From Bryobacteraceae bacterium (GTDB taxonomy: Bacteria; Acidobacteriota; Terriglobia; Bryobacterales; Bryobacteraceae): 64,000 bases of DNA. Below the pieces are notes generated by a model, which did no database searches, was not told where the DNA came from, and worked only from the letters and a program-made list of their open reading frames with translations. The translations under genes were made by a program, and so were the position numbers. The DNA is taken from positions 3,046,001 through 3,110,000 of the forward strand of contig BPGD01000001.1 in the NCBI GenBank assembly GCA_026002855.1. The letters are read 5' to 3'. Positions 1 through 64,000 of the stretch are shown one piece after another (the stretch's first letter is position 1; each line of letters begins with the position of its first letter).

Positions 1-270
1 AAGAAGGCGGCGCCATTCCTCATCCTGGGTCTCATCGAGCCGCCGGAAAATGGCGGTGCCCGCGTTGGCGACGACGACATCGAGCGGGGCGGCCCGCGCA
101 ATGGCGGCCTCGAGCGCCACAGGGTCGCGGACATCCACGGGCGGATCCCCCTCGATGTCGGCGATGTAGACCTCCGCGCCGCAGGCGCGCAGCGCGGCGG
201 CGGCCGCCGCTCCGATGCCCCGCGCCCCGCCCGTCACCAGCGCCCGCTGTCCGGACAGATCGATCCGCAT
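1..270 (-). CDS. SDR-family oxidoreductase, N-terminal part (runs off the window edge)
   Basis: Only the first 90 residues are in the window. They hold the classical short-chain dehydrogenase fold start: a glycine-rich NAD(P)-binding turn, VTGGARGIG at residues 12-20, an acidic residue after the second strand (IADIE), and the NAG motif at 69-71 that closes the cofactor site. The catalytic Ser/Tyr/Lys lie outside the window, so substrate cannot be guessed. A second in-frame ATG lies 9 bases upstream at 279. The gene is divergent from the membrane-protein gene at 327, with only about 55 bases between them, so the two promoters must sit close together or overlap. Family assignment is firm; the exact reaction is unknown. 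Confidence 0.85.
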   Translation of the reverse strand, partial: MRIDLSGQRALVTGGARGIGAAAAAALRACGAEVYIADIEGDPPVDVRDPVALEAAIARAAPLDVVVANAGTAIFRRLDETQDEEWRRLL

Positions 271-326
271 GTGCCGCATTCTACCGCCGGAGCGTTCTCG
301 CGGCTGTGGCACACTGGAAGGTTCGC

Positions 327-1037
327 ATGGGAAACGTCAAGATCGAACTGGCCAGCCAGCGGAAGATCCGGACGCGCAACAAGCTCTACTACCGGTTCAA
401 CCACTGGCCCATCTGGATCTTCGTCTTCTTCCTGATCCCCGGCCCGATGGTGTTCCGCCTGTTTGAGGAAGGTTTCGGCGGCAGCATGACCTGGTGGCTG
501 GCGGCGGTGCTCATTGGCACGGGCATCGCCGGCCTGCGGGGCAAACTTCCCGGCTGCGAGCCCGCGCCCTACATCATCCGCTTCACCGAGGACAAGCCCA
601 ACCCGCTCTATCGGCGCATCTGCTACACGTTCGCCTGGGGCGCGGCGGTCACGTACGCGCTGTTGAACCTGGTGGGCCTTGTGGCCGCCGTCGTCACCGG
701 CAAATGGATGCTCAAGCAGATCTACCACTACGGCTACTTCCCGGTGGTCATCCCGATCTGGATCCTCGGCCTGCTGGGCAAGCTGCCGCGCGTGAAGCCG
801 TCCACGGCGGGCGAGGGCGACGAGCGGCGCTATTTCTACGGCACCGTGTGGGCCGTCTGCATCGCGCAGCCGGTCCTGTGGATCCTGTGGAAGACACTGC
901 CGGTCAACCGCACGACGGACGTTGTGAAACTGGTGGTCTTCGTCGGCATCCTCGCCTTCGTCGGGTATCTGAGCTATCGCGGGCATCTGCCGCGCACGCG
1001 CAAGATCGTGCCGGGCGAGATCGCCGCGCTCGATTGA
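327..1037 (+). CDS. Six-helix integral membrane protein of unknown function
   Basis: A 236-residue protein with about six hydrophobic segments: WPIWIFVFFLIPGPMVF, MTWWLAAVLIGTGIAGL, FAWGAAVTYALLNLVGLV, FPVVIPIWILGLLG, VWAVCIAQPVLWILW and VVKLVVFVGILAFVGYL. A basic N-terminus (KIRTRNKLYYR) precedes helix 1. I do not recognise the family. The ATG at 327 was preferred to the in-frame ATG at 306 because GGAAGG lies 6 bases upstream of it. It ends 4 bases before the convergent pgm stop. Coding potential is clear, but no function can be assigned. Confidence 0.75.
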   Translation: MGNVKIELASQRKIRTRNKLYYRFNHWPIWIFVFFLIPGPMVFRLFEEGFGGSMTWWLAAVLIGTGIAGLRGKLPGCEPAPYIIRFTEDKPNPLYRRICYTFAWGAAVTYALLNLVGLVAAVVTGKWMLKQIYHYGYFPVVIPIWILGLLGKLPRVKPSTAGEGDERRYFYGTVWAVCIAQPVLWILWKTLPVNRTTDVVKLVVFVGILAFVGYLSYRGHLPRTRKIVPGEIAALD

Positions 1038-1041
1038 GCCA

Positions 1042-2679
1042 TCAGGCGAGCGCGCGCGCCACCAGCGCGCGGGCCTCCTCGACGAGACGCGCCAGGTGCT
1101 CCTCGCTGCGGAAGCTTTCGGCGTAGAGCTTGTAGATGTTTTCCGTCCCTGAGGGGCGCGCGGCGAACCAGCCGCCTTCGGTGACCACCTTGAGGCCCCC
1201 GATGGGGGCGCCATTGCCCGGCGCGGTGGTGAGCCGGGCGAGGATTGGATCGCCGGCCAGAACAGCGTCCGTCACCATGCCTGCCTCGAGCCTTGCCAGT
1301 TTCGATTTCTGTTCCGCCGTGGCCGGCGTGTCGATGCGCGTGTAGTACGAGCGGCCGAGCTGCTGCTCGATTTCGCGGTAGTGAAGGGCCGGGTCGCGGC
1401 CGCTCACCGCGGTGATCTCGCACGCGAGCAGTCCGAGCAGGATGCCGTCCTTGTCAGTGGTCCACACCGAGCCGTCGCGCCGCACGAAGCTGGCGCCGGC
1501 GCTCTCCTCGCCGCCGAAGCACAGCGAGCCATCAAACAGCCCCGGCGCGAACCACTTGAAGCCGACGGGAACTTCGCAGACCTCCCGGCCCACGCTTGCG
1601 GCCACCCGGTCGATGATGCCGCTCGACACGAGCGTCTTTCCGACCTTCGCCGCCGCCGGCCACGCTGGCCGGTGCGTGCACAGGTAGCGGATGGCGGCGC
1701 AGAGGTAGTGGTTCGGGTTCATCAGCCCGCCAGTTCGCGTCACGATGCCGTGGCGGTCGGCGTCGGGGTCGTTGCCGAAGGCAACGTCGAACTGGTCCTT
1801 CAGGCTCACCAGGCCCGCCATGGCGTAAGGGCTGGAGCAGTCCATGCGGATGCGGCCGTCGTGATCGACAGTCATGAAGGCGAAGGCCGGATCCACGCGC
1901 GGGTTGACCACCGTGAGGTTGAGCCGGTAATGTTCGGCGATGCGCGCCCAGTAGTGGACTGCCGCGCCGCCGAGCGGGTCCACGCCGATGCGGAGGCCGG
2001 AGGCGCGGATCGCTTCCATGTCGAGCGCCGTGCCGAGCTGCGCGATGTAGTCGCGCGCAAAGTCGGTTTCCCGCACCAGCCCCGTGCGCATCGCCTGTTC
2101 GTAGGGGAGACGGCGGACCTCGCGGTTGTCGCCGGCGAGCAGGTCGTTGGCGCGGCGTTCGATCCAGCCGGTAACATCGGAGCCCGCAGGCCCGCCATCC
2201 GGCGGGTTGTACTTGAAGCCGCCGTCGGCGGGCGGGTTGTGGCTGGGAGTGATGACGACGCCATCGCTGACGGCCCGCCCGGCGCGGTTGGCTTCGAGAA
2301 TCGCGTGCGAGATGACCGGCGTTGGCGTGAAACCTCCGCCGGCCGGAATGGCCACGTGCACGCCGTTGGCGGCGAACACCTCAATGGCGGTTCGCTCGGC
2401 AGGCGCCGACAGTGCGTGCGTGTCCCTGCCGAGAAAGAGCGGCCCCGTGTAGCCGCGTTCGTGGCGGTAGTCGCAGATGGCCTGCGCGATGGCCAGAATG
2501 TGCGCCTCGGTGAACGTCGCATCGAGCGAAGAACCGCGATGGCCGCTGGTGCCGAAGGCGACGCGCTGCTGCGCATCGGCCGGGTCAGGCCTGTTCTCGT
2601 AATACGCGCTCACCAGCCTGTCGGGATCGATGAGAATCTCGCGGGGCGCCGGTTTGCCCGCCAGCGGATGCAGTGCCAT
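1042..2679 (-). CDS. pgm: Phosphoglucomutase (alpha-D-glucose phosphate-specific)
   Basis: Interconverts glucose-1-phosphate and glucose-6-phosphate in the cytoplasm, linking glycolysis with glycogen and nucleotide-sugar synthesis. The 545-residue length fits the bacterial Pgm class. Visible motifs are GTSGHRG near residues 43-49, the phosphoserine loop VITPSHNPP near 147, the Mg-binding loop DPDADRHG near 306, and the C-terminal phosphate-binding [10 protein letters not shown]. The start at [10 protein letters not shown] was chosen because it matches the usual N-terminus (MAIHNRAGQP in E. coli); an in-frame ATG 12 bases upstream is possible. Transcribed alone, divergent from the gene at 2764. 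Confidence 0.95.
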
Positions 2680-2763
2680 ACCAGACAGCATATCCGCGCC
2701 CTTGACTCACGCGCGGCGCTGAAATAGAAACGGGACGTGAACATCTGAATCGAGGAGCAGCCC

Positions 2764-3657
2764 ATGACCGCATCACGACGCGAGTTTCTTCTCAGCGCGG
2801 CCGCCGCGCCCGCAGCCGCGGCACAGCCCGCGCCGCTGCCCAGAGTGAATTTCGGGGGCCGGCACGAGATTACGCGTCTCGTGCTCGGCACGAACCCGAT
2901 GATGGGCTACTCCCACTTCAACCGCATTCTCGACCAGTGCATGCGCGAGTGGATGACGCCTGAGCGGAGAATCGCGACGGTGCTTGCCGCCGAGCGCGCC
3001 GGCATTACCGCCTGGCAGATTCACTATCAGAAAGAGACCATGGACACGCTCCGGGCGGTGCGCGAGCGCGGCTCGAAAGTCCGTGTTTTTCTGCTGAGCG
3101 ACTTCGAATTGCAAAACGATTTCTCGATGATTCCTGAAGTGGCAAAGCTCGGATTTCTTGGCATGGCCCACCACGGCAACCGCACTGACACCGCCTTCCG
3201 CGAGGGAAAAATGGACCGGGTGTATGAGTTCGTCCAGCGCGTGCGCGACACCGGCGTGATGGCGGGCGTCTCCACGCACAATCCGGCGGTGGTGGAGTGG
3301 ATCGAGGAAAAAGGCTGGCCGGTCGACTATTACATGACGTGTTTCTACCATGTGACGCGCACGCCGGAGCAGGTCCAGGCGCTGCTGAACGGCGAGCGGC
3401 CCCTCGGCGAGCCGTTCCTCGAAAAGGACCCGGAGCGGATGACGCGCGTCATCCGTCAGACGCGCCGGCCCTGCCTCGCCTTCAAGATCCTCGGCGCCGG
3501 ACGCGCCGGCGGAAGCCGGGAACAGGTGGAGGCCGCGTTCCGCTTTGCCTTCGCCAACATCAAGCCCGGCGATGCGGTGATCGTCGGCATGTGGCCGAAG
3601 TTCAAGGACGAGATCGCCGAAAACTGCGACATCGTCCGCCGCCTGCATGCCACCTAG
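2764..3657 (+). CDS. Tat-exported aldo/keto-reductase-like protein
   Basis: A 297-residue protein that opens with a twin-arginine leader (SRREFLLS followed by an Ala-rich stretch to about residue 20), so it is probably exported folded. The body begins with GGRHEITRLVLGTNPMMGYSHF, which resembles the first strand of aldo/keto reductases, and carries alternating alpha/beta segments (RVFLLSDFEL, AGVSTHNPAVVEWI, CLAFKILGAGRAGGSREQ, AVIVGMWPKFKDEI). I could not place the Asp-Tyr-Lys-His tetrad of true aldo/keto reductases, so catalytic activity is unproven. GAGGAGC precedes the ATG. Similar proteins are frequent in Acidobacteriota and Planctomycetota; that is general knowledge, not something checked here. 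Confidence 0.75.
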   Translation: MTASRREFLLSAAAAPAAAAQPAPLPRVNFGGRHEITRLVLGTNPMMGYSHFNRILDQCMREWMTPERRIATVLAAERAGITAWQIHYQKETMDTLRAVRERGSKVRVFLLSDFELQNDFSMIPEVAKLGFLGMAHHGNRTDTAFREGKMDRVYEFVQRVRDTGVMAGVSTHNPAVVEWIEEKGWPVDYYMTCFYHVTRTPEQVQALLNGERPLGEPFLEKDPERMTRVIRQTRRPCLAFKILGAGRAGGSREQVEAAFRFAFANIKPGDAVIVGMWPKFKDEIAENCDIVRRLHAT

Positions 3658-3689
3658 CGGTGCGTGCGGCCAGTTGTCAGAATAGGGCC

Positions 3690-4913
3690 ATGTGGCGAAA
3701 TGCAGTGATATTGCTGTTTGCTCCTCTTCTGGCAGCCTGTCTGACGGCGCTGCCCGGTCTTGCCGCCGACTGGCGGACTGCGGCCGAAGAGCGCATCGAA
3801 CGCATCCGCAAGGCCGAGCTCACCGTGCAGGTGACAGACCGCGAGGGCCGGCCGGCGGCGGGCGTGCCGGTTGAGATCCGCCTGACGCGCCACGCCTTCG
3901 GCTGGGGCTCCGCCGTGGCCGCGCGCCTGCTGCTGGCCGAGGGCCCCGATGCGGAGCGCTACCGCCGGGCCATCCTCGACAACTTCAACATGGCCGTGCT
4001 CGAAAACGACCTGAAGTGGCCGCAGTGGGAACGCGACCGTCAGCCGGCGCTGGCGGCGCTCCGGTGGCTGCACGAAAACGGCATCACCCGGGTGCGCGGC
4101 CACACGCTCGTCTGGCCCGGCTGGCGGTGGCTGCCGCCGGACCTGAAAGGGCTTGCCGGCGATCCGGCGACCCTGCGTCGGCGCGTGCTTGAGCACATCC
4201 GCGACGAGGTCTCCGCCACGCGCGGGCTGCTCGTGGCCTGGGACGTCGTGAACGAGCCCTACACGAACCACGACCTGATGGACATCCTGGGGCGCGACGA
4301 GATGGTGGAATGGTACCGGGCGGCGAAGGAATTTGACCCGAAACCGGTCCTCTTTCTGAACGATTTCAACATCATCGAGGAAGGAGGACGCGACGAAAAG
4401 CACCGCCAGCATTTCTACGAGACCATCCGCTTCCTGCTCGACCGCGGCGCGCCGCTAGGCGGCATCGGCATCCAGGGACATTTTCGCGAGCCCACGCCGC
4501 CGGAGAAGATCCTGCAAATTCTCGACATGTTTTCGGAATTCAACCTGCCAATTCAGATTACGGAATTCGACTTCGAGACGAAAGACGAGCAGTTGCAGGC
4601 CGAATTTACCCGGGATTTCCTCACCCTCTGCTTCAGCCATCCGCGCATGGATGCTTTTCTGATGTGGGGATTCTGGGAGGGCCGCCACTGGCGCCCCGGC
4701 GCGGCGATGCTGCGGAAAGACTGGTCCGAAAAGCCCGCCTGGCGTGTCTGGCGGGAGCTGGTTCATGGCCGATGGAAGACGGAGGCCACAGGCGCCACCG
4801 GCGCGGACGGCACTTATCGGTTGCGCGCGTTCCGCGGCGATTACGAGATTCGCGCCGGCAACAGAACGGTGCAGGGCTCCTGCCCCGGCATCGTGCGCAT
4901 CCGGCTCGACTGA
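3690..4913 (+). CDS. Secreted GH10 endo-1,4-beta-xylanase
   Basis: A 407-residue protein with a signal peptide (hydrophobic ILLFAPLLAACLTALPGLAA). A short beta-rich N-terminal module (TVQVTDREGRPAAGVPVEI) is followed by the GH10 barrel. Diagnostic GH10 segments are FNMAVLENDLKWPQWE, TRVRGHTLVWPGW, the acid/base Glu in WDVVNEPYT and the nucleophile Glu in QITEFDFE. A small beta module (GADGTYRLRAFRGDYEI) closes the protein. GH10 enzymes hydrolyse xylan backbones outside the cell. The ATG at 3690 was taken because it begins the signal peptide; the frame is open further upstream, over the preceding gene. Confidence 0.9.
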   Translation: MWRNAVILLFAPLLAACLTALPGLAADWRTAAEERIERIRKAELTVQVTDREGRPAAGVPVEIRLTRHAFGWGSAVAARLLLAEGPDAERYRRAILDNFNMAVLENDLKWPQWERDRQPALAALRWLHENGITRVRGHTLVWPGWRWLPPDLKGLAGDPATLRRRVLEHIRDEVSATRGLLVAWDVVNEPYTNHDLMDILGRDEMVEWYRAAKEFDPKPVLFLNDFNIIEEGGRDEKHRQHFYETIRFLLDRGAPLGGIGIQGHFREPTPPEKILQILDMFSEFNLPIQITEFDFETKDEQLQAEFTRDFLTLCFSHPRMDAFLMWGFWEGRHWRPGAAMLRKDWSEKPAWRVWRELVHGRWKTEATGATGADGTYRLRAFRGDYEIRAGNRTVQGSCPGIVRIRLD

Positions 4914-4971
4914 CGCAGGCGGCTTGAAGGATGCGGGCGCGATTCGATATCCTCAAAGTTCCCGCCGCCCA

Positions 4972-5979
4972 ATGGATGTTTTCTCATTGACCCGCGAGCT
5001 GGTGGACATTGAGTCTGTCACCGGCAACGAGGAACAGATCGGCGACTATCTCCACGCCCTTCTGGGCGCGCTGGCGGAGCGCTTTGGTGGCAGTGTGGAA
5101 AAGATCGAGGTGGAGCCGCGGCGGAACAACATTCTGGCATGTTTCGGCCAGCCGGTGGTGACGCTGTCCACCCACCTCGACACGGTTCCTCCGTTCATGC
5201 CGTCGCAGGAGGATGAGGAGTTCATCTGGGGCCGCGGGGCCTGCGACGTCAAGGGCATCATCGCCGCCATGATCTGCGCCGCCGAGAGGCTGCTGAATGC
5301 AGGCGTGCGAAATTTCGGCCTGCTGTTCGTGGTCGGAGAAGAGAAGAACAGCGCCGGCGCCTTCCACGCGGCCCGCCACCCGCGCGGCAGCCGCTTCCTG
5401 ATCAATGGCGAACCAACGGAAAACCGCCTGGCGGTGGCAAGCAAGGGCGCCTTGCGCTACGAGATCCGCGCCACCGGCCGGATGGCGCATTCCGCCTACC
5501 CCGAGCTCGGCGAATCGGCGATCGACAAGCTTCTCGATGCCCTCGCCCGCATCCGCGCCATGGCGCTTCCCGAGGATCCGTTGCTGGGCCGGACGACGCT
5601 CAACATCGGCCAGATCTCCGGCGGCCGGGCTCCGAACGTGATCCCTGATTCGGCTGAGGCGGCCCTGATGTTCCGTCTGGTGGGCGACCCCGCGCCGCTG
5701 CGCGATGCGGTGGCGCGCGCGGTGGAGGGGCTGGCCGAAGCCCGCGAGATCCTGTGCATCCCCGCGCTGAAACTGGGCGCGATGGATGGCTTTGAAACCA
5801 CGGTGGTGGCCTTCACCACCGACATTCCGGCGTTCGGCGGCGCATGGGGCGAGCCGTACCTGATCGGTCCCGGCTCGATTCACGTTGCTCATACCAGCGA
5901 GGAACGCGTTCCCAAGACGCAACTGGCCGAGGCAATCACCATTTACGAAACGCTGGTCAAGCGCCTGCTGACCGCCTGA
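4972..5979 (+). CDS. dapE: M20 metallopeptidase, probable succinyl-diaminopimelate desuccinylase
   Basis: A 335-residue di-zinc hydrolase with the M20 set: metal-binding LSTHLDTVPPF, GRGACDVKG (bridging Asp), the catalytic-base pair in VVGEEKNSAG, INGEPTENRL, and a late metal His in IHVAHTSEER. The dimerisation insertion SKGALRYEIRATGRMAHSAYP is present. The sequence alone fits several M20 deacylases (DapE, ArgE, LysK). The assignment to DapE rests on position: it leads a run of asd, lysC, dapB, dapA and dapD, and DapD makes the succinylated intermediate that DapE acts on. It is about 40 residues shorter than typical DapE. Two ATGs overlap at 4972 and 4976; only 4972 is in frame. Confidence 0.8.
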   Translation: MDVFSLTRELVDIESVTGNEEQIGDYLHALLGALAERFGGSVEKIEVEPRRNNILACFGQPVVTLSTHLDTVPPFMPSQEDEEFIWGRGACDVKGIIAAMICAAERLLNAGVRNFGLLFVVGEEKNSAGAFHAARHPRGSRFLINGEPTENRLAVASKGALRYEIRATGRMAHSAYPELGESAIDKLLDALARIRAMALPEDPLLGRTTLNIGQISGGRAPNVIPDSAEAALMFRLVGDPAPLRDAVARAVEGLAEAREILCIPALKLGAMDGFETTVVAFTTDIPAFGGAWGEPYLIGPGSIHVAHTSEERVPKTQLAEAITIYETLVKRLLTA

Positions 5980-6064
5980 AGCCGGACGACTCTCCCTCCG
6001 GCGCGGCGGCGAACCTTCAGGGGCCTCGTCCAGCCGGCCGGAGCCGAACAGAAGTGAGGCAGAT

Positions 6065-7111
6065 ATGAGGAAAATCGAAGTCGGCGTCCTGGGCGCCACC
6101 GGAATGGTGGGCCAGAATTTCATCCAGTTTTTGCAGGGACACCCGTGGTTCGAGCTGACCTGGGTGGGCGCAAGCGACCGCTCGGCCGGCAAGCCCTACG
6201 CCGAGGCCACCGCCTGGCGTCTGGACGGCTCGATGCCGGAAAACGTGGCGAAGCTTACCGTGCAGGAGTGCAAGCCGGAAGCAAAAGCGCCCAAACTTGT
6301 TTTTTCGGCGATGGACGCAAGTGTCGCCACCGAGATTGAGCGCGCCTTCGCCGAGGCGGGCCACTACGTCGTGTCCAACTCGCGCAACCATCGCATGGAG
6401 CCGGACGTCCCGCTCCTTGTGCCGGAGATCAACCCGGAACACCTCGGCCTTTTGGCGCACCAGCACCGGCGCGGCTGGAAAGGCGCCATTGTCACCAACC
6501 CGAACTGCTCCACGGTGGCGCTCACCATGGGGCTGGCGCCGCTGAAACCCTTCGGCATCGAAACGGTCTTCTGCACCACCATGCAGGCGGTTTCCGGCGC
6601 GGGCTATCCGGGCGTGGCCTCGTTTGATATCGTCGGCAATGTGATTCCCTTTATCGGCGGCGAAGAGGCGAAAATGGAAACCGAAACGCTGAAAATTCTC
6701 GGCGAATTCGCCGGCGACCACGTGGAATTCCTGCCGGCCAGAGTGAGCGCCCACTGCAACCGCGTTCCGGTGCTGGACGGCCACACCGTCGCCGTCAGCG
6801 TGGCGCTCCGGGAAAAGCCGCATCTCAGGGATCTGGTTGAAGCCTATGAGAACTTCACCGCGCTGCCGCAGAAGCTGAAATTGCCAAGCGCGCCGCCGAA
6901 GCCGGTGCTGTACCTCCACGAAGAGAACCGCCCGCAGCCGCGGCGGGACGCCGGGCGCGGCAACGGGATGACGGTGACGGTGGGCCGGCTGCGGACCTGC
7001 CCGGTGCTCGATTTCAAGTTCGTGTGCCTGGCTCACAACACCATCCGCGGCGCGGCCGGCGCGGCCGTCCTCAATGCGGAACTGATGCATGCGCAGGGCC
7101 TGCTGAAGTAG
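6065..7111 (+). CDS. asd: Aspartate-semialdehyde dehydrogenase
   Basis: Reduces aspartyl-4-phosphate to aspartate semialdehyde with NADPH, the second step toward lysine, threonine and methionine. The 348-residue protein starts with the nucleotide loop GVLGATGMVGQNF and has the catalytic Cys in TNPNCSTVAL near residue 148. The substrate-binding segment QAVSGAGYPGV and VSAHCNRVPV follow. The overall pattern is closer to the archaeal/fungal-type Asd than to the E. coli type. It lies 85 bases after the dapE-like gene and 9 bases before lysC, so it is almost certainly co-transcribed with lysC. Confidence 0.93.
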   Translation: MRKIEVGVLGATGMVGQNFIQFLQGHPWFELTWVGASDRSAGKPYAEATAWRLDGSMPENVAKLTVQECKPEAKAPKLVFSAMDASVATEIERAFAEAGHYVVSNSRNHRMEPDVPLLVPEINPEHLGLLAHQHRRGWKGAIVTNPNCSTVALTMGLAPLKPFGIETVFCTTMQAVSGAGYPGVASFDIVGNVIPFIGGEEAKMETETLKILGEFAGDHVEFLPARVSAHCNRVPVLDGHTVAVSVALREKPHLRDLVEAYENFTALPQKLKLPSAPPKPVLYLHEENRPQPRRDAGRGNGMTVTVGRLRTCPVLDFKFVCLAHNTIRGAAGAAVLNAELMHAQGLLK

Positions 7112-7120
7112 CGTGCAGCC

Positions 7121-8491
7121 ATGATCGTCATGAAATTCGGCGGCACCTCGGTGGAGAGTGCCGCCGCCATCGAACGCGTGGCCGGCATCGTGCGGTCGCG
7201 CCTGGATCGGCATCCCCTGGTGGTCGTTTCCGCCATGGGCAAGACCACCAACCGCCTGCTGGCCGCGGCGGACAAGGCGGCCGCCGGCAATCTGGCAGAC
7301 GCGCTGCGCGACGCCGAGGAACTGCTCGCCTGGCACCGCCGCGAGGCCGGCGCGCTGGTGGCCGCCCCAGACCGCCCGAGGATGGAAGCGCTGCTCGATG
7401 AGCACTTCGCCGGTCTGGAAGCAACGCTTCAGCGCATCGCGGAAGCCGGCCAGGTGACGCCCGCGCTCTGGGACGAGAGCGCCAGCTACGGCGAGCGCCT
7501 CTCTTCGGCGCTGATTGCGCTCATCCTTCCGGCCCTCGGCATCCCTGCGGTCCACGTGGATGCGCGCGAGGTGCTGGTCACCGACAGCCGGCACACGCAG
7601 GCGCTGCCGCTTTACAGCCGCACGTATGCGCGGCTGAAGGAAAAGGTGGCGCCCCTGCTGGCGCAGCGCGTGGCGGTGATGGGCGGCTTCATCGGCGCTT
7701 CCGCCACCGGCCAGACCACGACGCTCGGCCGCGGCGGCAGCGATTTTTCCGCCGCCATCGCCGGAGCGGGGATCGGCGCGGAAGAGATTCAGATCTGGAC
7801 GGACGTCGACGGGATGCTCACCTGCGATCCGCGCGTGTTGCCCGGCGGCCGGCTGGTCAGGAGGATCTCATTTGCCGAAGCGGCCGAGCTGGCCTATTTC
7901 GGGGCGAAGGTGCTGCACCCGGCCACCGTGCAGCCGGCCATCGAGAAAAACATCCCGGTGCGCATTCTCAACTCACGCCGTCCGGAGGTCGGCGGCACGC
8001 TGATCGTGGCCGACACCGTCCGGTGCCGCAACCCGATCAAGTCCATCGCCTGCAAGCGCGGCATCACCGTCGTTGAAATCCGCAGCCTGCGCATGCTGAT
8101 GGCGCACGGTTTCCTGCGCCGGATCTTCGAGGTGTTCGACCGCTACCAGACGCCGGTGGATCTGGTCACCACGAGCGAGGTCTGTGTCGCCGTCACCATC
8201 GACCAGCCGCGCCATATCGGCGAAATCGAACGCGAGCTGTCGCGAATCTCCGATGTCTGCGTGATCCCCGACCAGTCCATCGTCTGTCTGGTGGGCGATG
8301 CGCTGCGGGAGACGCCCGGAATCGGGGCGCGGATTTTCACCGCGCTGCGGCAGATCAACGTACGAATGATCAGCCAGGGGGCGAGTTTTAATAACGTCAG
8401 CCTGGTGGTGCGGGACGAAGATCTTGTGCCTGCCGTGGCCGCCCTGCACGAAGAATTTTTCCGTGATGTGGATCCGGAGGTGTTCGAGTGA
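7121..8491 (+). CDS. lysC: Aspartate kinase
   Basis: Phosphorylates aspartate, the committed step of the aspartate pathway. The 456-residue monofunctional enzyme has the N-terminal amino-acid-kinase signature MKFGGTSVESA, the ATP-site region TTTLGRGGSDFSAA and the WTDVDGMLTCDPR motif. Two ACT-like regulatory segments follow (ITVVEIRSLRMLMAHGFL and SIVCLVGDALRE onward), implying allosteric feedback, probably by lysine and/or threonine. Its TGA overlaps the GTG start of dapB, indicating translational coupling. Confidence 0.95.
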   Translation: MIVMKFGGTSVESAAAIERVAGIVRSRLDRHPLVVVSAMGKTTNRLLAAADKAAAGNLADALRDAEELLAWHRREAGALVAAPDRPRMEALLDEHFAGLEATLQRIAEAGQVTPALWDESASYGERLSSALIALILPALGIPAVHVDAREVLVTDSRHTQALPLYSRTYARLKEKVAPLLAQRVAVMGGFIGASATGQTTTLGRGGSDFSAAIAGAGIGAEEIQIWTDVDGMLTCDPRVLPGGRLVRRISFAEAAELAYFGAKVLHPATVQPAIEKNIPVRILNSRRPEVGGTLIVADTVRCRNPIKSIACKRGITVVEIRSLRMLMAHGFLRRIFEVFDRYQTPVDLVTTSEVCVAVTIDQPRHIGEIERELSRISDVCVIPDQSIVCLVGDALRETPGIGARIFTALRQINVRMISQGASFNNVSLVVRDEDLVPAVAALHEEFFRDVDPEVFE

Positions 8492-9213
8492 AGCTCGCCA
8501 TTGTCGGATACGGAAAAATGGGGCGGCTGATCGAGCAGCTTGCCCCGCACTACGGGTTCGAACCGGCGCTGATCCTGGATGTACACAACAATGCCGGCGG
8601 AGCGGGCCTCACCGCGGAGAACTTCCGCGGCATGGCTGCCGCCATCGAGTTCACGGGACCCGAGTCCGCCCCGGAAAACCTGCTCCGGCTGGCGGCGCTT
8701 CGCGTGCCGACGGTGTGCGGGGCGACCGGATGGTATGCGCGCCTCGGCGAGGTGATGGCAGCCTTTCAAAACAGCGGCACTGGCCTGATTTATGGTCCGA
8801 ATTTTTCCATCGGCGTGAACATTTTTGAGCGCATCGTCACGGAAGCGGCCCGGCTTTTCAGCGCGCAGCCGGACTATGAAGCCTGGGCCTGGGAGATCCA
8901 CCACAGCGCGAAAAGGGACGCTCCTTCCGGCACGCTGCTGAAGCTGGTGGATGCCATGCGGCGGGCCGGCTACAGGGCGCGCATCGACACGGCGAGCAAC
9001 CGCGCGGGTTCGATCCCGGGGACGCACGAGATCGGCTTCGACTCCGCGGACGACACGGTGACGTTGCGTCACACCGCGCGCAGCCGCGAAGGATTCGCGC
9101 GCGGGGCCCTGTGGGCGGCGCGCCGTCTGGCCGGAGGCCTCAGGGGCTGCCACGAATTCAGCGAGGTGCTGTTCGGTGGGGCCGTCCGGGAAGACAATGA
9201 ACAGGAGGCGTGA
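8488..9213 (+). CDS. dapB: 4-hydroxy-tetrahydrodipicolinate reductase
   Basis: Reduces the DapA product to tetrahydrodipicolinate. The 241-residue protein has the dinucleotide loop AIVGYGKMGRLI at its N-terminus and the DapB active-site motif EIHHSAKRDAPSGT. It is slightly short for the family (usually about 250-270). Translation starts at GTG 8488 inside the lysC stop (GTGA overlap). A second family-typical segment, GTHEIGFDSADDTV, supports the call. The stop is immediately followed by dapA. Confidence 0.93.
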   Translation: MKLAIVGYGKMGRLIEQLAPHYGFEPALILDVHNNAGGAGLTAENFRGMAAAIEFTGPESAPENLLRLAALRVPTVCGATGWYARLGEVMAAFQNSGTGLIYGPNFSIGVNIFERIVTEAARLFSAQPDYEAWAWEIHHSAKRDAPSGTLLKLVDAMRRAGYRARIDTASNRAGSIPGTHEIGFDSADDTVTLRHTARSREGFARGALWAARRLAGGLRGCHEFSEVLFGGAVREDNEQEA

Positions 9214-10095
9214 ATGAGCCAGTTCATCGGATGCGGCACTGCGCTGGTCACTCCCTTTCGCCGGGACCAGTCGCTGGATGAAGACGCCCTGCGGCGGCTG
9301 GTACGCCGCCAGCTGGAGGCGCGCGTTCACTTCCTGGTGCCCTGCGGCACCACCGGCGAAAGCCCGACGCTCACGCGGCAGGAACACCTGCGCGTCGTGG
9401 AAATCACGCTCCAGGAGGCCAAAGGCCGGTGCCCGGTGCTGGCCGGCTGCGGCGGCTACAACACCGCGGAGGTCATCGCTCTGGCCCGGGAGCTGGAAGC
9501 GATGGGCGCGGACGGGCTGCTTTCGGTGACGCCGTATTACAACAAGCCCACGCAGGAGGGCCTGTACCAGCACTACCGCGCCATCGCTGCGGCCACGCGC
9601 CTGCCCATCGTGATTTACAGCGTGGCCGGACGGACGGCCGTCAACGTCGAGCCGGCCACGGTGCGGCGGCTGGCGGAGATCGACAACATCGTCGGCATCA
9701 AGGAGGCCAGCGGAAACATCGCACAGATGGCGCAGATCTGCGCCACCGTGCCGGAGGAATTCGATGTTTTGAGCGGCGATGATTCCATCACGCTGGCCCT
9801 GGCCGCGCTCGGAGGGCGCGGCGTCATTTCGGTCGCATCGAACGAAATTCCCGGCCCGATGCGAGAACTCGCGCAGGCCTGCCTCGATGGCGATTTCCTC
9901 AAGGCGCGCAGGCTTCAGAAACAGTGGCTGGAGCTGATGGAAGTGAATTTTGTCGAGTCCAATCCGATCCCGGTGAAGGCGGCGTTGGCCCGCATGGGGC
10001 TGCTCGAACCCGTCTGGCGCCTGCCGCTTGTGCCGCCTTCGCCCTCAAGCATGGCCCGTATTGAGCAGGTTCTTTCCCGGACAGGTCTGATCTGA
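9214..10095 (+). CDS. dapA: 4-hydroxy-tetrahydrodipicolinate synthase
   Basis: Condenses pyruvate with aspartate semialdehyde, the branch point into lysine and diaminopimelate. The 293-residue TIM barrel shows GTALVTPF at the N-terminus, CGTTGESPTL (substrate phosphate/hydroxyl loop), TPYYNKPTQEG with the proton-relay Tyr, and the Schiff-base Lys in VGIKEASGN. An AGGAGG ribosome-binding site lies inside the end of dapB, 6 bases before the ATG. Its TGA overlaps the ATG of dapD by one base. Confidence 0.96.
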   Translation: MSQFIGCGTALVTPFRRDQSLDEDALRRLVRRQLEARVHFLVPCGTTGESPTLTRQEHLRVVEITLQEAKGRCPVLAGCGGYNTAEVIALARELEAMGADGLLSVTPYYNKPTQEGLYQHYRAIAAATRLPIVIYSVAGRTAVNVEPATVRRLAEIDNIVGIKEASGNIAQMAQICATVPEEFDVLSGDDSITLALAALGGRGVISVASNEIPGPMRELAQACLDGDFLKARRLQKQWLELMEVNFVESNPIPVKAALARMGLLEPVWRLPLVPPSPSSMARIEQVLSRTGLI

Positions 10096-10940
10096 TGCGC
10101 AATCTGCAACAGGAAATCGAAACGCTTTTCGACAACCCGCCGGAAGAATATACGGCCGGTCACTTTGCCCTGTTCGCCGCATTTAAGGATGCGCTCAACC
10201 GCGGACTGGCCCGGGCGGCCGAGCCCGATCCTGCCGCTCCCTCAGGCTGGCGCGTGAATGCGTGGGTCAAGAAAGGGATCCTGCTGGGCTTCCGCATGGG
10301 CGCGCTGGTCGACATGTCCATTGATGCGTCGCGTCAGCCCTGGTTCGACAGGTCTACCTGGCCTGTGCGCCGGCTGTCCCCTGCCGACGGCGTGCGGATC
10401 GTGCCAGGCGGATCGTCGATCCGCGACGGCGTGTATCTGGGCCGCGGCGTCACCTGCATGCCCCCGATGTACATCAACGCCGGTGCGTGGGTCGATGATG
10501 GCACAATGGTGGACTCGCACGCGCTGGTCGGTTCCTGCGCGCAGGTCGGAAGGCGCTGCCACATTTCGGCAGGTGCGCAGATTGGCGGCGTGCTGGAGCC
10601 GGTGGGCGCGATGCCGGTGATCATTGAGGACGAAGTGCTCGTGGGCGGCAACTGCGGCGTTTACGAGGGGACGGTGGTGAAGCGGCGCGCGGTGCTGGGC
10701 GCGGGCGTCATTCTGACGCGTTCGACGCCCGTTTACGACCTCGTACGCGGAGTCGTTCACACCGCCTCCGATGAGCAGCCGCTGGTCATTCCGGAGGAGG
10801 CGGTCGTCGTCGCCGGTTCACGGGCTGTCAGCCGCGGCCAGGGCAGGGAATGGGGCCTGTCGCTGTACACGCCGGTGATCGTGAAATACCGCGACTCGAA
10901 GACCGACGCGCGCCTTCAGCTGGAAGATTTTCTGCGATAG
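10095..10940 (+). CDS. dapD: 2,3,4,5-tetrahydropyridine-2,6-dicarboxylate N-succinyltransferase
   Basis: Transfers succinyl from succinyl-CoA to tetrahydrodipicolinate, which commits this organism to the succinylase branch of diaminopimelate synthesis. The 281-residue protein has an all-helical N-terminus and then a left-handed beta-helix of hexapeptide repeats (YLGRGVTCMPPMYINAGAW, VGSCAQVGRRCHISAGAQI, VGGNCGVYEGTVV). Start and dapA stop overlap (TGATG). The last 25 bases overlap the 3' end of the convergent glycosyltransferase gene. No dapC or dapF is in the window. Confidence 0.94.
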   Translation: MRNLQQEIETLFDNPPEEYTAGHFALFAAFKDALNRGLARAAEPDPAAPSGWRVNAWVKKGILLGFRMGALVDMSIDASRQPWFDRSTWPVRRLSPADGVRIVPGGSSIRDGVYLGRGVTCMPPMYINAGAWVDDGTMVDSHALVGSCAQVGRRCHISAGAQIGGVLEPVGAMPVIIEDEVLVGGNCGVYEGTVVKRRAVLGAGVILTRSTPVYDLVRGVVHTASDEQPLVIPEEAVVVAGSRAVSRGQGREWGLSLYTPVIVKYRDSKTDARLQLEDFLR

Positions 10941-11986
10941 GCCCCTTCGAGCACAACAAGCGTCTTCCGGGCGGCGCTCTCCCAGGTGAACTCCCGCGCC
11001 CGCGTCTGGCCGCCCGCGGGCGCTTCGCCGCGCAGAAGACGGGCGAGCACGCGCAGCATGTCTTCGCTGCTGTGGGGATCGAAGAACAGAGCGCAGCCGT
11101 CGGCCAGCCACCGCAGCGGCTCGATGCCGCTGCACGCCACCGGGACGCCGGCAGCCATCGCTTCAAGCACGGGCATGCCGAAGCCTTCAAACAGCGACGG
11201 ATAGACGAAGCCGCGGGCTCGGCGGTAAAGCTCCAGTAGTTTCCGCCGCGGCACCCACCCACGGCACTCCACGGCGTCCCGCAAACCGAGCTCCTCAATC
11301 GTCTTTTTCACTTTGCCGTCGGCAAATCCCGGCACGCCGGTCAAAACGAGCCGCAGTAAGGGCTCGTCCTGGCGCAGGCGCGAGAACACACGAAGGAGCC
11401 GCTCGTGGTTCTTGTGCGGATGCGTGGTGGAAGGATACAGCAGAAAATCGGCGGGCTCGCGGCGCGCGGACAGCTCGAAGAACGCTTCTTCCACCCCGTG
11501 CGGCACGACTGCGGCGTCACGCCCGTAGTAGTGGAGAAGATCCTTCCGGACCGGCTCGCTCACGGCGATCAGCCGCGTGGACCGCATCGCCGAGCCCCAC
11601 AGCAGCAGCCGCCAGAAAGGCAAATCGAACCAGCGGAAAAATTCCGGGTGGCGCTTGTGCTGGAGATCATGAAACACGGTCACCTGCGGCAGGCGTCCCA
11701 ACAGCGGCGCGGTAAAGCCGGGGTTCAGCAGGACGTCGATGCCGTGCCGCCGAAGCGCCAGTGGAAGCGCCGACTGCTCATACAGAATCCGCCATGGCCG
11801 CAGGCGCGCGCGCACCGGCAGCACTTCGCAACGGGCGCCCAGCGGGCCGGTCTCCCTGTTGGTGAAGACGACGATCTCGTGATCTCGCGCCACCCGTTCA
11901 AGGGCTGCGACAAGACAGCGGAGATATGTTTCCGTGCCGCCAACGCCGCCGGGGATCAGATAGAGCGCGTTGATGCCGATGCGCAT
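10916..11986 (-). CDS. GT4-family glycosyltransferase
   Basis: A 356-residue GT-B glycosyltransferase. The N-terminal loop IPGGVGGTETYLR is typical of GT4 enzymes that use nucleotide sugars. The C-terminal donor-binding region has LLYPSTTHPHKNHERLL, the hinge VECRGWVPRRKLLELY and the EX7E motif in PSLFEGFGMPVLEAMAAGVPV. It is the last gene of a minus-strand group with two GT2 enzymes and a TPR membrane protein, so a role in a surface polysaccharide or glycoconjugate is likely; sugar specificity cannot be read from the sequence. Only 6 bases separate it from the upstream TPR gene. Confidence 0.88.
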   Translation of the reverse strand: MRIGINALYLIPGGVGGTETYLRCLVAALERVARDHEIVVFTNRETGPLGARCEVLPVRARLRPWRILYEQSALPLALRRHGIDVLLNPGFTAPLLGRLPQVTVFHDLQHKRHPEFFRWFDLPFWRLLLWGSAMRSTRLIAVSEPVRKDLLHYYGRDAAVVPHGVEEAFFELSARREPADFLLYPSTTHPHKNHERLLRVFSRLRQDEPLLRLVLTGVPGFADGKVKKTIEELGLRDAVECRGWVPRRKLLELYRRARGFVYPSLFEGFGMPVLEAMAAGVPVACSGIEPLRWLADGCALFFDPHSSEDMLRVLARLLRGEAPAGGQTRAREFTWESAARKTLVVLEGAYRRKSSS

Positions 11987-11992
11987 GGCTGC

Positions 11993-13726
11993 CTAGCGCC
12001 TGCGGGCGAGCGCGGCCAGCGCGGCCTGGCGGCCCTTGAGCGCCGCCGTGTCGCCCGGGTTGAGCCTCAGCGCCTGTTCGTAGTCGGCCAGGGCCGCGGC
12101 CGGGTCGCGCCTCAGCATGTGAACATTGCCGCGGTACGAGTAGGCGTTCGAGTCGGCAGGATTGATACGGAGGGCTTCATTGAGGCTCTCGAGGGCGCCG
12201 TCCAGATCGCCCTTTTGCGCCAGGATTCTTCCCTCGACCGTCCAGGCATGGGAATGACGTTCGAGCCTCTTTGCCCTTTCAAGCTGCGCGACCGCCTCAT
12301 CCAGGCGTCCGGCGCATTGCAGCGCCAGCGCCCAGTCCACCAGAAGCTCGTAGTCCGGACGGCGCTCCACTGCGGCACGCTCGTAGGCGCGCACGGATTC
12401 GGCGCAGCGGCCCTGCTCATAATAAGCAAAAGCGAGGTGAAACCAGGCCCGGCCGTTGCGGGGGTTGGCGCGGGTGGAATCCTCCCACATCGAGACGGCG
12501 CTGGTGTAGAGGTCCGCGCGTTGGGCCGTCAGTACGGAAAGCGACAGCAACACCGCCGCCAGTGCGGCGCCCGTTTTCCAGGATGGCTGCAACCGGCGCA
12601 CAAAATCGGCGGCGATCATGGCGAGGCCCGGGGATCCCAGATACAGTCGGCGCTCGGCCATGGCGTCGTCGATGGGGACAATCGAAGAAGTCGGCGCAAG
12701 CAGAATGAGCAGAAACGCGAAGCCGAAAAAGGCCACGGGATATCGGGGCCGCAGCCGCCAGAACGCCGCAGCCAGCATGCCCAGTGCCACGAGGCTCGCC
12801 CAGGTCCACACGGTGCCAGGCCACCCGACAACCGGATAGGCGTGGTCCAGGTTCTGGCCGAACGGCAGGATGACCAGCCGGAGATAGCGCCAGATCACCT
12901 CGAACTGTGTTACCAGATAATCGAGCGGCTTGTGCCTGGCCGACACGCCGGCAGTGCCCTCGTGACTCAGCGTGAGAAAAAGCTTCGTCCCGATGATGGC
13001 GGCGGCGGCCAGCAGCGGCGCGTATAGCCTCCAGCGCTGGAGAAGCGGCCGCAGCCGGGGCTTTTCAGTGAAGACCAGGTCATAGACCACAAACACGCCC
13101 GCCATGGCGACGCCCGGTTCCTTGCTCAACGCGCTCAGTCCGATGAGAACCGTGGCCGCACTCGCGCGGCGCCAGGTCATTGGCTGGTCTGGAGAACTGC
13201 CCAGGAAAACACGAAACGCCAGATAGGCGAACATTGCGCAGAGCACTTCCGACCGGCTGGAGATATAGGCCACGGCCTCGGTCTGCAATGGGTGCAGCAG
13301 ATACAGGCCGGCGCCCGCAAGCGCCGCCATCCGGTCGCCGGCGCTGCGTTCGCCGTGGCGGGCCAGTAGCTCTTCCAGAATTCTCCAGACAAGGAATCCG
13401 TTCAGCAGATGGATGGCGATGTTGGTCAGGTGAAATGCCGCGGGGGTCGTCCCGGCCAGCCTGCTTTCGGCAAGCAGACTGAGATTCGTCACCAGCCGCG
13501 CCAGCCGCTCCAGCAGGTTGCGCAGGGAGGGAGGCGATTCGAAGAAAGGAATGAGACTCCGATCGTCGAACAGGAATGGCCCACGTACTGCTGGAAGGTA
13601 GGCGACGAGGCAGCCGAGACAGATGGCGATAAAGAACCACCGCCACAGCGAGGTTCGCGCCGGCTCTGGCGCTGCGGAGGAAGCCGTCCTGGCGCCTGCC
13701 GGCGCGCCTACGCTACGCTTTTTCAT
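11993..13726 (-). CDS. Polytopic membrane protein with C-terminal TPR repeats
   Basis: A 577-residue protein. The N-terminal two thirds are membrane segments, starting with WFFIAICLGCLVAYLPAV, followed by the acidic FLFDDRSLI loop and HLTNIAIHLLNGFLVW typical of a family often described as TMTC/O-mannosyltransferase-like. The C-terminal third holds about four TPR units (AWFHLAFAYYEQGRCAESVRAYE, LVDWALALQCAGRLDEAVAQLE, TVEGRILAQKGDLDGALESLN, YSYRGNVHMLRRDPAAALADYE). The FDD loop and gene neighbourhood suggest a lipid-linked sugar transferase or glycosylation helper, but catalytic function is an inference. It overlaps the upstream DUF2304 gene by 14 bases. Confidence 0.82.
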   Translation of the reverse strand: MKKRSVGAPAGARTASSAAPEPARTSLWRWFFIAICLGCLVAYLPAVRGPFLFDDRSLIPFFESPPSLRNLLERLARLVTNLSLLAESRLAGTTPAAFHLTNIAIHLLNGFLVWRILEELLARHGERSAGDRMAALAGAGLYLLHPLQTEAVAYISSRSEVLCAMFAYLAFRVFLGSSPDQPMTWRRASAATVLIGLSALSKEPGVAMAGVFVVYDLVFTEKPRLRPLLQRWRLYAPLLAAAAIIGTKLFLTLSHEGTAGVSARHKPLDYLVTQFEVIWRYLRLVILPFGQNLDHAYPVVGWPGTVWTWASLVALGMLAAAFWRLRPRYPVAFFGFAFLLILLAPTSSIVPIDDAMAERRLYLGSPGLAMIAADFVRRLQPSWKTGAALAAVLLSLSVLTAQRADLYTSAVSMWEDSTRANPRNGRAWFHLAFAYYEQGRCAESVRAYERAAVERRPDYELLVDWALALQCAGRLDEAVAQLERAKRLERHSHAWTVEGRILAQKGDLDGALESLNEALRINPADSNAYSYRGNVHMLRRDPAAALADYEQALRLNPGDTAALKGRQAALAALARRR

Positions 13727-14063
13727 CTTTTTCTCTCAGCCGGAATTCAAGAATCGCCACACGCTGCGTCAGCGTGATATTCATGTCTTTCAGCTCGGAG
13801 ACGATCCGGGAGAAACGGTAAAAAACTCCGAGAAAGACGATCAGGATCATGGAAAGAAGCAGCACGGCCGGATCCTGGACGCCGACGGCCGCGGCCCCCC
13901 TTTCCAGAAACCTGCCGCTGCGGGAAAGCAGAAGAAGAGCCACGGCGGCGGCCAGCCAGCTTACCGAGTACTCCACCCGGATATGTTCACGCCGGATGGC
14001 GCGCAACACGATCAGCAGAAGCACGGCGCTCAGCAGCGTGAGCAGGTCTAGCAGTTGGATCAT
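13713..14063 (-). CDS. DUF2304 small membrane protein
   Basis: A 116-residue protein with three hydrophobic helices (LLTLLSAVLLLIVLRAI, VSWLAAAVALLLLS, AVLLLSMILIVFLGVFYRF) and a charged coiled tail (ELKDMNITLTQRVAILEFRLREKDEK). The pattern IRREHIRVEYSVSWL is characteristic of DUF2304 proteins, which often sit directly beside a GT2 glycosyltransferase, as here (ATGA overlap with the gene at 14060). The partnership suggests a membrane anchor or accessory subunit for the transferase; that is an inference from context. Confidence 0.85.
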   Translation of the reverse strand: MIQLLDLLTLLSAVLLLIVLRAIRREHIRVEYSVSWLAAAVALLLLSRSGRFLERGAAAVGVQDPAVLLLSMILIVFLGVFYRFSRIVSELKDMNITLTQRVAILEFRLREKDEKA

Positions 14064-14800
14064 CGGATGGATCCTCCAGTGCGCGCGGCCCGTCGCGCGT
14101 CCATGCGGAGAACATTCACGAAAACGCCCAACAGGACGTGAACCACGTAATAAATGGAGCGCACCGGCGTAATGGTGCTACGGCCAGCCAGCCGCGGCCG
14201 CACCGGGCACGGCACCTCCACAAAGCGGAACCGGCGCCGCTGAAGCACCACAAGCGTCTCGATCTCAGGATATTCGAGAGGGAAACTCCGCGCGAAGACC
14301 TCCAGCGCCCGCCGCTTTACGGCCACAAATCCGGACGTCGGATCCGACACGGGCCTGCCCAGAATGAGCCGGAGCAGCAGGCGGAAAAAGAGGATCCCCA
14401 TCCGCCTGACGGGAGATGTCGTCACTCCAGCCAGCGACTGGCGGCGCACGCCGATCGCCATTTCGCAGTCGAAAGTGCGCAGCGCCTCCAGCAGCACCGG
14501 AATGTAGCGCGGATCGTGTTGACCATCACCATCGATACGCACGACCTCTTCGTAACCAAGCTCGAAGGCGAGCCTGTAGCCGGCCTGCACGCACCCGCCA
14601 AGCCCCAGATGACAGGGCAGGGAAAGGACCCGCGCTCCGGCGGCTCGCGCCACATTGGCGGTGGCGTCGCTCGAGCCATCGTCCACAACGAGCACCGGCA
14701 CCTCAGGAAGCGTCTCGCGAACTTCCCAGACTACCGCTCCAATGGCGCCCTCTTCGTTGTAGGCGGGAATGAGAACCAGCGTGCGGGATCCATTTACCAT
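14060..14800 (-). CDS. GT2 glycosyltransferase, dolichyl-phosphate-mannose-synthase-like
   Basis: A 246-residue GT-A fold enzyme: LIPAYNEEGAIGAVV at the N-terminus, VLVVDDGSSDATANV (nucleotide-binding DDGS), the DXD-like RIDGDGQHDP metal site, and DPTSGFVAVKR, all typical of DPM1/Ppm-type transferases that charge a polyprenyl phosphate with a sugar. Start at the ATG at 14800 was selected because it gives a clean GT2 N-terminus and overlaps the upstream stop by 7 bases; the frame stays open upstream over the preceding gene. It is probably coupled with the DUF2304 gene downstream. Confidence 0.88.
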   Translation of the reverse strand: MVNGSRTLVLIPAYNEEGAIGAVVWEVRETLPEVPVLVVDDGSSDATANVARAAGARVLSLPCHLGLGGCVQAGYRLAFELGYEEVVRIDGDGQHDPRYIPVLLEALRTFDCEMAIGVRRQSLAGVTTSPVRRMGILFFRLLLRLILGRPVSDPTSGFVAVKRRALEVFARSFPLEYPEIETLVVLQRRRFRFVEVPCPVRPRLAGRSTITPVRSIYYVVHVLLGVFVNVLRMDARRAARTGGSIR

Positions 14801-15804
14801 GAGGCCACCTGTCGCACGGGCATCGAAAAGCGGCGAAGCACGGCCTTGAATTCGTCTGCGCGCAGTCTTCGTTTCGCGGCAATCTCCCGGCGCTGACGCA
14901 GCAGTCGCGGAAGCGACGCCGCCAGCTGCGCGTGCGCCTTCACGACCAGCCAGGGAAGCCGCCACGCGCCTCCCTGCTGGCGGCGGAATTCCGCGGCCTT
15001 GCCGTGTCCGGTCAGCAGGTCGACGACGTGCCAGAGGTATCGCGCGGCCGCCCAAAGGAAGCTCGATGCGATCATGGAAGCGGGGAAAACGCGAACGACA
15101 AGCCTGAGCCGGTTGCGCTCCACGAGCCAGGCCTTCAGGGCCGAGGCTCGTCCGGCGCTTGCCGAGTAGCGGTGCACGACGCGCGCCGCAGGCACGAAAA
15201 TGCAGCTCCAGCCGGCCCAGCGCGCCCGCAGTCCCAGGTCCGTGTCCTCGCAGTACAGAAAGAAATCCTCCGGGAAGAACCCGATTTCCCGCAGCATTTC
15301 CGCGCGATAGAGGGCGGCGCAGCCGCTCGGCAGCAGCACTTCGCACGGCTCGTTGTAAAAATGCTCCGGCTCGCCGTGGCCGCGCTGCCGGCTGCTTCCG
15401 TCCAGGGCGATGTTCATGCCCGCCGAGTCCAGACGGTCCGTTCCCGCCAGCAGGATCTTCGGCGCGGCCATCCCGGCGGCCGGGTTCTGTTCCAGCTCTT
15501 CCACGAGGCGGCGAATGCAGTCCGGCGCCGCGAGGGCGTCATCGTTGACCGTCCCCAGGTAATCGGCCGGAAACTGCTCAAAGCCGCGATTCACTGCGGC
15601 CCCAAAACCGGCGTTGGAGGGCATCCGGATCACCTTCACCCGCGGTTCGGAACGAAACATGGCGCCCGCCTTTCCGGAGCCGCTGTTGTCGGCCACGACG
15701 ATGGTCAGATTTTCCCAGTCCTGCCCGAGCAGCGATGCCACACAGTCCCGAAGATTGACATCGCAGGCCAGAGACGGAACTACAACCGTTACGCTCGGCT
15801 GCAA
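14794..15804 (-). CDS. GT2 glycosyltransferase, rhamnosyltransferase-like
   Basis: A 336-residue GT2 enzyme with TVVVPSLACDVNLRDCV, IVVADNSGSGKAG (the DNS variant common in WbbL/rhamnosyltransferase-like enzymes), NAGFGAAVNRG, the metal motif GTVNDDALAAP and the acceptor-site FFLYCEDTDLGLRARWAG. The C-terminal part is amphipathic and probably membrane associated. It is the first gene of the minus-strand glycan group; the 62-base gap to the divergent gene at 15867 must hold the promoter. Sugar donor unknown. Confidence 0.88.
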   Translation of the reverse strand: MQPSVTVVVPSLACDVNLRDCVASLLGQDWENLTIVVADNSGSGKAGAMFRSEPRVKVIRMPSNAGFGAAVNRGFEQFPADYLGTVNDDALAAPDCIRRLVEELEQNPAAGMAAPKILLAGTDRLDSAGMNIALDGSSRQRGHGEPEHFYNEPCEVLLPSGCAALYRAEMLREIGFFPEDFFLYCEDTDLGLRARWAGWSCIFVPAARVVHRYSASAGRASALKAWLVERNRLRLVVRVFPASMIASSFLWAAARYLWHVVDLLTGHGKAAEFRRQQGGAWRLPWLVVKAHAQLAASLPRLLRQRREIAAKRRLRADEFKAVLRRFSMPVRQVASW

Positions 15805-15866
15805 AGAGACATTCTAGCGAACAGGCGTCCGCCTGCGTCCTGGCAGTCCGCTCCAGTTTCAGTAGA

Positions 15867-16874
15867 ATGACCCGCATGGGAATTCTCACGACCGTGGTGG
15901 GCAGCTATCCCGTGCCTCATTGGCTCCTCGGTGATTCTTCCCGGACGACGCTGCGCGACGCCGTCATGGTGGTCCTGAAGACGCAGGAGCTGGCCGGCAT
16001 CGATGTCGTTGCCGACGGAGAGCTGAACCGCTTCGATCCATCCCACCCCGAAACCAACGGGATGATCGATTATTTCATCTCGCGCATGGATGGCATCCGG
16101 ACGCGGTTTTCGCTCGAGGACATCGAAGAATTCCGCCGCGATGCGGGACTCGCTTACCGCACCGATCCGGCCGGCATCGTCATTGGCCCTCTCGGGCCGG
16201 GCGTTCTCAATCTGCCGCGCGACTTCGAGTTCACCAGGAAGCTCACGGACCGGCCGCTGAAGTTCACCTGCACCGGCCCGCACATGCTGGCCAAGGTGCT
16301 CACGGACCGCCACTACGGCTCGCGCGCCGGGCTGTGCATGGCGTTGGCCGATGTGCTTGCGCGCCAGCTCTCGCTCATCCAGGCCGATGTCATCCAGCTC
16401 GACGAGGCCAACATCAGCGGCCACCCCGAGGACGCCGAGTGGGCCCTGCCCGCGCTGAACCGCGTTCTCGACTCGATCCAGGTCACCCGCGCCATGCACA
16501 TCTGCTTCGGCAACTATGGCGGCCAGACCATCCAGAAGGGCTTCTGGAAGGACCTGCTCCCCTTGCTGAACGGGCTGCACGTCGATCACTTCGTGCTCGA
16601 GTTCGCGCGGCGCGGCTACGGCGAACTGGAAGTCTTCCGGGACCTCAACCCGCAGATCGGCCTCGGCCTGGGCGTCGTCGACATCAAGGACAACGAGGTC
16701 GAGTCGCCGTCCCTGATTGCGAAGCGCATCGAGCAGGCGGCGAAGGTCCTCGGGCCGGAGCGCATCCACTACGTGCATCCCGACTGCGGCTTCTGGATGT
16801 TGCAGCGCAGCGTCGCCGACCGCAAGATGCGGGCGCTCGTGGAAGGCCGCAACCTGTTCGAAGGCCGCTCCTGA
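15867..16874 (+). CDS. MetE/UROD-superfamily protein (cobalamin-independent methionine synthase C-terminal-like)
   Basis: A 335-residue barrel matching the catalytic half of cobalamin-independent methionine synthase without the N-terminal half. Recognisable parts are TTVVGSYPVPHW at the start, DVVADGELNRFD, IQLDEANIS, the zinc-site-like HICFGNYGG, and YVHPDCGFWMLQRS near the end. Stand-alone MetE-like proteins of this type use small methyl donors or have unknown substrates, so the methyl acceptor is not assigned. An alternative start at 15876 (MGILTTVVGSYP) may be the real one. Confidence 0.82.
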   Translation: MTRMGILTTVVGSYPVPHWLLGDSSRTTLRDAVMVVLKTQELAGIDVVADGELNRFDPSHPETNGMIDYFISRMDGIRTRFSLEDIEEFRRDAGLAYRTDPAGIVIGPLGPGVLNLPRDFEFTRKLTDRPLKFTCTGPHMLAKVLTDRHYGSRAGLCMALADVLARQLSLIQADVIQLDEANISGHPEDAEWALPALNRVLDSIQVTRAMHICFGNYGGQTIQKGFWKDLLPLLNGLHVDHFVLEFARRGYGELEVFRDLNPQIGLGLGVVDIKDNEVESPSLIAKRIEQAAKVLGPERIHYVHPDCGFWMLQRSVADRKMRALVEGRNLFEGRS

Positions 16875-16906
16875 CGCTACACTGGAATCATCAAAACCGG
16901 GGAATC

Positions 16907-17926
16907 ATGTTTCGTCGACTCACACTCGCGCTGTCCCTCTGCCTGCTGGCCTCCGCCCAGCAGCGCCCCGAGGGCCCTCATCTGGCGAATCTGAAAAAAC
17001 TCACCGACGGCGGCCAGAACGCCGAAGCGTACTGGTCTCCTGACGGCAGGCGGCTCATCTTCCAGTCCACGCGCCCGCCTTTTCGCTGTGACCAGATCTT
17101 CATCATGAACGCGGACGGCTCAGACCAGCGGCTCGTCTCCACCGGCAGGGGCAGGACCACCTGCGGCTATTTTCTGCCTGACAACCGGCACATTGTCTAC
17201 GCGTCGACCCACGAAGACTCGCCCGAATGCCCTCCGCCGCCTGACCGCAGCAAGGGCTATGTGTGGGGCGTTTTTCCCGGATATGACATTTATCTCGCCA
17301 CGGATCAGGGGAAAATTGTCAAAAAATTGACCCGGACGCCCGGCTATGACGCCGAAGCCACGGTGAATTTCCGCACCGGCAGGATCGTCTATACGTCTCT
17401 GGCTTCAGGAGACCTCGAGCTGTGGACGATGAACAGCGACGGTTCCGCCAAGCGGCAGCTCACCCGGCGGGAAGGCTATGACGGCGGCGCCGTCTTTTCC
17501 CGCGACGGCAAAAAGGTCGTCTGGCGGGCGACCGCACCGGACAACCCCCAGGCGATGCAGCGCTACCGCGAACTTCTGAAAGAGAACCTCACCGAACCGA
17601 TGCGGATGGAGCTTTTCATCGCCGACGCCGACGGCCGCAACGTCCGCCAGTTGACGCACACCGGCTGCGCGGCCTTCGCTCCCACCTTCACCCCGGACGG
17701 CAGGCGCATCGTTTTTTCCTCGAATCTCCACAACTGTGCCGGCCGGCGGTTCGAACTCTACATGATCAACACGGACGGCACGCGCCTGGAGCGCATTACA
17801 TTTTTCGACGGTTTTGTTTCATTCCCCGAGTTCTCCCCCGACGGCCGCAGGCTCGTCTTTTCCTCCGACTGGCAGGCGCGGAGCCGCTACGAATTTAACA
17901 TCTGGGTGGCGGACTGGCTCGACTGA
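16907..17926 (+). CDS. Secreted TolB-like PD40 beta-propeller protein
   Basis: A 339-residue protein with a short signal peptide (LTLALSLCLLASAQQ) and about six PD40 repeats marked by YWSPDGRRLIFQS, FLPDNRHIVYAS, VFSRDGKKVVWRA, TFTPDGRRIVFSS and EFSPDGRRLVFSS, each followed by an (I/M)N.DG strand. Such propellers are periplasmic scaffolds or recognition modules. No peptidase domain follows, unlike prolyl-oligopeptidase relatives. It is separated from the preceding gene by 32 bases and may share its transcript. Confidence 0.85.
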   Translation: MFRRLTLALSLCLLASAQQRPEGPHLANLKKLTDGGQNAEAYWSPDGRRLIFQSTRPPFRCDQIFIMNADGSDQRLVSTGRGRTTCGYFLPDNRHIVYASTHEDSPECPPPPDRSKGYVWGVFPGYDIYLATDQGKIVKKLTRTPGYDAEATVNFRTGRIVYTSLASGDLELWTMNSDGSAKRQLTRREGYDGGAVFSRDGKKVVWRATAPDNPQAMQRYRELLKENLTEPMRMELFIADADGRNVRQLTHTGCAAFAPTFTPDGRRIVFSSNLHNCAGRRFELYMINTDGTRLERITFFDGFVSFPEFSPDGRRLVFSSDWQARSRYEFNIWVADWLD

Positions 17927-17964
17927 GCGCCACGCTCTGATAGACTCGGTAGCGCATTTCACCC

Positions 17965-18795
17965 ATGGACAGACGAATCTTTCTCTCTTCTGCGGCGGCC
18001 CTGACGGCCGCCGCCCGGCAGCAGAACAGGCCCGGCTGGCGCACCGCGCCGCTCGGCTATTCCGATACGCCGGTGTTGCCCGGCCAGCCGTGGAAGGTGC
18101 ATGACATCAACCGGCCCCGGCCGCCCGTGGTCGCTATTGGCGCCAGGCCCGGCGACCCGCCTTCGGACGCGATTGTCCTGTTCGACGGACGCGACCTGTC
18201 TCATTGGTGCCATCGCGGCCGCGGCGCTGACCGCGGCAAGGAGCTGCCCGCGCGATGGAAAGTGGAGAACGGCTACCTCGAGTGCGTCGGCGGCGCGGGC
18301 GACCTCGTCAGCCGCGAAAAATTCGGTGATGCCCAGTTTCACATCGAATGGGCATCGCCCGCCCTGATTGACGGCGATTCGCAGTGGCGCGGCAACTCCG
18401 GCGTGGTCCTCATGGGACGGTATGAAATCCAGGTGCTGGACTCCTGGGAAAACCCCACCTATGCCGACGGCCAGGCTGGCGCCATTTACGGCCAGTGGCC
18501 CCCGATGGTGAACCCCTGCCGCCGGCCGGGCGAATGGAACGTTTACGACATTTTCTTCGAAGCGCCCCGCTTTGACAACGGAAAGCTCGTCAGGCCCGCC
18601 TACGTCACCGTCGTCTTCAACGGCGTGCTTGTGCATCATCACCAGGAAATCATCGGACAGATGGCGCACCGCACGATTCGCCCCTATGAGCCGCATGGGC
18701 CGGAAGAGCCGCTCGTGTTGCAGGACCACGACACGAAGGTCCGCTACCGCAACATCTGGGCGCGCCGCATCCGCGGCTACGACGTCAGGACCTGA
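17965..18795 (+). CDS. Tat-exported DUF1080 (3-keto-disaccharide hydrolase) family protein
   Basis: A 276-residue concanavalin-like protein of the DUF1080 family: VLFDGRDLSHWCHR, WKVENGYLECVGGAGDLVSREKF, the polar substrate strand GNSGVVLMGRYEIQVLDSW, and a C-terminal strand IWARRIRGYDVR. A Tat leader (DRRIFLSSAAALTAAA) predicts export. DUF1080 members include lyases/hydrolases of 3-keto-sugars made by Gfo/Idh/MocA oxidases, and a Gfo/Idh/MocA gene follows at 18829, so the two could act in one exported sugar-oxidation route; this pairing is an inference. Confidence 0.87.
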   Translation: MDRRIFLSSAAALTAAARQQNRPGWRTAPLGYSDTPVLPGQPWKVHDINRPRPPVVAIGARPGDPPSDAIVLFDGRDLSHWCHRGRGADRGKELPARWKVENGYLECVGGAGDLVSREKFGDAQFHIEWASPALIDGDSQWRGNSGVVLMGRYEIQVLDSWENPTYADGQAGAIYGQWPPMVNPCRRPGEWNVYDIFFEAPRFDNGKLVRPAYVTVVFNGVLVHHHQEIIGQMAHRTIRPYEPHGPEEPLVLQDHDTKVRYRNIWARRIRGYDVRT

Positions 18796-18828
18796 CGCCG
18801 CCCGCACCCGGTGATAGACTCTCCGGAT

Positions 18829-20187
18829 ATGTCACAGAGCCGGAGAGCCTTTCTGGGCGCGATGACCGCCGCTTCCTGGAACCGCGTGGCCGGAGCCAAT
18901 GGCCGCGTGAACCTGGGTTTCATTGGCTGCGGGCTGATCGGACTGCGCCACCTCGAAGATTTCCGCAAGTTCGCTGACGCCCGCATCGCCGCCGTCTGCG
19001 ACGTCTACCGGCCGCGCGTGGAGCAGGCCCGCGCCATCTGCAACGGCGAGCCGCGCGGTTTTGCCGACTTCCGCCGGCTGCTCGAGGATCGGGAAGTCGA
19101 TGCCGTGGTCATCTCCACGCCGGACCACTGGCACGCGCTCCAGACCATCATGGCCTGCGCCGCGGGCAAGGATGTCTATGTCGAAAAGCCGATGACGCTG
19201 TTTGTGCGCGAGGGCCGCTGGATGGTGGACGCGGCACGCCGCCATCATCGCATTGTCTGCGTCGGCACGCAGGGGCGCAGCGGAACGCACATCCCCGAAG
19301 CGCTTGAACTGGTCCGCTCCGGCGCCGTCGGCCGGATTCATTCCGTCCGCTTCGGCGCCTACCGCAACATCATGCCCGGATTCGGGCGTCCCGCCGACGG
19401 CGAGCCGCCGCCTGGGCTTGACTACGACCTCTGGCTCGGCCCGGCCCCGCAACGGCCGTACAACCCGAACCGGTGCCTGTACCATTTCCGCTGGTTCTGG
19501 GACTATTCGGGCGGCCAGATGACAAACCTCGGCGCGCACGACATTGACCTCGCCCATTATCTGCTTGATCTGCACGCGCCGCGCAGCGTCTATTCCGCCG
19601 GCGGCCGTTTCGCGCTCCAGGACAACGGCGAAACACCGGACACGCAGGACGCCATCTGGGATTATAACGGCGTTCTGATGGAAGGATCGTTCCGCGAAGC
19701 GGGTGGCTCGCGCCGCGCCAACACGGCAACGGCATCGAGCCTTGCCGGCGTGCAGCTCGTCGGAACGCAGGGGATGCTGGTCGTTTCTCGCGGCGCTTAC
19801 GAGTTCATCCCGGACCTGCGCATCGTTCCCGAAAGCGCCATCCCGCCCTGGTCGAATCCGGCAGGCCATCCCCAGGCGGCCCGGCAGGAGCCGAAGCCCT
19901 ACGCCGAGCCCCGCTCCGGCAGGGGCGTTTCGCCGGAGCCGATCGACCTGCACGCGCGCCATTTTCTCGACTGCGTCAAGGACCGCCGCCGTCCGGTTTC
20001 CGATGTCGAAGACGGACACGAAGTCTCCATCGCCTGCCATCTGGCCAATCTCTCGATGAAACTTGGACGGAAGCTGGCCTGGGATCCACAACGGGAGGAG
20101 GTCATCGGCGACCGCCAGGCCAACGCCTTGCTGGAGCGCCCGTACCGCAAGCCCTGGGATTCGGTGCTGCGGAGCTTGATCCGATGA
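18829..20187 (+). CDS. Tat-exported Gfo/Idh/MocA-family oxidoreductase
   Basis: A 452-residue dehydrogenase with a Tat leader ([14 protein letters not shown]), the Rossmann segment [19 protein letters not shown], the family EKP motif in VYVEKPMTL and the C-terminal alpha/beta domain typical of glucose-fructose-oxidoreductase relatives ([23 protein letters not shown]). The ATG at 18829 was chosen because it begins the Tat leader. Substrate is unknown; the family oxidises sugars or polyols with tightly bound NAD(P). It overlaps the next gene by four bases (ATGA), so they are translationally coupled. Confidence 0.92.
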
Positions 20188-21185
20188 ACCGCCGCGAATT
20201 CGTCGCCTCCGCCCCCGCCCTGTTTCAGCTCCCGGCTGAGCGCACCACGCTGGGCCTCACCCCGGACTCGTTCGCCGTGCGCCGGCCGCAGCGGACCGCG
20301 CTCGAGTTCCTGGAGCTGGCCCGCGCCCGCGGCTTCGGCGGCGTCCAGGCCGCGCTGCCTCCGGATGCAGGACCGGATTACCTGAAAAATGTCCGGGATT
20401 TCTGCGAACGCAACTCCATGTATTGGGAGCTGCTCGTCCCGCTCCCCGAAGACGACCCTGCGCCCTTCGAACGCGCCGTGCGCGCCGCAAAGGAGGCGGG
20501 CGCCCTGTGTATCCGGTCGGTGTGCCTGACGGGAAGGCGGTACGAGACGTTCCGCACCATGGAGGAGTGGAAAGAGTTCGTCCGCCGGTCACACCGCCGG
20601 CTGGCGCTGGCCGTCCCGCTGGCGGAAAAACACCGGCTCCCTCTGGGAATCGAAAATCACAAGGATTTTACTGCGCAGGAAATGCCGGAAATTTTCCGGA
20701 AATACTCAAGTGAATATTTCGGCGCCTGCATCGACTTCGGCAATAATCTGGCTCTGCTCGACGAGCCCATGGAGCTGATCGAGGCGCTCGCTCCGTGGGT
20801 CATCAACACCCATGTCAAGGACATGGCCGTCCAGGAGTATGCCGACGGATTCCTCCTGTCCGAAGTCCCGCTTGGGAAAGGCATCGTCGATCTGCGCCGC
20901 GCCATCGCTATCCTGCGCGCGAGGCGGCCCTCGGTGCGGTTCACGATGGACACGCTGGTGCGCGACCCGCTGAAGATCCCCTGCCTCACCGAACCCTACT
21001 GGGTGACATTTGAGCAGCCGGACGCCCGCCGCCTGGCGCGGATCCTGCGCCTCGTGCGCGCGCACCCGCCACGTGAGCCGCTTCCGCGCGTCACCGGGCT
21101 GTCACGCGAAGAGGCGCTTGCGCTCGAGGACCGGATCCTCGACGAGTGCCGCCGCTACGCGGCGTTGGAGCTCGGGCTGGCCTGA
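20184..21185 (+). CDS. Tat-exported sugar phosphate isomerase/epimerase-like TIM barrel
   Basis: A 333-residue xylose-isomerase-like TIM barrel with a Tat leader ([14 protein letters not shown]). Family features include LEFLELARARGFGGVQAAL, the acidic metal-binding strands LPLGIENHKDFT, FGACIDFGNNLALL and VINTHVKDMAV, and a late Asp in FTMDTLVRDPL. Coupled to the preceding Gfo/Idh/MocA gene by a 4-base overlap, which suggests consecutive steps on the same exported sugar substrate; the exact sugar cannot be read. Confidence 0.85.
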   Translation: MNRREFVASAPALFQLPAERTTLGLTPDSFAVRRPQRTALEFLELARARGFGGVQAALPPDAGPDYLKNVRDFCERNSMYWELLVPLPEDDPAPFERAVRAAKEAGALCIRSVCLTGRRYETFRTMEEWKEFVRRSHRRLALAVPLAEKHRLPLGIENHKDFTAQEMPEIFRKYSSEYFGACIDFGNNLALLDEPMELIEALAPWVINTHVKDMAVQEYADGFLLSEVPLGKGIVDLRRAIAILRARRPSVRFTMDTLVRDPLKIPCLTEPYWVTFEQPDARRLARILRLVRAHPPREPLPRVTGLSREEALALEDRILDECRRYAALELGLA

Positions 21186-21391
21186 CGAAGCCGACAGGGC
21201 AGCCTGGTTTGGCGACTTCGCTCCCAATCGAAGAGTAGCCGGCTGCGCCAGGCGTCGTGCGTTCCCCCAAGAGCCGCGCTCATCAGAGCAGAGAGAAGCG
21301 GTTGCGGGCCGCGAAACGGGCGGCCACGGCGCGACCGCGCTGCTGCCAGGCTGCGACGTCGGCTCGTTCCGCTCGCCCCGGCGGCCGCGCT

Positions 21392-21862
21392 TCAATCGTG
21401 GCTCGGTTGCGCCGCAGTCGCATCTGGATTCGCGGGCCTCCCCGCGATCGGAGCGTCCGGAGAGGCCTGGGGCTGCCGAAGGCCGACGTGGTGGGCGAGA
21501 GCGAGGAGACTGTCGATGGCATTCGGGGCGGGGCAGAGCAGGAAGCCGCTGGCCCGGCAGAAGGCGACCAGTTCGCCGAGGTCCGCGTGGCCGCCTTCAG
21601 CGGCGGCGCGTTCCAGCGAGTCAGCCAGGGAGCGTGCGTCAGGGCGGGAGACTTCCTGGCCGGCGGCGGGCTCGTAGCGACCTTGCCATGCCGGCGTGGC
21701 TGCGTCCCAGGGCTCAGGAGGAGGCAAGGTGCCGGCGGGACGCCAGCCGTGAGTGCGCGCCAGCACCAGCGCGCGGCGCCAGAAGATGGGGTCGATGACC
21801 ATCCCTTGACCATTGGGGCGAAGAAGAACCACGGGTCCGCCTCCCGGAGATAGAGTGTCCAT
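21392..21862 (-). CDS. Hypothetical protein, no recognised family
   Basis: A 156-residue soluble protein with protein-like composition: LLRPNGQGMVIDPIFWRRALVLARTHGW at the N-terminus, then a Pro-rich linker (PAGTLPPPEPWD), a helical region (ARSLADSLERAAAEGG, LGELVAFCRASGFLLCPA) and a disordered Pro/Ala tail. I do not recognise a family. It lies 51 bases downstream of the NusG-like gene on the same strand and may be its operon partner. Another minus-strand frame overlaps this region (217 codons, 21283-21936) but has random-looking composition, so the 156-residue frame was preferred. Confidence 0.6.
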   Translation of the reverse strand: MDTLSPGGGPVVLLRPNGQGMVIDPIFWRRALVLARTHGWRPAGTLPPPEPWDAATPAWQGRYEPAAGQEVSRPDARSLADSLERAAAEGGHADLGELVAFCRASGFLLCPAPNAIDSLLALAHHVGLRQPQASPDAPIAGRPANPDATAAQPSHD

Positions 21863-21913
21863 CCCGAAGGAAACGTATCGGCAAAAGAGGGGCGGGTTTG
21901 AGAAAAATTGCGC

Positions 21914-22456
21914 CTAGAGCGGACGCACGGACTCACGGTCGATCTCGACCGCCACCGAGCGCATCAACAGCGTCACGCTGATGATCAGGCGGAACTCATC
22001 GCGCACCTTGAGCAGAATCCCCGTGAGGCCGCGCAGCGGGCCGCGGGCAACCATCACCCGCTGACCCTCGCGCAGGTAGGGCCAGGGAGCCAGCGGGGCA
22101 CCCGAACAGACGGCCGTCTGGAGCGACTGGATTTCGCCTGGGTCGACTGGGGCCGGTTCGCCGTCAAAGCTGACGAAGTGAAGCACGCCGGGCGTCTGAA
22201 GCACCGGCAGGCGCTGCCGGATGTCGAGCCTGCAAAATACATAGCCAGGAAAGAGGGGCAATTCGACGAGTCTTACGCGGTCTGACCAGCGCCGCCTCTC
22301 CTTGTATGTAGGCAGGAACGAGACGAAGTCCTTCGCCGCGAGGTTCTGACAAACGACGCGCTCGAAGCGAGGCTTGACGCGCACCGCATACCAGGGGTGC
22401 TCCACGTTGGGTTGGCGCCCCTGTCCGGGGGATGACTCTGCGCCGGACTGCGTCAT
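21914..22456 (-). CDS. NusG-family specialised transcription antiterminator (RfaH/UpxY-like)
   Basis: A 180-residue NusG paralogue. The NGN domain begins HPWYAVRVKPRFERVVCQNL and runs through LFPGYVFCRLDIRQRLPVL; the KOW domain is LREGQRVMVARGPLRGLTGIL near the C-terminus. Housekeeping NusG normally sits with secE and rplK; this one stands alone, so it is more likely an operon-specific factor acting on RNA polymerase, as RfaH, LoaP and UpxY do on polysaccharide operons. AGGAG lies 10 bases before the chosen ATG (22456); the ATG at 22465 overlaps too closely with AGGAG, and the open frame extends up to 22573. Confidence 0.85.
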   Translation of the reverse strand: MTQSGAESSPGQGRQPNVEHPWYAVRVKPRFERVVCQNLAAKDFVSFLPTYKERRRWSDRVRLVELPLFPGYVFCRLDIRQRLPVLQTPGVLHFVSFDGEPAPVDPGEIQSLQTAVCSGAPLAPWPYLREGQRVMVARGPLRGLTGILLKVRDEFRLIISVTLLMRSVAVEIDRESVRPL

Positions 22457-22626
22457 GATGGCCATGCTCCTGCCATTGTAAATGCCGTTCCTGGATGGCA
22501 CGGCAGCGTTGCCACCGCCGCCCGCAGGACCGCCGTCCGGCCCCCACGGACCGGACATCCCACCTATCGGCAAACTTCCGGTGCGACTTCAGTTGCGCGT
22601 GCCGGGACCTTTACCATGAAAAGATC

Positions 22627-24846
22627 GTGTGGAAAAAGGCAATCCGGTGGATGAATTGGGCGCTGGCGGCGGCGGCTGTGGCGGCGCTGGTGGCAGGTTA
22701 CTGGATCCTCTGGCGGCCTGGCGCCCTGCCGTCCAGCGAGATTCCGGCGCCGGTGGGGGCCGAAGTGCGCATCGACCGCGACCGGCTGGGCGTGCCGCAT
22801 ATCCGCGCTGCTTCCATCGGCGACGCTCTGTTCGCCCAGGGCTTTGCGACGGCCCAGGACCGGCTGTGGCAGATGGACGCGCTGCGCCGCATGGCCGCGG
22901 GAGAGCTGGCTGAAATCGCAGGCCGCGGCGCGCTGGAGCTCGACATCCGGGCGCGGCAGCTCCGGATGCGGCGCATTGCCGAGCGTTGGGCGGAAACGCT
23001 GCCGGCACAACAGCGCGCGCATCTGGCGGCATACGCCCGCGGGGTGAATGCCTTCATCGAGCAGAACCTGCACCGGCTGCCGCCGGAGTTCACCCTGCTC
23101 GGCTACTCCCCGCGGCCGTGGCGGATTGTGGACTCGCTGCTCTGCGCGCTGGAGATGAACCGGACTCTCTCCGGCAACTGGGAGCACGATCTCCTGAAAT
23201 ACCGCATGCTGCGCACGGGGAATGCGCCTCTGGTGGAGCAGCTCTTTCCCGTGCGCCTTGGCCCGGAGCCGCTGCCAGGATCGAACGCCTGGGCGGTGAG
23301 CGGAGATCGGACGGCGACGGGTAAGCCGCTCCTGGCCAACGACCCGCACCTGCCGTGGACGCAGCCTGCCACCTGGCATCTGGTGCATCTGATGGCGCCG
23401 GGACTCAACGTGGCGGGGGCGGCGCTGCCTGGCATCCCAGGCGTGATCATCGGGCGCAACGAACGCATCGCCTGGGGCATCACCGCGCTGCAATTCGACA
23501 ACATGGACCTTTATGCCGAGCGATTGGACATGCGCACCGGCCGGTATCAATTCGCCGGCCGCGAGCTTCAGGCCGCGCGCGAGACAGAGCGGATTGCGGT
23601 GAAAGACGGCTCCTCCGTACAACTGGAGCAGTGGGTGACGGTGCACGGGCCGGTGATCCTCGAAGAGGACGGCCAGCCGATGGCGCTGACATGGTCGGCT
23701 GCGGCCGCCGATGGCGCCGAATTTCCTGTGATCGACTGGAACCGGGCGCGCGACTGGGAAGAGTTCCGCGCCGCGCTGCGGCGGCTGCCCGGGCCAAACA
23801 TCAACGCGATTTACGCCGACGTGGACGGCAACACCGGCTGGCTGGTGGCGGGCCGGCTGCCGCTCCGCGAAGGGTTTGACGGGTCGGTCCCGGTCGACGG
23901 CGCTTCCGGCCGTTACGAGTGGAGAGGATTCGTGCCGTTTGAGCAGATGCCTTCCTGGCTGAACCCGAAAAATGGTCTAATCGTTTCGGCAAATCATAAT
24001 CCATTTCCAGGAAATACGCCATATATTGTGAGCGGATTTTTCTCCTCGCCGGACCGCGCCATTCAGATCACCCGGCGGCTGACAGCGGCAGGCCGGCTGG
24101 ACGCCGGCAGGATGCTCGGCATTCAGCGCGATGTCTACTCGGCGCTGCACCACGGGCTGGCCCGGGCGGCGGTCGAAGCCGTGCGGCGGCGCGGCGAGAC
24201 CAGTGAAGCGGCCCGCGAGGGCGCGACGCTGCTGGAGCGGTGGGACGGGCAGATGCGGGCGGATTCGGCCGCCGCCTTCCTGGCCCACCTGCTCTACCAG
24301 CACGTGCGCCGCGCAATCGCGGAGCGGGCCTCGCCGAAGACCGGAGCCGCGTGGCGCACCTTCATGGCCCCGGGCGTGGTGGCCCGGATCGTGCGCGAGC
24401 GGCCGAAGGAGTGGTTTGATAACCATGATCTGATGCTGGCCGGGGCCCTGGCCGATGCGGTGGAGGAGGGCCGGCGAATGCAGGGACGGCGGCCGGAGAG
24501 ATGGCGCTACGGACGCGCCAACCAGGTGAGGCTGGCTCATCCGGTAATGGGTCGGATTCCGTGGCTCGGACGGTATTTCAATTTTGGCCCCGTCGAAATG
24601 GATGGAGCGGCGACGACCGTGCAGGCGGTGACCGAAGTCTACGGGCCCTCCATGCGGATGGTGGCCGACCTGTCCGATGCCGGCGCTTTGCTGATCGTGA
24701 TTCCGACGGGAAATTCCGGCCACCGGCTTTCGGGCCATTACGGCGACCAGTGGGGGGCTTATCTCGAGGGGCGGGCCTTCCGGCTGGAGATGGGCCGCGT
24801 GGAGCCGGAGCGGACGCTGCGCCTGACGCCGCAGGACCGCCGCTGA
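22627..24846 (+). CDS. Penicillin-acylase-family (S45) Ntn hydrolase
   Basis: A 739-residue precursor with an N-terminal membrane anchor or signal (WALAAAAVAALVAGYWIL). The alpha part opens with VRIDRDRLGVPHIRAASIGDALFAQGFATAQDRLWQMD. Autoproteolysis is expected before the nucleophile Ser in PGSNAWAVSG (near residue 219); LLANDPHLPWTQPATWH and GRNERIAWGIT follow, and WLVAGRLPLREG and SANHNPF mark the beta part. Members deacylate beta-lactams, acyl-homoserine lactones or other amides; which is not visible. The start is probably GTG 22627, since no in-frame ATG precedes the hydrophobic segment except one at 22495. Confidence 0.88.
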   Translation: MWKKAIRWMNWALAAAAVAALVAGYWILWRPGALPSSEIPAPVGAEVRIDRDRLGVPHIRAASIGDALFAQGFATAQDRLWQMDALRRMAAGELAEIAGRGALELDIRARQLRMRRIAERWAETLPAQQRAHLAAYARGVNAFIEQNLHRLPPEFTLLGYSPRPWRIVDSLLCALEMNRTLSGNWEHDLLKYRMLRTGNAPLVEQLFPVRLGPEPLPGSNAWAVSGDRTATGKPLLANDPHLPWTQPATWHLVHLMAPGLNVAGAALPGIPGVIIGRNERIAWGITALQFDNMDLYAERLDMRTGRYQFAGRELQAARETERIAVKDGSSVQLEQWVTVHGPVILEEDGQPMALTWSAAAADGAEFPVIDWNRARDWEEFRAALRRLPGPNINAIYADVDGNTGWLVAGRLPLREGFDGSVPVDGASGRYEWRGFVPFEQMPSWLNPKNGLIVSANHNPFPGNTPYIVSGFFSSPDRAIQITRRLTAAGRLDAGRMLGIQRDVYSALHHGLARAAVEAVRRRGETSEAAREGATLLERWDGQMRADSAAAFLAHLLYQHVRRAIAERASPKTGAAWRTFMAPGVVARIVRERPKEWFDNHDLMLAGALADAVEEGRRMQGRRPERWRYGRANQVRLAHPVMGRIPWLGRYFNFGPVEMDGAATTVQAVTEVYGPSMRMVADLSDAGALLIVIPTGNSGHRLSGHYGDQWGAYLEGRAFRLEMGRVEPERTLRLTPQDRR

Positions 24847-24985
24847 GGCAGGAATCACCAATGGGACAGATTGGCAGCAGGAGCTGCGCCCGGCGGGCCG
24901 GGCGTCCTACACTGCGCAGAGGGAAGGAAACGCTCCGGCAGGATTGATCCGGGCGCCAATTCCCGGTACGTTTTTCGATAGCGCC

Positions 24986-25891
24986 ATGGATGTCAAACAG
25001 CTTCGGTATTTTCTGGCGGTTGCCCGCGCGGGAAGCTTTGTGAAGGCGGCGGAAGCCGAAGGCGTGGCCCAGCCGTCGCTGTCGCAGATGATCAAGAAGC
25101 TCGAGCTGGAGCTCGACGCGCCGCTGTTTGACCGGCTCGGGCGGACGGTGCGGCTGACGGCCCACGGCGAGGCGCTGCTGCCGCACGCAGAGGCGGTGCT
25201 GCGGTCGGTGGAGCAGGGCCGGAGGGCCGTGGAAGCGGCGCGGTCGCCGGCCCGGGGCGCCATTGCGGTCGGGGTGATTCCGACGCTTCTGCCCGGGGCC
25301 TTTGCGCCAGTGCTCGATGAGTTCCGGCGGAAATTTCCAGAAATCCAGATCTACTTGACGGAAAGAACGACGGAAAATCTGCTGGAAAAACTGAAGCTGG
25401 GCGAGCTGGACATCGCGCTGCTGGTGCTGCCGATCCGTCATCCGGAAATCGTTTGCAGCGAACTGTTCCGCGAGCCGCTGCTGGCGGCGCTGCCGCCAGG
25501 TCACCCGCTGGCCAACAACGGCCCGGTGCCGCTGCGCCAGCTTCAGGGCGAGCGGCTCCTGCTGCTGCGCGAAGGCCATTGCCTGCGGGAGAACGTGCTC
25601 GAGGCGTGCACGCGGGCTCGGGCGGACTTCGAATCCTATTTTGAATCCGACCAGCTCGAAAGCCTCCTGGCGCTGGTGGAAGCGGGCTTCGGCGTGAGCC
25701 TGGCCCCGGCGACGGCGGCGCGCCGCAACTCCGGATGCCGCTTCCTGCCCATCCAGCCGCCGGCAGTGCGCCGCGTGGGATATGCGCTCGCCGGCGGACA
25801 TCATCTGCTGCCGGTGCATCGGACGTTCACACAGTTCCTCAGAAAGTACGACTGGCAGCGGCTTTTCCTGGCGTCGCCTGACAACGGCTGA
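24986..25891 (+). CDS. LysR-type transcriptional regulator
   Basis: A 301-residue regulator. The winged HTH is at residues 1-60 (LRYFLAVARAGSFVKAAEAEGVAQPSLSQMIKKLE), and the effector-binding domain runs from GAIAVGVIPTLLPG onward with AGFGVSLAP. The sequence VDLAQ-like start MDVKQLRYFLAVA and HTH resemble the OxyR/CynR branch. No divergent target gene is adjacent: the acylase gene upstream is on the same strand, and only the sulfatase remnant lies downstream, so the original target may be lost or distant. Confidence 0.92.
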   Translation: MDVKQLRYFLAVARAGSFVKAAEAEGVAQPSLSQMIKKLELELDAPLFDRLGRTVRLTAHGEALLPHAEAVLRSVEQGRRAVEAARSPARGAIAVGVIPTLLPGAFAPVLDEFRRKFPEIQIYLTERTTENLLEKLKLGELDIALLVLPIRHPEIVCSELFREPLLAALPPGHPLANNGPVPLRQLQGERLLLLREGHCLRENVLEACTRARADFESYFESDQLESLLALVEAGFGVSLAPATAARRNSGCRFLPIQPPAVRRVGYALAGGHHLLPVHRTFTQFLRKYDWQRLFLASPDNG

Positions 25892-25899
25892 AAGCGCCG

Positions 25900-26877
25900 C
25901 CGCGGCGGCTTCGACACGTCGGTCGGCGATCAGGACAACAACCGCCAGTTCGGCTGTTGGCTGCACGGCGGCAAAAGCCAGAACGCCTTCGACCGCCGCC
26001 TGCCCGGTCATGAGACCGGCGCTCTCACCGGCCTGCTCCTCCGTCCTGGGAAAAAGCAGGCGCCAGAACGGCGCGCCGGCGCCGGACGGCCCTTTTTCGC
26101 GGCGTCCCCATTCAGCCGCCGTATGACCCCGACGTCGCGGCGCAGGAATGCGCGCAGACCACAAGCCGGCGTCGGTCCGCTTCCGGCCCAATAGGTCGTA
26201 TGCTGGCTGGGTGCGGGGGCGCGAGGCCCGCCAACGGGCCGGCTACGCGGCGATCGTCGAAAACCTCGACTTCACCCCCGGCCTGCTGATCCGCACACTC
26301 CAGGTTGGCGGCTGTACTTCATCACGCATCTCCCGTTCTTTCCCGATCACGGCCACATGCCGGGCTCGCAGGGCCTGTCCCGCGGGATGCGTCCGTATGG
26401 AGAATCCATCACCATCCCGTTTTCTATCAGCGGCGGCCAGCCTTCCTGCGAAGGCCATCCTATCGGTCGCCGGCCCGTGCTGCCGAGCGCGCCCGACATC
26501 GCCCCGGCCACCCCGGGCCTGTGCGGCCTCCGTGCGCCGGAGCGGGTGCGAGGCGGAGAGGATTCGGCCTTCTGCCAGTGCCACGAAGACTCGTCCGAGC
26601 CCAGCCGGCCCGACCTGGCCCGCCTGCAATGCATCATCCCAACAACCACGATGACTTCATCAACACGGCCTTCCCTGGCATCGTCGCCCGCGACCCCTGA
26701 AAGCATGTCTGCTTCGAAGGCGTGAGCGGGCTGATGCTTGCTTTGGACGAAAAACCGTTTGAGCAGGTGAACCTGGCTCACAACAACCGCTTTCGCGCCG
26801 AGAGGCGGAAGCTGATCGAAAGGCTGAACCAGTCGGTGGCCGACGCGGGCAACCGCTTCTCGGTCCCCGACGAGTGA
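25900..26877 (+). pseudogene. Decayed sulfatase (alkaline-phosphatase superfamily) gene
   Basis: Sulfatase-like pieces occur in order but in different frames. From 25900: GFDTSVGDQDNN...FGCWLHGGK...GAGRPFF (weak). Near 26105: IQPPYDPDVAAQE. From 26148: HKPASVRFRPNRSYAGWV and RAGYAAIVENLDFTPGLLIRTL. From about 26312: YFITHLPFFPDHGHMPGSQGL, RPYGESITIPFSISGG and PDIAPATPGLCGL. From 26734: KPFEQVNLAHNNRFRAE to a TGA at 26877. These match the second half of a sulfatase (acceptor helix, DHG metal motif, RPYEESIRVPF strand, C-terminal 'nLa' helix) with at least three frameshifts. The N-terminal half with the formylglycine CxPSR motif is missing, so no active enzyme can be made. Confidence 0.75.
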
Positions 26878-27181
26878 AGCACATGGAGTCTTTCGTCAAC
26901 AGCCGCCCCCGCCTTTCCATCCCTGACACCGAATTGCGATCACGAGTATTCCGGATGTCGAACTCGAAATCCGACGATTCCAGGCCAGCGCGGGGATCCC
27001 GGAGGGGGGAGCTCTTCCGGTTGGGAATTCTGTCCCAACGGCAAATGCCGCTGGGTCGGCAATGCGCCCCTGGTCTCTCCGCCCGACAGGCCTTAGCCTC
27101 AAGGGGTGGCCTCTTCCACAATCCCACCAGCCCGGGACCGAATGGCCGGCATGCAGCCCCCAATGGGGCCGGGCTGCGATA
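26878..27181. other. Intergenic region with two small inverted repeats
   Basis: No supported gene. A 6-bp inverted repeat (TTGGGA ... TCCCAA) lies at 27021-27038 and a 7-bp one (GCAGCCC ... GGGCTGC, 11-base loop) at 27153-27177, ending 4 bases before the start of the next gene. The second could be an operator or a 5' hairpin affecting translation of the YkgJ gene. Open frames across this stretch have unconvincing composition. Confidence 0.5.
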
Positions 27182-27628
27182 ATGTCTCGCATGCAGCCAC
27201 TCCGCTTCTCCTGCCAGCCAGGCTGCACCCGCTGCTGCAACCAGCAGGGCTTTGTGTATCTCACCGAAGACGACCTCCGCCGGGCAGCACGGTTTCTCGG
27301 CATGAGTCCGAAGCAATTCGAGCGCCAGTTTGTTTATCGGACGCGCCGCTTGCTGCGGTTCCGGAAGCCACGAGGCCGCCAGTGTCCTTTCCTGCTCGAG
27401 GACGGCTGCTCGATTCATCCCGCCAAGCCCACGCAATGCCGGCTGTTTCCCTTCTGGCCCGAACTCGTTGGATCGCGTCGCGCCTGGATGCGGACGGCGC
27501 GCCTTTGCCCCGGCATTGGCCAAGGTCCACTGATCCAGATTGGAACAGCCCTTGAGACCGCTTCCGAAATGGAACGGGCTTACCCGGCCCTGTATGCCCA
27601 CGGCTCCGGGGCGCAGGCGCGGCGCTAA
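27182..27628 (+). CDS. YkgJ-family cysteine-cluster protein
   Basis: A 148-residue protein with the YkgJ/UPF0153 Cys pattern: CQPGCTRCC at the N-terminus, then CPFLLEDGCSIHPAKPTQCRLFPFWPE, and a late Cys in RLCPGIGQG. The Cys spacing suggests a bound zinc or iron-sulfur cluster; the biochemical role of the family is not settled. The start could be 27182 or 27191, both ATG in frame. It precedes the flagellar operon by 93 bases but is not a known flagellar gene. Confidence 0.85.
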   Translation: MSRMQPLRFSCQPGCTRCCNQQGFVYLTEDDLRRAARFLGMSPKQFERQFVYRTRRLLRFRKPRGRQCPFLLEDGCSIHPAKPTQCRLFPFWPELVGSRRAWMRTARLCPGIGQGPLIQIGTALETASEMERAYPALYAHGSGAQARR

Positions 27629-27721
27629 TGCCTGATTCCACCGAAAGTTTTCTCAACTTTTCCGGCCCGTTGCCGATAAGGCGTCCACTCCGGCACGCCG
27701 CCTGCAAGGAGCCATATTGCC

Positions 27722-28060
27722 ATGCTGACTCCTCTGTCCCAGGACCTGGGCCGATACATGGATCTGCTGGCAGAACGCCAGCGGCTGGTCGCCGCCAATC
27801 TCGCCAACATCGACACTCCGGGCTACCGCACCCGGGACATCGACTTCCAGTTTGAATTTCTCTCGCTGGCTCCTGGGGCGCGGCCCCATGTGATCGAACC
27901 GTCGGACCTGACCGTTAAGAACGACGGCAATAACGTCAGCCTGGATCGAGAGACCCGGCTGCTGGCCGAGAACGCGCTCCGGTTCAACGTGGCCTCGCAG
28001 CTTGCGCGCGTCGAGATCCGCAAACTGCGTATGGCGATTGAGGAGGGACGAACCGCATGA
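27722..28060 (+). CDS. flgB: Flagellar basal-body rod protein FlgB
   Basis: Proximal rod subunit, exported through the flagellar type III apparatus. The 112-residue protein has the rod-family N-terminal motif VAANLANIDTPGYRTRDIDF (ANxxTPGY) and helical C-terminus FNVASQLARVEIRKLRMAI that forms the coaxial helices of the rod. Shorter than E. coli FlgB (about 138). First gene of the flgB-flgC-fliE-fliF-fliG-fliH-fliI run; a 4-base ATGA overlap couples it to flgC. Confidence 0.92.
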   Translation: MLTPLSQDLGRYMDLLAERQRLVAANLANIDTPGYRTRDIDFQFEFLSLAPGARPHVIEPSDLTVKNDGNNVSLDRETRLLAENALRFNVASQLARVEIRKLRMAIEEGRTA

Positions 28061-28494
28061 GCCTGTTTCATCTGCTTTCCGTGAGCGCCTCCGGGCTGGC
28101 CGCACAGCGCGCCCGCGCCGAGGTGATCGTCGAAAATCTCGCCAACGCGGAAACCACCCGCACGCCCGAAGGTGGCCCGTATCGTCGCCGCGACGTGCTC
28201 TTTGAGCCGCAGGTGCAGGGGTCGCCGTTCTCGGCTGTCTTCCAGACCGAGATGGAAGCGGGAGCGACCGGGGTGGCCGTGGCCGGCGTCGTCGAGGATA
28301 CGCGGCCGCCAGAGCTGCGCTATCAGCCCGGCCATCCCCATGCTGATGCAAACGGATACGTGGCCTACCCGCGGATCAGCCCCGCCGAGGAGATGGTGGA
28401 TCTGATCGGGGCCGCGCGCGGCTACCAGGCCAACGTGGCCGCCATGACCGCCGTCAAAGACATGCTCTCGAAGTCGATTGAGTTGCTGAGATGA
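28057..28494 (+). CDS. flgC: Flagellar basal-body rod protein FlgC
   Basis: A 145-residue proximal rod subunit. N-terminal SVSASGLAAQRARAEVIVENLANAETTRTPEG is the rod signature (NLANAxTxxxPxG), and the C-terminal YPRISPAEEMVDLIGAARGYQANVAAM is the classical FlgC/FlgG family helix. The start overlaps the flgB stop by 4 bases, and its stop overlaps the fliE start by 4 bases (ATGA), so all three are translated in a coupled chain. Confidence 0.94.
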   Translation: MSLFHLLSVSASGLAAQRARAEVIVENLANAETTRTPEGGPYRRRDVLFEPQVQGSPFSAVFQTEMEAGATGVAVAGVVEDTRPPELRYQPGHPHADANGYVAYPRISPAEEMVDLIGAARGYQANVAAMTAVKDMLSKSIELLR

Positions 28495-28784
28495 TTCGCT
28501 TTGACCCCGTCCAGCCCATTCGCCCGCCAGAAGCGCCCGGCGCAGCGGGCGCAACCCGCCCGACTGAGGCATTCTCGGCCGCCTTCTCTGCCGCCCTGCA
28601 CACGGTGGACTCAGGGCTCAAGAGCGCCGAGGCTGAGGTTCGCCGCTTTCTCGAAGGCGAGAGTGTGGACATCCACCAGGTCGCGCTGGCAACGCAGCAG
28701 TCGCAGCTCGCCTTCGAACTCTTCCTCCAAATGCGCAACAAGGTTGTTCAGGCCTACCAGGAGATCATGCGGATGCAGCTCTGA
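28491..28784 (+). CDS. fliE: Flagellar hook-basal body complex protein FliE
   Basis: A 97-residue protein that joins the MS ring to the rod and is the first substrate of the flagellar exporter. The C-terminal part has the FliE signature: VDIHQVALATQQSQLAFELFLQMRNKVVQAYQEIMRMQL. The N-terminal third is Pro/Ala-rich and likely flexible. It begins in the flgC stop (ATGA). The next gene, fliF, starts 22 bases downstream. Confidence 0.93.
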   Translation: MIRFDPVQPIRPPEAPGAAGATRPTEAFSAAFSAALHTVDSGLKSAEAEVRRFLEGESVDIHQVALATQQSQLAFELFLQMRNKVVQAYQEIMRMQL

Positions 28785-28806
28785 GCCATCCTGCCCGTGA
28801 ACCGCC

Positions 28807-30528
28807 ATGGACCAGCTCACCCGCCTCTGGAACAGCCTCTCGTGGAAACAAAGGATTTCGCTGGCCGCCGCCCTCGTCGCCGTGGTTGCCGCTGTCTGGG
28901 GCGGGGTTCAATGGAACCGGCAGCGGGACTTGCGGCCGCTGTTCACGAATCTGGCGCCGGAGGATGCTGGAGCCATTGTCGAGAAACTGCGGCAATCCAA
29001 TGTCCGCTACCAGGTCTCGGGGAACGGCACGATTCTTGTGCCCTCGGAGCGGGTGGCCGAGCTTCGTATTGAGATGGCCGGCGCGGGGCTGCCCCGCACC
29101 GGACGCGTTGGCTTTGAGCTGTTCGACCAGAACAATCTGGGCGTGACGGACTTCGCCGAGCATGTCAACTACCGCCGCGCGCTCGAAGGCGAGCTGGAAC
29201 GCAGCGTGATGGCGCTGACCGAGGTGGAGCGTGCGCGCGTCCATGTGACCTTTGCGAAAGAGTCGCTTTTCACCGAGAACCGGCAGCCCGCCAAGGCGAG
29301 CGTCATGGTGAAGCTACGCCCTGGAGCTCGGCTTTCGCCGCAGAACGTCACGGCCATCCAGCACCTCACCGCCAGCGCGGTCGAGGGCCTCGACCCTTCG
29401 GCCGTCTCGGTGCTCGACATGGCCGGCAACCTCCTCAGCCGTCCGCCGCTTCAGCTCGGGCCAGAGGGCCCGGTATCCTCGGCGATGCTCGAATTCCGCC
29501 AGAACCTGGAACGCGAATATCTGGCCAAGATCCGCTCGACGCTGGATCCGCTGCTTGGGCCGGAGCGCTACCGGGCCGGGGTGAGCGTCGAGTGCGATTT
29601 CTCCTCCGGCGAGCAGAGCGAGGAGACTTTTGACCCCTCGAAGTCGGTGATGGTGACTTCCGCGCGCACGGAAGATGTGTCAGGCGCGGCCGCCACGGCG
29701 GGAATCCCCGGGACCGCATCCAACCTGCCCCGGCCCGCCCCGCGCGTTCCGGGCGGCTCCGGAGGCGTTTCGAGAAAGACAGAGAACATCACCTACCAGA
29801 CGAGCCGCGTTGTTCGCCGCATCAAGATTCCCCAAGGGACGGTGCGCCGGATTTCGGTGGCTGTTCTGGTGGATCATCGACTGCGGTGGGAGGGAACTGG
29901 AGCCCGCGCCCGGCGCGTGCTGGAACCGCCCGCTCCGGAGACCCTGAAGGTGGTGCGTGACGTGCTGGCGGGTGTGGTCGGATTCCAGCAGGAACGGGGT
30001 GACCAGATCCTGGTCGAGAGCCTGCCTTTCGAGACGACGCTTCAGACGGCGCCCCCGCCGGAACCGCCGGCTGTGGCGCCCCCGGCCCTTTCCCATCCGG
30101 GATTCGCTCCGCCGGCATGGCTCAAACCGCTGCTTGAGAAGGCCCCGCTGCCGGTCTGGCTGGGCGCTGCGGCGGCGCTGCTGATTGTGCTGGCCGCAGC
30201 CGCTTGGCTGGTCCTGCGCCGGCTGCGGCGGAGCAGGCCGCCGGCGGCCGTTGTGGAGCCAGGGCCCGCAGCCATTGCCGGCACTCCGCAGGCGCAGATC
30301 GGGCCGGCCGGGGCCAATAGCTTCGAGCAGCAGGCCGTGGCCGTTCTCGACCACAACCTGGCCGAGAAAGAAAAACTCGAACGAGAGGCCCTTCAGTCGC
30401 TTCATTTGCAGCAGCCGCCGCAGACCAAGAAGGCCGAGGTCCTCCGCAAGGTCATTGCTGATCAGGTGCGAAAAGATCCCGCCGCCACGGCGCAGCTCAT
30501 CCGAACCTGGATCACGGAGAACCGCTGA
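28807..30528 (+). CDS. fliF: Flagellar MS-ring protein FliF
   Basis: A 573-residue inner-membrane protein that builds the MS ring. The N-terminal helix ISLAAALVAVVAAVWGGV (near residues 17-35) and C-terminal helix VWLGAAAALLIVLAAAAWLVL (near 450) flank the periplasmic ring-building domains, which include AEHVNYRRALEGELERSV and VERARVHVTFAKESLF. The long Pro/Ala segment before the second helix is a typical variable loop. The last ~80 residues are cytoplasmic and should bind FliG, the next gene; stop and start overlap by one base. Confidence 0.94.
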   Translation: MDQLTRLWNSLSWKQRISLAAALVAVVAAVWGGVQWNRQRDLRPLFTNLAPEDAGAIVEKLRQSNVRYQVSGNGTILVPSERVAELRIEMAGAGLPRTGRVGFELFDQNNLGVTDFAEHVNYRRALEGELERSVMALTEVERARVHVTFAKESLFTENRQPAKASVMVKLRPGARLSPQNVTAIQHLTASAVEGLDPSAVSVLDMAGNLLSRPPLQLGPEGPVSSAMLEFRQNLEREYLAKIRSTLDPLLGPERYRAGVSVECDFSSGEQSEETFDPSKSVMVTSARTEDVSGAAATAGIPGTASNLPRPAPRVPGGSGGVSRKTENITYQTSRVVRRIKIPQGTVRRISVAVLVDHRLRWEGTGARARRVLEPPAPETLKVVRDVLAGVVGFQQERGDQILVESLPFETTLQTAPPPEPPAVAPPALSHPGFAPPAWLKPLLEKAPLPVWLGAAAALLIVLAAAAWLVLRRLRRSRPPAAVVEPGPAAIAGTPQAQIGPAGANSFEQQAVAVLDHNLAEKEKLEREALQSLHLQQPPQTKKAEVLRKVIADQVRKDPAATAQLIRTWITENR

Positions 30529-31568
30529 TGGTCACCAACACGCTGCCCGAAAAAGAATCTGTCCAGCGCTACTCAGGGCTCCAGAAGGCCGCGGTGCTCA
30601 TGGTGACGCTCGGCGAGGAGCTCAGCGCGATGGTGCTCAAGCACCTCGAGGAAGACGAGGTGGCCGCCATCGGAAAGGAGGTCGCCCGCATCTCGGCCAT
30701 CACGGCCGTTGAGGCCGAAGCGATCCTCGATGAGTTCTACCAGATGTCGATGGCGCAGGACTACGTCATGAAGGGCGGCATCGAGTACGCGCGGAAGATG
30801 CTGGTCAACGCGTTCGGCCCGGAGATGGCCACGCGCATTCTGGACCGGCTGGTGAAACTGCTGGGCCACGACACGGCCAGTTTCGACGCCCTGCAAAAGG
30901 CGGATCCGCAGCAGCTGGCCAAATTTATCCATAGCGAACACCCGCAGACGATCGCCCTGATCCTCAGCCATCTTGGTCCTTCGCAGGCCGCCGGCCTGCT
31001 GTTTTCCCTGCCGCCCGAGATCCGGGCCGACGTCGCGCTGCGCATGGCCAACCTGGAACAGATCTCGCCCGACATCATCTCGAAGATCGCCGGCATCATT
31101 GGGCAGAAACTGAAGGCTCTCGGCGAGCTCAGCCGCGAAAGTTACGGCGGCGTGCGCGCGGTGGCGGAGATGTTCAACCGGCTGGATTCGGCCACCAGCA
31201 AGGAGATCCTTGACACGATCGAGGCGCGCGATCCGAACCTGGCGGAGACGATCCGCCATCTGATGTTCGTCTTCGAGGATCTGTTGCTGATTGACCAGAA
31301 CGGCATCAAGGAAATCCTGGCTCGCATCGACCGCAAGCTGCTCACGGTGGCGCTGAAGGGGACGAGCGAGCAGCTCAAGAATCACTTCATGCAATGCATG
31401 TCGCAGCGCGGCGCCGAGATGCTGCGCGAGGACATGGAAGCGCTGGGGCCGGTCAAGATCAAAGAGGTCGAAGCAGCCCAGCAGCAGATCATCGCCGTGG
31501 TCCGCCAGCTTGAGGCCGAAGGCGTGCTCAGCCTGAAGGGCGCGGTGGGCGAACAGTACGTGGTGTAA
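30528..31568 (+). CDS. fliG: Flagellar motor switch protein FliG
   Basis: A 346-residue rotor protein that transmits stator torque and sets rotation direction. All three parts are visible: the N-terminal FliF-binding part (LQKAAVLMVTLGEELSAMVLKHL), the middle part with the EHPQ motif (HSEHPQTIALILSHL), and the C-terminal torque domain with charged residues in FVFEDLLLIDQNGIKEILARIDRKLL. The start overlaps fliF by one base (TGATG). Length matches the family (about 330-345). Confidence 0.96.
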   Translation: MVTNTLPEKESVQRYSGLQKAAVLMVTLGEELSAMVLKHLEEDEVAAIGKEVARISAITAVEAEAILDEFYQMSMAQDYVMKGGIEYARKMLVNAFGPEMATRILDRLVKLLGHDTASFDALQKADPQQLAKFIHSEHPQTIALILSHLGPSQAAGLLFSLPPEIRADVALRMANLEQISPDIISKIAGIIGQKLKALGELSRESYGGVRAVAEMFNRLDSATSKEILDTIEARDPNLAETIRHLMFVFEDLLLIDQNGIKEILARIDRKLLTVALKGTSEQLKNHFMQCMSQRGAEMLREDMEALGPVKIKEVEAAQQQIIAVVRQLEAEGVLSLKGAVGEQYVV

Positions 31569-31572
31569 GGCG

Positions 31573-32259
31573 ATGGCGTCGCGTATCCTGCGCGGTCCTG
31601 GCGTGCCGCCCGTGCCGTTCACCTGGCCTATGGTGGGCCGGCCGGAGTGCGGGAAGGAGCCCTGCGTGCAACCGGAGAATGCCGCCACAAGCGGGCTCTC
31701 TGCGCAAGGTGAGGCTCTCGAGCGGGCCATGGCGGAACGGGAAGCGCGGTGGCGCGCCGAAATGGAGGCGGCCCGAAAGCAGGCTTTTGAGCAGGGGCTC
31801 GAGGAGGGCAGGCGACAGGCTGGAGCGCAGCTTGAAGCGGTCCTTGGCCGGCTGGCACGGTCCATCGAAGAGATCGCCGGGCTGAAGGCGCGTCTCCGGA
31901 TCGAGGCCGAACGCGAAGTGGTCGAGCTGGCCGTGGCCGTGGCGAGGCGGGTGCTGAGGCGCGAACTCCATGTCGATCCGGAGGCGCTGCTTGGGTTGGT
32001 GAAGGCGGCGATGGAAAAGGCAAGTCAGCGGGAGATGACTGAAGTGCGCGTCCATCCCTCCCATGCGGCCCTGGTGCGGGCCCATCTGGCCCGAATCGGC
32101 GCTCCCGAGGCGATCGAAGTCGTTGCCGACGCGTCGCTCGAGCCGGGCGCGGTGATTCTGGAGACGGCCCGTGGCGTCATTGATGCCTCGCTGGAGACGC
32201 AGCTCGAGGAGATCAACCGCGGGCTGACAGATGCCCTTCGCCGGAGGATCGGCCCATGA
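31573..32259 (+). CDS. fliH: Flagellar assembly protein FliH
   Basis: A 228-residue stator-like protein that binds and restrains the ATPase FliI. After a Pro-rich leader comes a long charged coiled coil (EREARWRAEMEAARKQAFEQGLEEGRRQAG) with AxxxG spacing typical of FliH, and then the V-ATPase E-subunit-like C-terminal domain (VELAVAVARRVLRRELHVDPEALL ... DASLEPGAVILETARGVIDASLETQLEEI). It follows fliG by 4 bases and precedes fliI by 70 bases. Confidence 0.9.
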   Translation: MASRILRGPGVPPVPFTWPMVGRPECGKEPCVQPENAATSGLSAQGEALERAMAEREARWRAEMEAARKQAFEQGLEEGRRQAGAQLEAVLGRLARSIEEIAGLKARLRIEAEREVVELAVAVARRVLRRELHVDPEALLGLVKAAMEKASQREMTEVRVHPSHAALVRAHLARIGAPEAIEVVADASLEPGAVILETARGVIDASLETQLEEINRGLTDALRRRIGP

Positions 32260-32329
32260 GCGCCGCAATGGCCGGGCGGGGCGGGAAATGGTGCGGCTGC
32301 CACCGTGTGGCGTACCAGAGGAGAGGTAG

Positions 32330-33658
32330 ATGAGGGCAGAGCGGGGCTGGTTCGATACGGGCCGATTCCTGCGGGCGCTGCAGCGTTGCGATCCCGTCCG
32401 CACCGGCGGCACGGTCATGCGAACGGCGGGGCTTCTCATCGAGTCGCGCGGTCCCGCGGCTGCCGTTGGCGATTTCTGCGAGATCTGTACGCGGTCCGGG
32501 GCGAGGATCCGCACCCAGGTGATCGGGTTCCGGGACGGGCTGATGCTTTCCATGCCGCTGGAGGAGACGTCAGGTCTTCAGCCCGGCGATCCGATTGTGG
32601 CCCGGCCGCAGGCTGCACGGGTTGCCGTCTCCGGGCAGCTCCTTGGGCGCGTGCTGGACGGCTTCGGCCAGCCGATGGACGCCGGCCCACCCATCGATGC
32701 CGACGCCTTTTACGACCTCTACGCAGCGCCTCCCGGGCCGCTGGAGCGGGAGCCCATTCATGAACGGCTGGAAACGGGCATCCGGGTCATTGACGGTTTT
32801 CTCACCGTAGGCCGCGGCCAGCGCGTGGGCATTTTCGGCGGCAGCGGAGTGGGCAAGAGCACGCTGCTTGGCAGCCTCGTAAAGAACTCTGACGCCGAAG
32901 TCTGCGTGCTGGCCCTGGTCGGCGAGCGGAACCGGGAGGTGCGCGATTTCATCGAGCACGAGCTCGGGCCGGAGGGAATGCGCCGCAGTGTGCTTGTCGT
33001 GGCGACGTCGGACCGGCCCTCGCCACTGCGCGTGCGCGCCTGCTTTGTCGCGCTGGCCGTCGCCGAGTTCTTCCGCGACCAGGGCCGGCATGTGCTGCTG
33101 GTGGCCGACTCGGTGACGCGTCTGGCGATGGCTCAGCGTGAGATCGGACTCGCCGCTGGCGAGCCGCCCAGCCAGAAGGGCTACACGCCCAGCGTTTTCC
33201 AGATGCTGCCGCGGATTTTCGAACGGGCGGGCAATTTCCGCCGGGGATCAATCACGGGCTTCTTCACCGTGCTGGTGGAAGGCGACGACCTCAATGAGCC
33301 GATCACGGACGCCGTCCGGGGCATTCTCGACGGGCACATTGTGTTGTCCAGGGCTCTGGCCAACGCGGGTCATTACCCGGCCATCGATGTGCTTCATTCC
33401 GTTTCGAGGCTGGCGCCGCGGCTGGCGGGCGCAAAACAGCGGGAGGCGGCGGCCCGGCTGCGGGAAGCGCTGGCAGTGCTGCATGCCTCCGAGGACCTCA
33501 TCCGGATCGGTGCCTACGCCGCCGGCACGAATCCGCAACTCGACACGGCGCTGAAACTCGAAAAGGAGCTGAAGGCGCTGCTCAGACAGCGCCCCGAAGA
33601 GCGTACGCCGTTTGAGGAACTTGAGGCGCGCATGGCGCGCCTGGCGGAGCTTTCATGA
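32330..33658 (+). CDS. fliI: Flagellum-specific ATPase FliI
   Basis: A 442-residue F1-beta-like ATPase that powers unfolding and export of flagellar substrates. Walker A is GIFGGSGVGKSTLLG near residue 170, Walker B is HVLLVADSVTRLAMAQRE, and the FliI/YscN signature PPSQKGYTPSVFQMLPRIFERAG follows, ahead of SITGFFTVLVEGDDLNEPI. AGGAGAGG lies 4 bases before the ATG. FliH and FliJ-like genes flank it, as in canonical flagellar operons. Confidence 0.96.
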   Translation: MRAERGWFDTGRFLRALQRCDPVRTGGTVMRTAGLLIESRGPAAAVGDFCEICTRSGARIRTQVIGFRDGLMLSMPLEETSGLQPGDPIVARPQAARVAVSGQLLGRVLDGFGQPMDAGPPIDADAFYDLYAAPPGPLEREPIHERLETGIRVIDGFLTVGRGQRVGIFGGSGVGKSTLLGSLVKNSDAEVCVLALVGERNREVRDFIEHELGPEGMRRSVLVVATSDRPSPLRVRACFVALAVAEFFRDQGRHVLLVADSVTRLAMAQREIGLAAGEPPSQKGYTPSVFQMLPRIFERAGNFRRGSITGFFTVLVEGDDLNEPITDAVRGILDGHIVLSRALANAGHYPAIDVLHSVSRLAPRLAGAKQREAAARLREALAVLHASEDLIRIGAYAAGTNPQLDTALKLEKELKALLRQRPEERTPFEELEARMARLAELS

Positions 33659-34107
33659 TTCTGACTTCCAAATGCGGACGTGCGGCAGGACACGACGGCC
33701 GTCCGGAGGGCGCAGCGCCCGGCCCTGAGGAGACGGTGCGGAAACAGGGTGCCCAGACAGGGACTGCGGCGCCCGCACCGGAGCGTCCTTCAGACACATG
33801 GGATATCCGTTCGGAAACGGGCAGACGCCGGCGCTTTTGGAGCGGGCGTTGCTCTCGCACAGCGGCGTTGGCCCCGGACCAGGCGCCGCAGGGGGCGGGT
33901 GTAAACGATCCCGCAGGAGATTTCCTCCAGTCCACTGGAGGCATGACGTCAGGGTTTTTCCGAGGCTGCTATTCCTTTAGAACACAGTGAACCAATACTA
34001 TTATGCTCCGGGACAGATATGCATTGCTATCAGAAATGCGCCCCTCTAAGTGTCCTGTCATTTCGTGCAAATCCAGAAAACCACCATCGATCAAAGGGTG
34101 AACTGCC
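33659..34107. other. 449-base gap between fliI and fliJ with no supported gene
   Basis: An open frame of 111 codons starts in the fliI stop (ATGA at 33655) and runs to 33990, but its product is Arg/Gly/Pro-rich with no motif, and the two overlapping frames are equally unconvincing, so it is not called. The right 120 bases are conspicuously A+T-rich compared with the surrounding operon. This may hold a promoter for fliJ or be the remains of a lost flagellar gene. Confidence 0.5.
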
Positions 34108-34551
34108 ATGAAGAAATTTCGGTTTCCGCTCGAAAAGCTGCTCCGTTATCGACGGGCCCGGCTTGTGGCCGAGCAGGGGAAGCTGGAACGGATTCTGGCC
34201 GAGCAGCGGACGGTGCAGGAGCGGCGTGCGGCGCTCGAACGCGAGGACCGGATGGTGATGGAAAATCTGCGGAGGCTGCCGGTGCTGACTTCCGTGGAGT
34301 TGGATGCAGCGTCCGCCTTCCGGCGCTTTGCCGAAACCGAGACGGCGCGCTTGATATCGGTTGAAGGCGAGCTGGCATCACGGCTGGAACGCCAGCGCGA
34401 GGCGCTTCTGGCGGCCCGGCGGGAAGTGGAAGTGCTCGAACGGCTCCGGGAGAGAAAATACAACGACTGGCGCCGGGAGCTGGACCGCGAAATGGAATCG
34501 CAGGTCGCCGACCTCGTAGTGGCGCGCTGGCGTTCGCAGGACGGGCACTGA
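34108..34551 (+). CDS. fliJ: FliJ-like flagellar export chaperone
   Basis: A 147-residue almost entirely helical protein rich in charged residues (FPLEKLLRYRRARLVAEQGKLERILAEQR, REALLAARREVEVLERLRERKYNDWRRELDREMESQ), the antiparallel coiled-coil form of FliJ/YscO, which acts as the central stalk of the FliI ATPase. The N-terminal MKKFRFPLEKLLRYR is strongly FliJ-like. It lies 449 bases after fliI instead of adjoining it. Coiled coils diverge fast, so the call leans on position and N-terminus. Confidence 0.8.
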   Translation: MKKFRFPLEKLLRYRRARLVAEQGKLERILAEQRTVQERRAALEREDRMVMENLRRLPVLTSVELDAASAFRRFAETETARLISVEGELASRLERQREALLAARREVEVLERLRERKYNDWRRELDREMESQVADLVVARWRSQDGH

Positions 34552-34803
34552 TTCCTTTCCTCGCCTTCCCCGCCATACGATTTCTCTGGAGACGGATTTG
34601 CGAGAAGGAAAATCAGCATGTCCAGGGTGGAACCTCCGGATTCCCGGCCGGCGCAAAGTGCTCGGAGGGCGCGCTGTACGGGCCCGCAATGCGGACGGCG
34701 CCGGCGGCAGGCCGTGCCTCAGCCGTGAGCCAGGCGGGGCTCGAAGACTCCCTGTACAGATCAAGAACTTGTCGGCGAGATCCGCCGCCCGATCCAGGAA
34801 TCG

Positions 34804-35275
34804 CCCTTCCATCGCGAGCGCCATCGCGAAGTGTGGGCGAGGCTGCGAATCCAGGGCGTCTGTACGTCCTTGCAGCGCTTGCCAAGGCCAATGCAGGACT
34901 ACGGACTCGTGATGCCCGCGGCGGCAGCCCGTCGAGCCCAAGCGCAGGGGAGTTACCATCATCACCGAACGGCCCAGGCGGCAGGAATGCAAACCTCCGC
35001 CGGCTTCGGCCTGCAAGATGGGCACTTGCCCGTTTTGCAGAATGAAACCGGTCATCGGGTTGATGACCCATATCTGGTTGGGCGCTTCCGCCTGGATGGT
35101 TCCGTCATGGCGTTTCACCCGAGCGTGGCCGGATCGCGCAGCGCACGGAGGCCCTCGCACGGGCTGTCGACTTCCAGGCTCAGCTCGCGCCCTTGCGCGG
35201 CAGCGAGACAAACTGCCAGCGGCCGGAGGCGAGACGGGCTTTCTTGAGCAGGCGAACGCGTTGGCGGAGCTTCAT
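34804..35275. mobile_element. Decayed mobile-element debris (IS3-type transposase pieces, possible integrase start)
   Basis: On the plus strand, 34804-34960 reads FHRERHREVWARLRIQGVCTSLQRLPRPMQDYGL, close to the stretch of IS3-type OrfB before its DDE domain. On the minus strand, 35125-35015 reads RHDGTIQAEAPNQIWVINPMTGF, close to the start of that DDE domain. The opposite orientations suggest rearranged or separate copies. On the minus strand at 35275-35180, a 31-codon piece (MKLRQRVRLLKKARLASGRW) resembles a tyrosine-integrase N-terminus, just downstream of tRNA-Ser. The resemblances are from memory and each piece is short. No intact transposase or terminal repeats were found. The rest of 34552-35372 holds no supported gene. 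Confidence 0.38.
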
Positions 35276-35372
35276 GGGAGCCAGCCCTTGGTGTCGGTTT
35301 TCGCAAATTTACACACACCAAGAGCCCAGCTCTCTCAGCAGATCATTTCAACGGAATCATTTAGGATTGGCG

Positions 35373-35467
<95 letters not shown>

Positions 35468-35581
35468 GCGACGTGCGTGGTCAACCTCATCTTATCATAT
35501 GAACCGAGCCCGCCCCACCCTTCCGGGAAAAGGACACTCACCTCTCGGCACGTCCCGGCCAGAGATGGGTCATCCCCGGCT

Positions 35582-36715
35582 TCACACCGGGATCTGGCCC
35601 ACAATCTCGATGTTGAACCCCTCCAGCGCGACCACCTTGCGCGGATGGTTGGTCAGCAGGCGGATCTTCCGCAGCCCCAGATCGGCCAGGATCTGCGCCC
35701 CGATGCCCGTCTCGTGCTGAAGCAGGCGCTGGCCCTCAGGCGACGCATAGTGCATGTAGGCGCGCGTATGGGAGACCAGCCGCGGCAGTCCGCCTTCAGG
35801 GCCCGGGGCAATCTGCCGGATTCCCGGCCCCGTCTGATGCAGATAGACGACCACGCCCGCGCCCTCGGCCACGATCTTTTCGAGCGCCGAGCGCAGGATG
35901 CGGTGACAGTCGCACTCCACCGAGTGAAACACGTCGCCGTACGTGCACCGGCTGTGCATCCGCACCAACGCCACCTCCCGCTTCCAGGGCTCGCCGTGCA
36001 CCAATGCCAGGTGCGTTTCGGGGTCAATGGATGAGGAGTAAGAAATTGTGTGAAACTCGCCGATGTCCGTGCGCAGCAACCCTTCGGCCGCACGCCTCAC
36101 GATGCGCTCGTGTTCCAGCCGGTGGCGGATCAGGTCGGCGACCGAGATCATCAGCAGCCCGTGTTCGGCGCAGAAGCGCTCCAGCTCCGGCAGGCGCGCC
36201 ATCGTGCCGTCGTCGTTCATGATTTCGCAGATCACGCCCCCGGGCCGCAGCCCGGCCAGCCGCGCCAGGTCCACCGCCGCCTCTGTCTGGCCCGAACGCA
36301 CCAGCACGCCGCCTTCCCGCGCCCGCAGCGGAAACACGTGCCCCGGCCGAGCCAGGTCCGCCGGTGTCGAATTCGGGTCGATCGCCACCTGAATCGTCCG
36401 CGCCCGGTCGGCCGCACTGATGCCCGTCGTCACGCCCGTCGCCGCGTCGATGGCCTCGCAGAAGGCAGTGCCGAACTGCGACGTGTTCCGCGGCGACATC
36501 AGCGGCAGGTTCAGCCGGTCGCAGATCTCCGGCGCCAGCGCCAGACAGATCAGGCCCCGGCCGTACTTGGCCATGAAGTTGATCGCTTCGGGCGTGGCGA
36601 ACTCCGCCGCCAGCGTCAGGTCGCCCTCGTTCTCGCGATCCTCGTCGTCCACCACCACCAGCATCTGGCCGCGGCGGAACGCCTCGATCGCATCAGGAAT
36701 TCTGGCAAATGGCAT
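35582..36715 (-). CDS. ribBA: RibBA: DHBP synthase fused to a degenerate GTP cyclohydrolase II domain
   Basis: A 377-residue riboflavin-pathway protein. The N-terminal half is a convincing 3,4-dihydroxy-2-butanone-4-phosphate synthase (VVVDDEDRENEGDL, FCEAIDAATGVTTGIS, RPGHVFPLRAREGGVL). The C-terminal half keeps the RibA scaffold and zinc cysteines (HSRCTYGDVFHSVECDCH) and the final LLTNHPRKVVALEGF, but the QEGRGIGL loop is replaced by HQTGPGIRQI, and the segment that should carry the catalytic Asp and Arg reads GQRLLQHETGIGAQIL. GTP cyclohydrolase activity is therefore doubtful. The ATG at 36715 was chosen because it is the natural RibB N-terminus after a GGAAG; an upstream open frame to 36847 is not family-like. 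Confidence 0.9.
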   Translation of the reverse strand: MPFARIPDAIEAFRRGQMLVVVDDEDRENEGDLTLAAEFATPEAINFMAKYGRGLICLALAPEICDRLNLPLMSPRNTSQFGTAFCEAIDAATGVTTGISAADRARTIQVAIDPNSTPADLARPGHVFPLRAREGGVLVRSGQTEAAVDLARLAGLRPGGVICEIMNDDGTMARLPELERFCAEHGLLMISVADLIRHRLEHERIVRRAAEGLLRTDIGEFHTISYSSSIDPETHLALVHGEPWKREVALVRMHSRCTYGDVFHSVECDCHRILRSALEKIVAEGAGVVVYLHQTGPGIRQIAPGPEGGLPRLVSHTRAYMHYASPEGQRLLQHETGIGAQILADLGLRKIRLLTNHPRKVVALEGFNIEIVGQIPV

Positions 36716-36779
36716 CTTCCGCTTTCCATTATCGGCGACCTCGCCGCGCCGCACGGGCCAGGCGTATGATGATTCCGAC

Positions 36780-38474
36780 ATGCGGATCCTCTTTCTCTCG
36801 GCCTTCCTTGCGATCAGCGCGGCCGCACAGGCGCCCAACGCCGCCATCCGTCTCGATCAGGCGGGCTACCTCCCCGCCGCCCCCAAGCTCGCCTTCGTGG
36901 CGGCGGACCCACCAGCTAAGGAATTCACCGTGCGCCGGGCCAATGACGCGAAAATCGTCTTCCGCGGCCGCCTCAGCGCCCCGCTCGACGATCCGGACGC
37001 CGGTGACCGCGTCCAGACGGCCGACTTCAGTCCGCTCCGAAGCGCCGGCCGATACTACATCGAAGTCCCGAACATCGGCCGGAGCTGGGAATTCGAAATC
37101 GGACCGCGCGTCTACGACCGCGTCCTCTATCTCGCCATGCGGTCCTATTACGGGCAGCGCTGCGGTACGGCCGTGGACCTCGGCCACGAATTCCCCGGCT
37201 ACCGCTACGGCGCCTGTCACCGCACCGGCGCCTGGCACGACTCCAGCGGGAGGTCCGGCCCCGCGCCCTCGGCCAAAGGCTGGCACGATGCGGGCGACTA
37301 CGGCCGCTATGTGGTGAACTCCGGCATCACGACCGGAACCCTGCTCTGGACGTTCGAATTGTTCCGCCCAGTGGCGGAAAAACTCCGGCTCAATATTCCG
37401 GAATCAGGTGACAAAACTCCCGATTTTCTCGACGAAATCCGCTGGAATCTCGAGTGGCTGCTTGCCATGCAGGACGCCGATGGCGGCGTCTGGCACAAGC
37501 AGACCAGCGAGAAATTCGCCCCCTTTATCATGCCGGATCAGGACACCATGGCCAGCTACATCATCGGCACAGGAGCCCCGCCATTCAAGAGCACCTGTGC
37601 TACCGCGGACTTGGCCGCGGTGATGGCCATCGCCGCCCGCGTCTGGCCGGCTCTTGACGCGGACTTCGCGCGCCGGGCGCGCGCCGCAGCCGAGGCCGCC
37701 TGGGCATGGGCCGAAAAGAACCCGTCCGTCCCGTTCACGAACCCCAGGGGCGTTTCCACCGGAGCCTACGGTGACCGCGACTGCTCCGACGAGATGCTCT
37801 GGGCCGCGTCGGAACTCTGGCGGACGACACGGAACGAAAAATACAGCAGTTATTTCCTCGCAAACTGGGAGAAATTCCGTCCGATGATCGCTCACGACCG
37901 CCCTCCTGCCTGGCCGCAGGTCGCCCCGCTCGCGCTGTGGGGATGGGCGCTGTCCGGAGGCGAAAAGTCTGGCGAAATCCGCAGCCTCATCCTGGCCGCG
38001 GCCGACGGGCTTGCCGCGCGCACCGCGAAAAACGGCCACCGCGTCAGCCTGCTGCGCAGGGATTACGTCTGGGGCTCGAACTCGGTGGCCGCGAACTACG
38101 GCTTTCAGCTTCTGGTCGCCCACCGCCTGCAGCCCAGGCCGCAATACCTGGAAGCGGCGGCGGACAACCTCCACTACCTCCTCGGCCGCAACCCGATGTC
38201 GGTCTGCTACGTGACGCGCGTGGGCGCCAATCCCGTCCGCCACCCCCACCACCGGCCTTCCGGCGCAGACTCCAACACGGCGCCCTGGCCCGGCCTCCTT
38301 GCTGGCGGACCCAACGCCCGGCGCCAGGATCCGGCCATGAAAAAGATCCCCGAGGGAACGCCTCCGGCGAAAATGTTCCTGGACGACCAGGAGTCCTACG
38401 CCACCAACGAAGTGGCCATCAACTGGAATGCGCCCCTCGTTCTCCTGTTGGCTGGCGTCATCAGCGGCCAATGA
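36780..38474 (+). CDS. Secreted GH9 glycoside hydrolase (cellulase-type)
   Basis: A 564-residue protein with a signal peptide (ILFLSAFLAISAAAQ), an N-terminal Ig-like CelD_N module (AIRLDQAGYLPAAPKLAFV to WEFEIG), and the (alpha/alpha)6 GH9 barrel. The catalytic Asp pair is in KGWHDAGDYGRYVV and the general acid Glu in YATNEVAINWNAPLV. NYGFQLLVAHRL and LLGRNPMSVCYVTRVGANPVRHPHHRPS are the GH9 C-terminal signature. It likely acts on beta-1,4-glucans outside the cell. A strong hairpin follows at 38480. The divergent ribBA starts 64 bases upstream. Confidence 0.9.
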   Translation: MRILFLSAFLAISAAAQAPNAAIRLDQAGYLPAAPKLAFVAADPPAKEFTVRRANDAKIVFRGRLSAPLDDPDAGDRVQTADFSPLRSAGRYYIEVPNIGRSWEFEIGPRVYDRVLYLAMRSYYGQRCGTAVDLGHEFPGYRYGACHRTGAWHDSSGRSGPAPSAKGWHDAGDYGRYVVNSGITTGTLLWTFELFRPVAEKLRLNIPESGDKTPDFLDEIRWNLEWLLAMQDADGGVWHKQTSEKFAPFIMPDQDTMASYIIGTGAPPFKSTCATADLAAVMAIAARVWPALDADFARRARAAAEAAWAWAEKNPSVPFTNPRGVSTGAYGDRDCSDEMLWAASELWRTTRNEKYSSYFLANWEKFRPMIAHDRPPAWPQVAPLALWGWALSGGEKSGEIRSLILAAADGLAARTAKNGHRVSLLRRDYVWGSNSVAANYGFQLLVAHRLQPRPQYLEAAADNLHYLLGRNPMSVCYVTRVGANPVRHPHHRPSGADSNTAPWPGLLAGGPNARRQDPAMKKIPEGTPPAKMFLDDQESYATNEVAINWNAPLVLLLAGVISGQ

Positions 38475-38479
38475 GCCCC

Positions 38480-38509
38480 CATGACCCTGCGGCCATCGGC
38501 AGGGTCATG
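38480..38509 (+). terminator. Strong hairpin after the GH9 gene
   Basis: A perfect 11-bp stem (CATGACCCTGC paired with GCAGGGTCATG) with an 8-base loop starts 6 bases after the GH9 stop codon. No T-run follows, so it is either a rho-assisted or stabilising 3' structure and not a textbook intrinsic terminator. Confidence 0.55.
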
Positions 38510-38701
38510 AGGACTCCCTCTGGATTGGCCCGCGGTTGGGCCGTGCCGGGTTATGACGGCCGACGCCCGACGATGTCTGCGCCTCACGCCCCCGCCGCGG
38601 ACGCCAATTTTCAGCCCCGCTCGCTCTCACGGCCTTCGGCCGCTTCCCCCGCGGCCCTGAACGGCGATATTTTCGAGGGAGCGCATCGGAGATCCGAATT
38701 C

Positions 38702-39940
38702 ATGAAGCGACGCATGTTTCTGCAGCTCCCGGCCGCGGCAGCCGGCCTGCCGCCTCTCTTTTACGACCGTTACTCGACATCCACCGAGCCCGGAGCGGCG
38801 CCGCCATGGGAGGCGCCTCTCTTTCACCTGGAGCGCTTCTCAAAGAGCCCGATCGTAGCGGAAAAATTCGAACTGCTCCGGGCCGGCCGCCACTTCTTCC
38901 TCCGCGCGGTTTCGCGCGATGGCGCCGAGGGAATCGCCCTGGTCAAACAGATCGAGGACTACCTGCCGATGCTGACACGGCTGGCCATGCCATTCTTCGC
39001 CGGCAAGGACGCCCGCGCCCTCGAGCGCCTGGTCGACGAGTTCAACGTCCGCCACTACAAACTCGCCGGACAGGCCCTGTGGGCGCCCGCGGCATACGTG
39101 GAACAGGCGATGTTTGACCTCTTCGGCAGAACCGTGAACAGGCCGCTCGGCGAGCTGCTCGGCGGCGTGCGGCGGAAAGAAATTCCCGTCTACCTCTCGG
39201 GCTCCGTCCGCGAAACCTCCGCCGAAGAAGAGGTGGAGATCTACGCGCAGGCTCTCGCCGCCAGCGGCGCGCAGGCAGTGAAATTCAAGATCGGCGGCCG
39301 CATGGCGCGCAACGCCGACCAATACCCCGGCCGCACGGAAACGATGCTCCGCCTCGCGCGCAAACGCCTTCCCGCCGATACCCTCATCTACGCTGACGTC
39401 AACGGCGGCTGGAATGCGGCCAAGGCCATCTCGATGGGGCCATTTCTCAGGGAAATCGGCGTTGGATTCCTCGAAGAACCGTGCCCGTGGGAAGAAGTCT
39501 CCGAGACAAAACGCGCCGCCGACGCGCTCGATATCCCCATCGCCTTTGGCGAATGCGATTCGAGCCCCTGGAAATTCGACTGGATGATTCGCACCCGCGC
39601 CCTCGACATCGTCCAGCCCGACCTCAACTACAACGGGGGCTTCATCCGCACCGCCCGCGTCGCCCGCATGGCCGCCGCCGCAGGCATCCCCATCACCCCG
39701 CACAACACGCAGACGGGCGCGGCCGCCTGCAACATCCTCCAGTTCGCCTCGGCAATCCCCAATATCGGCCCCTACATGGAATTTCCCTTCCGTGGAAAAT
39801 ACTCCGACGAAAGCTGGCACACGCCCCATTTCCGCATCCGCGCCGGAAAAATTGCGGTTCCCGAAGGGCCCGGCCTCGGGATCCGGATCGACCCCGATTT
39901 TCTGAAGAAGGCTGCAATTATCGCGTCCGTGTCAGCCTGA
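38702..39940 (+). CDS. Tat-exported enolase-superfamily (mandelate racemase/muconate lactonizing) protein
   Basis: A 412-residue protein with a Tat-type leader (KRRMFLQLPAAAAG). The C-terminal barrel has the KxK base in VKFKIGG, metal ligands in YADVNGGW, FLEEPCPWEE and FGECDSSPW, and a late acidic/His region SAIPNIGPYMEF and NTQTGAAACN. This is the mandelate-racemase subgroup, which abstracts a proton next to a carboxylate of acid sugars. Substrate is unknown. Exported members with Tat leaders are unusual outside this kind of organism. The frame is open far upstream; the ATG at 38702 starts the leader. Confidence 0.85.
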   Translation: MKRRMFLQLPAAAAGLPPLFYDRYSTSTEPGAAPPWEAPLFHLERFSKSPIVAEKFELLRAGRHFFLRAVSRDGAEGIALVKQIEDYLPMLTRLAMPFFAGKDARALERLVDEFNVRHYKLAGQALWAPAAYVEQAMFDLFGRTVNRPLGELLGGVRRKEIPVYLSGSVRETSAEEEVEIYAQALAASGAQAVKFKIGGRMARNADQYPGRTETMLRLARKRLPADTLIYADVNGGWNAAKAISMGPFLREIGVGFLEEPCPWEEVSETKRAADALDIPIAFGECDSSPWKFDWMIRTRALDIVQPDLNYNGGFIRTARVARMAAAAGIPITPHNTQTGAAACNILQFASAIPNIGPYMEFPFRGKYSDESWHTPHFRIRAGKIAVPEGPGLGIRIDPDFLKKAAIIASVSA

Positions 39941-41354
39941 GCGCAGCGTCCCCGGCGAACTCCGGCACGGCCAGCCGCAGCCGTCCCCGGCCGTGGCTCA
40001 GCGTTTCCTCTCCGATCCGCGCCCCATCGGCCGGCCGGAACCATTCCGCCCGATACCGGCCCGGCGGCACCTCCAGGACAAGATGCGATGCGCCGCCGCC
40101 GGTCAGATAGATCGCCCACACGCGGCCCGGCGCTGATAGCGTTACCGCTTCAGTTCCCGGCGCATGTTGCACGGTCTCCCGGTCCGGCCTCATCGAAATC
40201 AGCGGCAGGGACTCCAGAAACTGGCGAAGAAACCGCAGTTGCCGCCGCAGCGCCGGACTGCCGCCCCCGGGACTTTTCGCCTGGAAATCCGTCCCGTCTT
40301 CCCTGCCCACGCTGAACGAATAATCCAGATGATTGAACAGGCCGCCTCCGGCCAGCAGGAACCGCCACGCCTGCCTCCGGTAGGCCTCATCGCCCGTTCC
40401 CAGGAAACCCGTTTCATCATACGAGACCGGAACATTCCACCCGTAATTCCACCAGACCGCTTCCGGATATGCATAATGGAAATTCACGATGTCCGCGCCT
40501 TTCAGAATGGACCGCAGCGGCGCACGGAAATTGCACGCATTCCACGCAATCAGATGCCGCTTCTCCAGCCCCGCCTCTTCGGAGCGGATCCACTCGGCCA
40601 CCCGCTCCTGCCAGGCCAGCGACGCCGCGTCGGCGCAATCGGCCGTGTTCGGCCAGCGCAGCGGCATGTACGGATTCACCGGTTCTCCCGTTACCGTCCG
40701 GTCCGCCCAGGGCTCGTTCTGAATCTCGAAAATCACGTTGGAAAAGGCGTTTAGTTCGCGCACGATTTTCCGCGTGAATTGCTCCTGAAACGGCAGCGCG
40801 CCGCCATTGTCCAGCGTGTGGAGCCGCTTCCAGTCCGCCAGCGCAAACAGGCCGCCATTGTTGGCCGGATGGAAGGGACTGAGCGACCACTGCCGTTCCG
40901 CGTACGTCGAACAGAACAGCGTCACCTCCACCGCAATGCCCAGCCGCTCCGCCTCTCCCACAAAAGCCTTCAACCGGTCAAAATATGCCTCGTTCCAGGT
41001 CCGCAGGTCGAACCTGCCCTCCCGTTCCGGCCACGGCGCCAGGAAACGCGCCGGCGCCAGCGTGTTCCGTTCAATTCCGAAATCGCCCGGGGCCTCGCGA
41101 TACGTGCCTGTAAAAATCCGCGTCAGGTTCATCCCCTCGGCGTGGAGCGTGGCCAGGTACTTCCGCCAGTCGAAATCCGCGTTCACCACCGCCCCGTAGT
41201 GTTCGCCGGAGGTCACCACCAGAAACAGCCGCCCGTTCCATTCCAGATAGTGCGGGTTCTGCCCGTGCACGCGGATCGGCCGGCCGGCCTCCCCGCGCCC
41301 ACCGCCCGCGCAAACCACCATCGCGGCCAGCACAACGGCAAAACTTCGCATCAT
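39918..41354 (-). CDS. Secreted cellulase-like glycoside hydrolase (GH-A clan barrel)
   Basis: A 478-residue protein with a signal peptide (MRSFAVVLAAMVVCAGGG). The barrel opens with HYLEWNGRLFLVVTSGEHYGAVVNADFDW and LHAEGMNLTRIFTG. The predicted acid/base Glu is in IFEIQNEPW and the nucleophile Glu in VSYDETGFLG, a GH5-like or DUF4038-like arrangement. A beta-sandwich closes the protein (WFRPADGARIGEETLSHG). The substrate is probably a plant or microbial glycan, judging by the nearby GH9 gene. It overlaps the 3' end of the convergent enolase-family gene by 23 bases. Confidence 0.8.
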   Translation of the reverse strand: MMRSFAVVLAAMVVCAGGGRGEAGRPIRVHGQNPHYLEWNGRLFLVVTSGEHYGAVVNADFDWRKYLATLHAEGMNLTRIFTGTYREAPGDFGIERNTLAPARFLAPWPEREGRFDLRTWNEAYFDRLKAFVGEAERLGIAVEVTLFCSTYAERQWSLSPFHPANNGGLFALADWKRLHTLDNGGALPFQEQFTRKIVRELNAFSNVIFEIQNEPWADRTVTGEPVNPYMPLRWPNTADCADAASLAWQERVAEWIRSEEAGLEKRHLIAWNACNFRAPLRSILKGADIVNFHYAYPEAVWWNYGWNVPVSYDETGFLGTGDEAYRRQAWRFLLAGGGLFNHLDYSFSVGREDGTDFQAKSPGGGSPALRRQLRFLRQFLESLPLISMRPDRETVQHAPGTEAVTLSAPGRVWAIYLTGGGASHLVLEVPPGRYRAEWFRPADGARIGEETLSHGRGRLRLAVPEFAGDAALRLTRTR

Positions 41355-41476
41355 TCCTCCTCCCTGTCAGACTACCGCGGCGCGCCCGCGCGCGGGCCCC
41401 TCCGTCCCGCCCGGCCCCGCGGGCCGGTACTTCGCCCCGGCCGCCCCAAAACGCCTCCCCCGCCCGGTCCATGAGG

Positions 41477-41482
41477 TATAAT
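41477..41482 (+). promoter_or_regulatory. Putative -10 box (TATAAT)
   Basis: A perfect TATAAT in otherwise very G+C-rich sequence, 50 bases before the start of the receiver-like gene at 41533. No good -35 hexamer sits at the right distance, so the assignment is tentative. Confidence 0.4.
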
Positions 41483-41532
41483 GAAGGTGTCCTCCCTGAA
41501 AGCTGCTTTTCCTTCGCGGCTTTCCTCTCTGG

Positions 41533-41937
41533 ATGAAACTCACAACCGAACGGTCCATGCCCCAGAAACTAAGGAAAATCCTGGCGGCCGTTGATGATCT
41601 CTTCTTCGTGGTGAAAATCAACGACGCCGCCAAACGATCCGGATTTGAGGTCGAATTCCTGAAATCCGCGGAAGAGATCCTCAACCGCGCTCGTCAGGAA
41701 ACGCCCGCGCTCATCATCGTCGACCTGAACGCCCGCAGCGTCAAACCCGTCGAGCTCATCGCAAAACTGCGCGCCGAAGAGAGCCTGAAACGCGTCAGCA
41801 TCATCGCCTTCGTCTCGCACCTCGAGGCCGACCTGAAGACGCGCGCCCAGGCCGCCGGCGCCAGCATGGTGCTCGCCCGCTCCGCGTTCTCCATGAACCT
41901 GCCGCAGATCCTCAAGCGGCACAGCAGCACCCTGTAG
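41533..41937 (+). CDS. Response-regulator receiver-like protein
   Basis: A 134-residue single-domain protein with receiver topology: KILAAVDDLFFVVKINDAAKRSGFEVEFL, then ALIIVDLNARSVKPVELI at the phospho-acceptor strand, and IIAFVSHLEADLKTRAQAAGASMVLAR at the switch strands. The strand usually ending in the phospho-acceptor Asp reads IIVDLN, with Asp retained, but the acidic pair at strand 1 is AAVDD, so phosphorylation is possible but uncertain. No histidine kinase is nearby. An internal ATG at 41557 is a plausible alternative start. Confidence 0.75.
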   Translation: MKLTTERSMPQKLRKILAAVDDLFFVVKINDAAKRSGFEVEFLKSAEEILNRARQETPALIIVDLNARSVKPVELIAKLRAEESLKRVSIIAFVSHLEADLKTRAQAAGASMVLARSAFSMNLPQILKRHSSTL

Positions 41938-41944
41938 GCGCGCC

Positions 41945-42973
41945 TCAGCCCGCCGCCTCGCGGGTAAATTCGACGAACCGCCGCAGCCGCTCCGCGGCCG
42001 CGCCGCTGTCAATCGCCTCGGCCGCCCGCGCCATCCCCTCGGCCCAGTCCGCCGCCACTCCTGCCGCGTGCAGCGCCACCGCCGTGTTCACCAGCACGAT
42101 GTCCCGCTGCGGCCCCCGCCGCCCTTCCAGCACCGCGCGCAGAATCCCCGCATTGTCCTCGGCGCTGCCGCCCAGCAGGTCTTCGAGCCCCGCCCGCTCC
42201 ACCCCGAAATCTTCGGGCTGCACCACGCGATGCTCAATGGCCCCGTGCACGATGCTCAGGAGGTGCGTCGGCGCCGTCGTCGACACTTCGTCCAGCCCGT
42301 CCTCGCCGTGCGCCACGCAGCCCCGCTCCAGCCCAAGCCCCGCCAGCGTCACCGCCATCAGCTCCGCCGCCCGCAGCGACGGCGCGCCCACCAGTTGTGC
42401 CGTCGCCCGCGCCGGGTTCGTCAGCGGCCCCAGCAGGTTCATCACCGTCCGCGTCTTCAGTTCCGCCCGCGCCGCCTGCGCGTGCCGCATCGCCGGATGC
42501 AGCGCCGGCGCAAACAGGAACCCGATCCCCGTCTCGCGGATCGAACGCGCAATCTCGGCCGCGTCGGTCAGGATCCTTGCCCCCAGCGCCTCCAGCACGT
42601 CCGCGCTCCCGCACCGCGATGACAGCGACCGGTTGCCGTGCTTGGCCACCGCCACCCCGCACGCCGCCGCCACAAACGCCGCCGCCGTGCTGATATTGAA
42701 AGTCCCGCGGTGGTCGCCCCCGGTGCCGCACGTGTCCAGGACCGGCTGGTCCGTGATCCCATGTTCCACCTGCACCGAATGATCGCGCATCGCCAGCGCC
42801 ATCCCCAGCAGCTCGTCCGCCGTCTCTCCTTTCACCCGCAACGCGGCCAGAAAGGCGGCAATCTGCGCCGTCGTCGCCCGCCCTTGCAGAATTTCCGCCA
42901 TCGCCTCCATCGCCTCTGCGCTCGACAGAGACTCGCGGTCAAGCACCTTGTGCAGGTAATTCAGCAACGCCAT
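41945..42973 (-). CDS. trpD: Anthranilate phosphoribosyltransferase
   Basis: Joins anthranilate to phosphoribosyl pyrophosphate in tryptophan synthesis. The 342-residue protein has the PRPP-binding [15 protein letters not shown] motif, the [21 protein letters not shown] loop, [14 protein letters not shown], and [14 protein letters not shown], all TrpD signatures. It stands alone; no other trp gene is in the window. Its start faces the divergent sucC gene with a 50-base spacer, which must contain both promoters. Confidence 0.95.
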
Positions 42974-43023
42974 GTTATATTGAAATGCAGGGCTTTTTCA
43001 GAGCCTACCACAAGCCGAATCCC

Positions 43024-44187
<1,164 letters not shown>

Positions 44188-44202
44188 GAGGAAAAGCCAA
44201 CC

Positions 44203-45078
44203 ATGAGCATTCTGGTCAACAGGAATACGCGCGTGCTCGTCCAGGGCTTCACCGGCAGGGAAGCCACCTTCCACGCCCAGCAGTGCATCGCCTACGGAAC
44301 CAACATCGTCGGCGGCGTCACCCCAGGCAAGGGCGGCACCACCCACCTCGACCGCCCCGTCTTTGACACCGTCGCCGAGGCCGTCCGCGCCACCGGCGCC
44401 GACACAAGCGTCATCTTCGTGCCCCCCGCCTTCGCCGCCGACGCCATCATGGAGGCCGCCGACGCCGGCATCCGCCTCATCGTCTGCATCACCGAAGGCA
44501 TCCCCGCTCTCGATATGGTCCGCGCCTGGCGCTTCCTCAAGGACCATCCCGGCACCCGCCTCATCGGCCCCAACTGCCCCGGCATCATCACCCCCGGCGA
44601 GTGCAAAATCGGCATCATGCCCGGTCACATCCACCGCCCGGGCCCCGTCGGCGTCGTCTCCCGCTCCGGCACCCTCACCTATGAGGCCGTCGGCCAGCTC
44701 ACCGCACTCGGCATCGGCCAAAGCACCTGCATCGGCATCGGCGGCGACCCCATCATCGGCACCACCCACGTCGACGCCCTGCGCCTCTTCAATGAGGACC
44801 CTCAGACCGAGGCGATCATCATGATCGGCGAAATCGGCGGCACCGCCGAAGAGGAAGCCGCCGCCTACGTGAAACAACACGTCCGCAAGCCCGTCGTCGG
44901 CTTCGTCGCCGGCCAGACCGCGCCCCCGGGGCGCCGCATGGGCCACGCCGGCGCCATCATCAGCGGCGGCTCCGGCAAGGCCAGCGACAAAATGGCCGCC
45001 ATGGAGGCCGCCGGCATCATCGTCTGCCGGACCCCCGCCGAAATCGGCCGGCGCGCCAAAGAAGCGCTGAAACTCTGA
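44203..45078 (+). CDS. sucD: Succinyl-CoA synthetase alpha subunit
   Basis: CoA-binding, phosphohistidine subunit. The 291-residue protein starts [23 protein letters not shown] and has the Rossmann CoA fold, [31 protein letters not shown], and the catalytic His in [17 protein letters not shown]. Directly downstream of sucC, probably one transcript. A small hairpin with a T6 run follows the stop. Confidence 0.97.
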
Positions 45079-45083
45079 TGCCC

Positions 45084-45101
45084 CCGGACTGCCGGTTTTT
45101 T
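45084..45101 (+). terminator. Possible intrinsic terminator after sucD
   Basis: A short CCGG-ACTG-CCGG hairpin followed at once by six T residues, starting 6 bases after the sucD stop. The stem is only 4 bp, so termination efficiency is doubtful, but the placement fits the end of the sucCD unit. Confidence 0.4.
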
Positions 45102-45202
45102 GTCCGATTCATGCCCCGGCTTTGGAGGAAATCAATCAGAATTTCCAGCCATAATGATGTAAATTACACGATTCATTTCTTCGTAAAGGAAGCAGAATTC
45201 TC

Positions 45203-45622
45203 ATGGCCATCGAACGCACACTCGCCATCATCAAGCCGGACGCCGTCGCCGCCGGCAACGCCGGCCGCATCATCTCCATGATCGAGCAGGCCGGCTTCCG
45301 CATCCTCGCCATGCGGATGCAGACGCTCACCCGCCCCCAGGCTGAAGGCTTTTACGCCGTCCACCGCGGCAAGCCCTTCTTTGAGGAGCTAGTCGCCTTC
45401 ATGACCGAAGGCCCCGTCATCCTCATGGCCCTCGAGCGCGAAGACGCCATCGCCAAATGGCGCGAGGTCATGGGCGCCACCGACCCCAAGAAGGCCGCCC
45501 CGGGCACCGTCCGCGCCCTCTACGGCACTGACATCGGCCGCAACGCCAGCCACGGCTCGGACGCCCCGGAAACCGCCGCCTTCGAACTGGCCTGGTTCTT
45601 CCGCGGCGCGGAACTCGTCTGA
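45203..45622 (+). CDS. ndk: Nucleoside diphosphate kinase
   Basis: Balances nucleoside triphosphate pools using ATP. The 139-residue protein starts [20 protein letters not shown], contains [22 protein letters not shown], and has the phosphohistidine in the signature [16 protein letters not shown] near the C-terminus. AAAGGAAG lies 9 bases upstream of the ATG. It stands alone after sucCD and ends in a strong G+C-rich hairpin. Confidence 0.97.
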
Positions 45623-45642
45623 GGCGGCCGCGCGGCCGCCTC
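45621..45642 (+). terminator. Perfect 22-base palindrome after ndk
   Basis: GAGGCGGCCG followed by CGCGGCCGCCTC forms a perfect self-complementary hairpin that overlaps the ndk stop codon. There is no T-run, so it may act as a bidirectional or rho-dependent 3' barrier between ndk and the convergent gene at 45675. Confidence 0.5.
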
Positions 45643-45674
45643 ACCCTGCCTCGCCCCGCGCCGCCGCCCGCTGC

Positions 45675-46190
45675 TCAGGGGTCGATCCCGAAGGTGAAAG
45701 CACGCGTCCCGGCGGGCGTGCTCACCGCGTATTCACCCGGCGCCAGCGGGGCTGGCAGTACCAGCCGCACGCTCAGCCGCCCGTGTGGCTCCATCTTCAC
45801 CGGAAGCTGCCCTTCCAGCGTCTGCCCGTTGGGTGCCACCTTGCGCACGTCGAGCCGCACCACGCGCCGCCCACCCTCCACCCGGAACCGGTAAGCCCGA
45901 GCGGCCCACTCGGGCGGCAGCCCCGCCCGGTAGGCGATCACCAGCATGGGCGCCCGGCCCGCCTTCAGCCGCATCTTCGATCGTTCCCCCTCGATCCACG
46001 CCTCCGCCTCGCCGCGCCCCGAGCGCTGATGGACCCTCTCCAACGGCAGCGGCTCCATCCCGCCGCTCGCCGCGTCATACAGGTACATCCGCCCATACTG
46101 CGGCGGATCCTCCGCCGCCGGCGGCGCCGCCCCCACCACTGCCATCACGGCCGCCACCATCGTCTTCCCGACTCGCAACGCGAACCGCAT
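45675..46190 (-). CDS. Secreted protein of unknown function
   Basis: A 171-residue protein with a signal peptide (FALRVGKTMVAAVMAVVGAAPPAA). The mature part is beta-rich with no recognised family: YLYDAASGGMEPLPLERV, MLVIAYRAGLPPEWAARAY and a C-terminal strand pair LAPGEYAVSTPAGTRAFTFGID suggestive of an Ig-like fold. The ATG at 46190 was chosen because it starts the signal peptide; the frame remains open to 46307. Transcribed toward ndk; its promoter should lie in the 328-base stretch next to the CRISPR array. Confidence 0.7.
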   Translation of the reverse strand: MRFALRVGKTMVAAVMAVVGAAPPAAEDPPQYGRMYLYDAASGGMEPLPLERVHQRSGRGEAEAWIEGERSKMRLKAGRAPMLVIAYRAGLPPEWAARAYRFRVEGGRRVVRLDVRKVAPNGQTLEGQLPVKMEPHGRLSVRLVLPAPLAPGEYAVSTPAGTRAFTFGIDP

Positions 46191-46518
46191 GCCACCATTC
46201 TCCGCCACCCCGCCCCCGCACGAAACCCCGCCTCGTACCATCTCCGCACACGTCTTCGCGCCAAACCATAAAAGGCGCACCGGGCCGCTGCATCGGCCCT
46301 CAATCAAGAGCCGTCCCCTCTTCCGCCGGCAAATGATCTACCACACGCCCCCGTCATATCCACACCCGGAGCCCAGCGAACGCCAGCTCGCTCCGGATCG
46401 CCCCATGGATGCGAGCGTCATGGAAAACCGTCCGGCAGCTATGCGATTTCAGGAGGACCGACGCCAAAAGGGCACGGAAACATTCTCCGGCCTGCCTCAA
46501 AAAAGATCCATGAACAGC
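46191..46518. other. Leader-distal flank of the CRISPR array, no gene seen
   Basis: This stretch separates the secreted-protein gene from the first repeat at 46519. It contains no convincing ORF, no partial repeat and no A+T-rich leader. It is the distal flank if the array is transcribed leftward, as its repeats suggest. Confidence 0.6.
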
Positions 46519-47759
46519 GCTTCAATGGGGCCGCGACCAATTGGTCGCGGAAATAGTGTCCACTCTACGACACAGTCCGTTCCGCCGCGCGCGCTTCAAT
46601 GGGGCCGCGACCAATTGGTCGCGGAAATTCCGTGGGCGCAAATGTGCTGATTCTGGATCCTATCGGGCTTCAATGGGGCCGCGACCAATTGGTCGCGGAA
46701 ATCGGCGACAACGGCGAGCGCGCCGTCGTCGACGTGGAAGCTTCAATGGGGCCGCGACCAATTGGTCGCGGAAATGTCGTTCCTCACGGTAGAGCATAGC
46801 GGAGTCCGACGCTTCAATGGGGCCGCGACCAATTGGTCGCGGAAATTGGATGCGCCAGTACTGGCGCATGCATCACGGCGGATAGCTTCAATGGGGCCGC
46901 GACCAATTGGTCGCGGAAATCAAACTGTCGATAGCGCGGCGAATTTCGCGTGTCTCTTGCTTCAATGGGGCCGCGACCAATTGGTCGCGGAAATCGGACA
47001 GTGAATTCAAATGGGTACGGCGTTACAACGCTTCAATGGGGCCGCGACCAATTGGTCGCGGAAATCATCCACGAAGGAAGAGACGTCTCGCTCGCGCACG
47101 GTGGCTTCAATGGGGCCGCGACCAATTGGTCGCGGAAATCGCCTTCGTGATCCCATTCTCCACGACCGGCAACTGTCGCTTCAATGGGGCCGCGACCAAT
47201 TGGTCGCGGAAATAATCCAAGCGTCGAACGAGCCGGACTCACGTACTCAGGCTTCAATGGGGCCGCGACCAATTGGTCGCGGAAATACGTTCTTGAGCAG
47301 CTTGCCGTGATCCGTCAGGCCAGCTTCAATGGGGCCGCGACCAATTGGTCGCGGAAATGCAAGGCAAGGTACAGCATGGCCCGGCTCGGCTCGGCTGGCT
47401 TCAATGGGGCCGCGACCAATTGGTCGCGGAAATGGCGTGGGTCTACGTGTATCGCGCCGCCGAGGGCGGGGCTTCAATGGGGCCGCGACCAATTGGTCGC
47501 GGAAATACAGAATAAAATCTTGCGTATCATCGAACCATGGAAGCTTCAATGGGGCCGCGACCAATTGGTCGCGGAAATCTGAGGTGGTATCAGGAACTGC
47601 GATAGGCATGATCATGCTTCAATGGGGCCGCGACCAATTGGTCGCGGAAATGACGTTCAACGCGCGGTTGAGATTCGGAAAAACACGGCTTCAATGGGGC
47701 CGCGACCAATTGGTCGCGGAAATAGAACGTACCATCCGGTTCACGCCTGCCCCCAGACG

Positions 47760-48086
47760 GCTTCAATGGGGCCGCGACCAATTGGTCGCGGAAATGGGAT
47801 GGCGGAGGATAAGACCCAGTTCGGTGCGCCGGGCTTCAATGGGGCCGCGACCAATTGGTCGCGGAAATGGGATGGCGGAGGTAAGACCCAGTTCGGTGCG
47901 CCGGGCTTCAATGGGGCCGCGACCAATTGGTCGCGGAAATGGGATGGCGGAGGATAAGACCCAGTTCGGTGCGCCGGGCTTCAATGGGGCCGCGACCAAT
48001 TGGTCGCGGAAATGGGATGGCGGAGGATAAGACCCAGTTCGGTGCGCCGGGCTTCAATGGGGCCGCGACCAATTGGTCGCGGAAAT
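47760..48086 (-). repeat. Four tandem copies of one repeat-spacer unit in the array
   Basis: The spacers at 47796-47832, 47869-47904, 47941-47977 and 48014-48050 are the same sequence (begins GGGATGGCGGAGG). The second copy lacks one base. Copies this close to identical arise by recombination or slippage between repeats, not by independent acquisition. Confidence 0.95.
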
Positions 48087-50309
48087 GGTGCAGTGACCGC
48101 ACCGCACCGCCGGTCACCTCCGCGCTTCAATGGGGCCGCGACCAATTGGTCGCGGAAATCGACATCCCGGACCCGGAGGCCATTCTTGCGGATCCGCTTC
48201 AATGGGGCCGCGACCAATTGGTCGCGGAAATACTGACCTGATTCGGGAACTGCGGGCGGTGGTGGAGCTTCAATGGGGCCGCGACCAATTGGTCGCGGAA
48301 ATCTCCATTGATGCGGCCGTGTATCACTGGGATCAAGATGCTTCAATGGGGCCGCGACCAATTGGTCGCGGAAATCGTTCTGCGGATAGCCGATGTAGCT
48401 CTCCACGGATGCGGCTTCAATGGGGCCGCGACCAATTGGTCGCGGAAATCGTTCTGCGGATAGCCGATGTAGCTCTCCACGGATGCGGCTTCAATGGGGC
48501 CGCGACCAATTGGTCGCGGAAATGTATTCTAGACATTGCAGTCGGCAAGCCGCCGAAGGAGCTTCAATGGGGCCGCGACCAATTGGTCGCGGAAATGTAT
48601 TCTAGACATTGCAGTCGGCAAGCCGCCGAAGGAGCTTCAATGGGGCCGCGACCAATTGGTCGCGGAAATGGGAAATTATCGACACACAAACGTATCGGAG
48701 GATCGAGCTTCAATGGGGCCGCGACCAATTGGTCGCGGAAATCAAACGGCACGTTCATTTTTTCACCTCCATATTCTCGCTTCAATGGGGCCGCGACCAA
48801 TTGGTCGCGGAAATGCGCGTTCACTGCCGCCAGAAAGCCACGCTCCTCGCGGCTTCAATGGGGCCGCGACCAATTGGTCGCGGAAATGCCGGGGTCGTAT
48901 TCATCCGCGCTTCCCGGAAGGATGGCGGCTTCAATGGGGCCGCGACCAATTGGTCGCGGAAATACTTGTACCTGCCCAACGGGTTGCTTCGGTCGAAGTG
49001 CTTCAATGGGGCCGCGACCAATTGGTCGCGGAAATGCCGCGCGCGGGGCTCATCAGGCGGTAAAGGTCTGGCTTCAATGGGGCCGCGACCAATTGGTCGC
49101 GGAAATACTCCGAACAAGCTCGGGAACCCGCCACGAATGTACTGCTTCAATGGGGCCGCGACCAATTGGTCGCGGAAATGATGTCAATAGGTAGTTGCGT
49201 CTAAGTGTCGCTAGGAGCTTCAATGGGGCCGCGACCAATTGGTCGCGGAAATGCCGTCCAGAACGCCAATATCCAATCCGAAGTGACGCTTCAATGGGGC
49301 CGCGACCAATTGGTCGCGGAAATTCTTCCATGGTCATCAGGTCATCGGGCTGGTACTGAGCTTCAATGGGGCCGCGACCAATTGGTCGCGGAAATACGCT
49401 CCCGTTTCGCCACATCAGCGTCGACCCACTCTGGCTTCAATGGGGCCGCGACCAATTGGTCGCGGAAATTCTTCCATGGTCATCAGGTCATCGGGCTGGT
49501 ACTGAGCTTCAATGGGGCCGCGACCAATTGGTCGCGGAAATACGCTCCCGTTTCGCCACATCAGCGTCGACCCACTCTGGCTTCAATGGGGCCGCGACCA
49601 ATTGGTCGCGGAAATCATCACTCCGCCGAAGCAGACGGATTCCGGCATCTATGCTTCAATGGGGCCGCGACCAATTGGTCGCGGAAATTCTACCATGAGG
49701 AACGACCATGCGGATCAGCATCACACGCTTCAATGGGGCCGCGACCAATTGGTCGCGGAAATGTGATTGGTCTCTCCGATTCTGAGGAAAGAATCACAGC
49801 TTCAATGGGGCCGCGACCAATTGGTCGCGGAAATTGAGACAGACGCCGCGAATCGTAGGACGTGCGGACTGCTTCAATGGGGCCGCGACCAATTGGTCGC
49901 GGAAATTGCGCGCACGTGCGGGAACGCGTTGACGCCTTCGAGGCTTCAATGGGGCCGCGACCAATTGGTCGCGGAAATGGAGGCATGCCCGTGCGGTGCC
50001 TCATCGGTGATGCGGAGCTTCAATGGGGCCGCGACCAATTGGTCGCGGAAATATGGCGATGAGGGCAATGAAAGCGGCGGCGGCGGCTCGGCTTCAATGG
50101 GGCCGCGACCAATTGGTCGCGGAAATACTCGCCAGTCCCCCCCCCCCGGGTGCCGGATGGGCTTCAATGGGGCCGCGACCAATTGGTCGCGGAAATTTGT
50201 GGACTCCCTACGACACGGCGCTACGGCGCCGTGTCGCTTCAATGGGGCCGCGACCAATTGGTCGCGGAAATGTTCTGCTGCAACCGCTTCTGGAGCTCCT
50301 CACGGGGAA

Positions 50310-50633
50310 GCTTCAATGGGGCCGCGACCAATTGGTCGCGGAAATCGCGGCTGCGCTGGCGCAACCGCCGGCGCCTCCTGCGCTTCAATGGGGCCGCGAC
50401 CAATTGGTCGCGGAAATCGCGGCTGCGCTGGCGCAACCGCCGGCGCCTCCTGCGCTTCAATGGGGCCGCGACCAATTGGTCGCGGAAATCGCGGCTGCGC
50501 TGGCGCAACCGCCGGCGCCTCCTGCGCTTCAATGGGGCCGCGACCAATTGGTCGCGGAAATCGCGGCTGCGCTGGCGCAACCGCCGGCGCCTCCTGCGCT
50601 TCAATGGGGCCGCGACCAATTGGTCGCGGAAAT
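50310..50633 (-). repeat. Four identical tandem repeat-spacer units in the array
   Basis: Spacers at 50346-50381, 50418-50453, 50490-50525 and 50562-50597 are identical (begins CGCGGCTGCGCTGGC). The period is exactly 72 bases. Adjacent spacers at 50634-50670 and 50707-50743 are another identical pair. Confidence 0.95.
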
Positions 50634-51930
50634 CTCTGGCTGCCTCGATGTCGCGTCGCGACAGCACGATGCTTCAATGGGGCCGCGACCAATTGGTCGC
50701 GGAAATCTCTGGCTGCCTCGATGTCGCGTCGCGACAGCACGATGCTTCAATGGGGCCGCGACCAATTGGTCGCGGAAATACCGCCGTCGACCCTCACAGT
50801 CACCAGCCATGGTGGCTTCAATGGGGCCGCGACCAATTGGTCGCGGAAATTGCGAAGCCCCATGGATTGCGCATCAAGGACAACTGCTTCAATGGGGCCG
50901 CGACCAATTGGTCGCGGAAATCTGGGAACAGGAGATCAATCTGAAGCTGCTCGGCCCGGCTTCAATGGGGCCGCGACCAATTGGTCGCGGAAATGACAAA
51001 GCAGACCGCCTCGGCGACAAAAATCCACATAGCTTCAATGGGGCCGCGACCAATTGGTCGCGGAAATGCTGAGATCGATGCTGACCTGGCGGCCTCAGAT
51101 GTGCGGCTTCAATGGGGCCGCGACCAATTGGTCGCGGAAATCCTCCGACACGCGCCCCATTCCCAGCTCGGCAAACGAGCTTCAATGGGGCCGCGACCAA
51201 TTGGTCGCGGAAATGCGGCAGGGCTGCGTGCTGCTGATGGACCCGTACGGGCTTCAATGGGGCCGCGACCAATTGGTCGCGGAAATGGCGCAGCCCCCGG
51301 CCCCTCCCGCAAAGATTGTTGTGCTTCAATGGGGCCGCGACCAATTGGTCGCGGAAATCTCGAGCACATACGGGAGCCGCCCGCCGCTGGCGAAGCTTCA
51401 ATGGGGCCGCGACCAATTGGTCGCGGAAATCTCACGATCAACGTGAGCTGTCGCTGCGCGGTCTGCGGCTTCAATGGGGCCGCGACCAATTGGTCGCGGA
51501 AATCCAGCGCCGCCGCCGCGCGTACGAATCTCGGGCTCGGCTTCAATGGGGCCGCGACCAATTGGTCGCGGAAATTGAATCGGCGATCAGGTCACTCACG
51601 ATCGATAGGAGCGCTTCAATGGGGCCGCGACCAATTGGTCGCGGAAATATTCACCCGCAAGAATCTGCCTGGCTCCTGGGACTCGAGCTTCAATGGGGCC
51701 GCGACCAATTGGTCGCGGAAATATATCTCCTCAGACGTCAGCGCACGCGGAATGACCCGGCTTCAATGGGGCCGCGACCAATTGGTCGCGGAAATGTGGC
51801 GGCGACGTCGGAGGGTCGGTGACGCTTCAATGGGGCCGCGACCAATTGGTCGCGGAAATCTCGCCGGTCCCGTCATGCGTCGAGTGCGCGCGATGCTTCA
51901 ATGGGGCCGCGACCAATTGGTCGCGGAAAT

Positions 51931-52114
51931 AGCCTCAGGCCTTCTATTCTCTTTTCAAGCACCTGTGGCCCTGTTTGCGAGCGCCCAGGCCAATCGTCAC
52001 CTGGATCGCCCCGGCGCCTTCCTCTATCATGCCACATCCCCCCTTCTTTTCAAGCACTTTCCCTTCATCGAGCGCCCCCCCACCCCTCGCGCATCGCCCC
52101 GCCCCTCGCGCCCC
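51931..52114 (-). promoter_or_regulatory. Presumed CRISPR leader with two 13-base direct repeats
   Basis: The 184 bases between the cas4-cas1 stop and the last repeat. On the minus strand the motif GTGCTTGAAAAGA occurs twice, at plus coordinates 51950-51962 and 52045-52057, 95 bases apart. Both contain TTGAAA, a possible -35 element. This is the expected place for the leader because the array is inferred to run leftward. Function in promoter activity or spacer integration is inferred only. Confidence 0.65.
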
Positions 52115-53899
52115 TCAGCGGGTCACAAATACCGGATACTCCCCAATCTCCCCCTCCATGTACCTCGCCAACAACCTCGCCTGGATCTCCAGCAGCCTCC
52201 GATAGCTCACCCGATACTCGAACAATGGATGCGTCACCAGCGTGTCCATCCGCTGCTCATAGGCCCGGTAAAACGCCTTCCTCCCCTCCGGCTTCAGCAC
52301 CACCGCAGGGCCGGCCTGGACGAAGTCCTTCTCCGTAATCATCCGCGTATTGATCGCTTGGATCACCGCCGAATCCACCACCAGCGGCCGAAACGGCTCC
52401 ATCAGATCCAACGCCAGCGCCGGCCGCCCAAACCTGGGCTGGTGGTAAAACCCCATCATCGGATCAAAACCCACCGCATAGCACGTCACCGTGAGGTCCT
52501 TCGCCAGCAGACTGTAGCCCAGTGACAGCAACGCGTTCACCGCATCCCGCGGGGGCCGACGGTTCCGCCCGTGAAAATCCAGTCGGAACACCTTGGGCAC
52601 GTCCGTGCCCTCTCCTGTCTTGATCAGCCCCCCGAACGCCTCAAAATACAGCCTCGCCGCGTTCCCCTCCAGCCCCAGCAGCTCTTCCAGCGATTTCGCC
52701 CGCACCGCCACTTCCGCCATCCGCTTCATCTCCGCCAGCAGTCTCGCGTCCGGCTCCACGTGGTTGCGCAGGATCATCGTCCGCTGGTTCCGGATCTTGC
52801 CCGCCACCAGTTGCCGACCCAGCCGCAGGCAAAACCACGGCTCAGCCGCCAGACGGAACTGCATCTGGCGCAGAAATACGTTCTTCGTCACCAGCCCCGT
52901 CGTCACCCCGTAAAACCATCCCCCCCGGGAAAAATAGCAGACCGGCACCCCCTCCTCACACAGCGCCTGCACCGCCTGCGTCGTCACCTGGATATTCCCC
53001 ATCAGATTCAGTTGGCACAGGTCGTGAATCCGCAGCTCCTGCACCACCTTGTCCTCATCCTTGACCACCAGCACGTCGCCCGAGCGTCCCACCCGCAGCC
53101 CCTGCGTGTCCAGATACGCCGGCCGCAGCTCCGTCCGCGCCGACACCAGCCGCCGCACTCCGCCCTCGCTCATCGCCGGCTTCCGCGGCACCGGCTCGCC
53201 AAACAGCGACAGTTGCCGCTCGTCTCCGTCCCGGCCCACCCCCCGCAGCCAGTTCGTTTCATCCGGCAGACACACCGGGTGCAGCGAGCAGCCCGGACAC
53301 TTCGGCGACCCGGCCAGCGGAGGCGGCATTACTCCCCTCCGCGCCGTCTCCCAGGCTTCCCGTGCCGCCTTCAGCGTCTCCTCCACCAGCTCCGGCGTCA
53401 TCGCCACCCGCACCCGCTGCCGCGTCTCCTGGTAAAAGACGATCCCCTCGTCGCACTCGTAGCCGTTCTCCCGCAGGATCAACGCCTGCACCGCCAGCTG
53501 CGTCCGGTCCGACGGCCACGCTTCCAGCCCCGCCGCCGTCTCGCGCGGCCGTCCATGCTTGTAATCAACCGGCGTCACCCTCCTGCCCTCGCCCTCAATC
53601 AGGTCGATCCGCGCGATCAGCCGGTGCCGCTCGCTCGACAGCGTCACCGACCGCGTCTTCCACTCGCCCTCCGCCTCCCCGGGCGCCGCCATCGGCGCTC
53701 CCTCACGATCCACCCGCCGGTGCTGTTGCTTGCCCTCGATCGTGTCCGCGCTTTCGACGAAAATGCCTTCCACCCACTCGTAGAAAAACAGCCGCGGACA
53801 ATACACGTACTCGTTCACCATCCGCGCCGGCAGATAGTCCGGCAGCGTCCGGCCCGCCGCCGGCTCCCGTTCGCTCTCAGCAGGCAACGGAGCACCCAT
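52115..53899 (-). CDS. cas4-cas1: Cas4-Cas1 fusion protein
   Basis: A 594-residue adaptation protein. Residues ~20-215 are Cas4: iron-sulfur cysteines in VYCPRLFFYEW (C34) and KCPGCSLHPVC (~201-210), and RecB-nuclease residues in TPVDYKHGRPRE. Cas1 follows from about residue 240; its metal residues are the Glu in LEGNAARLYFEAF (~415), the His in MGFYHQPRFGRP (~486) and the acidic LALDLMEPFRPLVVD. Cas4-Cas1 fusions are known in type I-G, where Cas4 trims prespacers and reads PAM while Cas1-Cas2 integrates. AGGAGGT sits 5 bases before the ATG at 53899, deciding the start over an ATG at 53932. It follows cas2 by 22 bases. Confidence 0.96.
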   Translation of the reverse strand: MGAPLPAESEREPAAGRTLPDYLPARMVNEYVYCPRLFFYEWVEGIFVESADTIEGKQQHRRVDREGAPMAAPGEAEGEWKTRSVTLSSERHRLIARIDLIEGEGRRVTPVDYKHGRPRETAAGLEAWPSDRTQLAVQALILRENGYECDEGIVFYQETRQRVRVAMTPELVEETLKAAREAWETARRGVMPPPLAGSPKCPGCSLHPVCLPDETNWLRGVGRDGDERQLSLFGEPVPRKPAMSEGGVRRLVSARTELRPAYLDTQGLRVGRSGDVLVVKDEDKVVQELRIHDLCQLNLMGNIQVTTQAVQALCEEGVPVCYFSRGGWFYGVTTGLVTKNVFLRQMQFRLAAEPWFCLRLGRQLVAGKIRNQRTMILRNHVEPDARLLAEMKRMAEVAVRAKSLEELLGLEGNAARLYFEAFGGLIKTGEGTDVPKVFRLDFHGRNRRPPRDAVNALLSLGYSLLAKDLTVTCYAVGFDPMMGFYHQPRFGRPALALDLMEPFRPLVVDSAVIQAINTRMITEKDFVQAGPAVVLKPEGRKAFYRAYEQRMDTLVTHPLFEYRVSYRRLLEIQARLLARYMEGEIGEYPVFVTR

Positions 53900-53921
53900 C
53901 TCGCACCTCCTGCCCTGACCT

Positions 53922-54212
53922 TCAAACCACATAACACGGCGCGTCGAAGCTCGTATACGGACGCCCGATCGCCGTGATCACCCGGTCCCCGCGCCCTTCC
54001 GCCGGCCCCAGATCCACAAACAGCACCTGGTCCTGCTCGTGATGGATCACCTCCCCAAGCTCCCCCTTCAGCTCCGCCAGCTCCGCCCTCGTCAACTGAC
54101 ACTCAAACACCGACAGTTGCAGATGATCCCCCCACCCCCGCATGATCTGAAACACCCGCCTCAGCCGCTTGTCATCCGAGATGTCGTAACACACCAGGTA
54201 CGAGTTCCGCAT
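53922..54212 (-). CDS. cas2: CRISPR-associated endonuclease Cas2
   Basis: A 96-residue ferredoxin-like protein: SYLVCYDISDDKRLRRVFQIM with the conserved Asp at the end of strand 1, LQLSVFECQLTRAELAELKGEL, and DQVLFVDLGP. Cas2 forms the central dimer of the Cas1-Cas2 integrase. Full family length. It lies between a structured 295-base interval and the cas4-cas1 gene. Confidence 0.96.
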   Translation of the reverse strand: MRNSYLVCYDISDDKRLRRVFQIMRGWGDHLQLSVFECQLTRAELAELKGELGEVIHHEQDQVLFVDLGPAEGRGDRVITAIGRPYTSFDAPCYVV

Positions 54213-54507
54213 GGCCGCCGCTACAGCTCACGGCTGTGTTTGCAAAAATCATCGGCTGGAACGGCCCGCGGAATTAGGACCTACAGACGCATGATGAAAT
54301 GGGCGCCTGCACGGACGGTTAGCATCCGCCGGGACTTCGCTCGCGCCCGGGACGGAAGGATATCTCCGATGTCCGTGCAACCTCTTCAGTTTCAGAACGA
54401 TGCCAACTTGCTCCCCTGGTCTGACTCTCGTCTCCGTCTCCCCGGAGCAGATTGTCTTCACCCAACGGTACGCCCCGGGGCGTACATGGCTCTCCGCATC
54501 GGCTTCG
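54213..54507 (-). ncRNA. Structured interval between csb2 and cas2, possible ncRNA
   Basis: The only sizeable gap inside the cas operon. It contains a perfect 18-base palindrome GTACGCCCCGGGGCGTAC at 54468-54485. A 9-bp long-range stem (TGCACGGAC at 54308-54316 with GTCCGTGCA at 54371-54379) encloses a second hairpin (CCGGG with CCCGG, extended by TCCG/CGGA). A 70-codon minus-strand ORF (54249-54461) has no recognised motif and may be chance. The array repeat handle does not occur here. It could be a regulatory RNA, a toxin-antitoxin RNA of the CreTA kind, or the remnant of a group II intron or other insertion; none is established. Confidence 0.4.
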
Positions 54508-56043
54508 CTACTCCGGCTGCGAAGTCAGGGGAACAAATAGCCCCAGACCGTAATGCGATCCCCAGCCGAGACAAAGTGGCCCCCGAACTTCCTCCTTGAA
54601 CTGGATCGTGACGTGATAAATGCCCGATTCCGGAGGCGCTTCGCCGCCTTGCCGCGTGAGTGCAAAATGCCGGAACCACAATGCCTGTCGGCCGAATTCG
54701 GTCCCCGCTGTCGGACTCGTCACGACAGGCTCGCAGGCGAGTTCTGGCAGTCCCCTTGCTTCCAGTTCCGCACGAATCTGCCCCTGCAGCGTGTCTTTCC
54801 CTTTCCGTTTTAAATGCCTCGGAGGCACAAACGGCGTCCGGCTAACCCAGACCCTGCCGGACGACAACTCCATAACTCTCTCCCCTCCAATGCTTGAAAA
54901 AAACTCTCTTTGGCCCAGGGCTACCAGCGTGACCGCAACTTCCTCGAACCCCTTGGCCCATGTCCGCCGGATGCGGCGCAGAGCCCTCTCTGCAATTGGT
55001 CCAAATCCCATGGGGGCGTGGACAAGCACGTGGTCAATCCTCGGAGGCTGACTTCGGCTTAGACAGAGCGGAATGTAATGAGCATGGGCGTGCTCAAGCC
55101 GCAGCGGGGCTCCCTCCATGTCCTTACCCGTCAATTCAGGACATGCGCCGCTCACCTGCAGGTCTCCGATCATCGCTAATAGCGCCTTCCGGAACAGAGC
55201 CATCGTCGGATAGGCCCGCTCCATCAGGGGTAGGACACTTCGACGGAAATTCGTCGAGAGCACGAACAACGCCGTATCAAATTCACGCCGGCTTTTTACT
55301 GCCATCCCGGTCTCTCGCCCGGACTGAGGACGCTCCATGGCATCACAAGGCAACCAATAGACCACTTCACGCGCCCCGGGCGGCATGTTCCACCCTCCCT
55401 TCTGAACGTCCCCAGTCTCCATCTGGAGTGCTTCCAGAAGGTTCTTCGGGGCCCCTGGAAAGTCCTTGCACCATGCCGTATACTCCGCAGCCCGCATCGG
55501 AGCAAGCAGCCGCACCGGTTCATAGTCGGCTTGCTGACGTTCCGTTGTTACGATGATCTCGGGTAATTTTAAGTCCGGGCCATCGTTCGAGCCCAGCCTG
55601 ACCTTCACACGCGACTCCGCCCGCCCAAGATAGCTGAGCCGTGGCACAAGTTCTCTGAGCAGTTGAAGCATTCTCTCATCCGCCCGAGCGGGCCAATCCA
55701 CTACCAGAGGACCATCGGCCTCCAGAAATGCATCGATCACCAGACTGGTTTCCACCCTCCCCTTCTTCAGCCCCCTCACTGGCATATAGTGGCGGCTATG
55801 GCCGGCCGTCGCCCGGGGTAGCCGATACATCGGCTCCTGCTCGGCCATCAGCTCCACAAGGTCCGCCATCTCCTGCGGGACCTGTTGCCAACCCATCTTG
55901 GTGTAGCCCACCGAAATGAGCGCTCGAAGAATCCGCCATGGGCTCGGAGGCCACTCGACCAGCCCCTCGTTCACATGGTGACCCCAGGGCGTGGCATGAT
56001 ACCCCCGAGCCGCAAACTCGAAAATCAGACGAATCATCGTCAT
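54508..56043 (-). CDS. csb2: Csb2 (GSU0054 family, Cas5-Cas6 fusion of type I-G)
   Basis: A 511-residue protein diagnostic of type I-G. The N-terminal Cas5-like part starts MTMIRLIFEFAARGYHATPWGHHVNEGLVEWPPSPWRILRAL, the usual GSU0054 N-terminus. The C-terminal part carries the Cas6-like RNA endonuclease, with candidate catalytic His in LEHAHAHYIPLCLS and a Gly-rich end GPLCLGWGSHYGLGLFVPL. It should cap the 5' end of the crRNA and cut the array transcript within the repeat. The ATG at 56043 overlaps the csb1 stop (ATGA). No separate cas6 is present, as expected. Confidence 0.94.
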   Translation of the reverse strand: MTMIRLIFEFAARGYHATPWGHHVNEGLVEWPPSPWRILRALISVGYTKMGWQQVPQEMADLVELMAEQEPMYRLPRATAGHSRHYMPVRGLKKGRVETSLVIDAFLEADGPLVVDWPARADERMLQLLRELVPRLSYLGRAESRVKVRLGSNDGPDLKLPEIIVTTERQQADYEPVRLLAPMRAAEYTAWCKDFPGAPKNLLEALQMETGDVQKGGWNMPPGAREVVYWLPCDAMERPQSGRETGMAVKSRREFDTALFVLSTNFRRSVLPLMERAYPTMALFRKALLAMIGDLQVSGACPELTGKDMEGAPLRLEHAHAHYIPLCLSRSQPPRIDHVLVHAPMGFGPIAERALRRIRRTWAKGFEEVAVTLVALGQREFFSSIGGERVMELSSGRVWVSRTPFVPPRHLKRKGKDTLQGQIRAELEARGLPELACEPVVTSPTAGTEFGRQALWFRHFALTRQGGEAPPESGIYHVTIQFKEEVRGPLCLGWGSHYGLGLFVPLTSQPE

Positions 56044-57059
56044 CCCCTGGCGGGCCCGAACTTCACCTTCCGGACACACATCCCGTACGGGACCGCCGCC
56101 CCCTTCTTCGATTCCGTCAGCTCTCTGATGAGCCTTGGCAGCTCTCCCGTCCACCTTCCGTCCTCACCGCGGTCCCCAACAAAGTCCTTGTAGCTCGGCA
56201 ATTTGAACTCCGGAACGTTTCTGCTGGCAATTCCATCTCTGCTCTTGAGCTCAAAGCAGCATGCCGTCCTCAAACGCATCGGACTGTCCACAAACGAGCG
56301 CAGCTTGAACAGCGCCAGCAGTATCAGAAGCCGCGTCGGTTCTTCGTCCAACCCATAGCCGCGGATCTGAGCCAGGTCAATGCTCGCATACAGGGTGATC
56401 TTCTCCGCTGTATACTCGTCACGCGGGAAGGGAACGTTGCCGAACCCTTCCTTCGCTGATCGGCCCCTTTCTTCATCCTTGGTGGCCTGGATCCGGTCGT
56501 TCTTGACTCCCCCCGACGCCGCCAACCGAATGCCGTCCGCCTCAATGAAAGCGGAGATGGCACGCGCCACCCGCAGCCGTCCGTCAATGCTCTCAAGAAA
56601 AACTCCGTGTAGCAGCGACCCGACGTCGTACCTGAAAAGCGTTTGGGCCAGTTTTCGGCGATCGATAGGCCTGTCTTTTCCTCCCAGCCCGCTCCTCAGT
56701 TCATCGTGCAGGGATGGTTGGGCCTTTTCGATATAAACGCTGTTGATTCGGTGAGCCTCCAGCATGGAGCTGGTGAGAAACGCTCCCTCCGCGTCCTCCA
56801 CCCGCACATGACTCAGCCCGCGCAGTGGCTCGATGACGTCATTCGCCCCTTCATCCCAGCAGACCGCCTCCAGCCGGTTGGCCATGCTCTGGGCAGATTC
56901 CACCAGCAGGGACCTCCCGTACGGAGTGTCAAATTCTGCAGCTCCAAGATCAGGAAATCCCGTCGGCTGGAAGCGGTGCCCTAGGCGTACCCCCAGCTGA
57001 ATCTCAAACAGCAGATCGTACTTGCCGTCAAGCAGGGACAGATCAATGGACATAAGCAC
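56040..57059 (-). CDS. csb1: Csb1 (GSU0053 family, Cas7 backbone protein)
   Basis: A 339-residue RRM-fold protein that forms the crRNA-binding filament of the effector complex. Family features: LRLGHRFQPTGFPDLGAAEF-like opening, SAQSMANRLE, ESAH/EAHR region TSSMLEAHRINSVYI, RKLAQTLFRYDVGSLLHGVFL and C-terminal LLALFKLRSFVDSPMRLRTAC. Close to the usual length for the family. 17 bases separate it from csx17, and csb2 overlaps by 4 bases. Confidence 0.93.
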   Translation of the reverse strand: MLMSIDLSLLDGKYDLLFEIQLGVRLGHRFQPTGFPDLGAAEFDTPYGRSLLVESAQSMANRLEAVCWDEGANDVIEPLRGLSHVRVEDAEGAFLTSSMLEAHRINSVYIEKAQPSLHDELRSGLGGKDRPIDRRKLAQTLFRYDVGSLLHGVFLESIDGRLRVARAISAFIEADGIRLAASGGVKNDRIQATKDEERGRSAKEGFGNVPFPRDEYTAEKITLYASIDLAQIRGYGLDEEPTRLLILLALFKLRSFVDSPMRLRTACCFELKSRDGIASRNVPEFKLPSYKDFVGDRGEDGRWTGELPRLIRELTESKKGAAVPYGMCVRKVKFGPARG

Positions 57060-57076
57060 TCCTTCTCTTCAACGTC

Positions 57077-59548
57077 TCATCCTTCCTCGCCCTTTCCTTC
57101 ATAGGGCTTGCACACCAGTGCCGCCGCACGGGCGGCGTCGTTCTCTGAGATGGGAAACACCAGGCTCGCCGCGATTCGCCGGGCCAGCACCGGCATGCGT
57201 ATACCACGGCACAGAACCGGTCGTAGACCGCTGGCAGTGAGCCGGTGAACCGTGGTTTCTAGTGCCCCTTCGAGGTCTCCACCCGCGAGCCTCCGCAACG
57301 GCTCAGGGTCGAACCGCACGGCGACGCGAGCTGCCACCCCACCTTCTCCGCTCCCAACCGGAACGTCAAATGGAAGATAAGCGAGCCGGAACAACGATTG
57401 CAGCGGCTCAACCGTTCCAGATCTCATGCTTGCAGGAATTGCATCGCTCGTTGTCAGCCCTGCCCAGTTGATCGCCGCCATCGGACGGGCAAGATCGAGA
57501 ATCAATCGGTCATGCTGCGGATTCCATAACCACCAACCCACCTCCTCGAGCGTCGCCTCACATCCGCGCGGCCCCCATAGCGGCAGTCGCGGCACGCCCC
57601 CTCTCTGGCCTGCGAGCCAGCGGGACCAGATCGAACGCCGGCGCAGAACGGCCAACGCGTCACTGACCAGGTCACGGCCCATGCACACCCACTCCGGATC
57701 GATCCCGTTGCTCCCGCTTTCACTGGTGCGAAAACGCGCTTCCGGTGCGTCAGGATTTTCCAAGGGCAGGAAGTGGCATCGCACTGATCCCTGCATCTTG
57801 TTCTCGCCGTCTTCGGGCGGACGACGCTGGGCCGCAAGTGAGAGCGCGAGCCGAAGCACCGCACGGCCTGCCTCCGTGCCATCGTCCATCGCCTTCACCC
57901 ATCTCAGGCTCAGTCTGGGCAGCGGACGAACCCCACGGCTACGATAACGGCGCGCCAGTTCGAGTTCCGCTCGCCCCAGAAGAACCAATAATCGCCTTAT
58001 ATCGTGCGGCGTAGCCTCTCGCCGGCAGAGGGAAAAGACCACGTCCTGTACCTGCTTGCCAAGCGCCGCTAGGCTTCGGGGTGCGCTCTTCTCTCGTGCC
58101 AGCACGGAAAGGCTGTCGATCCACGGCGCCACCTCGTCAAGTAGAGTCTGGAACCGTCGCGCCGCCACACAAAACCGTCCCGCTGAAATGGCAAGAGTCG
58201 ACTGCCCGTTCCTCTCCAGATATGCAAATCGCTGAAGCGCTTCAATACCCCGTGCCAGCCCCAACCGTGCCGCTGCACGCACCATCTCCGTGGCCTTCGT
58301 CGCCGTGCTTCGCCCTACCTGCGCTCGGCCCTCCCGGATCAGCTCCTGCAGCTCTTCATACAGCAGAGGGGCTTGCCAGATGGGGAGCCACTGCTCTCCC
58401 CTTGTCGCCTCCTCGCTCGCTGACGCGCTCCCGTACCCCGCTGAACTGGCATCTACCCAAAAAGGAGAGGCATATCGGGGCCGGCCCGTCTCGCCTCGTC
58501 TCGTAACACCCGCCACCAGTGCGACTGCACCTTCCAGCATCAGAACAAATTCCCACGGGTTGACCGCCGGCCTCCCTTCGTACCCTGTCCCCATGTTTGC
58601 GCCGCCCGCCCGCCCGGGGAAGAATTGTCCCACCGGTTCCTCAACCAGGGTCTCGGCCGGTGTGCCCAGCAGGGTTGCCTTCAACCTGCCCTCCGTCTCC
58701 TGTCTGGGTTGCCCTGTCTCAAAATCGAACAGACGGCCCAGGTGTCGCCGGAAATGCTTGGTAAACTCCATCCTTCCATCCACACCGCCCGTTCCAAAAA
58801 CAGGTGCAAACCGAAGATCCATCCCCTCGCCTTCATCCAGGTAAACTGCGGCGTCCACCCACTGCCCGGCTACCTCGCCCAGTCGCTTGCGCAGGTCAGC
58901 CACCATCTGCGCCTTCGCACGAGCCAGCTCCTCTCTGAAATTCTTTTTCGCTTCTTCAAGCTCTTTTCGTGCGCCGTTGCTACCCTGATTCCCGGATCCT
59001 GACGCCGACTGCTGTCGAGCCCTTCCTTTCGCTTGCCGGACTTCGCGCTCCCTCTGCTGTAAACTGCTCGGCATACATTCCAGGCAGATTTCAATGGCCC
59101 TCTTCAGCTCCTCGAACCTGCTGGCCTTCGAGTTCAGAAGCTGCCTCAACAGAGGATCCATGTCTGCCCCCTCGCTTTTCCCCTCCTCCGGCTCTGTATT
59201 ACTCTCCGTGTCTTCATCCTCCGTGTTGGTCATACACCCCGCGCCACCCGCACTGCCCTTCTTGGCACTGGCCTCATCGCCCGCTTCTTCCGGGCTGAAA
59301 GAGAAAAACCCTCCTTCTTGGTTCCATGGCGCCAGGATCGGAGTCGGCCTGTACTCCTCGCAGAAAAACTTTAACAATCCATCCCAGTCAAGGCTCGTTA
59401 CCAGGACAAAATGTTCATCGGCCCAGTAACCGCGCGCGCTCCGGTCCTTCTGCCCGCTGACCAGTCGAAGCACCCCCAAAGCGCCCAGGTATGTCGCCAG
59501 CGCCTCAGGCTTGAGCCCGGTGAGTCGATGAACGTGCACCCTGTTCAC
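57077..59548 (-). CDS. csx17: Csx17 (Cas8-type large subunit of type I-G)
   Basis: An 823-residue large subunit. The N-terminus HRLTGLKPEALATYLGALGVLRLVSGQ and the stretch LKFFCEEYRPTPILAPWNQEGGFF are hallmarks of Csx17. The middle contains an acidic low-complexity segment (TEDEDTESNTEPEEGKSE, near residues 110-125) and a charged coiled coil (ARKELEEAKKNFREELARAKAQM). The C-terminus carries GVPRLPLWGPRGCEATLEEVGWWLWNP. Family role: recognition of the PAM and the target strand in the effector complex. It lies 31 bases after cas3. Confidence 0.93.
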   Translation of the reverse strand: MNRVHVHRLTGLKPEALATYLGALGVLRLVSGQKDRSARGYWADEHFVLVTSLDWDGLLKFFCEEYRPTPILAPWNQEGGFFSFSPEEAGDEASAKKGSAGGAGCMTNTEDEDTESNTEPEEGKSEGADMDPLLRQLLNSKASRFEELKRAIEICLECMPSSLQQREREVRQAKGRARQQSASGSGNQGSNGARKELEEAKKNFREELARAKAQMVADLRKRLGEVAGQWVDAAVYLDEGEGMDLRFAPVFGTGGVDGRMEFTKHFRRHLGRLFDFETGQPRQETEGRLKATLLGTPAETLVEEPVGQFFPGRAGGANMGTGYEGRPAVNPWEFVLMLEGAVALVAGVTRRGETGRPRYASPFWVDASSAGYGSASASEEATRGEQWLPIWQAPLLYEELQELIREGRAQVGRSTATKATEMVRAAARLGLARGIEALQRFAYLERNGQSTLAISAGRFCVAARRFQTLLDEVAPWIDSLSVLAREKSAPRSLAALGKQVQDVVFSLCRREATPHDIRRLLVLLGRAELELARRYRSRGVRPLPRLSLRWVKAMDDGTEAGRAVLRLALSLAAQRRPPEDGENKMQGSVRCHFLPLENPDAPEARFRTSESGSNGIDPEWVCMGRDLVSDALAVLRRRSIWSRWLAGQRGGVPRLPLWGPRGCEATLEEVGWWLWNPQHDRLILDLARPMAAINWAGLTTSDAIPASMRSGTVEPLQSLFRLAYLPFDVPVGSGEGGVAARVAVRFDPEPLRRLAGGDLEGALETTVHRLTASGLRPVLCRGIRMPVLARRIAASLVFPISENDAARAAALVCKPYEGKGEEG

Positions 59549-59579
59549 AAACCGATCCCTCCCGTCTTCCGTCTCCCTT

Positions 59580-62453
59580 TCAACGCCTCGCCGCCGCCCT
59601 GGGCCTCAATCGTCCCTTTGCCGGTTGACCTGCCTGCCGACCCTCATTCACAGCCTTTAGGCTCCTCTCGATCCACTCGGTGAGCGAGCCGTCACTCCGC
59701 TCCTCATTTCCCGCCGCCGGAAGCTGCGCTTCATACTCGCTAAGCAACGGATCAATGGGTTCACAAATTCGGGATGCCCGCGTGTCGGCAACACGCATCA
59801 GTGCTTCAAACCACGCAAGCTGGAAGTCGCCAAACGCCCTTCGTAGACGAAGCGCCCGCTCCCCCCAGCTCGGCCCGTAGCGGCAGGAAAGCCCCAGACG
59901 CGCCGGATCAAGGTGCAGCTCCACCGAAGGAAACACGAAATCCGACCCGGAAAAATCGAGGAGTTTCAGTTCAGGTAACTTGTCTCCTTCCCGAATCCCC
60001 CGAATCGGCAGGTCGCCGGCTGGCCCCGGATTTTCCTGATCTCGCGGACTCATCGGCAGCGTGGCCCGGGCCTTGCCGTGATGACTCATGATGAGATACA
60101 GAACCAGATTTACCTGATTTGCATCCAGCTTTAGCAGCCCTTCGAGGATCCGGGGGACTTCTGCCATCTTTTCTTTTTCAGCAGGACGAACCCGACCGAT
60201 TGTGGCCTCTAGGATGCCCTCTTCATCGCCCTGCATGGCAGGATGCTCAGGAGACGCCCGCCAAATGGCCTCCATGAGCGCCAGAACACTCGCAACCTCG
60301 TGCCGGAAGCTCGGCCGCCGTCCCAGTGGACTGTGATCGAATAAGTCAGGCGCCGAGTGCCAGCATCCCTCGGGTGCCTTGGCCAGCGGAATCTCGCACG
60401 GGATCCCGTTTCTGTTGCTGATGGCGTACGCAAACGCCGGGTGCGCTTTCCCGATGTCATGAAAGATGCCCGCAAATTCAAAAACTCGCCCCTCGGCCTC
60501 ACCTTTCACACCGAGGCTCAACGCAAGCCGCCGGATCACCTCCGCAACCTCTCTTCCATGCGTGGCAATCGTCTTGTACTGTCGTGCAGCCTCAGCCAGC
60601 CCCAGGCTCAGGTCCTCCTGGGTCTCCGCCTCGTCAGCGGATTCATCGGGCACAACTCCTCGCACGTGTGTCCTGTCCACACGGACCCGGCCGCTCTTGC
60701 CAGTAAATCCGATCGCGTCGTCATACCCCCCTGCATTGGCGTCCACAAGAATGGTCTGCCCGGGGTACAGATGTCGCTGCCGTAACTCCTCCCACTCACC
60801 ATCGAGGTAGCTCCAGACCCAGGCCCTCGGCCGGCGCCCGCTCGGACGGCCCGTTCCCAACTCTTCCTCATCACGCGCGGAGGCGCTTCCGGACAGAAGC
60901 CACTTGCGTGCCTCACCAATCGGCACTCGGCAGAGCGCATCCTCCGTGGGCCGCAGTCGCGGATGCGGCCGCTCCCCATCCGGCACCGGCCACCACCAGA
61001 CCATCACGTCTCGTTCGCTTCCCTCCCGGATGAAACGCGAAATGTCCACCTCGGCGCCGGTCAGGTCGGGCCCTGTGTCAAACAGGTCGCCAAGCTCACG
61101 GCGAGTAATAACGTGCAGTGGAGCATAAGGGTACAGCCGTGGCAGGATGCCACCGTCTTCTCTCTTTGCCTCCTCAGCCTCAAATCGCCAGATATCTGCC
61201 GGAGCCGCACTTCCGGCAAGTCGCTGCAATGCCTCCGCGGCTGCTTCCATTTCGTCGGGTTCGTAAGGCGCCAACGCTTTGGCATCGTTCTTCCAATCGC
61301 CGCCGGGCGGGGAGAATACCACAATTCGACCGCTACCCCCATAACGCGCGCAACGGCCGAACCGCTGGATCAGAGAGGTCCACGGAGCCAGCTCGGTTAC
61401 CAGCAGATCGGCAGAAATGTCAACGCCGGCCTCGATCACCTGCGTCGTCACGATGACCCGGTTTGCGTCTCCACCGCAACTCTCCCTCTTGAGAAACTCC
61501 TTCGCCCAGGCTCTACGCTCCGAACCTCGAAAACGCGAATGAATCAGGCGTATCTCAACTCTACTGTTTTGGAGCTCCCGCCTGAGCGCATGGTGTAGCT
61601 CAATGGCTGTCTTCACTGTGTTACAGACGGCGAGCGTCACCCTTCCCCCATGCTCTTGCGCAATGATTTGCGCCATCGTCCCTGCCCGATTCTCTCCGGC
61701 GGGAATTGGTTTTATCTGCAAACTTTTCTTCGTATTCCAAAGCGCGCTCCCCCGCTCTACATCCTCAAGCTCAAGGACGGGAATTTCCTGTACATTCGTC
61801 AATGCAGGCGCAGTCCGAAACCAGTCCTCACGCAGTGTGGCGCTCATCCACCACGTCCGCCGCGGCCGCGGCATCCGTCCTTCCCGCTCCTCACCGTCCG
61901 CAATCCCCTGGAGCTGTGCACTCGTCGCCAGCCCCACGCTCATGAGCTGCACCTCATCCATCACCCAGAGACAATCAACGTTGATCAGTCCAAACTCCAT
62001 CGGCCAGCGCGCACGTCCCGATCCATAACCCCGGTTCAGGGCCCGCGACAGAAGCATGTCCTGGGTTCCGATCAGCACTGCATCCCCTTCCGGGTCAAGA
62101 TGCCAATCAGTCGGCGAAAGTCCCCCCATGAGAACATGAACTTTGGGCTGGTTTGGCAATTTCACGCGCTCGATCCAATCCCGGACAGACCGCTCCGTCT
62201 GCTCTACCAGCGTTCGCATGGGCAGGCAGTAGACCAGACGCCGGGGCCAGTTGGAGTCTTGTCTGCACACCCTGTGCCAAAGCCACGTCAGGACCACGCC
62301 GGCGGTCTTTCCGAAGCCCGTCGGAATTCGTATCAGACGGTTGCGGCAGATGCTGTCCGCTGCAAGCCGTGCCTGCCACTTGTGAACGCTTTGGAAGCCC
62401 GTTGCCTGTCCAAAAAAAGCGCTGAAACCGCCATCAAAGATACTGCTCGACAT
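59580..62453 (-). CDS. cas3: Cas3 helicase-nuclease with C-terminal HD domain
   Basis: A 957-residue protein that unwinds and degrades target DNA after recruitment by the effector. Helicase motifs: Walker A IRIPTGFGKT (residues 41-50), DEVQ-type Walker B WVMDEVQLMSV, RFGRCARYGGSGRI (motif VI). The HD nuclease is C-terminal, not N-terminal as in most Cas3 proteins: FAGIFHDIGKAHPAF (near residue 665), SFRHEVASVLAL and LIMSHHGKARA (near 788). That order is known for type I-G. The ATG has GGAGAGC 5-6 bases upstream. It is the first gene of the operon. Confidence 0.95.
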   Translation of the reverse strand: MSSSIFDGGFSAFFGQATGFQSVHKWQARLAADSICRNRLIRIPTGFGKTAGVVLTWLWHRVCRQDSNWPRRLVYCLPMRTLVEQTERSVRDWIERVKLPNQPKVHVLMGGLSPTDWHLDPEGDAVLIGTQDMLLSRALNRGYGSGRARWPMEFGLINVDCLWVMDEVQLMSVGLATSAQLQGIADGEEREGRMPRPRRTWWMSATLREDWFRTAPALTNVQEIPVLELEDVERGSALWNTKKSLQIKPIPAGENRAGTMAQIIAQEHGGRVTLAVCNTVKTAIELHHALRRELQNSRVEIRLIHSRFRGSERRAWAKEFLKRESCGGDANRVIVTTQVIEAGVDISADLLVTELAPWTSLIQRFGRCARYGGSGRIVVFSPPGGDWKNDAKALAPYEPDEMEAAAEALQRLAGSAAPADIWRFEAEEAKREDGGILPRLYPYAPLHVITRRELGDLFDTGPDLTGAEVDISRFIREGSERDVMVWWWPVPDGERPHPRLRPTEDALCRVPIGEARKWLLSGSASARDEEELGTGRPSGRRPRAWVWSYLDGEWEELRQRHLYPGQTILVDANAGGYDDAIGFTGKSGRVRVDRTHVRGVVPDESADEAETQEDLSLGLAEAARQYKTIATHGREVAEVIRRLALSLGVKGEAEGRVFEFAGIFHDIGKAHPAFAYAISNRNGIPCEIPLAKAPEGCWHSAPDLFDHSPLGRRPSFRHEVASVLALMEAIWRASPEHPAMQGDEEGILEATIGRVRPAEKEKMAEVPRILEGLLKLDANQVNLVLYLIMSHHGKARATLPMSPRDQENPGPAGDLPIRGIREGDKLPELKLLDFSGSDFVFPSVELHLDPARLGLSCRYGPSWGERALRLRRAFGDFQLAWFEALMRVADTRASRICEPIDPLLSEYEAQLPAAGNEERSDGSLTEWIERSLKAVNEGRQAGQPAKGRLRPRAAARR

Positions 62454-63145
62454 CGCTCTCCATGAAATACGTCAATTCTACAACGAGTGTGCCCCAACAC
62501 AAACACCCCTGATATCCATAAATCTCACCCCAAGTGCATCCAAAAGTCTCCTCAGGGGATTTCCTGCGGTATTAAGTTGGCTCAAGATTCATTGTCCGCC
62601 GTCCGTGGGGTTACGCCATTGCCAGCCTGCCAGTGACAGTGGCTCACCGGTTGAGCCACCGGTTGCATTCCAGCGCTTCATAGCGGACCACAATCGGGCA
62701 AAACGCCATCACTGCATCTTGGGCCAGCTTGCCGTTCTCCTGAGTTTTCACACAGCGGATGGGTCCGTCACCGCCCTCCATCCGGGACGCTACGCGGTGG
62801 AATCTGCTTCTGAAGCCGCGCTTTTCAGCTGTGTATGCCTGATTTCCCTCGGTGCCGCCGTTGCGTATCTCCAGCCCTCACGGCTGCTTCTCCGCGGGTA
62901 TCCATAAACGGTCAGACCACTCATCAGAAGTCCAGGCAGCGCGAGTTTTCTGCCCACTCGCGAGCTCAGGGTCGGTAACGTCCCGACAGGTTCGGTTGCT
63001 TTCCCCATCACACCACTTCCCACTTTTTTCACCCCGCCCCATCCCCCTCATCCCAAATCACTTCCTCCACCCCCGCCCACAACCCGCCCCCGCGCGCCTT
63101 CCCCGCCTCCCCTACAATGCCGCCCGGGAGGCACACCGCGCACCC
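62454..63145. other. Region upstream of cas3: promoter area, no supported gene
   Basis: No convincing gene in 692 bases. Near 62640 the hairpin GGCTCA-CCGGT-TGAGCC and repeated ACCGGTTG units suggest a regulatory element. Open frames at 62605-62907 (plus) and 62790-63032 (minus) have no recognisable motif and are not called; they could be fragments of an old gene. The right end becomes strongly C-rich before the gene at 63146. Confidence 0.5.
62475..62502 (-). promoter_or_regulatory. Possible cas operon promoter
   Basis: On the minus strand TTGTGT (62502-62497) and TAGAAT (62480-62475) are separated by 16 bases; the -10 differs from TATAAT at one position, the -35 is weak. The -10 lies about 21 bases from the cas3 ATG. 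Confidence 0.4.
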
Positions 63146-63625
63146 ATGAACCCAGACTCCAACACCTCAACCCCCAACCCCACGCCCCGCAAACGCTCCG
63201 GCGGCCCCAAAACCCCCGAGGGCAAGGCCCGCTCCGCCCTCAACGCCCTCAAACACGGCCGCTACTGCCGCCTCCACACCCTCCTCGCCTCCGAGTCCAC
63301 CCAGGAGTTCGAGTCCCTCTACGCCTCCCTCCTCGACCGCTTCCAGCCCCGCCACCCCCACGAGGCCCTCCTCGTCCGCCAGCTCGCCAGCCTCGAATGG
63401 CGCAAACAGCGCTATGACGCCCTCGAAACCCGCCTCCTCGACCGCCAGCTCCTCGCCCAGCAGGCCCTCACCCGCGCCCACGGCCTGCCCCCTGACCCCG
63501 ACCTCGACCTCCAGCGCGGCCTCGACGACCTCCTCGCCAACTCCCGCGTCCTCCAGTTCCTCTCCACCCGCCTCGCGCGCCTCACCCACGAACGCGACGC
63601 TCTCCTCCGCGCCCTCGAACGCTGA
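63146..63625 (+). CDS. Hypothetical protein of the PKTPEGKARSALNALKHG type
   Basis: A 159-residue protein starting with a basic Pro/Thr-rich leader and the segment SGGPKTPEGKARSALNALKHGRYCR, followed by helices (STQEFESLYASLLDRFQP, HEALLVRQLASLEWRKQRYDALETRLLDRQL, LQFLSTRLARLTHERDALLRALE). I recognise this as a hypothetical family that is frequent in Bryobacterales genomes and has no established function. The N-terminal segment resembles phage/transposon-associated small proteins, but that is only an impression. The gene ends at TGA 63625, yet the same frame stays open to the window end. Confidence 0.75.
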   Translation: MNPDSNTSTPNPTPRKRSGGPKTPEGKARSALNALKHGRYCRLHTLLASESTQEFESLYASLLDRFQPRHPHEALLVRQLASLEWRKQRYDALETRLLDRQLLAQQALTRAHGLPPDPDLDLQRGLDDLLANSRVLQFLSTRLARLTHERDALLRALER

Positions 63626-64000
63626 CGCCGCGCCTTCCCCAGCCCCGAAATCCTCCCCCAGCCCCCCATCCCCCAACCCATCGACCCCGGCCCCCGCCCC
63701 ACGCCCCCGGACCCGCCCCTCGACCCCCTCCTCGACCCCCTCCTCGACCCCCATCCCGCCCACGCCCCCCTCGCCTTCACCCCGCCCGCCCACAACCACC
63801 CCTCAGACTCCCCTTCCGACTCCCGCCCCTCCGCCCCGCAATCGCCCCCGCCTCGCCCCGCAGACTCCGTCCGCCTTGCCCAAAAATCGGAAAACCCCCG
63901 CCAAATCCCGCATAAATCCAACAAAATCCAGTCACATATCCAAAAAATAACCACGAAAAACGAACTCAAAACGAACTCAAAACCATGCCCACATTTCTCT
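63626..64000. other. C-rich tail of the window with short tandem repeats
   Basis: After the stop at 63625 the same frame has no further stop to the window end and would encode a Pro-rich, Asp/Leu-repeat segment (PPLDPLLDPLLDPHP) ending in KNELKTNSK. Tandem units CTCGACCCC and, at the very end, AAAACGAACTC are visible. No independent gene is supported. Lack of stops is expected in sequence this C-rich. Confidence 0.4.

What the first reader, a model, noticed from the sequence alone, without database searches (positions are those of the whole stretch)
46519..62453. Complete type I-G (I-U) CRISPR-Cas locus with a large intact array
All genes expected for I-G are present and apparently intact: cas3 (HD at the C-terminus), csx17, csb1, csb2, cas2, cas4-cas1 fusion, and 75 perfect repeats. 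No cas6 gene exists because csb2 should supply that activity. Type I-G is one of the less studied class 1 subtypes, so a clean locus next to a long array is useful for PAM and processing work.
Basis: partly seen in the sequence, partly recalled or inferred. Interest (0 to 1): 0.7.

Follow-up and report, generated by a model that had tools for sequence, protein, structure and literature searches.

The report
Complete CRISPR type I-G immune locus
This acidobacterium carries a complete and ordinary CRISPR type I-G immune system with a 75-repeat memory bank, and the DNA just before the memory bank holds a three-part sign, shared with relatives in several phyla, that may tell the system where to insert new memories.

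Summary
The array (46519-51930) has 75 identical 36-nt repeats and 74 spacers. Beside it on the minus strand lie cas4-cas1, cas2, csb2, csb1, csx17 and cas3 (C-terminal HD). All six pass NCBIfam cut-offs, five of them for I-G models. It is a new member of a known subtype, Cas8g1/Csx17 branch, read leftwards from a 184-nt leader. The repeat hairpin ends 4 nt before the 8-nt handle, as published for Csb2 cutting; 46 of 50 repeats share this.

(2) I-G leaders in several phyla share three half-sites (GCGAGCG, CGCTCGC 34-35 nt on, CGCTCGC 53-56 nt before the array). Arm2-arm3 spacing falls in three classes about one helical turn apart. With windows fixed beforehand, 20 of 21 further family leaders had all three (shuffled mean 0.01); 4 of the 21 had been seen before as pattern hits. 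I read it as a docking or folding site for spacer insertion. An unread 2025 survey may already report it. No PAM was established.

The parts
46519..51930 (-). CRISPR array, 75 identical 36-nt repeats, 74 spacers; in crRNA sense the repeat is ATTTCCGCGACCAATTGGTCGCGGCCCCATTGAAGC, newest spacers inferred at the right-hand end
   Evidence: orientation from handle, leader and relatives
51931..52114 (-). leader, 184 nt, between cas4-1 stop and first repeat; promoter-like TTGAAA-16-CATGAT at 52053-52026
52103..52109 (-). leader arm 1 (GCGAGGG, one mismatch to GCGAGCG)
52068..52074 (-). leader arm 2 (CGCTCGA, one mismatch to CGCTCGC), inverted to arm 1, 35 nt on
51977..51983 (-). leader arm 3 (CGCTCGC, exact), starts 53 nt before the array
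52115..53932 (-). cas4-cas1 fusion, 605 aa
   Evidence: NF049935 745.5 bits; PDB 7mi4, E 1.8e-142
53922..54212 (-). cas2, 96 aa, overlaps cas4-1 start
   Evidence: TIGR01573 37.4 bits; PADLOC Cas2g
54508..56043 (-). csb2 (Cas5-Cas6 fusion), 511 aa, corrected start
   Evidence: TIGR02165 166.4 bits; ATGA overlap
56040..57059 (-). csb1 (Cas7g), 339 aa
   Evidence: TIGR02570; PDB 8ane, E 6.4e-78
57077..59548 (-). csx17 (Cas8g1), 823 aa
   Evidence: TIGR04113 502.4 bits; PDB 8b2x, E 2.2e-81
59580..62453 (-). cas3 (Cas3g), 957 aa, helicase then C-terminal HD nuclease
   Evidence: TIGR02621 700.1 bits; Cas3 HD model at residues 631-807, 44.7 bits, cut-off 43.45

Best explanation
An intact type I-G CRISPR-Cas locus (Cas8g1/Csx17 branch) of an acidobacterium. 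Cas4/1-Cas2 inserts new spacers at the right-hand (leader) end of the array. The array is transcribed leftwards. Csb2 cuts the pre-crRNA 4 nt downstream of an 8-bp hairpin to leave the 8-nt handle ATTGAAGC. Csb1, Csb2 and Csx17 form Cascade on the crRNA, and Cas3 degrades matched phage DNA. Shown here: gene content, open frames, conserved motifs, hairpin geometry, leader half-sites. Inferred from homologues: orientation of reading and insertion, and the biochemical steps. Inferred here: the three-part leader site is where the adaptation complex, or a factor that folds the leader for it, docks.
For: HMM and PDB hits. Conserved motifs (residue roles recalled): Cas3 G46-T50, D166-E167, H665-D666; Cas4 C45, C212, C215, C221; Cas1 E422, H497, D509; Csb2 H497. 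The repeat folds to an 8-bp stem (-15.8 kcal/mol, 0 of 200 shuffles as good) that ends 4 nt before the handle, as in 46 of 50 distinct repeats, the window's included. Leader site: at most 1 mismatch in 45, 42 and 43 of 47 non-redundant leaders for arms 1, 2, 3 (shuffle means 8.0, 6.3, 1.5), and in 20, 20 and 21 of 21 further family leaders with windows fixed beforehand (shuffle means 4.6, 1.9, 0.56). Of the 47, 31 have an effector label: all three arms in 10 of 16 Cas8g1 and 14 of 15 Cas8g2 leaders. A phage-like spacer: spacer 61 resembles a portal-protein gene.
Against: No expression, interference or acquisition data. Pieces of 4 of the 64 spacers had no exact match in viral contigs; 3 of 4 degenerate scans also found nothing. 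Array-wide searches of phage and plasmid records gave only weak matches (best E 0.5 and 0.003). Arms 1 and 2 of the window's own leader each carry one mismatch, and 8 of 29 leaders outside the clade lack at least one arm at the one-mismatch level. What binds the leader site is untested. Duplicated spacers could partly be assembly or recombination effects.
Confidence: 0.88

Rival explanations
1. The leader half-sites are an operator for a transcription factor that controls the pre-crRNA promoter, not a site for spacer insertion.
For: An AT-rich stretch lies 15-40 nt downstream of arm 2, and -10-like hexamers cluster slightly there (best 8-nt bin 11, shuffled mean 6.5, maximum 10); the window has a promoter-like site there. 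DNA looping by a repressor would also give helical phasing.
Against: Total -10-like sites are not clearly enriched (36 of 59 loci, shuffled mean 29.3, maximum 38). The site is shared by several phyla, so the binder would have to travel with the locus, and the window's locus has no regulator gene between array and cas3.
Confidence: 0.3
2. Arms 1 and 2 form an RNA hairpin (terminator of the cas transcript or leader-RNA structure).
For: They are inverted; shared deviations of arms 1 and 2 number 4 against a shuffled mean of 1.3 (41 of 2000 shuffles as high).
Against: The unpaired arm 3 shares deviations with arm 2 more strongly (8 against 2.8; 2 of 2000) and with arm 1 about as much (5 against 1.6; 24 of 2000), and arm2-arm3 spacing falls in classes about a helical turn apart, which fits DNA recognition. 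These shuffles do not correct for relatedness. No terminator-like site was found in the window's leader region.
Confidence: 0.1
3. The locus is a relic: array present but adaptation or interference dead.
For: Four same-genus genomes lack csx17, so the system is dispensable; no exact protospacer was found in the searches made.
Against: All frames open, motifs conserved, all 75 repeats identical, a full-length leader.
Confidence: 0.08

Closest known systems
Thioalkalivibrio sulfidiphilus type I-G effector (PMC9638904, passages read; PDB 8ANE, 8B2X)
   Same: Cas7/Csb1, Cas8g1/Csx17, Csb2 and Cas3 set; hairpin with the cut 4 nt downstream of the stem and an 8-nt handle
   Different: in Thioalkalivibrio 5 genes lie between csb2 and cas4-1 (figure legend); here only cas2 does
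Geobacter sulfurreducens Cas4/1-Cas2 (PDB 7MI4 and related; organism from PMC10504553 and recall)
   Same: Cas4-Cas1 fusion, 573 query residues aligned, E 1.8e-142
   Different: here cas2 precedes cas4-1; that the Geobacter effector is of the Cas8g2 (GSU0052) type is recalled
Within-subtype effector replacement beside constant cas4 (PMC5704561, section 5 read)
   Same: Cas8 clusters, I-U included, were mapped on a Cas4 tree and effector replacements reported
   Different: our examples are Acidobacteriota and include identical repeats with Cas8g1 or Cas8g2 effectors
Type I-F leader inverted-repeat motifs contacted by Cas2 in an IHF-folded leader (PMC12259127, passages read)
   Same: inverted sites in the leader; integrase recognises a folded leader
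   Different: binder unknown here; three half-sites with one unpaired proximal copy; I did not compare the sequences

Membership tests
CRISPR-Cas type I-G (formerly I-U) | Cas8g (Csx17 or GSU0052 type) large subunit | tested here: met
   TIGR04113 502.4 bits, cut-off 150; PDB 8b2x
CRISPR-Cas type I-G (formerly I-U) | Csb1/Cas7g backbone | tested here: met
   TIGR02570 93.5 bits, cut-off 38; PDB 8ane
CRISPR-Cas type I-G (formerly I-U) | Csb2, fused Cas5-Cas6, with the processing histidine near the C terminus | tested here: met
   TIGR02165 166.4 bits, cut-off 45; H497 invariant in 21 of 21 rows. Equivalence to H503 of Thioalkalivibrio rests on position only; no PDB sequence hit; Pfam model sub-threshold
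CRISPR-Cas type I-G (formerly I-U) | Cas3g with C-terminal HD | tested here: met
   TIGR02621 700.1 bits; HD match at residues 631-807 of 957
CRISPR-Cas type I-G (formerly I-U) | Cas4-Cas1 fusion and cas2 | tested here: met
   NF049935 745.5 bits, cut-off 560; TIGR01573
CRISPR-Cas type I-G (formerly I-U) | no separate cas6 or cas11 in the locus | tested here: inconclusive
   no cas6 among the six locus proteins; a cas6 exists elsewhere in the genome beside cas10; cas11 was not searched for
CRISPR-Cas type I-G (formerly I-U) | TTN PAM | tested here: inconclusive
   one overlapping spacer pair (53/66, 20 of 24 identical) places TTT 5' of spacer 53; among other overlapping pairs in 62 arrays, read by eye, one gives TTG and at least two do not give TTN
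CRISPR-Cas type I-G (formerly I-U) | crRNA-guided DNA interference | not testable with these tools
   needs the strain or a heterologous assay

The most novel reading that the evidence does not exclude
Type I-G leaders in several phyla carry a subtype-specific address: an inverted pair of half-sites (core CTCG/CGAG) 34-35 bp apart, plus a third half-site 53-56 bp before the first repeat, with the pair-to-third spacing changing by about whole helical turns (classes near 80, 89 and 101 bp). The site is bound as folded DNA by the Cas4/1-Cas2 integrase itself (or a leader-folding partner), whichever effector type the locus carries, and is how the I-G integrase finds and orients on its array.
Probability: 0.3. 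Interest if true: 0.62.

Novelty: new member of a known kind. Interest (0 to 1): 0.4.

Why it matters
As a locus it is a clean Acidobacteriota example of Cas8g1-type I-G with a long array, useful but ordinary. The leader site matters more. In the passages I could read, how the type I-G adaptation complex recognises its leader is left open: PMC10504553 suggests possible host factors, and PMC9456107 mentions only the leader-repeat junction and repeat motifs for I-G among others. Three short half-sites with helical spacing give a direct, cheap mutagenesis test, and would help to orient and classify I-G arrays. The constant hairpin-to-handle gap (46 of 50 repeats) extends one measured Csb2 cut to a prediction for the subtype.

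Tried and rejected
Protospacers and PAM. The whole array was compared with phage records (13 records with weak hits, best E 0.5), plasmid records (6 records, best E 0.003), the own genome (no match outside the array better than E 0.038; 40 of 43 candidates scored) and 299 genomes of the class (only 2 candidates per genome were scored, so protospacers may have been missed). Three class hits were examined. Spacer 15 lies in a TonB-receptor-like frame and spacer 53 in a permease-like frame (both named by eye); I dismiss both as chance or conserved genes. Spacer 69 shares a tail-fibre-like stretch (label recalled, not searched).

Insertion site. Same-genus genomes keep the left flank up to window 45622-45641 (compared again for two of the four). 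In G004, a single contig, the right flank lies at least 390 kb away; in the three drafts it lies on other contigs or over 100 kb away. No clean empty site was found.

Rfam: only sub-threshold CRISPR-DR16 (27.1 bits against 35). -10 clustering in leaders is weak. An RNA hairpin of arms 1 and 2 is less favoured than DNA half-sites.

Effector swap as the headline was rejected because PMC5704561 already reports within-subtype effector replacement including I-U.

Rows dropped and limits. Cas4-1 tree: 63 of 79 proteins of at least 480 aa, plus the window; 18 rows without a label not counted; labels assigned by me from the tblastn scores. The Cas8g2 HMM did not ring in G199; its label rests on tblastn to L045 (38% over 237 aa, 154 bits). 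Its array is split between two contigs. Leaders: 56 with at least 150 nt upstream of the array, 4 exact duplicates and 5 near-copies dropped, 47 left. The motif came from 20 leaders, but distance windows were set after the listing of all 52, so the 29 leaders outside the clade are not blind. In one search the windows were those: 31 stretches were fetched, one of 60 nt not examined, 6 without a repeat, 3 already used, 21 left, all of one family. Of these 21, 4 (L190, L208, L210, L213) had already appeared as exact pattern hits; without them all three arms stand in 16 of 17. Genomes G251, G336 and G379 had been seen without an exact hit. The prediction in my notebook was for Pseudomonadota, which I could not test. 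That note counts 52 pattern hits; a recount gives 51.

Literature: searches. [quoted passage not shown] Two older leader papers (for one, 104 for the other) and a DOI that I recall as the Cas4-Cas1 fusion PAM paper are not held either.
Full report
Observation. The window carries 75 identical copies of a 36-nt repeat from 46519 to 51930 and 74 spacers of 28-40 nt, 64 of them different. The chromosome (4,437,915 bases, one contig; window at 3046001-3110000) has no further copy at up to 3 mismatches. Six genes on the minus strand follow: cas4-cas1, cas2, csb2, csb1, csx17, cas3. Each passes its curated NCBIfam cut-off, and all but Cas2 hit I-G models; PADLOC agrees. The best solved relatives are the Cas4/1 fusion 7mi4, Cas7 8ane and Csx17 8b2x. 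Csb2 has no sequence relative in the PDB at E 0.001, and Cas3 only other Cas3 helicases. The csb2 start is corrected to 56043, where an ATG overlaps the csb1 stop.

Intactness. In alignments of 19-23 rows including the window the motifs that I recognise from general knowledge are kept: Cas3 Walker A, DE box, motif VI and HD; Cas4 cysteines; Cas1 E422, H497 and D509; a C-terminal Csb2 histidine (H497, 21 of 21). The published active-site residue of the Thioalkalivibrio Csb2 is H503 at the C terminus (PMC9638904, passages). I could not align to that sequence, so equivalence is by position.

Orientation and processing. In relatives with both, the repeat in the strand of cas4-1 reads ...CATTGAAGC and the array follows the adaptation genes. 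Here the leader is therefore 51931-52114 and the array is read leftwards. As RNA the repeat folds to an 8-bp stem with an AATT loop, then CCCC, then the 8-nt handle. PMC9638904 reports that Csb2 cuts 4 nt 3' of the hairpin base to leave an 8-nt handle and calls this unusual. In 46 of 50 distinct 36-37-nt repeats, the window's included, a perfect stem of at least 6 bp ends exactly 4 nt before the last 8 nt, so the geometry looks subtype-wide.

Host and distribution. The host's family holds genomes whose contigs match, by length, records named Bryobacterales (for example L037 and G023, L042 and G339, L044 and G395) and Acidobacteriaceae bacterium KBS 96 (L038 and G012). It is thus an acidobacterium, probably of the Bryobacteraceae (inferred). 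Of 200 family genomes, 41 have Cas4g/Cas1g above cut-off, 29 Csx17 and 13 a Cas8g2 match, 4 of them above cut-off. The four same-genus genomes have no Csx17. The left flank (succinyl-CoA ligase and nucleoside diphosphate kinase genes) is kept in all four up to window 45622-45641. The right flank lies elsewhere, clearly so in the one complete genome. The locus sits at a synteny break and was probably gained by this lineage; that direction is inferred.

Effector exchange. Relatives with similar adaptation genes carry either Csx17 (Cas8g1) or the short Cas8g2. On a tree of 64 Cas4-1 proteins the label (24 Cas8g1, 22 Cas8g2, 18 unlabelled) needs 11 changes; strongly supported branches force 9 (shuffled mean 15.4, so the label is still somewhat clustered). 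Two examples. Loci L057 and L060 have 97.4% identical Cas4-1 and the same repeat but different effectors. Genome G199 has the window's exact repeat and a 67.5% identical Cas4-1 but a Cas8g2-type effector. G152 and G353 hold both types. This is not new in kind: PMC5704561 (section 5 read) describes in situ effector replacement within subtypes and included I-U in the search.

Leader site. Aligning 20 leaders of the clade showed little conservation except GCGAGCGG, about 27 nt later CCGCTCGC, then a third CGCTCGC near the array followed by a short stretch before the repeat. Over 47 non-redundant leaders, arms 1, 2 and 3 are within one mismatch in 45, 42 and 43; dinucleotide shuffles (200) give means 8.0, 6.3 and 1.5 and maxima 18, 16 and 6. 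All three occur in 18 of 18 leaders of the clade and its family genomes and in 21 of 29 others, but the windows were set after the listing of all loci. With windows kept, 21 further leaders of the family gave 20, 20 and 21, all three in 20 of 21 (shuffled mean 0.01, maximum 1). Four of the 21 had been seen as pattern hits; without them it is 16 of 17. Over both sets (68 leaders), arm 1 to arm 2 is 34 or 35 nt in 60 of 62 pairs. Arm 3 starts 53-56 nt before the array in the 64 leaders where it is within one mismatch (49-57 was searched). Arm 2 to arm 3 falls in 78-82, 87-92 and 98-103 with nothing between (59 leaders; my class means 80.0, 89.3 and 100.7). Resultant length at 10.5 bp is 0.731, maximum of 2000 uniform simulations 0.422. 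Spacing is partly inherited, so these are not 59 independent cases, and in the 39 leaders periods of 10-12 fit about equally well. The centre CTCG is nearly invariant. Edge deviations are shared between arms 2 and 3 more than in shuffles (8 against 2.8, 2 of 2000); relatedness is not corrected. A pattern search over 399 class genomes gave 51 hits against 34 for the backwards control (my counts from the table). Of 30 hits examined, 16 lie just before an I-G array and 14 do not. The exact pattern is thus not specific genome-wide, and the window itself misses it because arms 1 and 2 each carry a mismatch.

Reading of the leader site. It occurs beside both effector types, so an effector-specific reader is unlikely. 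Helical phasing and an unpaired third arm favour recognition as DNA. In type I-F, leader inverted-repeat motifs are contacted by Cas2 in an IHF-folded leader (PMC12259127, passages). I therefore think the I-G site most likely docks or folds the leader for Cas4/1-Cas2. This is inference. An operator for the pre-crRNA promoter is the main rival: an AT-rich stretch follows arm 2, with weak -10 clustering. Whether the site is already described I cannot tell: the 2025 leader-motif survey is not held.

Targets. Spacer 61, translated by hand, reads WEQEINLKLLG. A viral contig has WEQEINFKLFG, with 28 of 37 bases the same, inside a Phage_portal protein (E 1.2e-95). Spacer 69 encodes a tail-fibre-like stretch (AARTNLGL) also seen in an open frame of a family genome (label recalled). 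Exact pieces of 4 spacers had no viral match, and nothing convincing was found in the own genome. Spacers 53 and 66 overlap (20 of 24), and the flank read from 66 puts TTT before 53, which agrees with the TTN reported for I-G (PMC9638904). A survey of PAMs lists TAC, TAN, TTN, AAN and TTC for I-G in different genera (PMC8482600, passage), and overlapping spacers in other arrays are mixed. The PAM stays open.

Verdict. The finding is right and ordinary in kind; the leader site is what deserves a second look.

Noticed in passing
G000:C1:3725287-3734168 (outside the window; L137): The same genome has a type III (III-A-like) locus: cas1, a second gene with only a Cas1 N-terminal match, a Cas_NE0113 gene, a Csm6-HEPN gene, cas6, cas10 and csm2. 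No array was seen in the 26 kb fetched around it, which raises the question whether it uses crRNAs from elsewhere.
   Followed up: partly
G000:C1:227666-228124, 4320491-4320949, 466644-466946 (L138-L140): Three Cas1-like matches; in the two stretches whose frames I listed they do not look like intact genes. Two have the same score and profile range and may be copies of one element; the third gave Pfam Cas1 at E 2.2e-5.
   Followed up: partly
L057, L059, L060, L072, L095: In these leaders a fourth half-site, GCGAGCG, begins 11 nt before the array, inverted to arm 3.
   Followed up: no
window 53922-54212 and relatives: In the nearest relatives (Bryobacterales-type loci and Planctomycetota loci L046-L048, L051) cas2 precedes cas4-1. 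It follows it in other loci of the same two phyla (L057-L060, L064, L072, L095) and in most others seen.
   Followed up: partly
window 51796-51823: Spacer 73 is only 28 nt long, against 34-40 nt for all other spacers.
   Followed up: no
G225:C1:3236753-3236883: A second leader with all three arms lies before another array of the same genome, with only a short stretch matching the Cas4-1 C terminus upstream.
   Followed up: no
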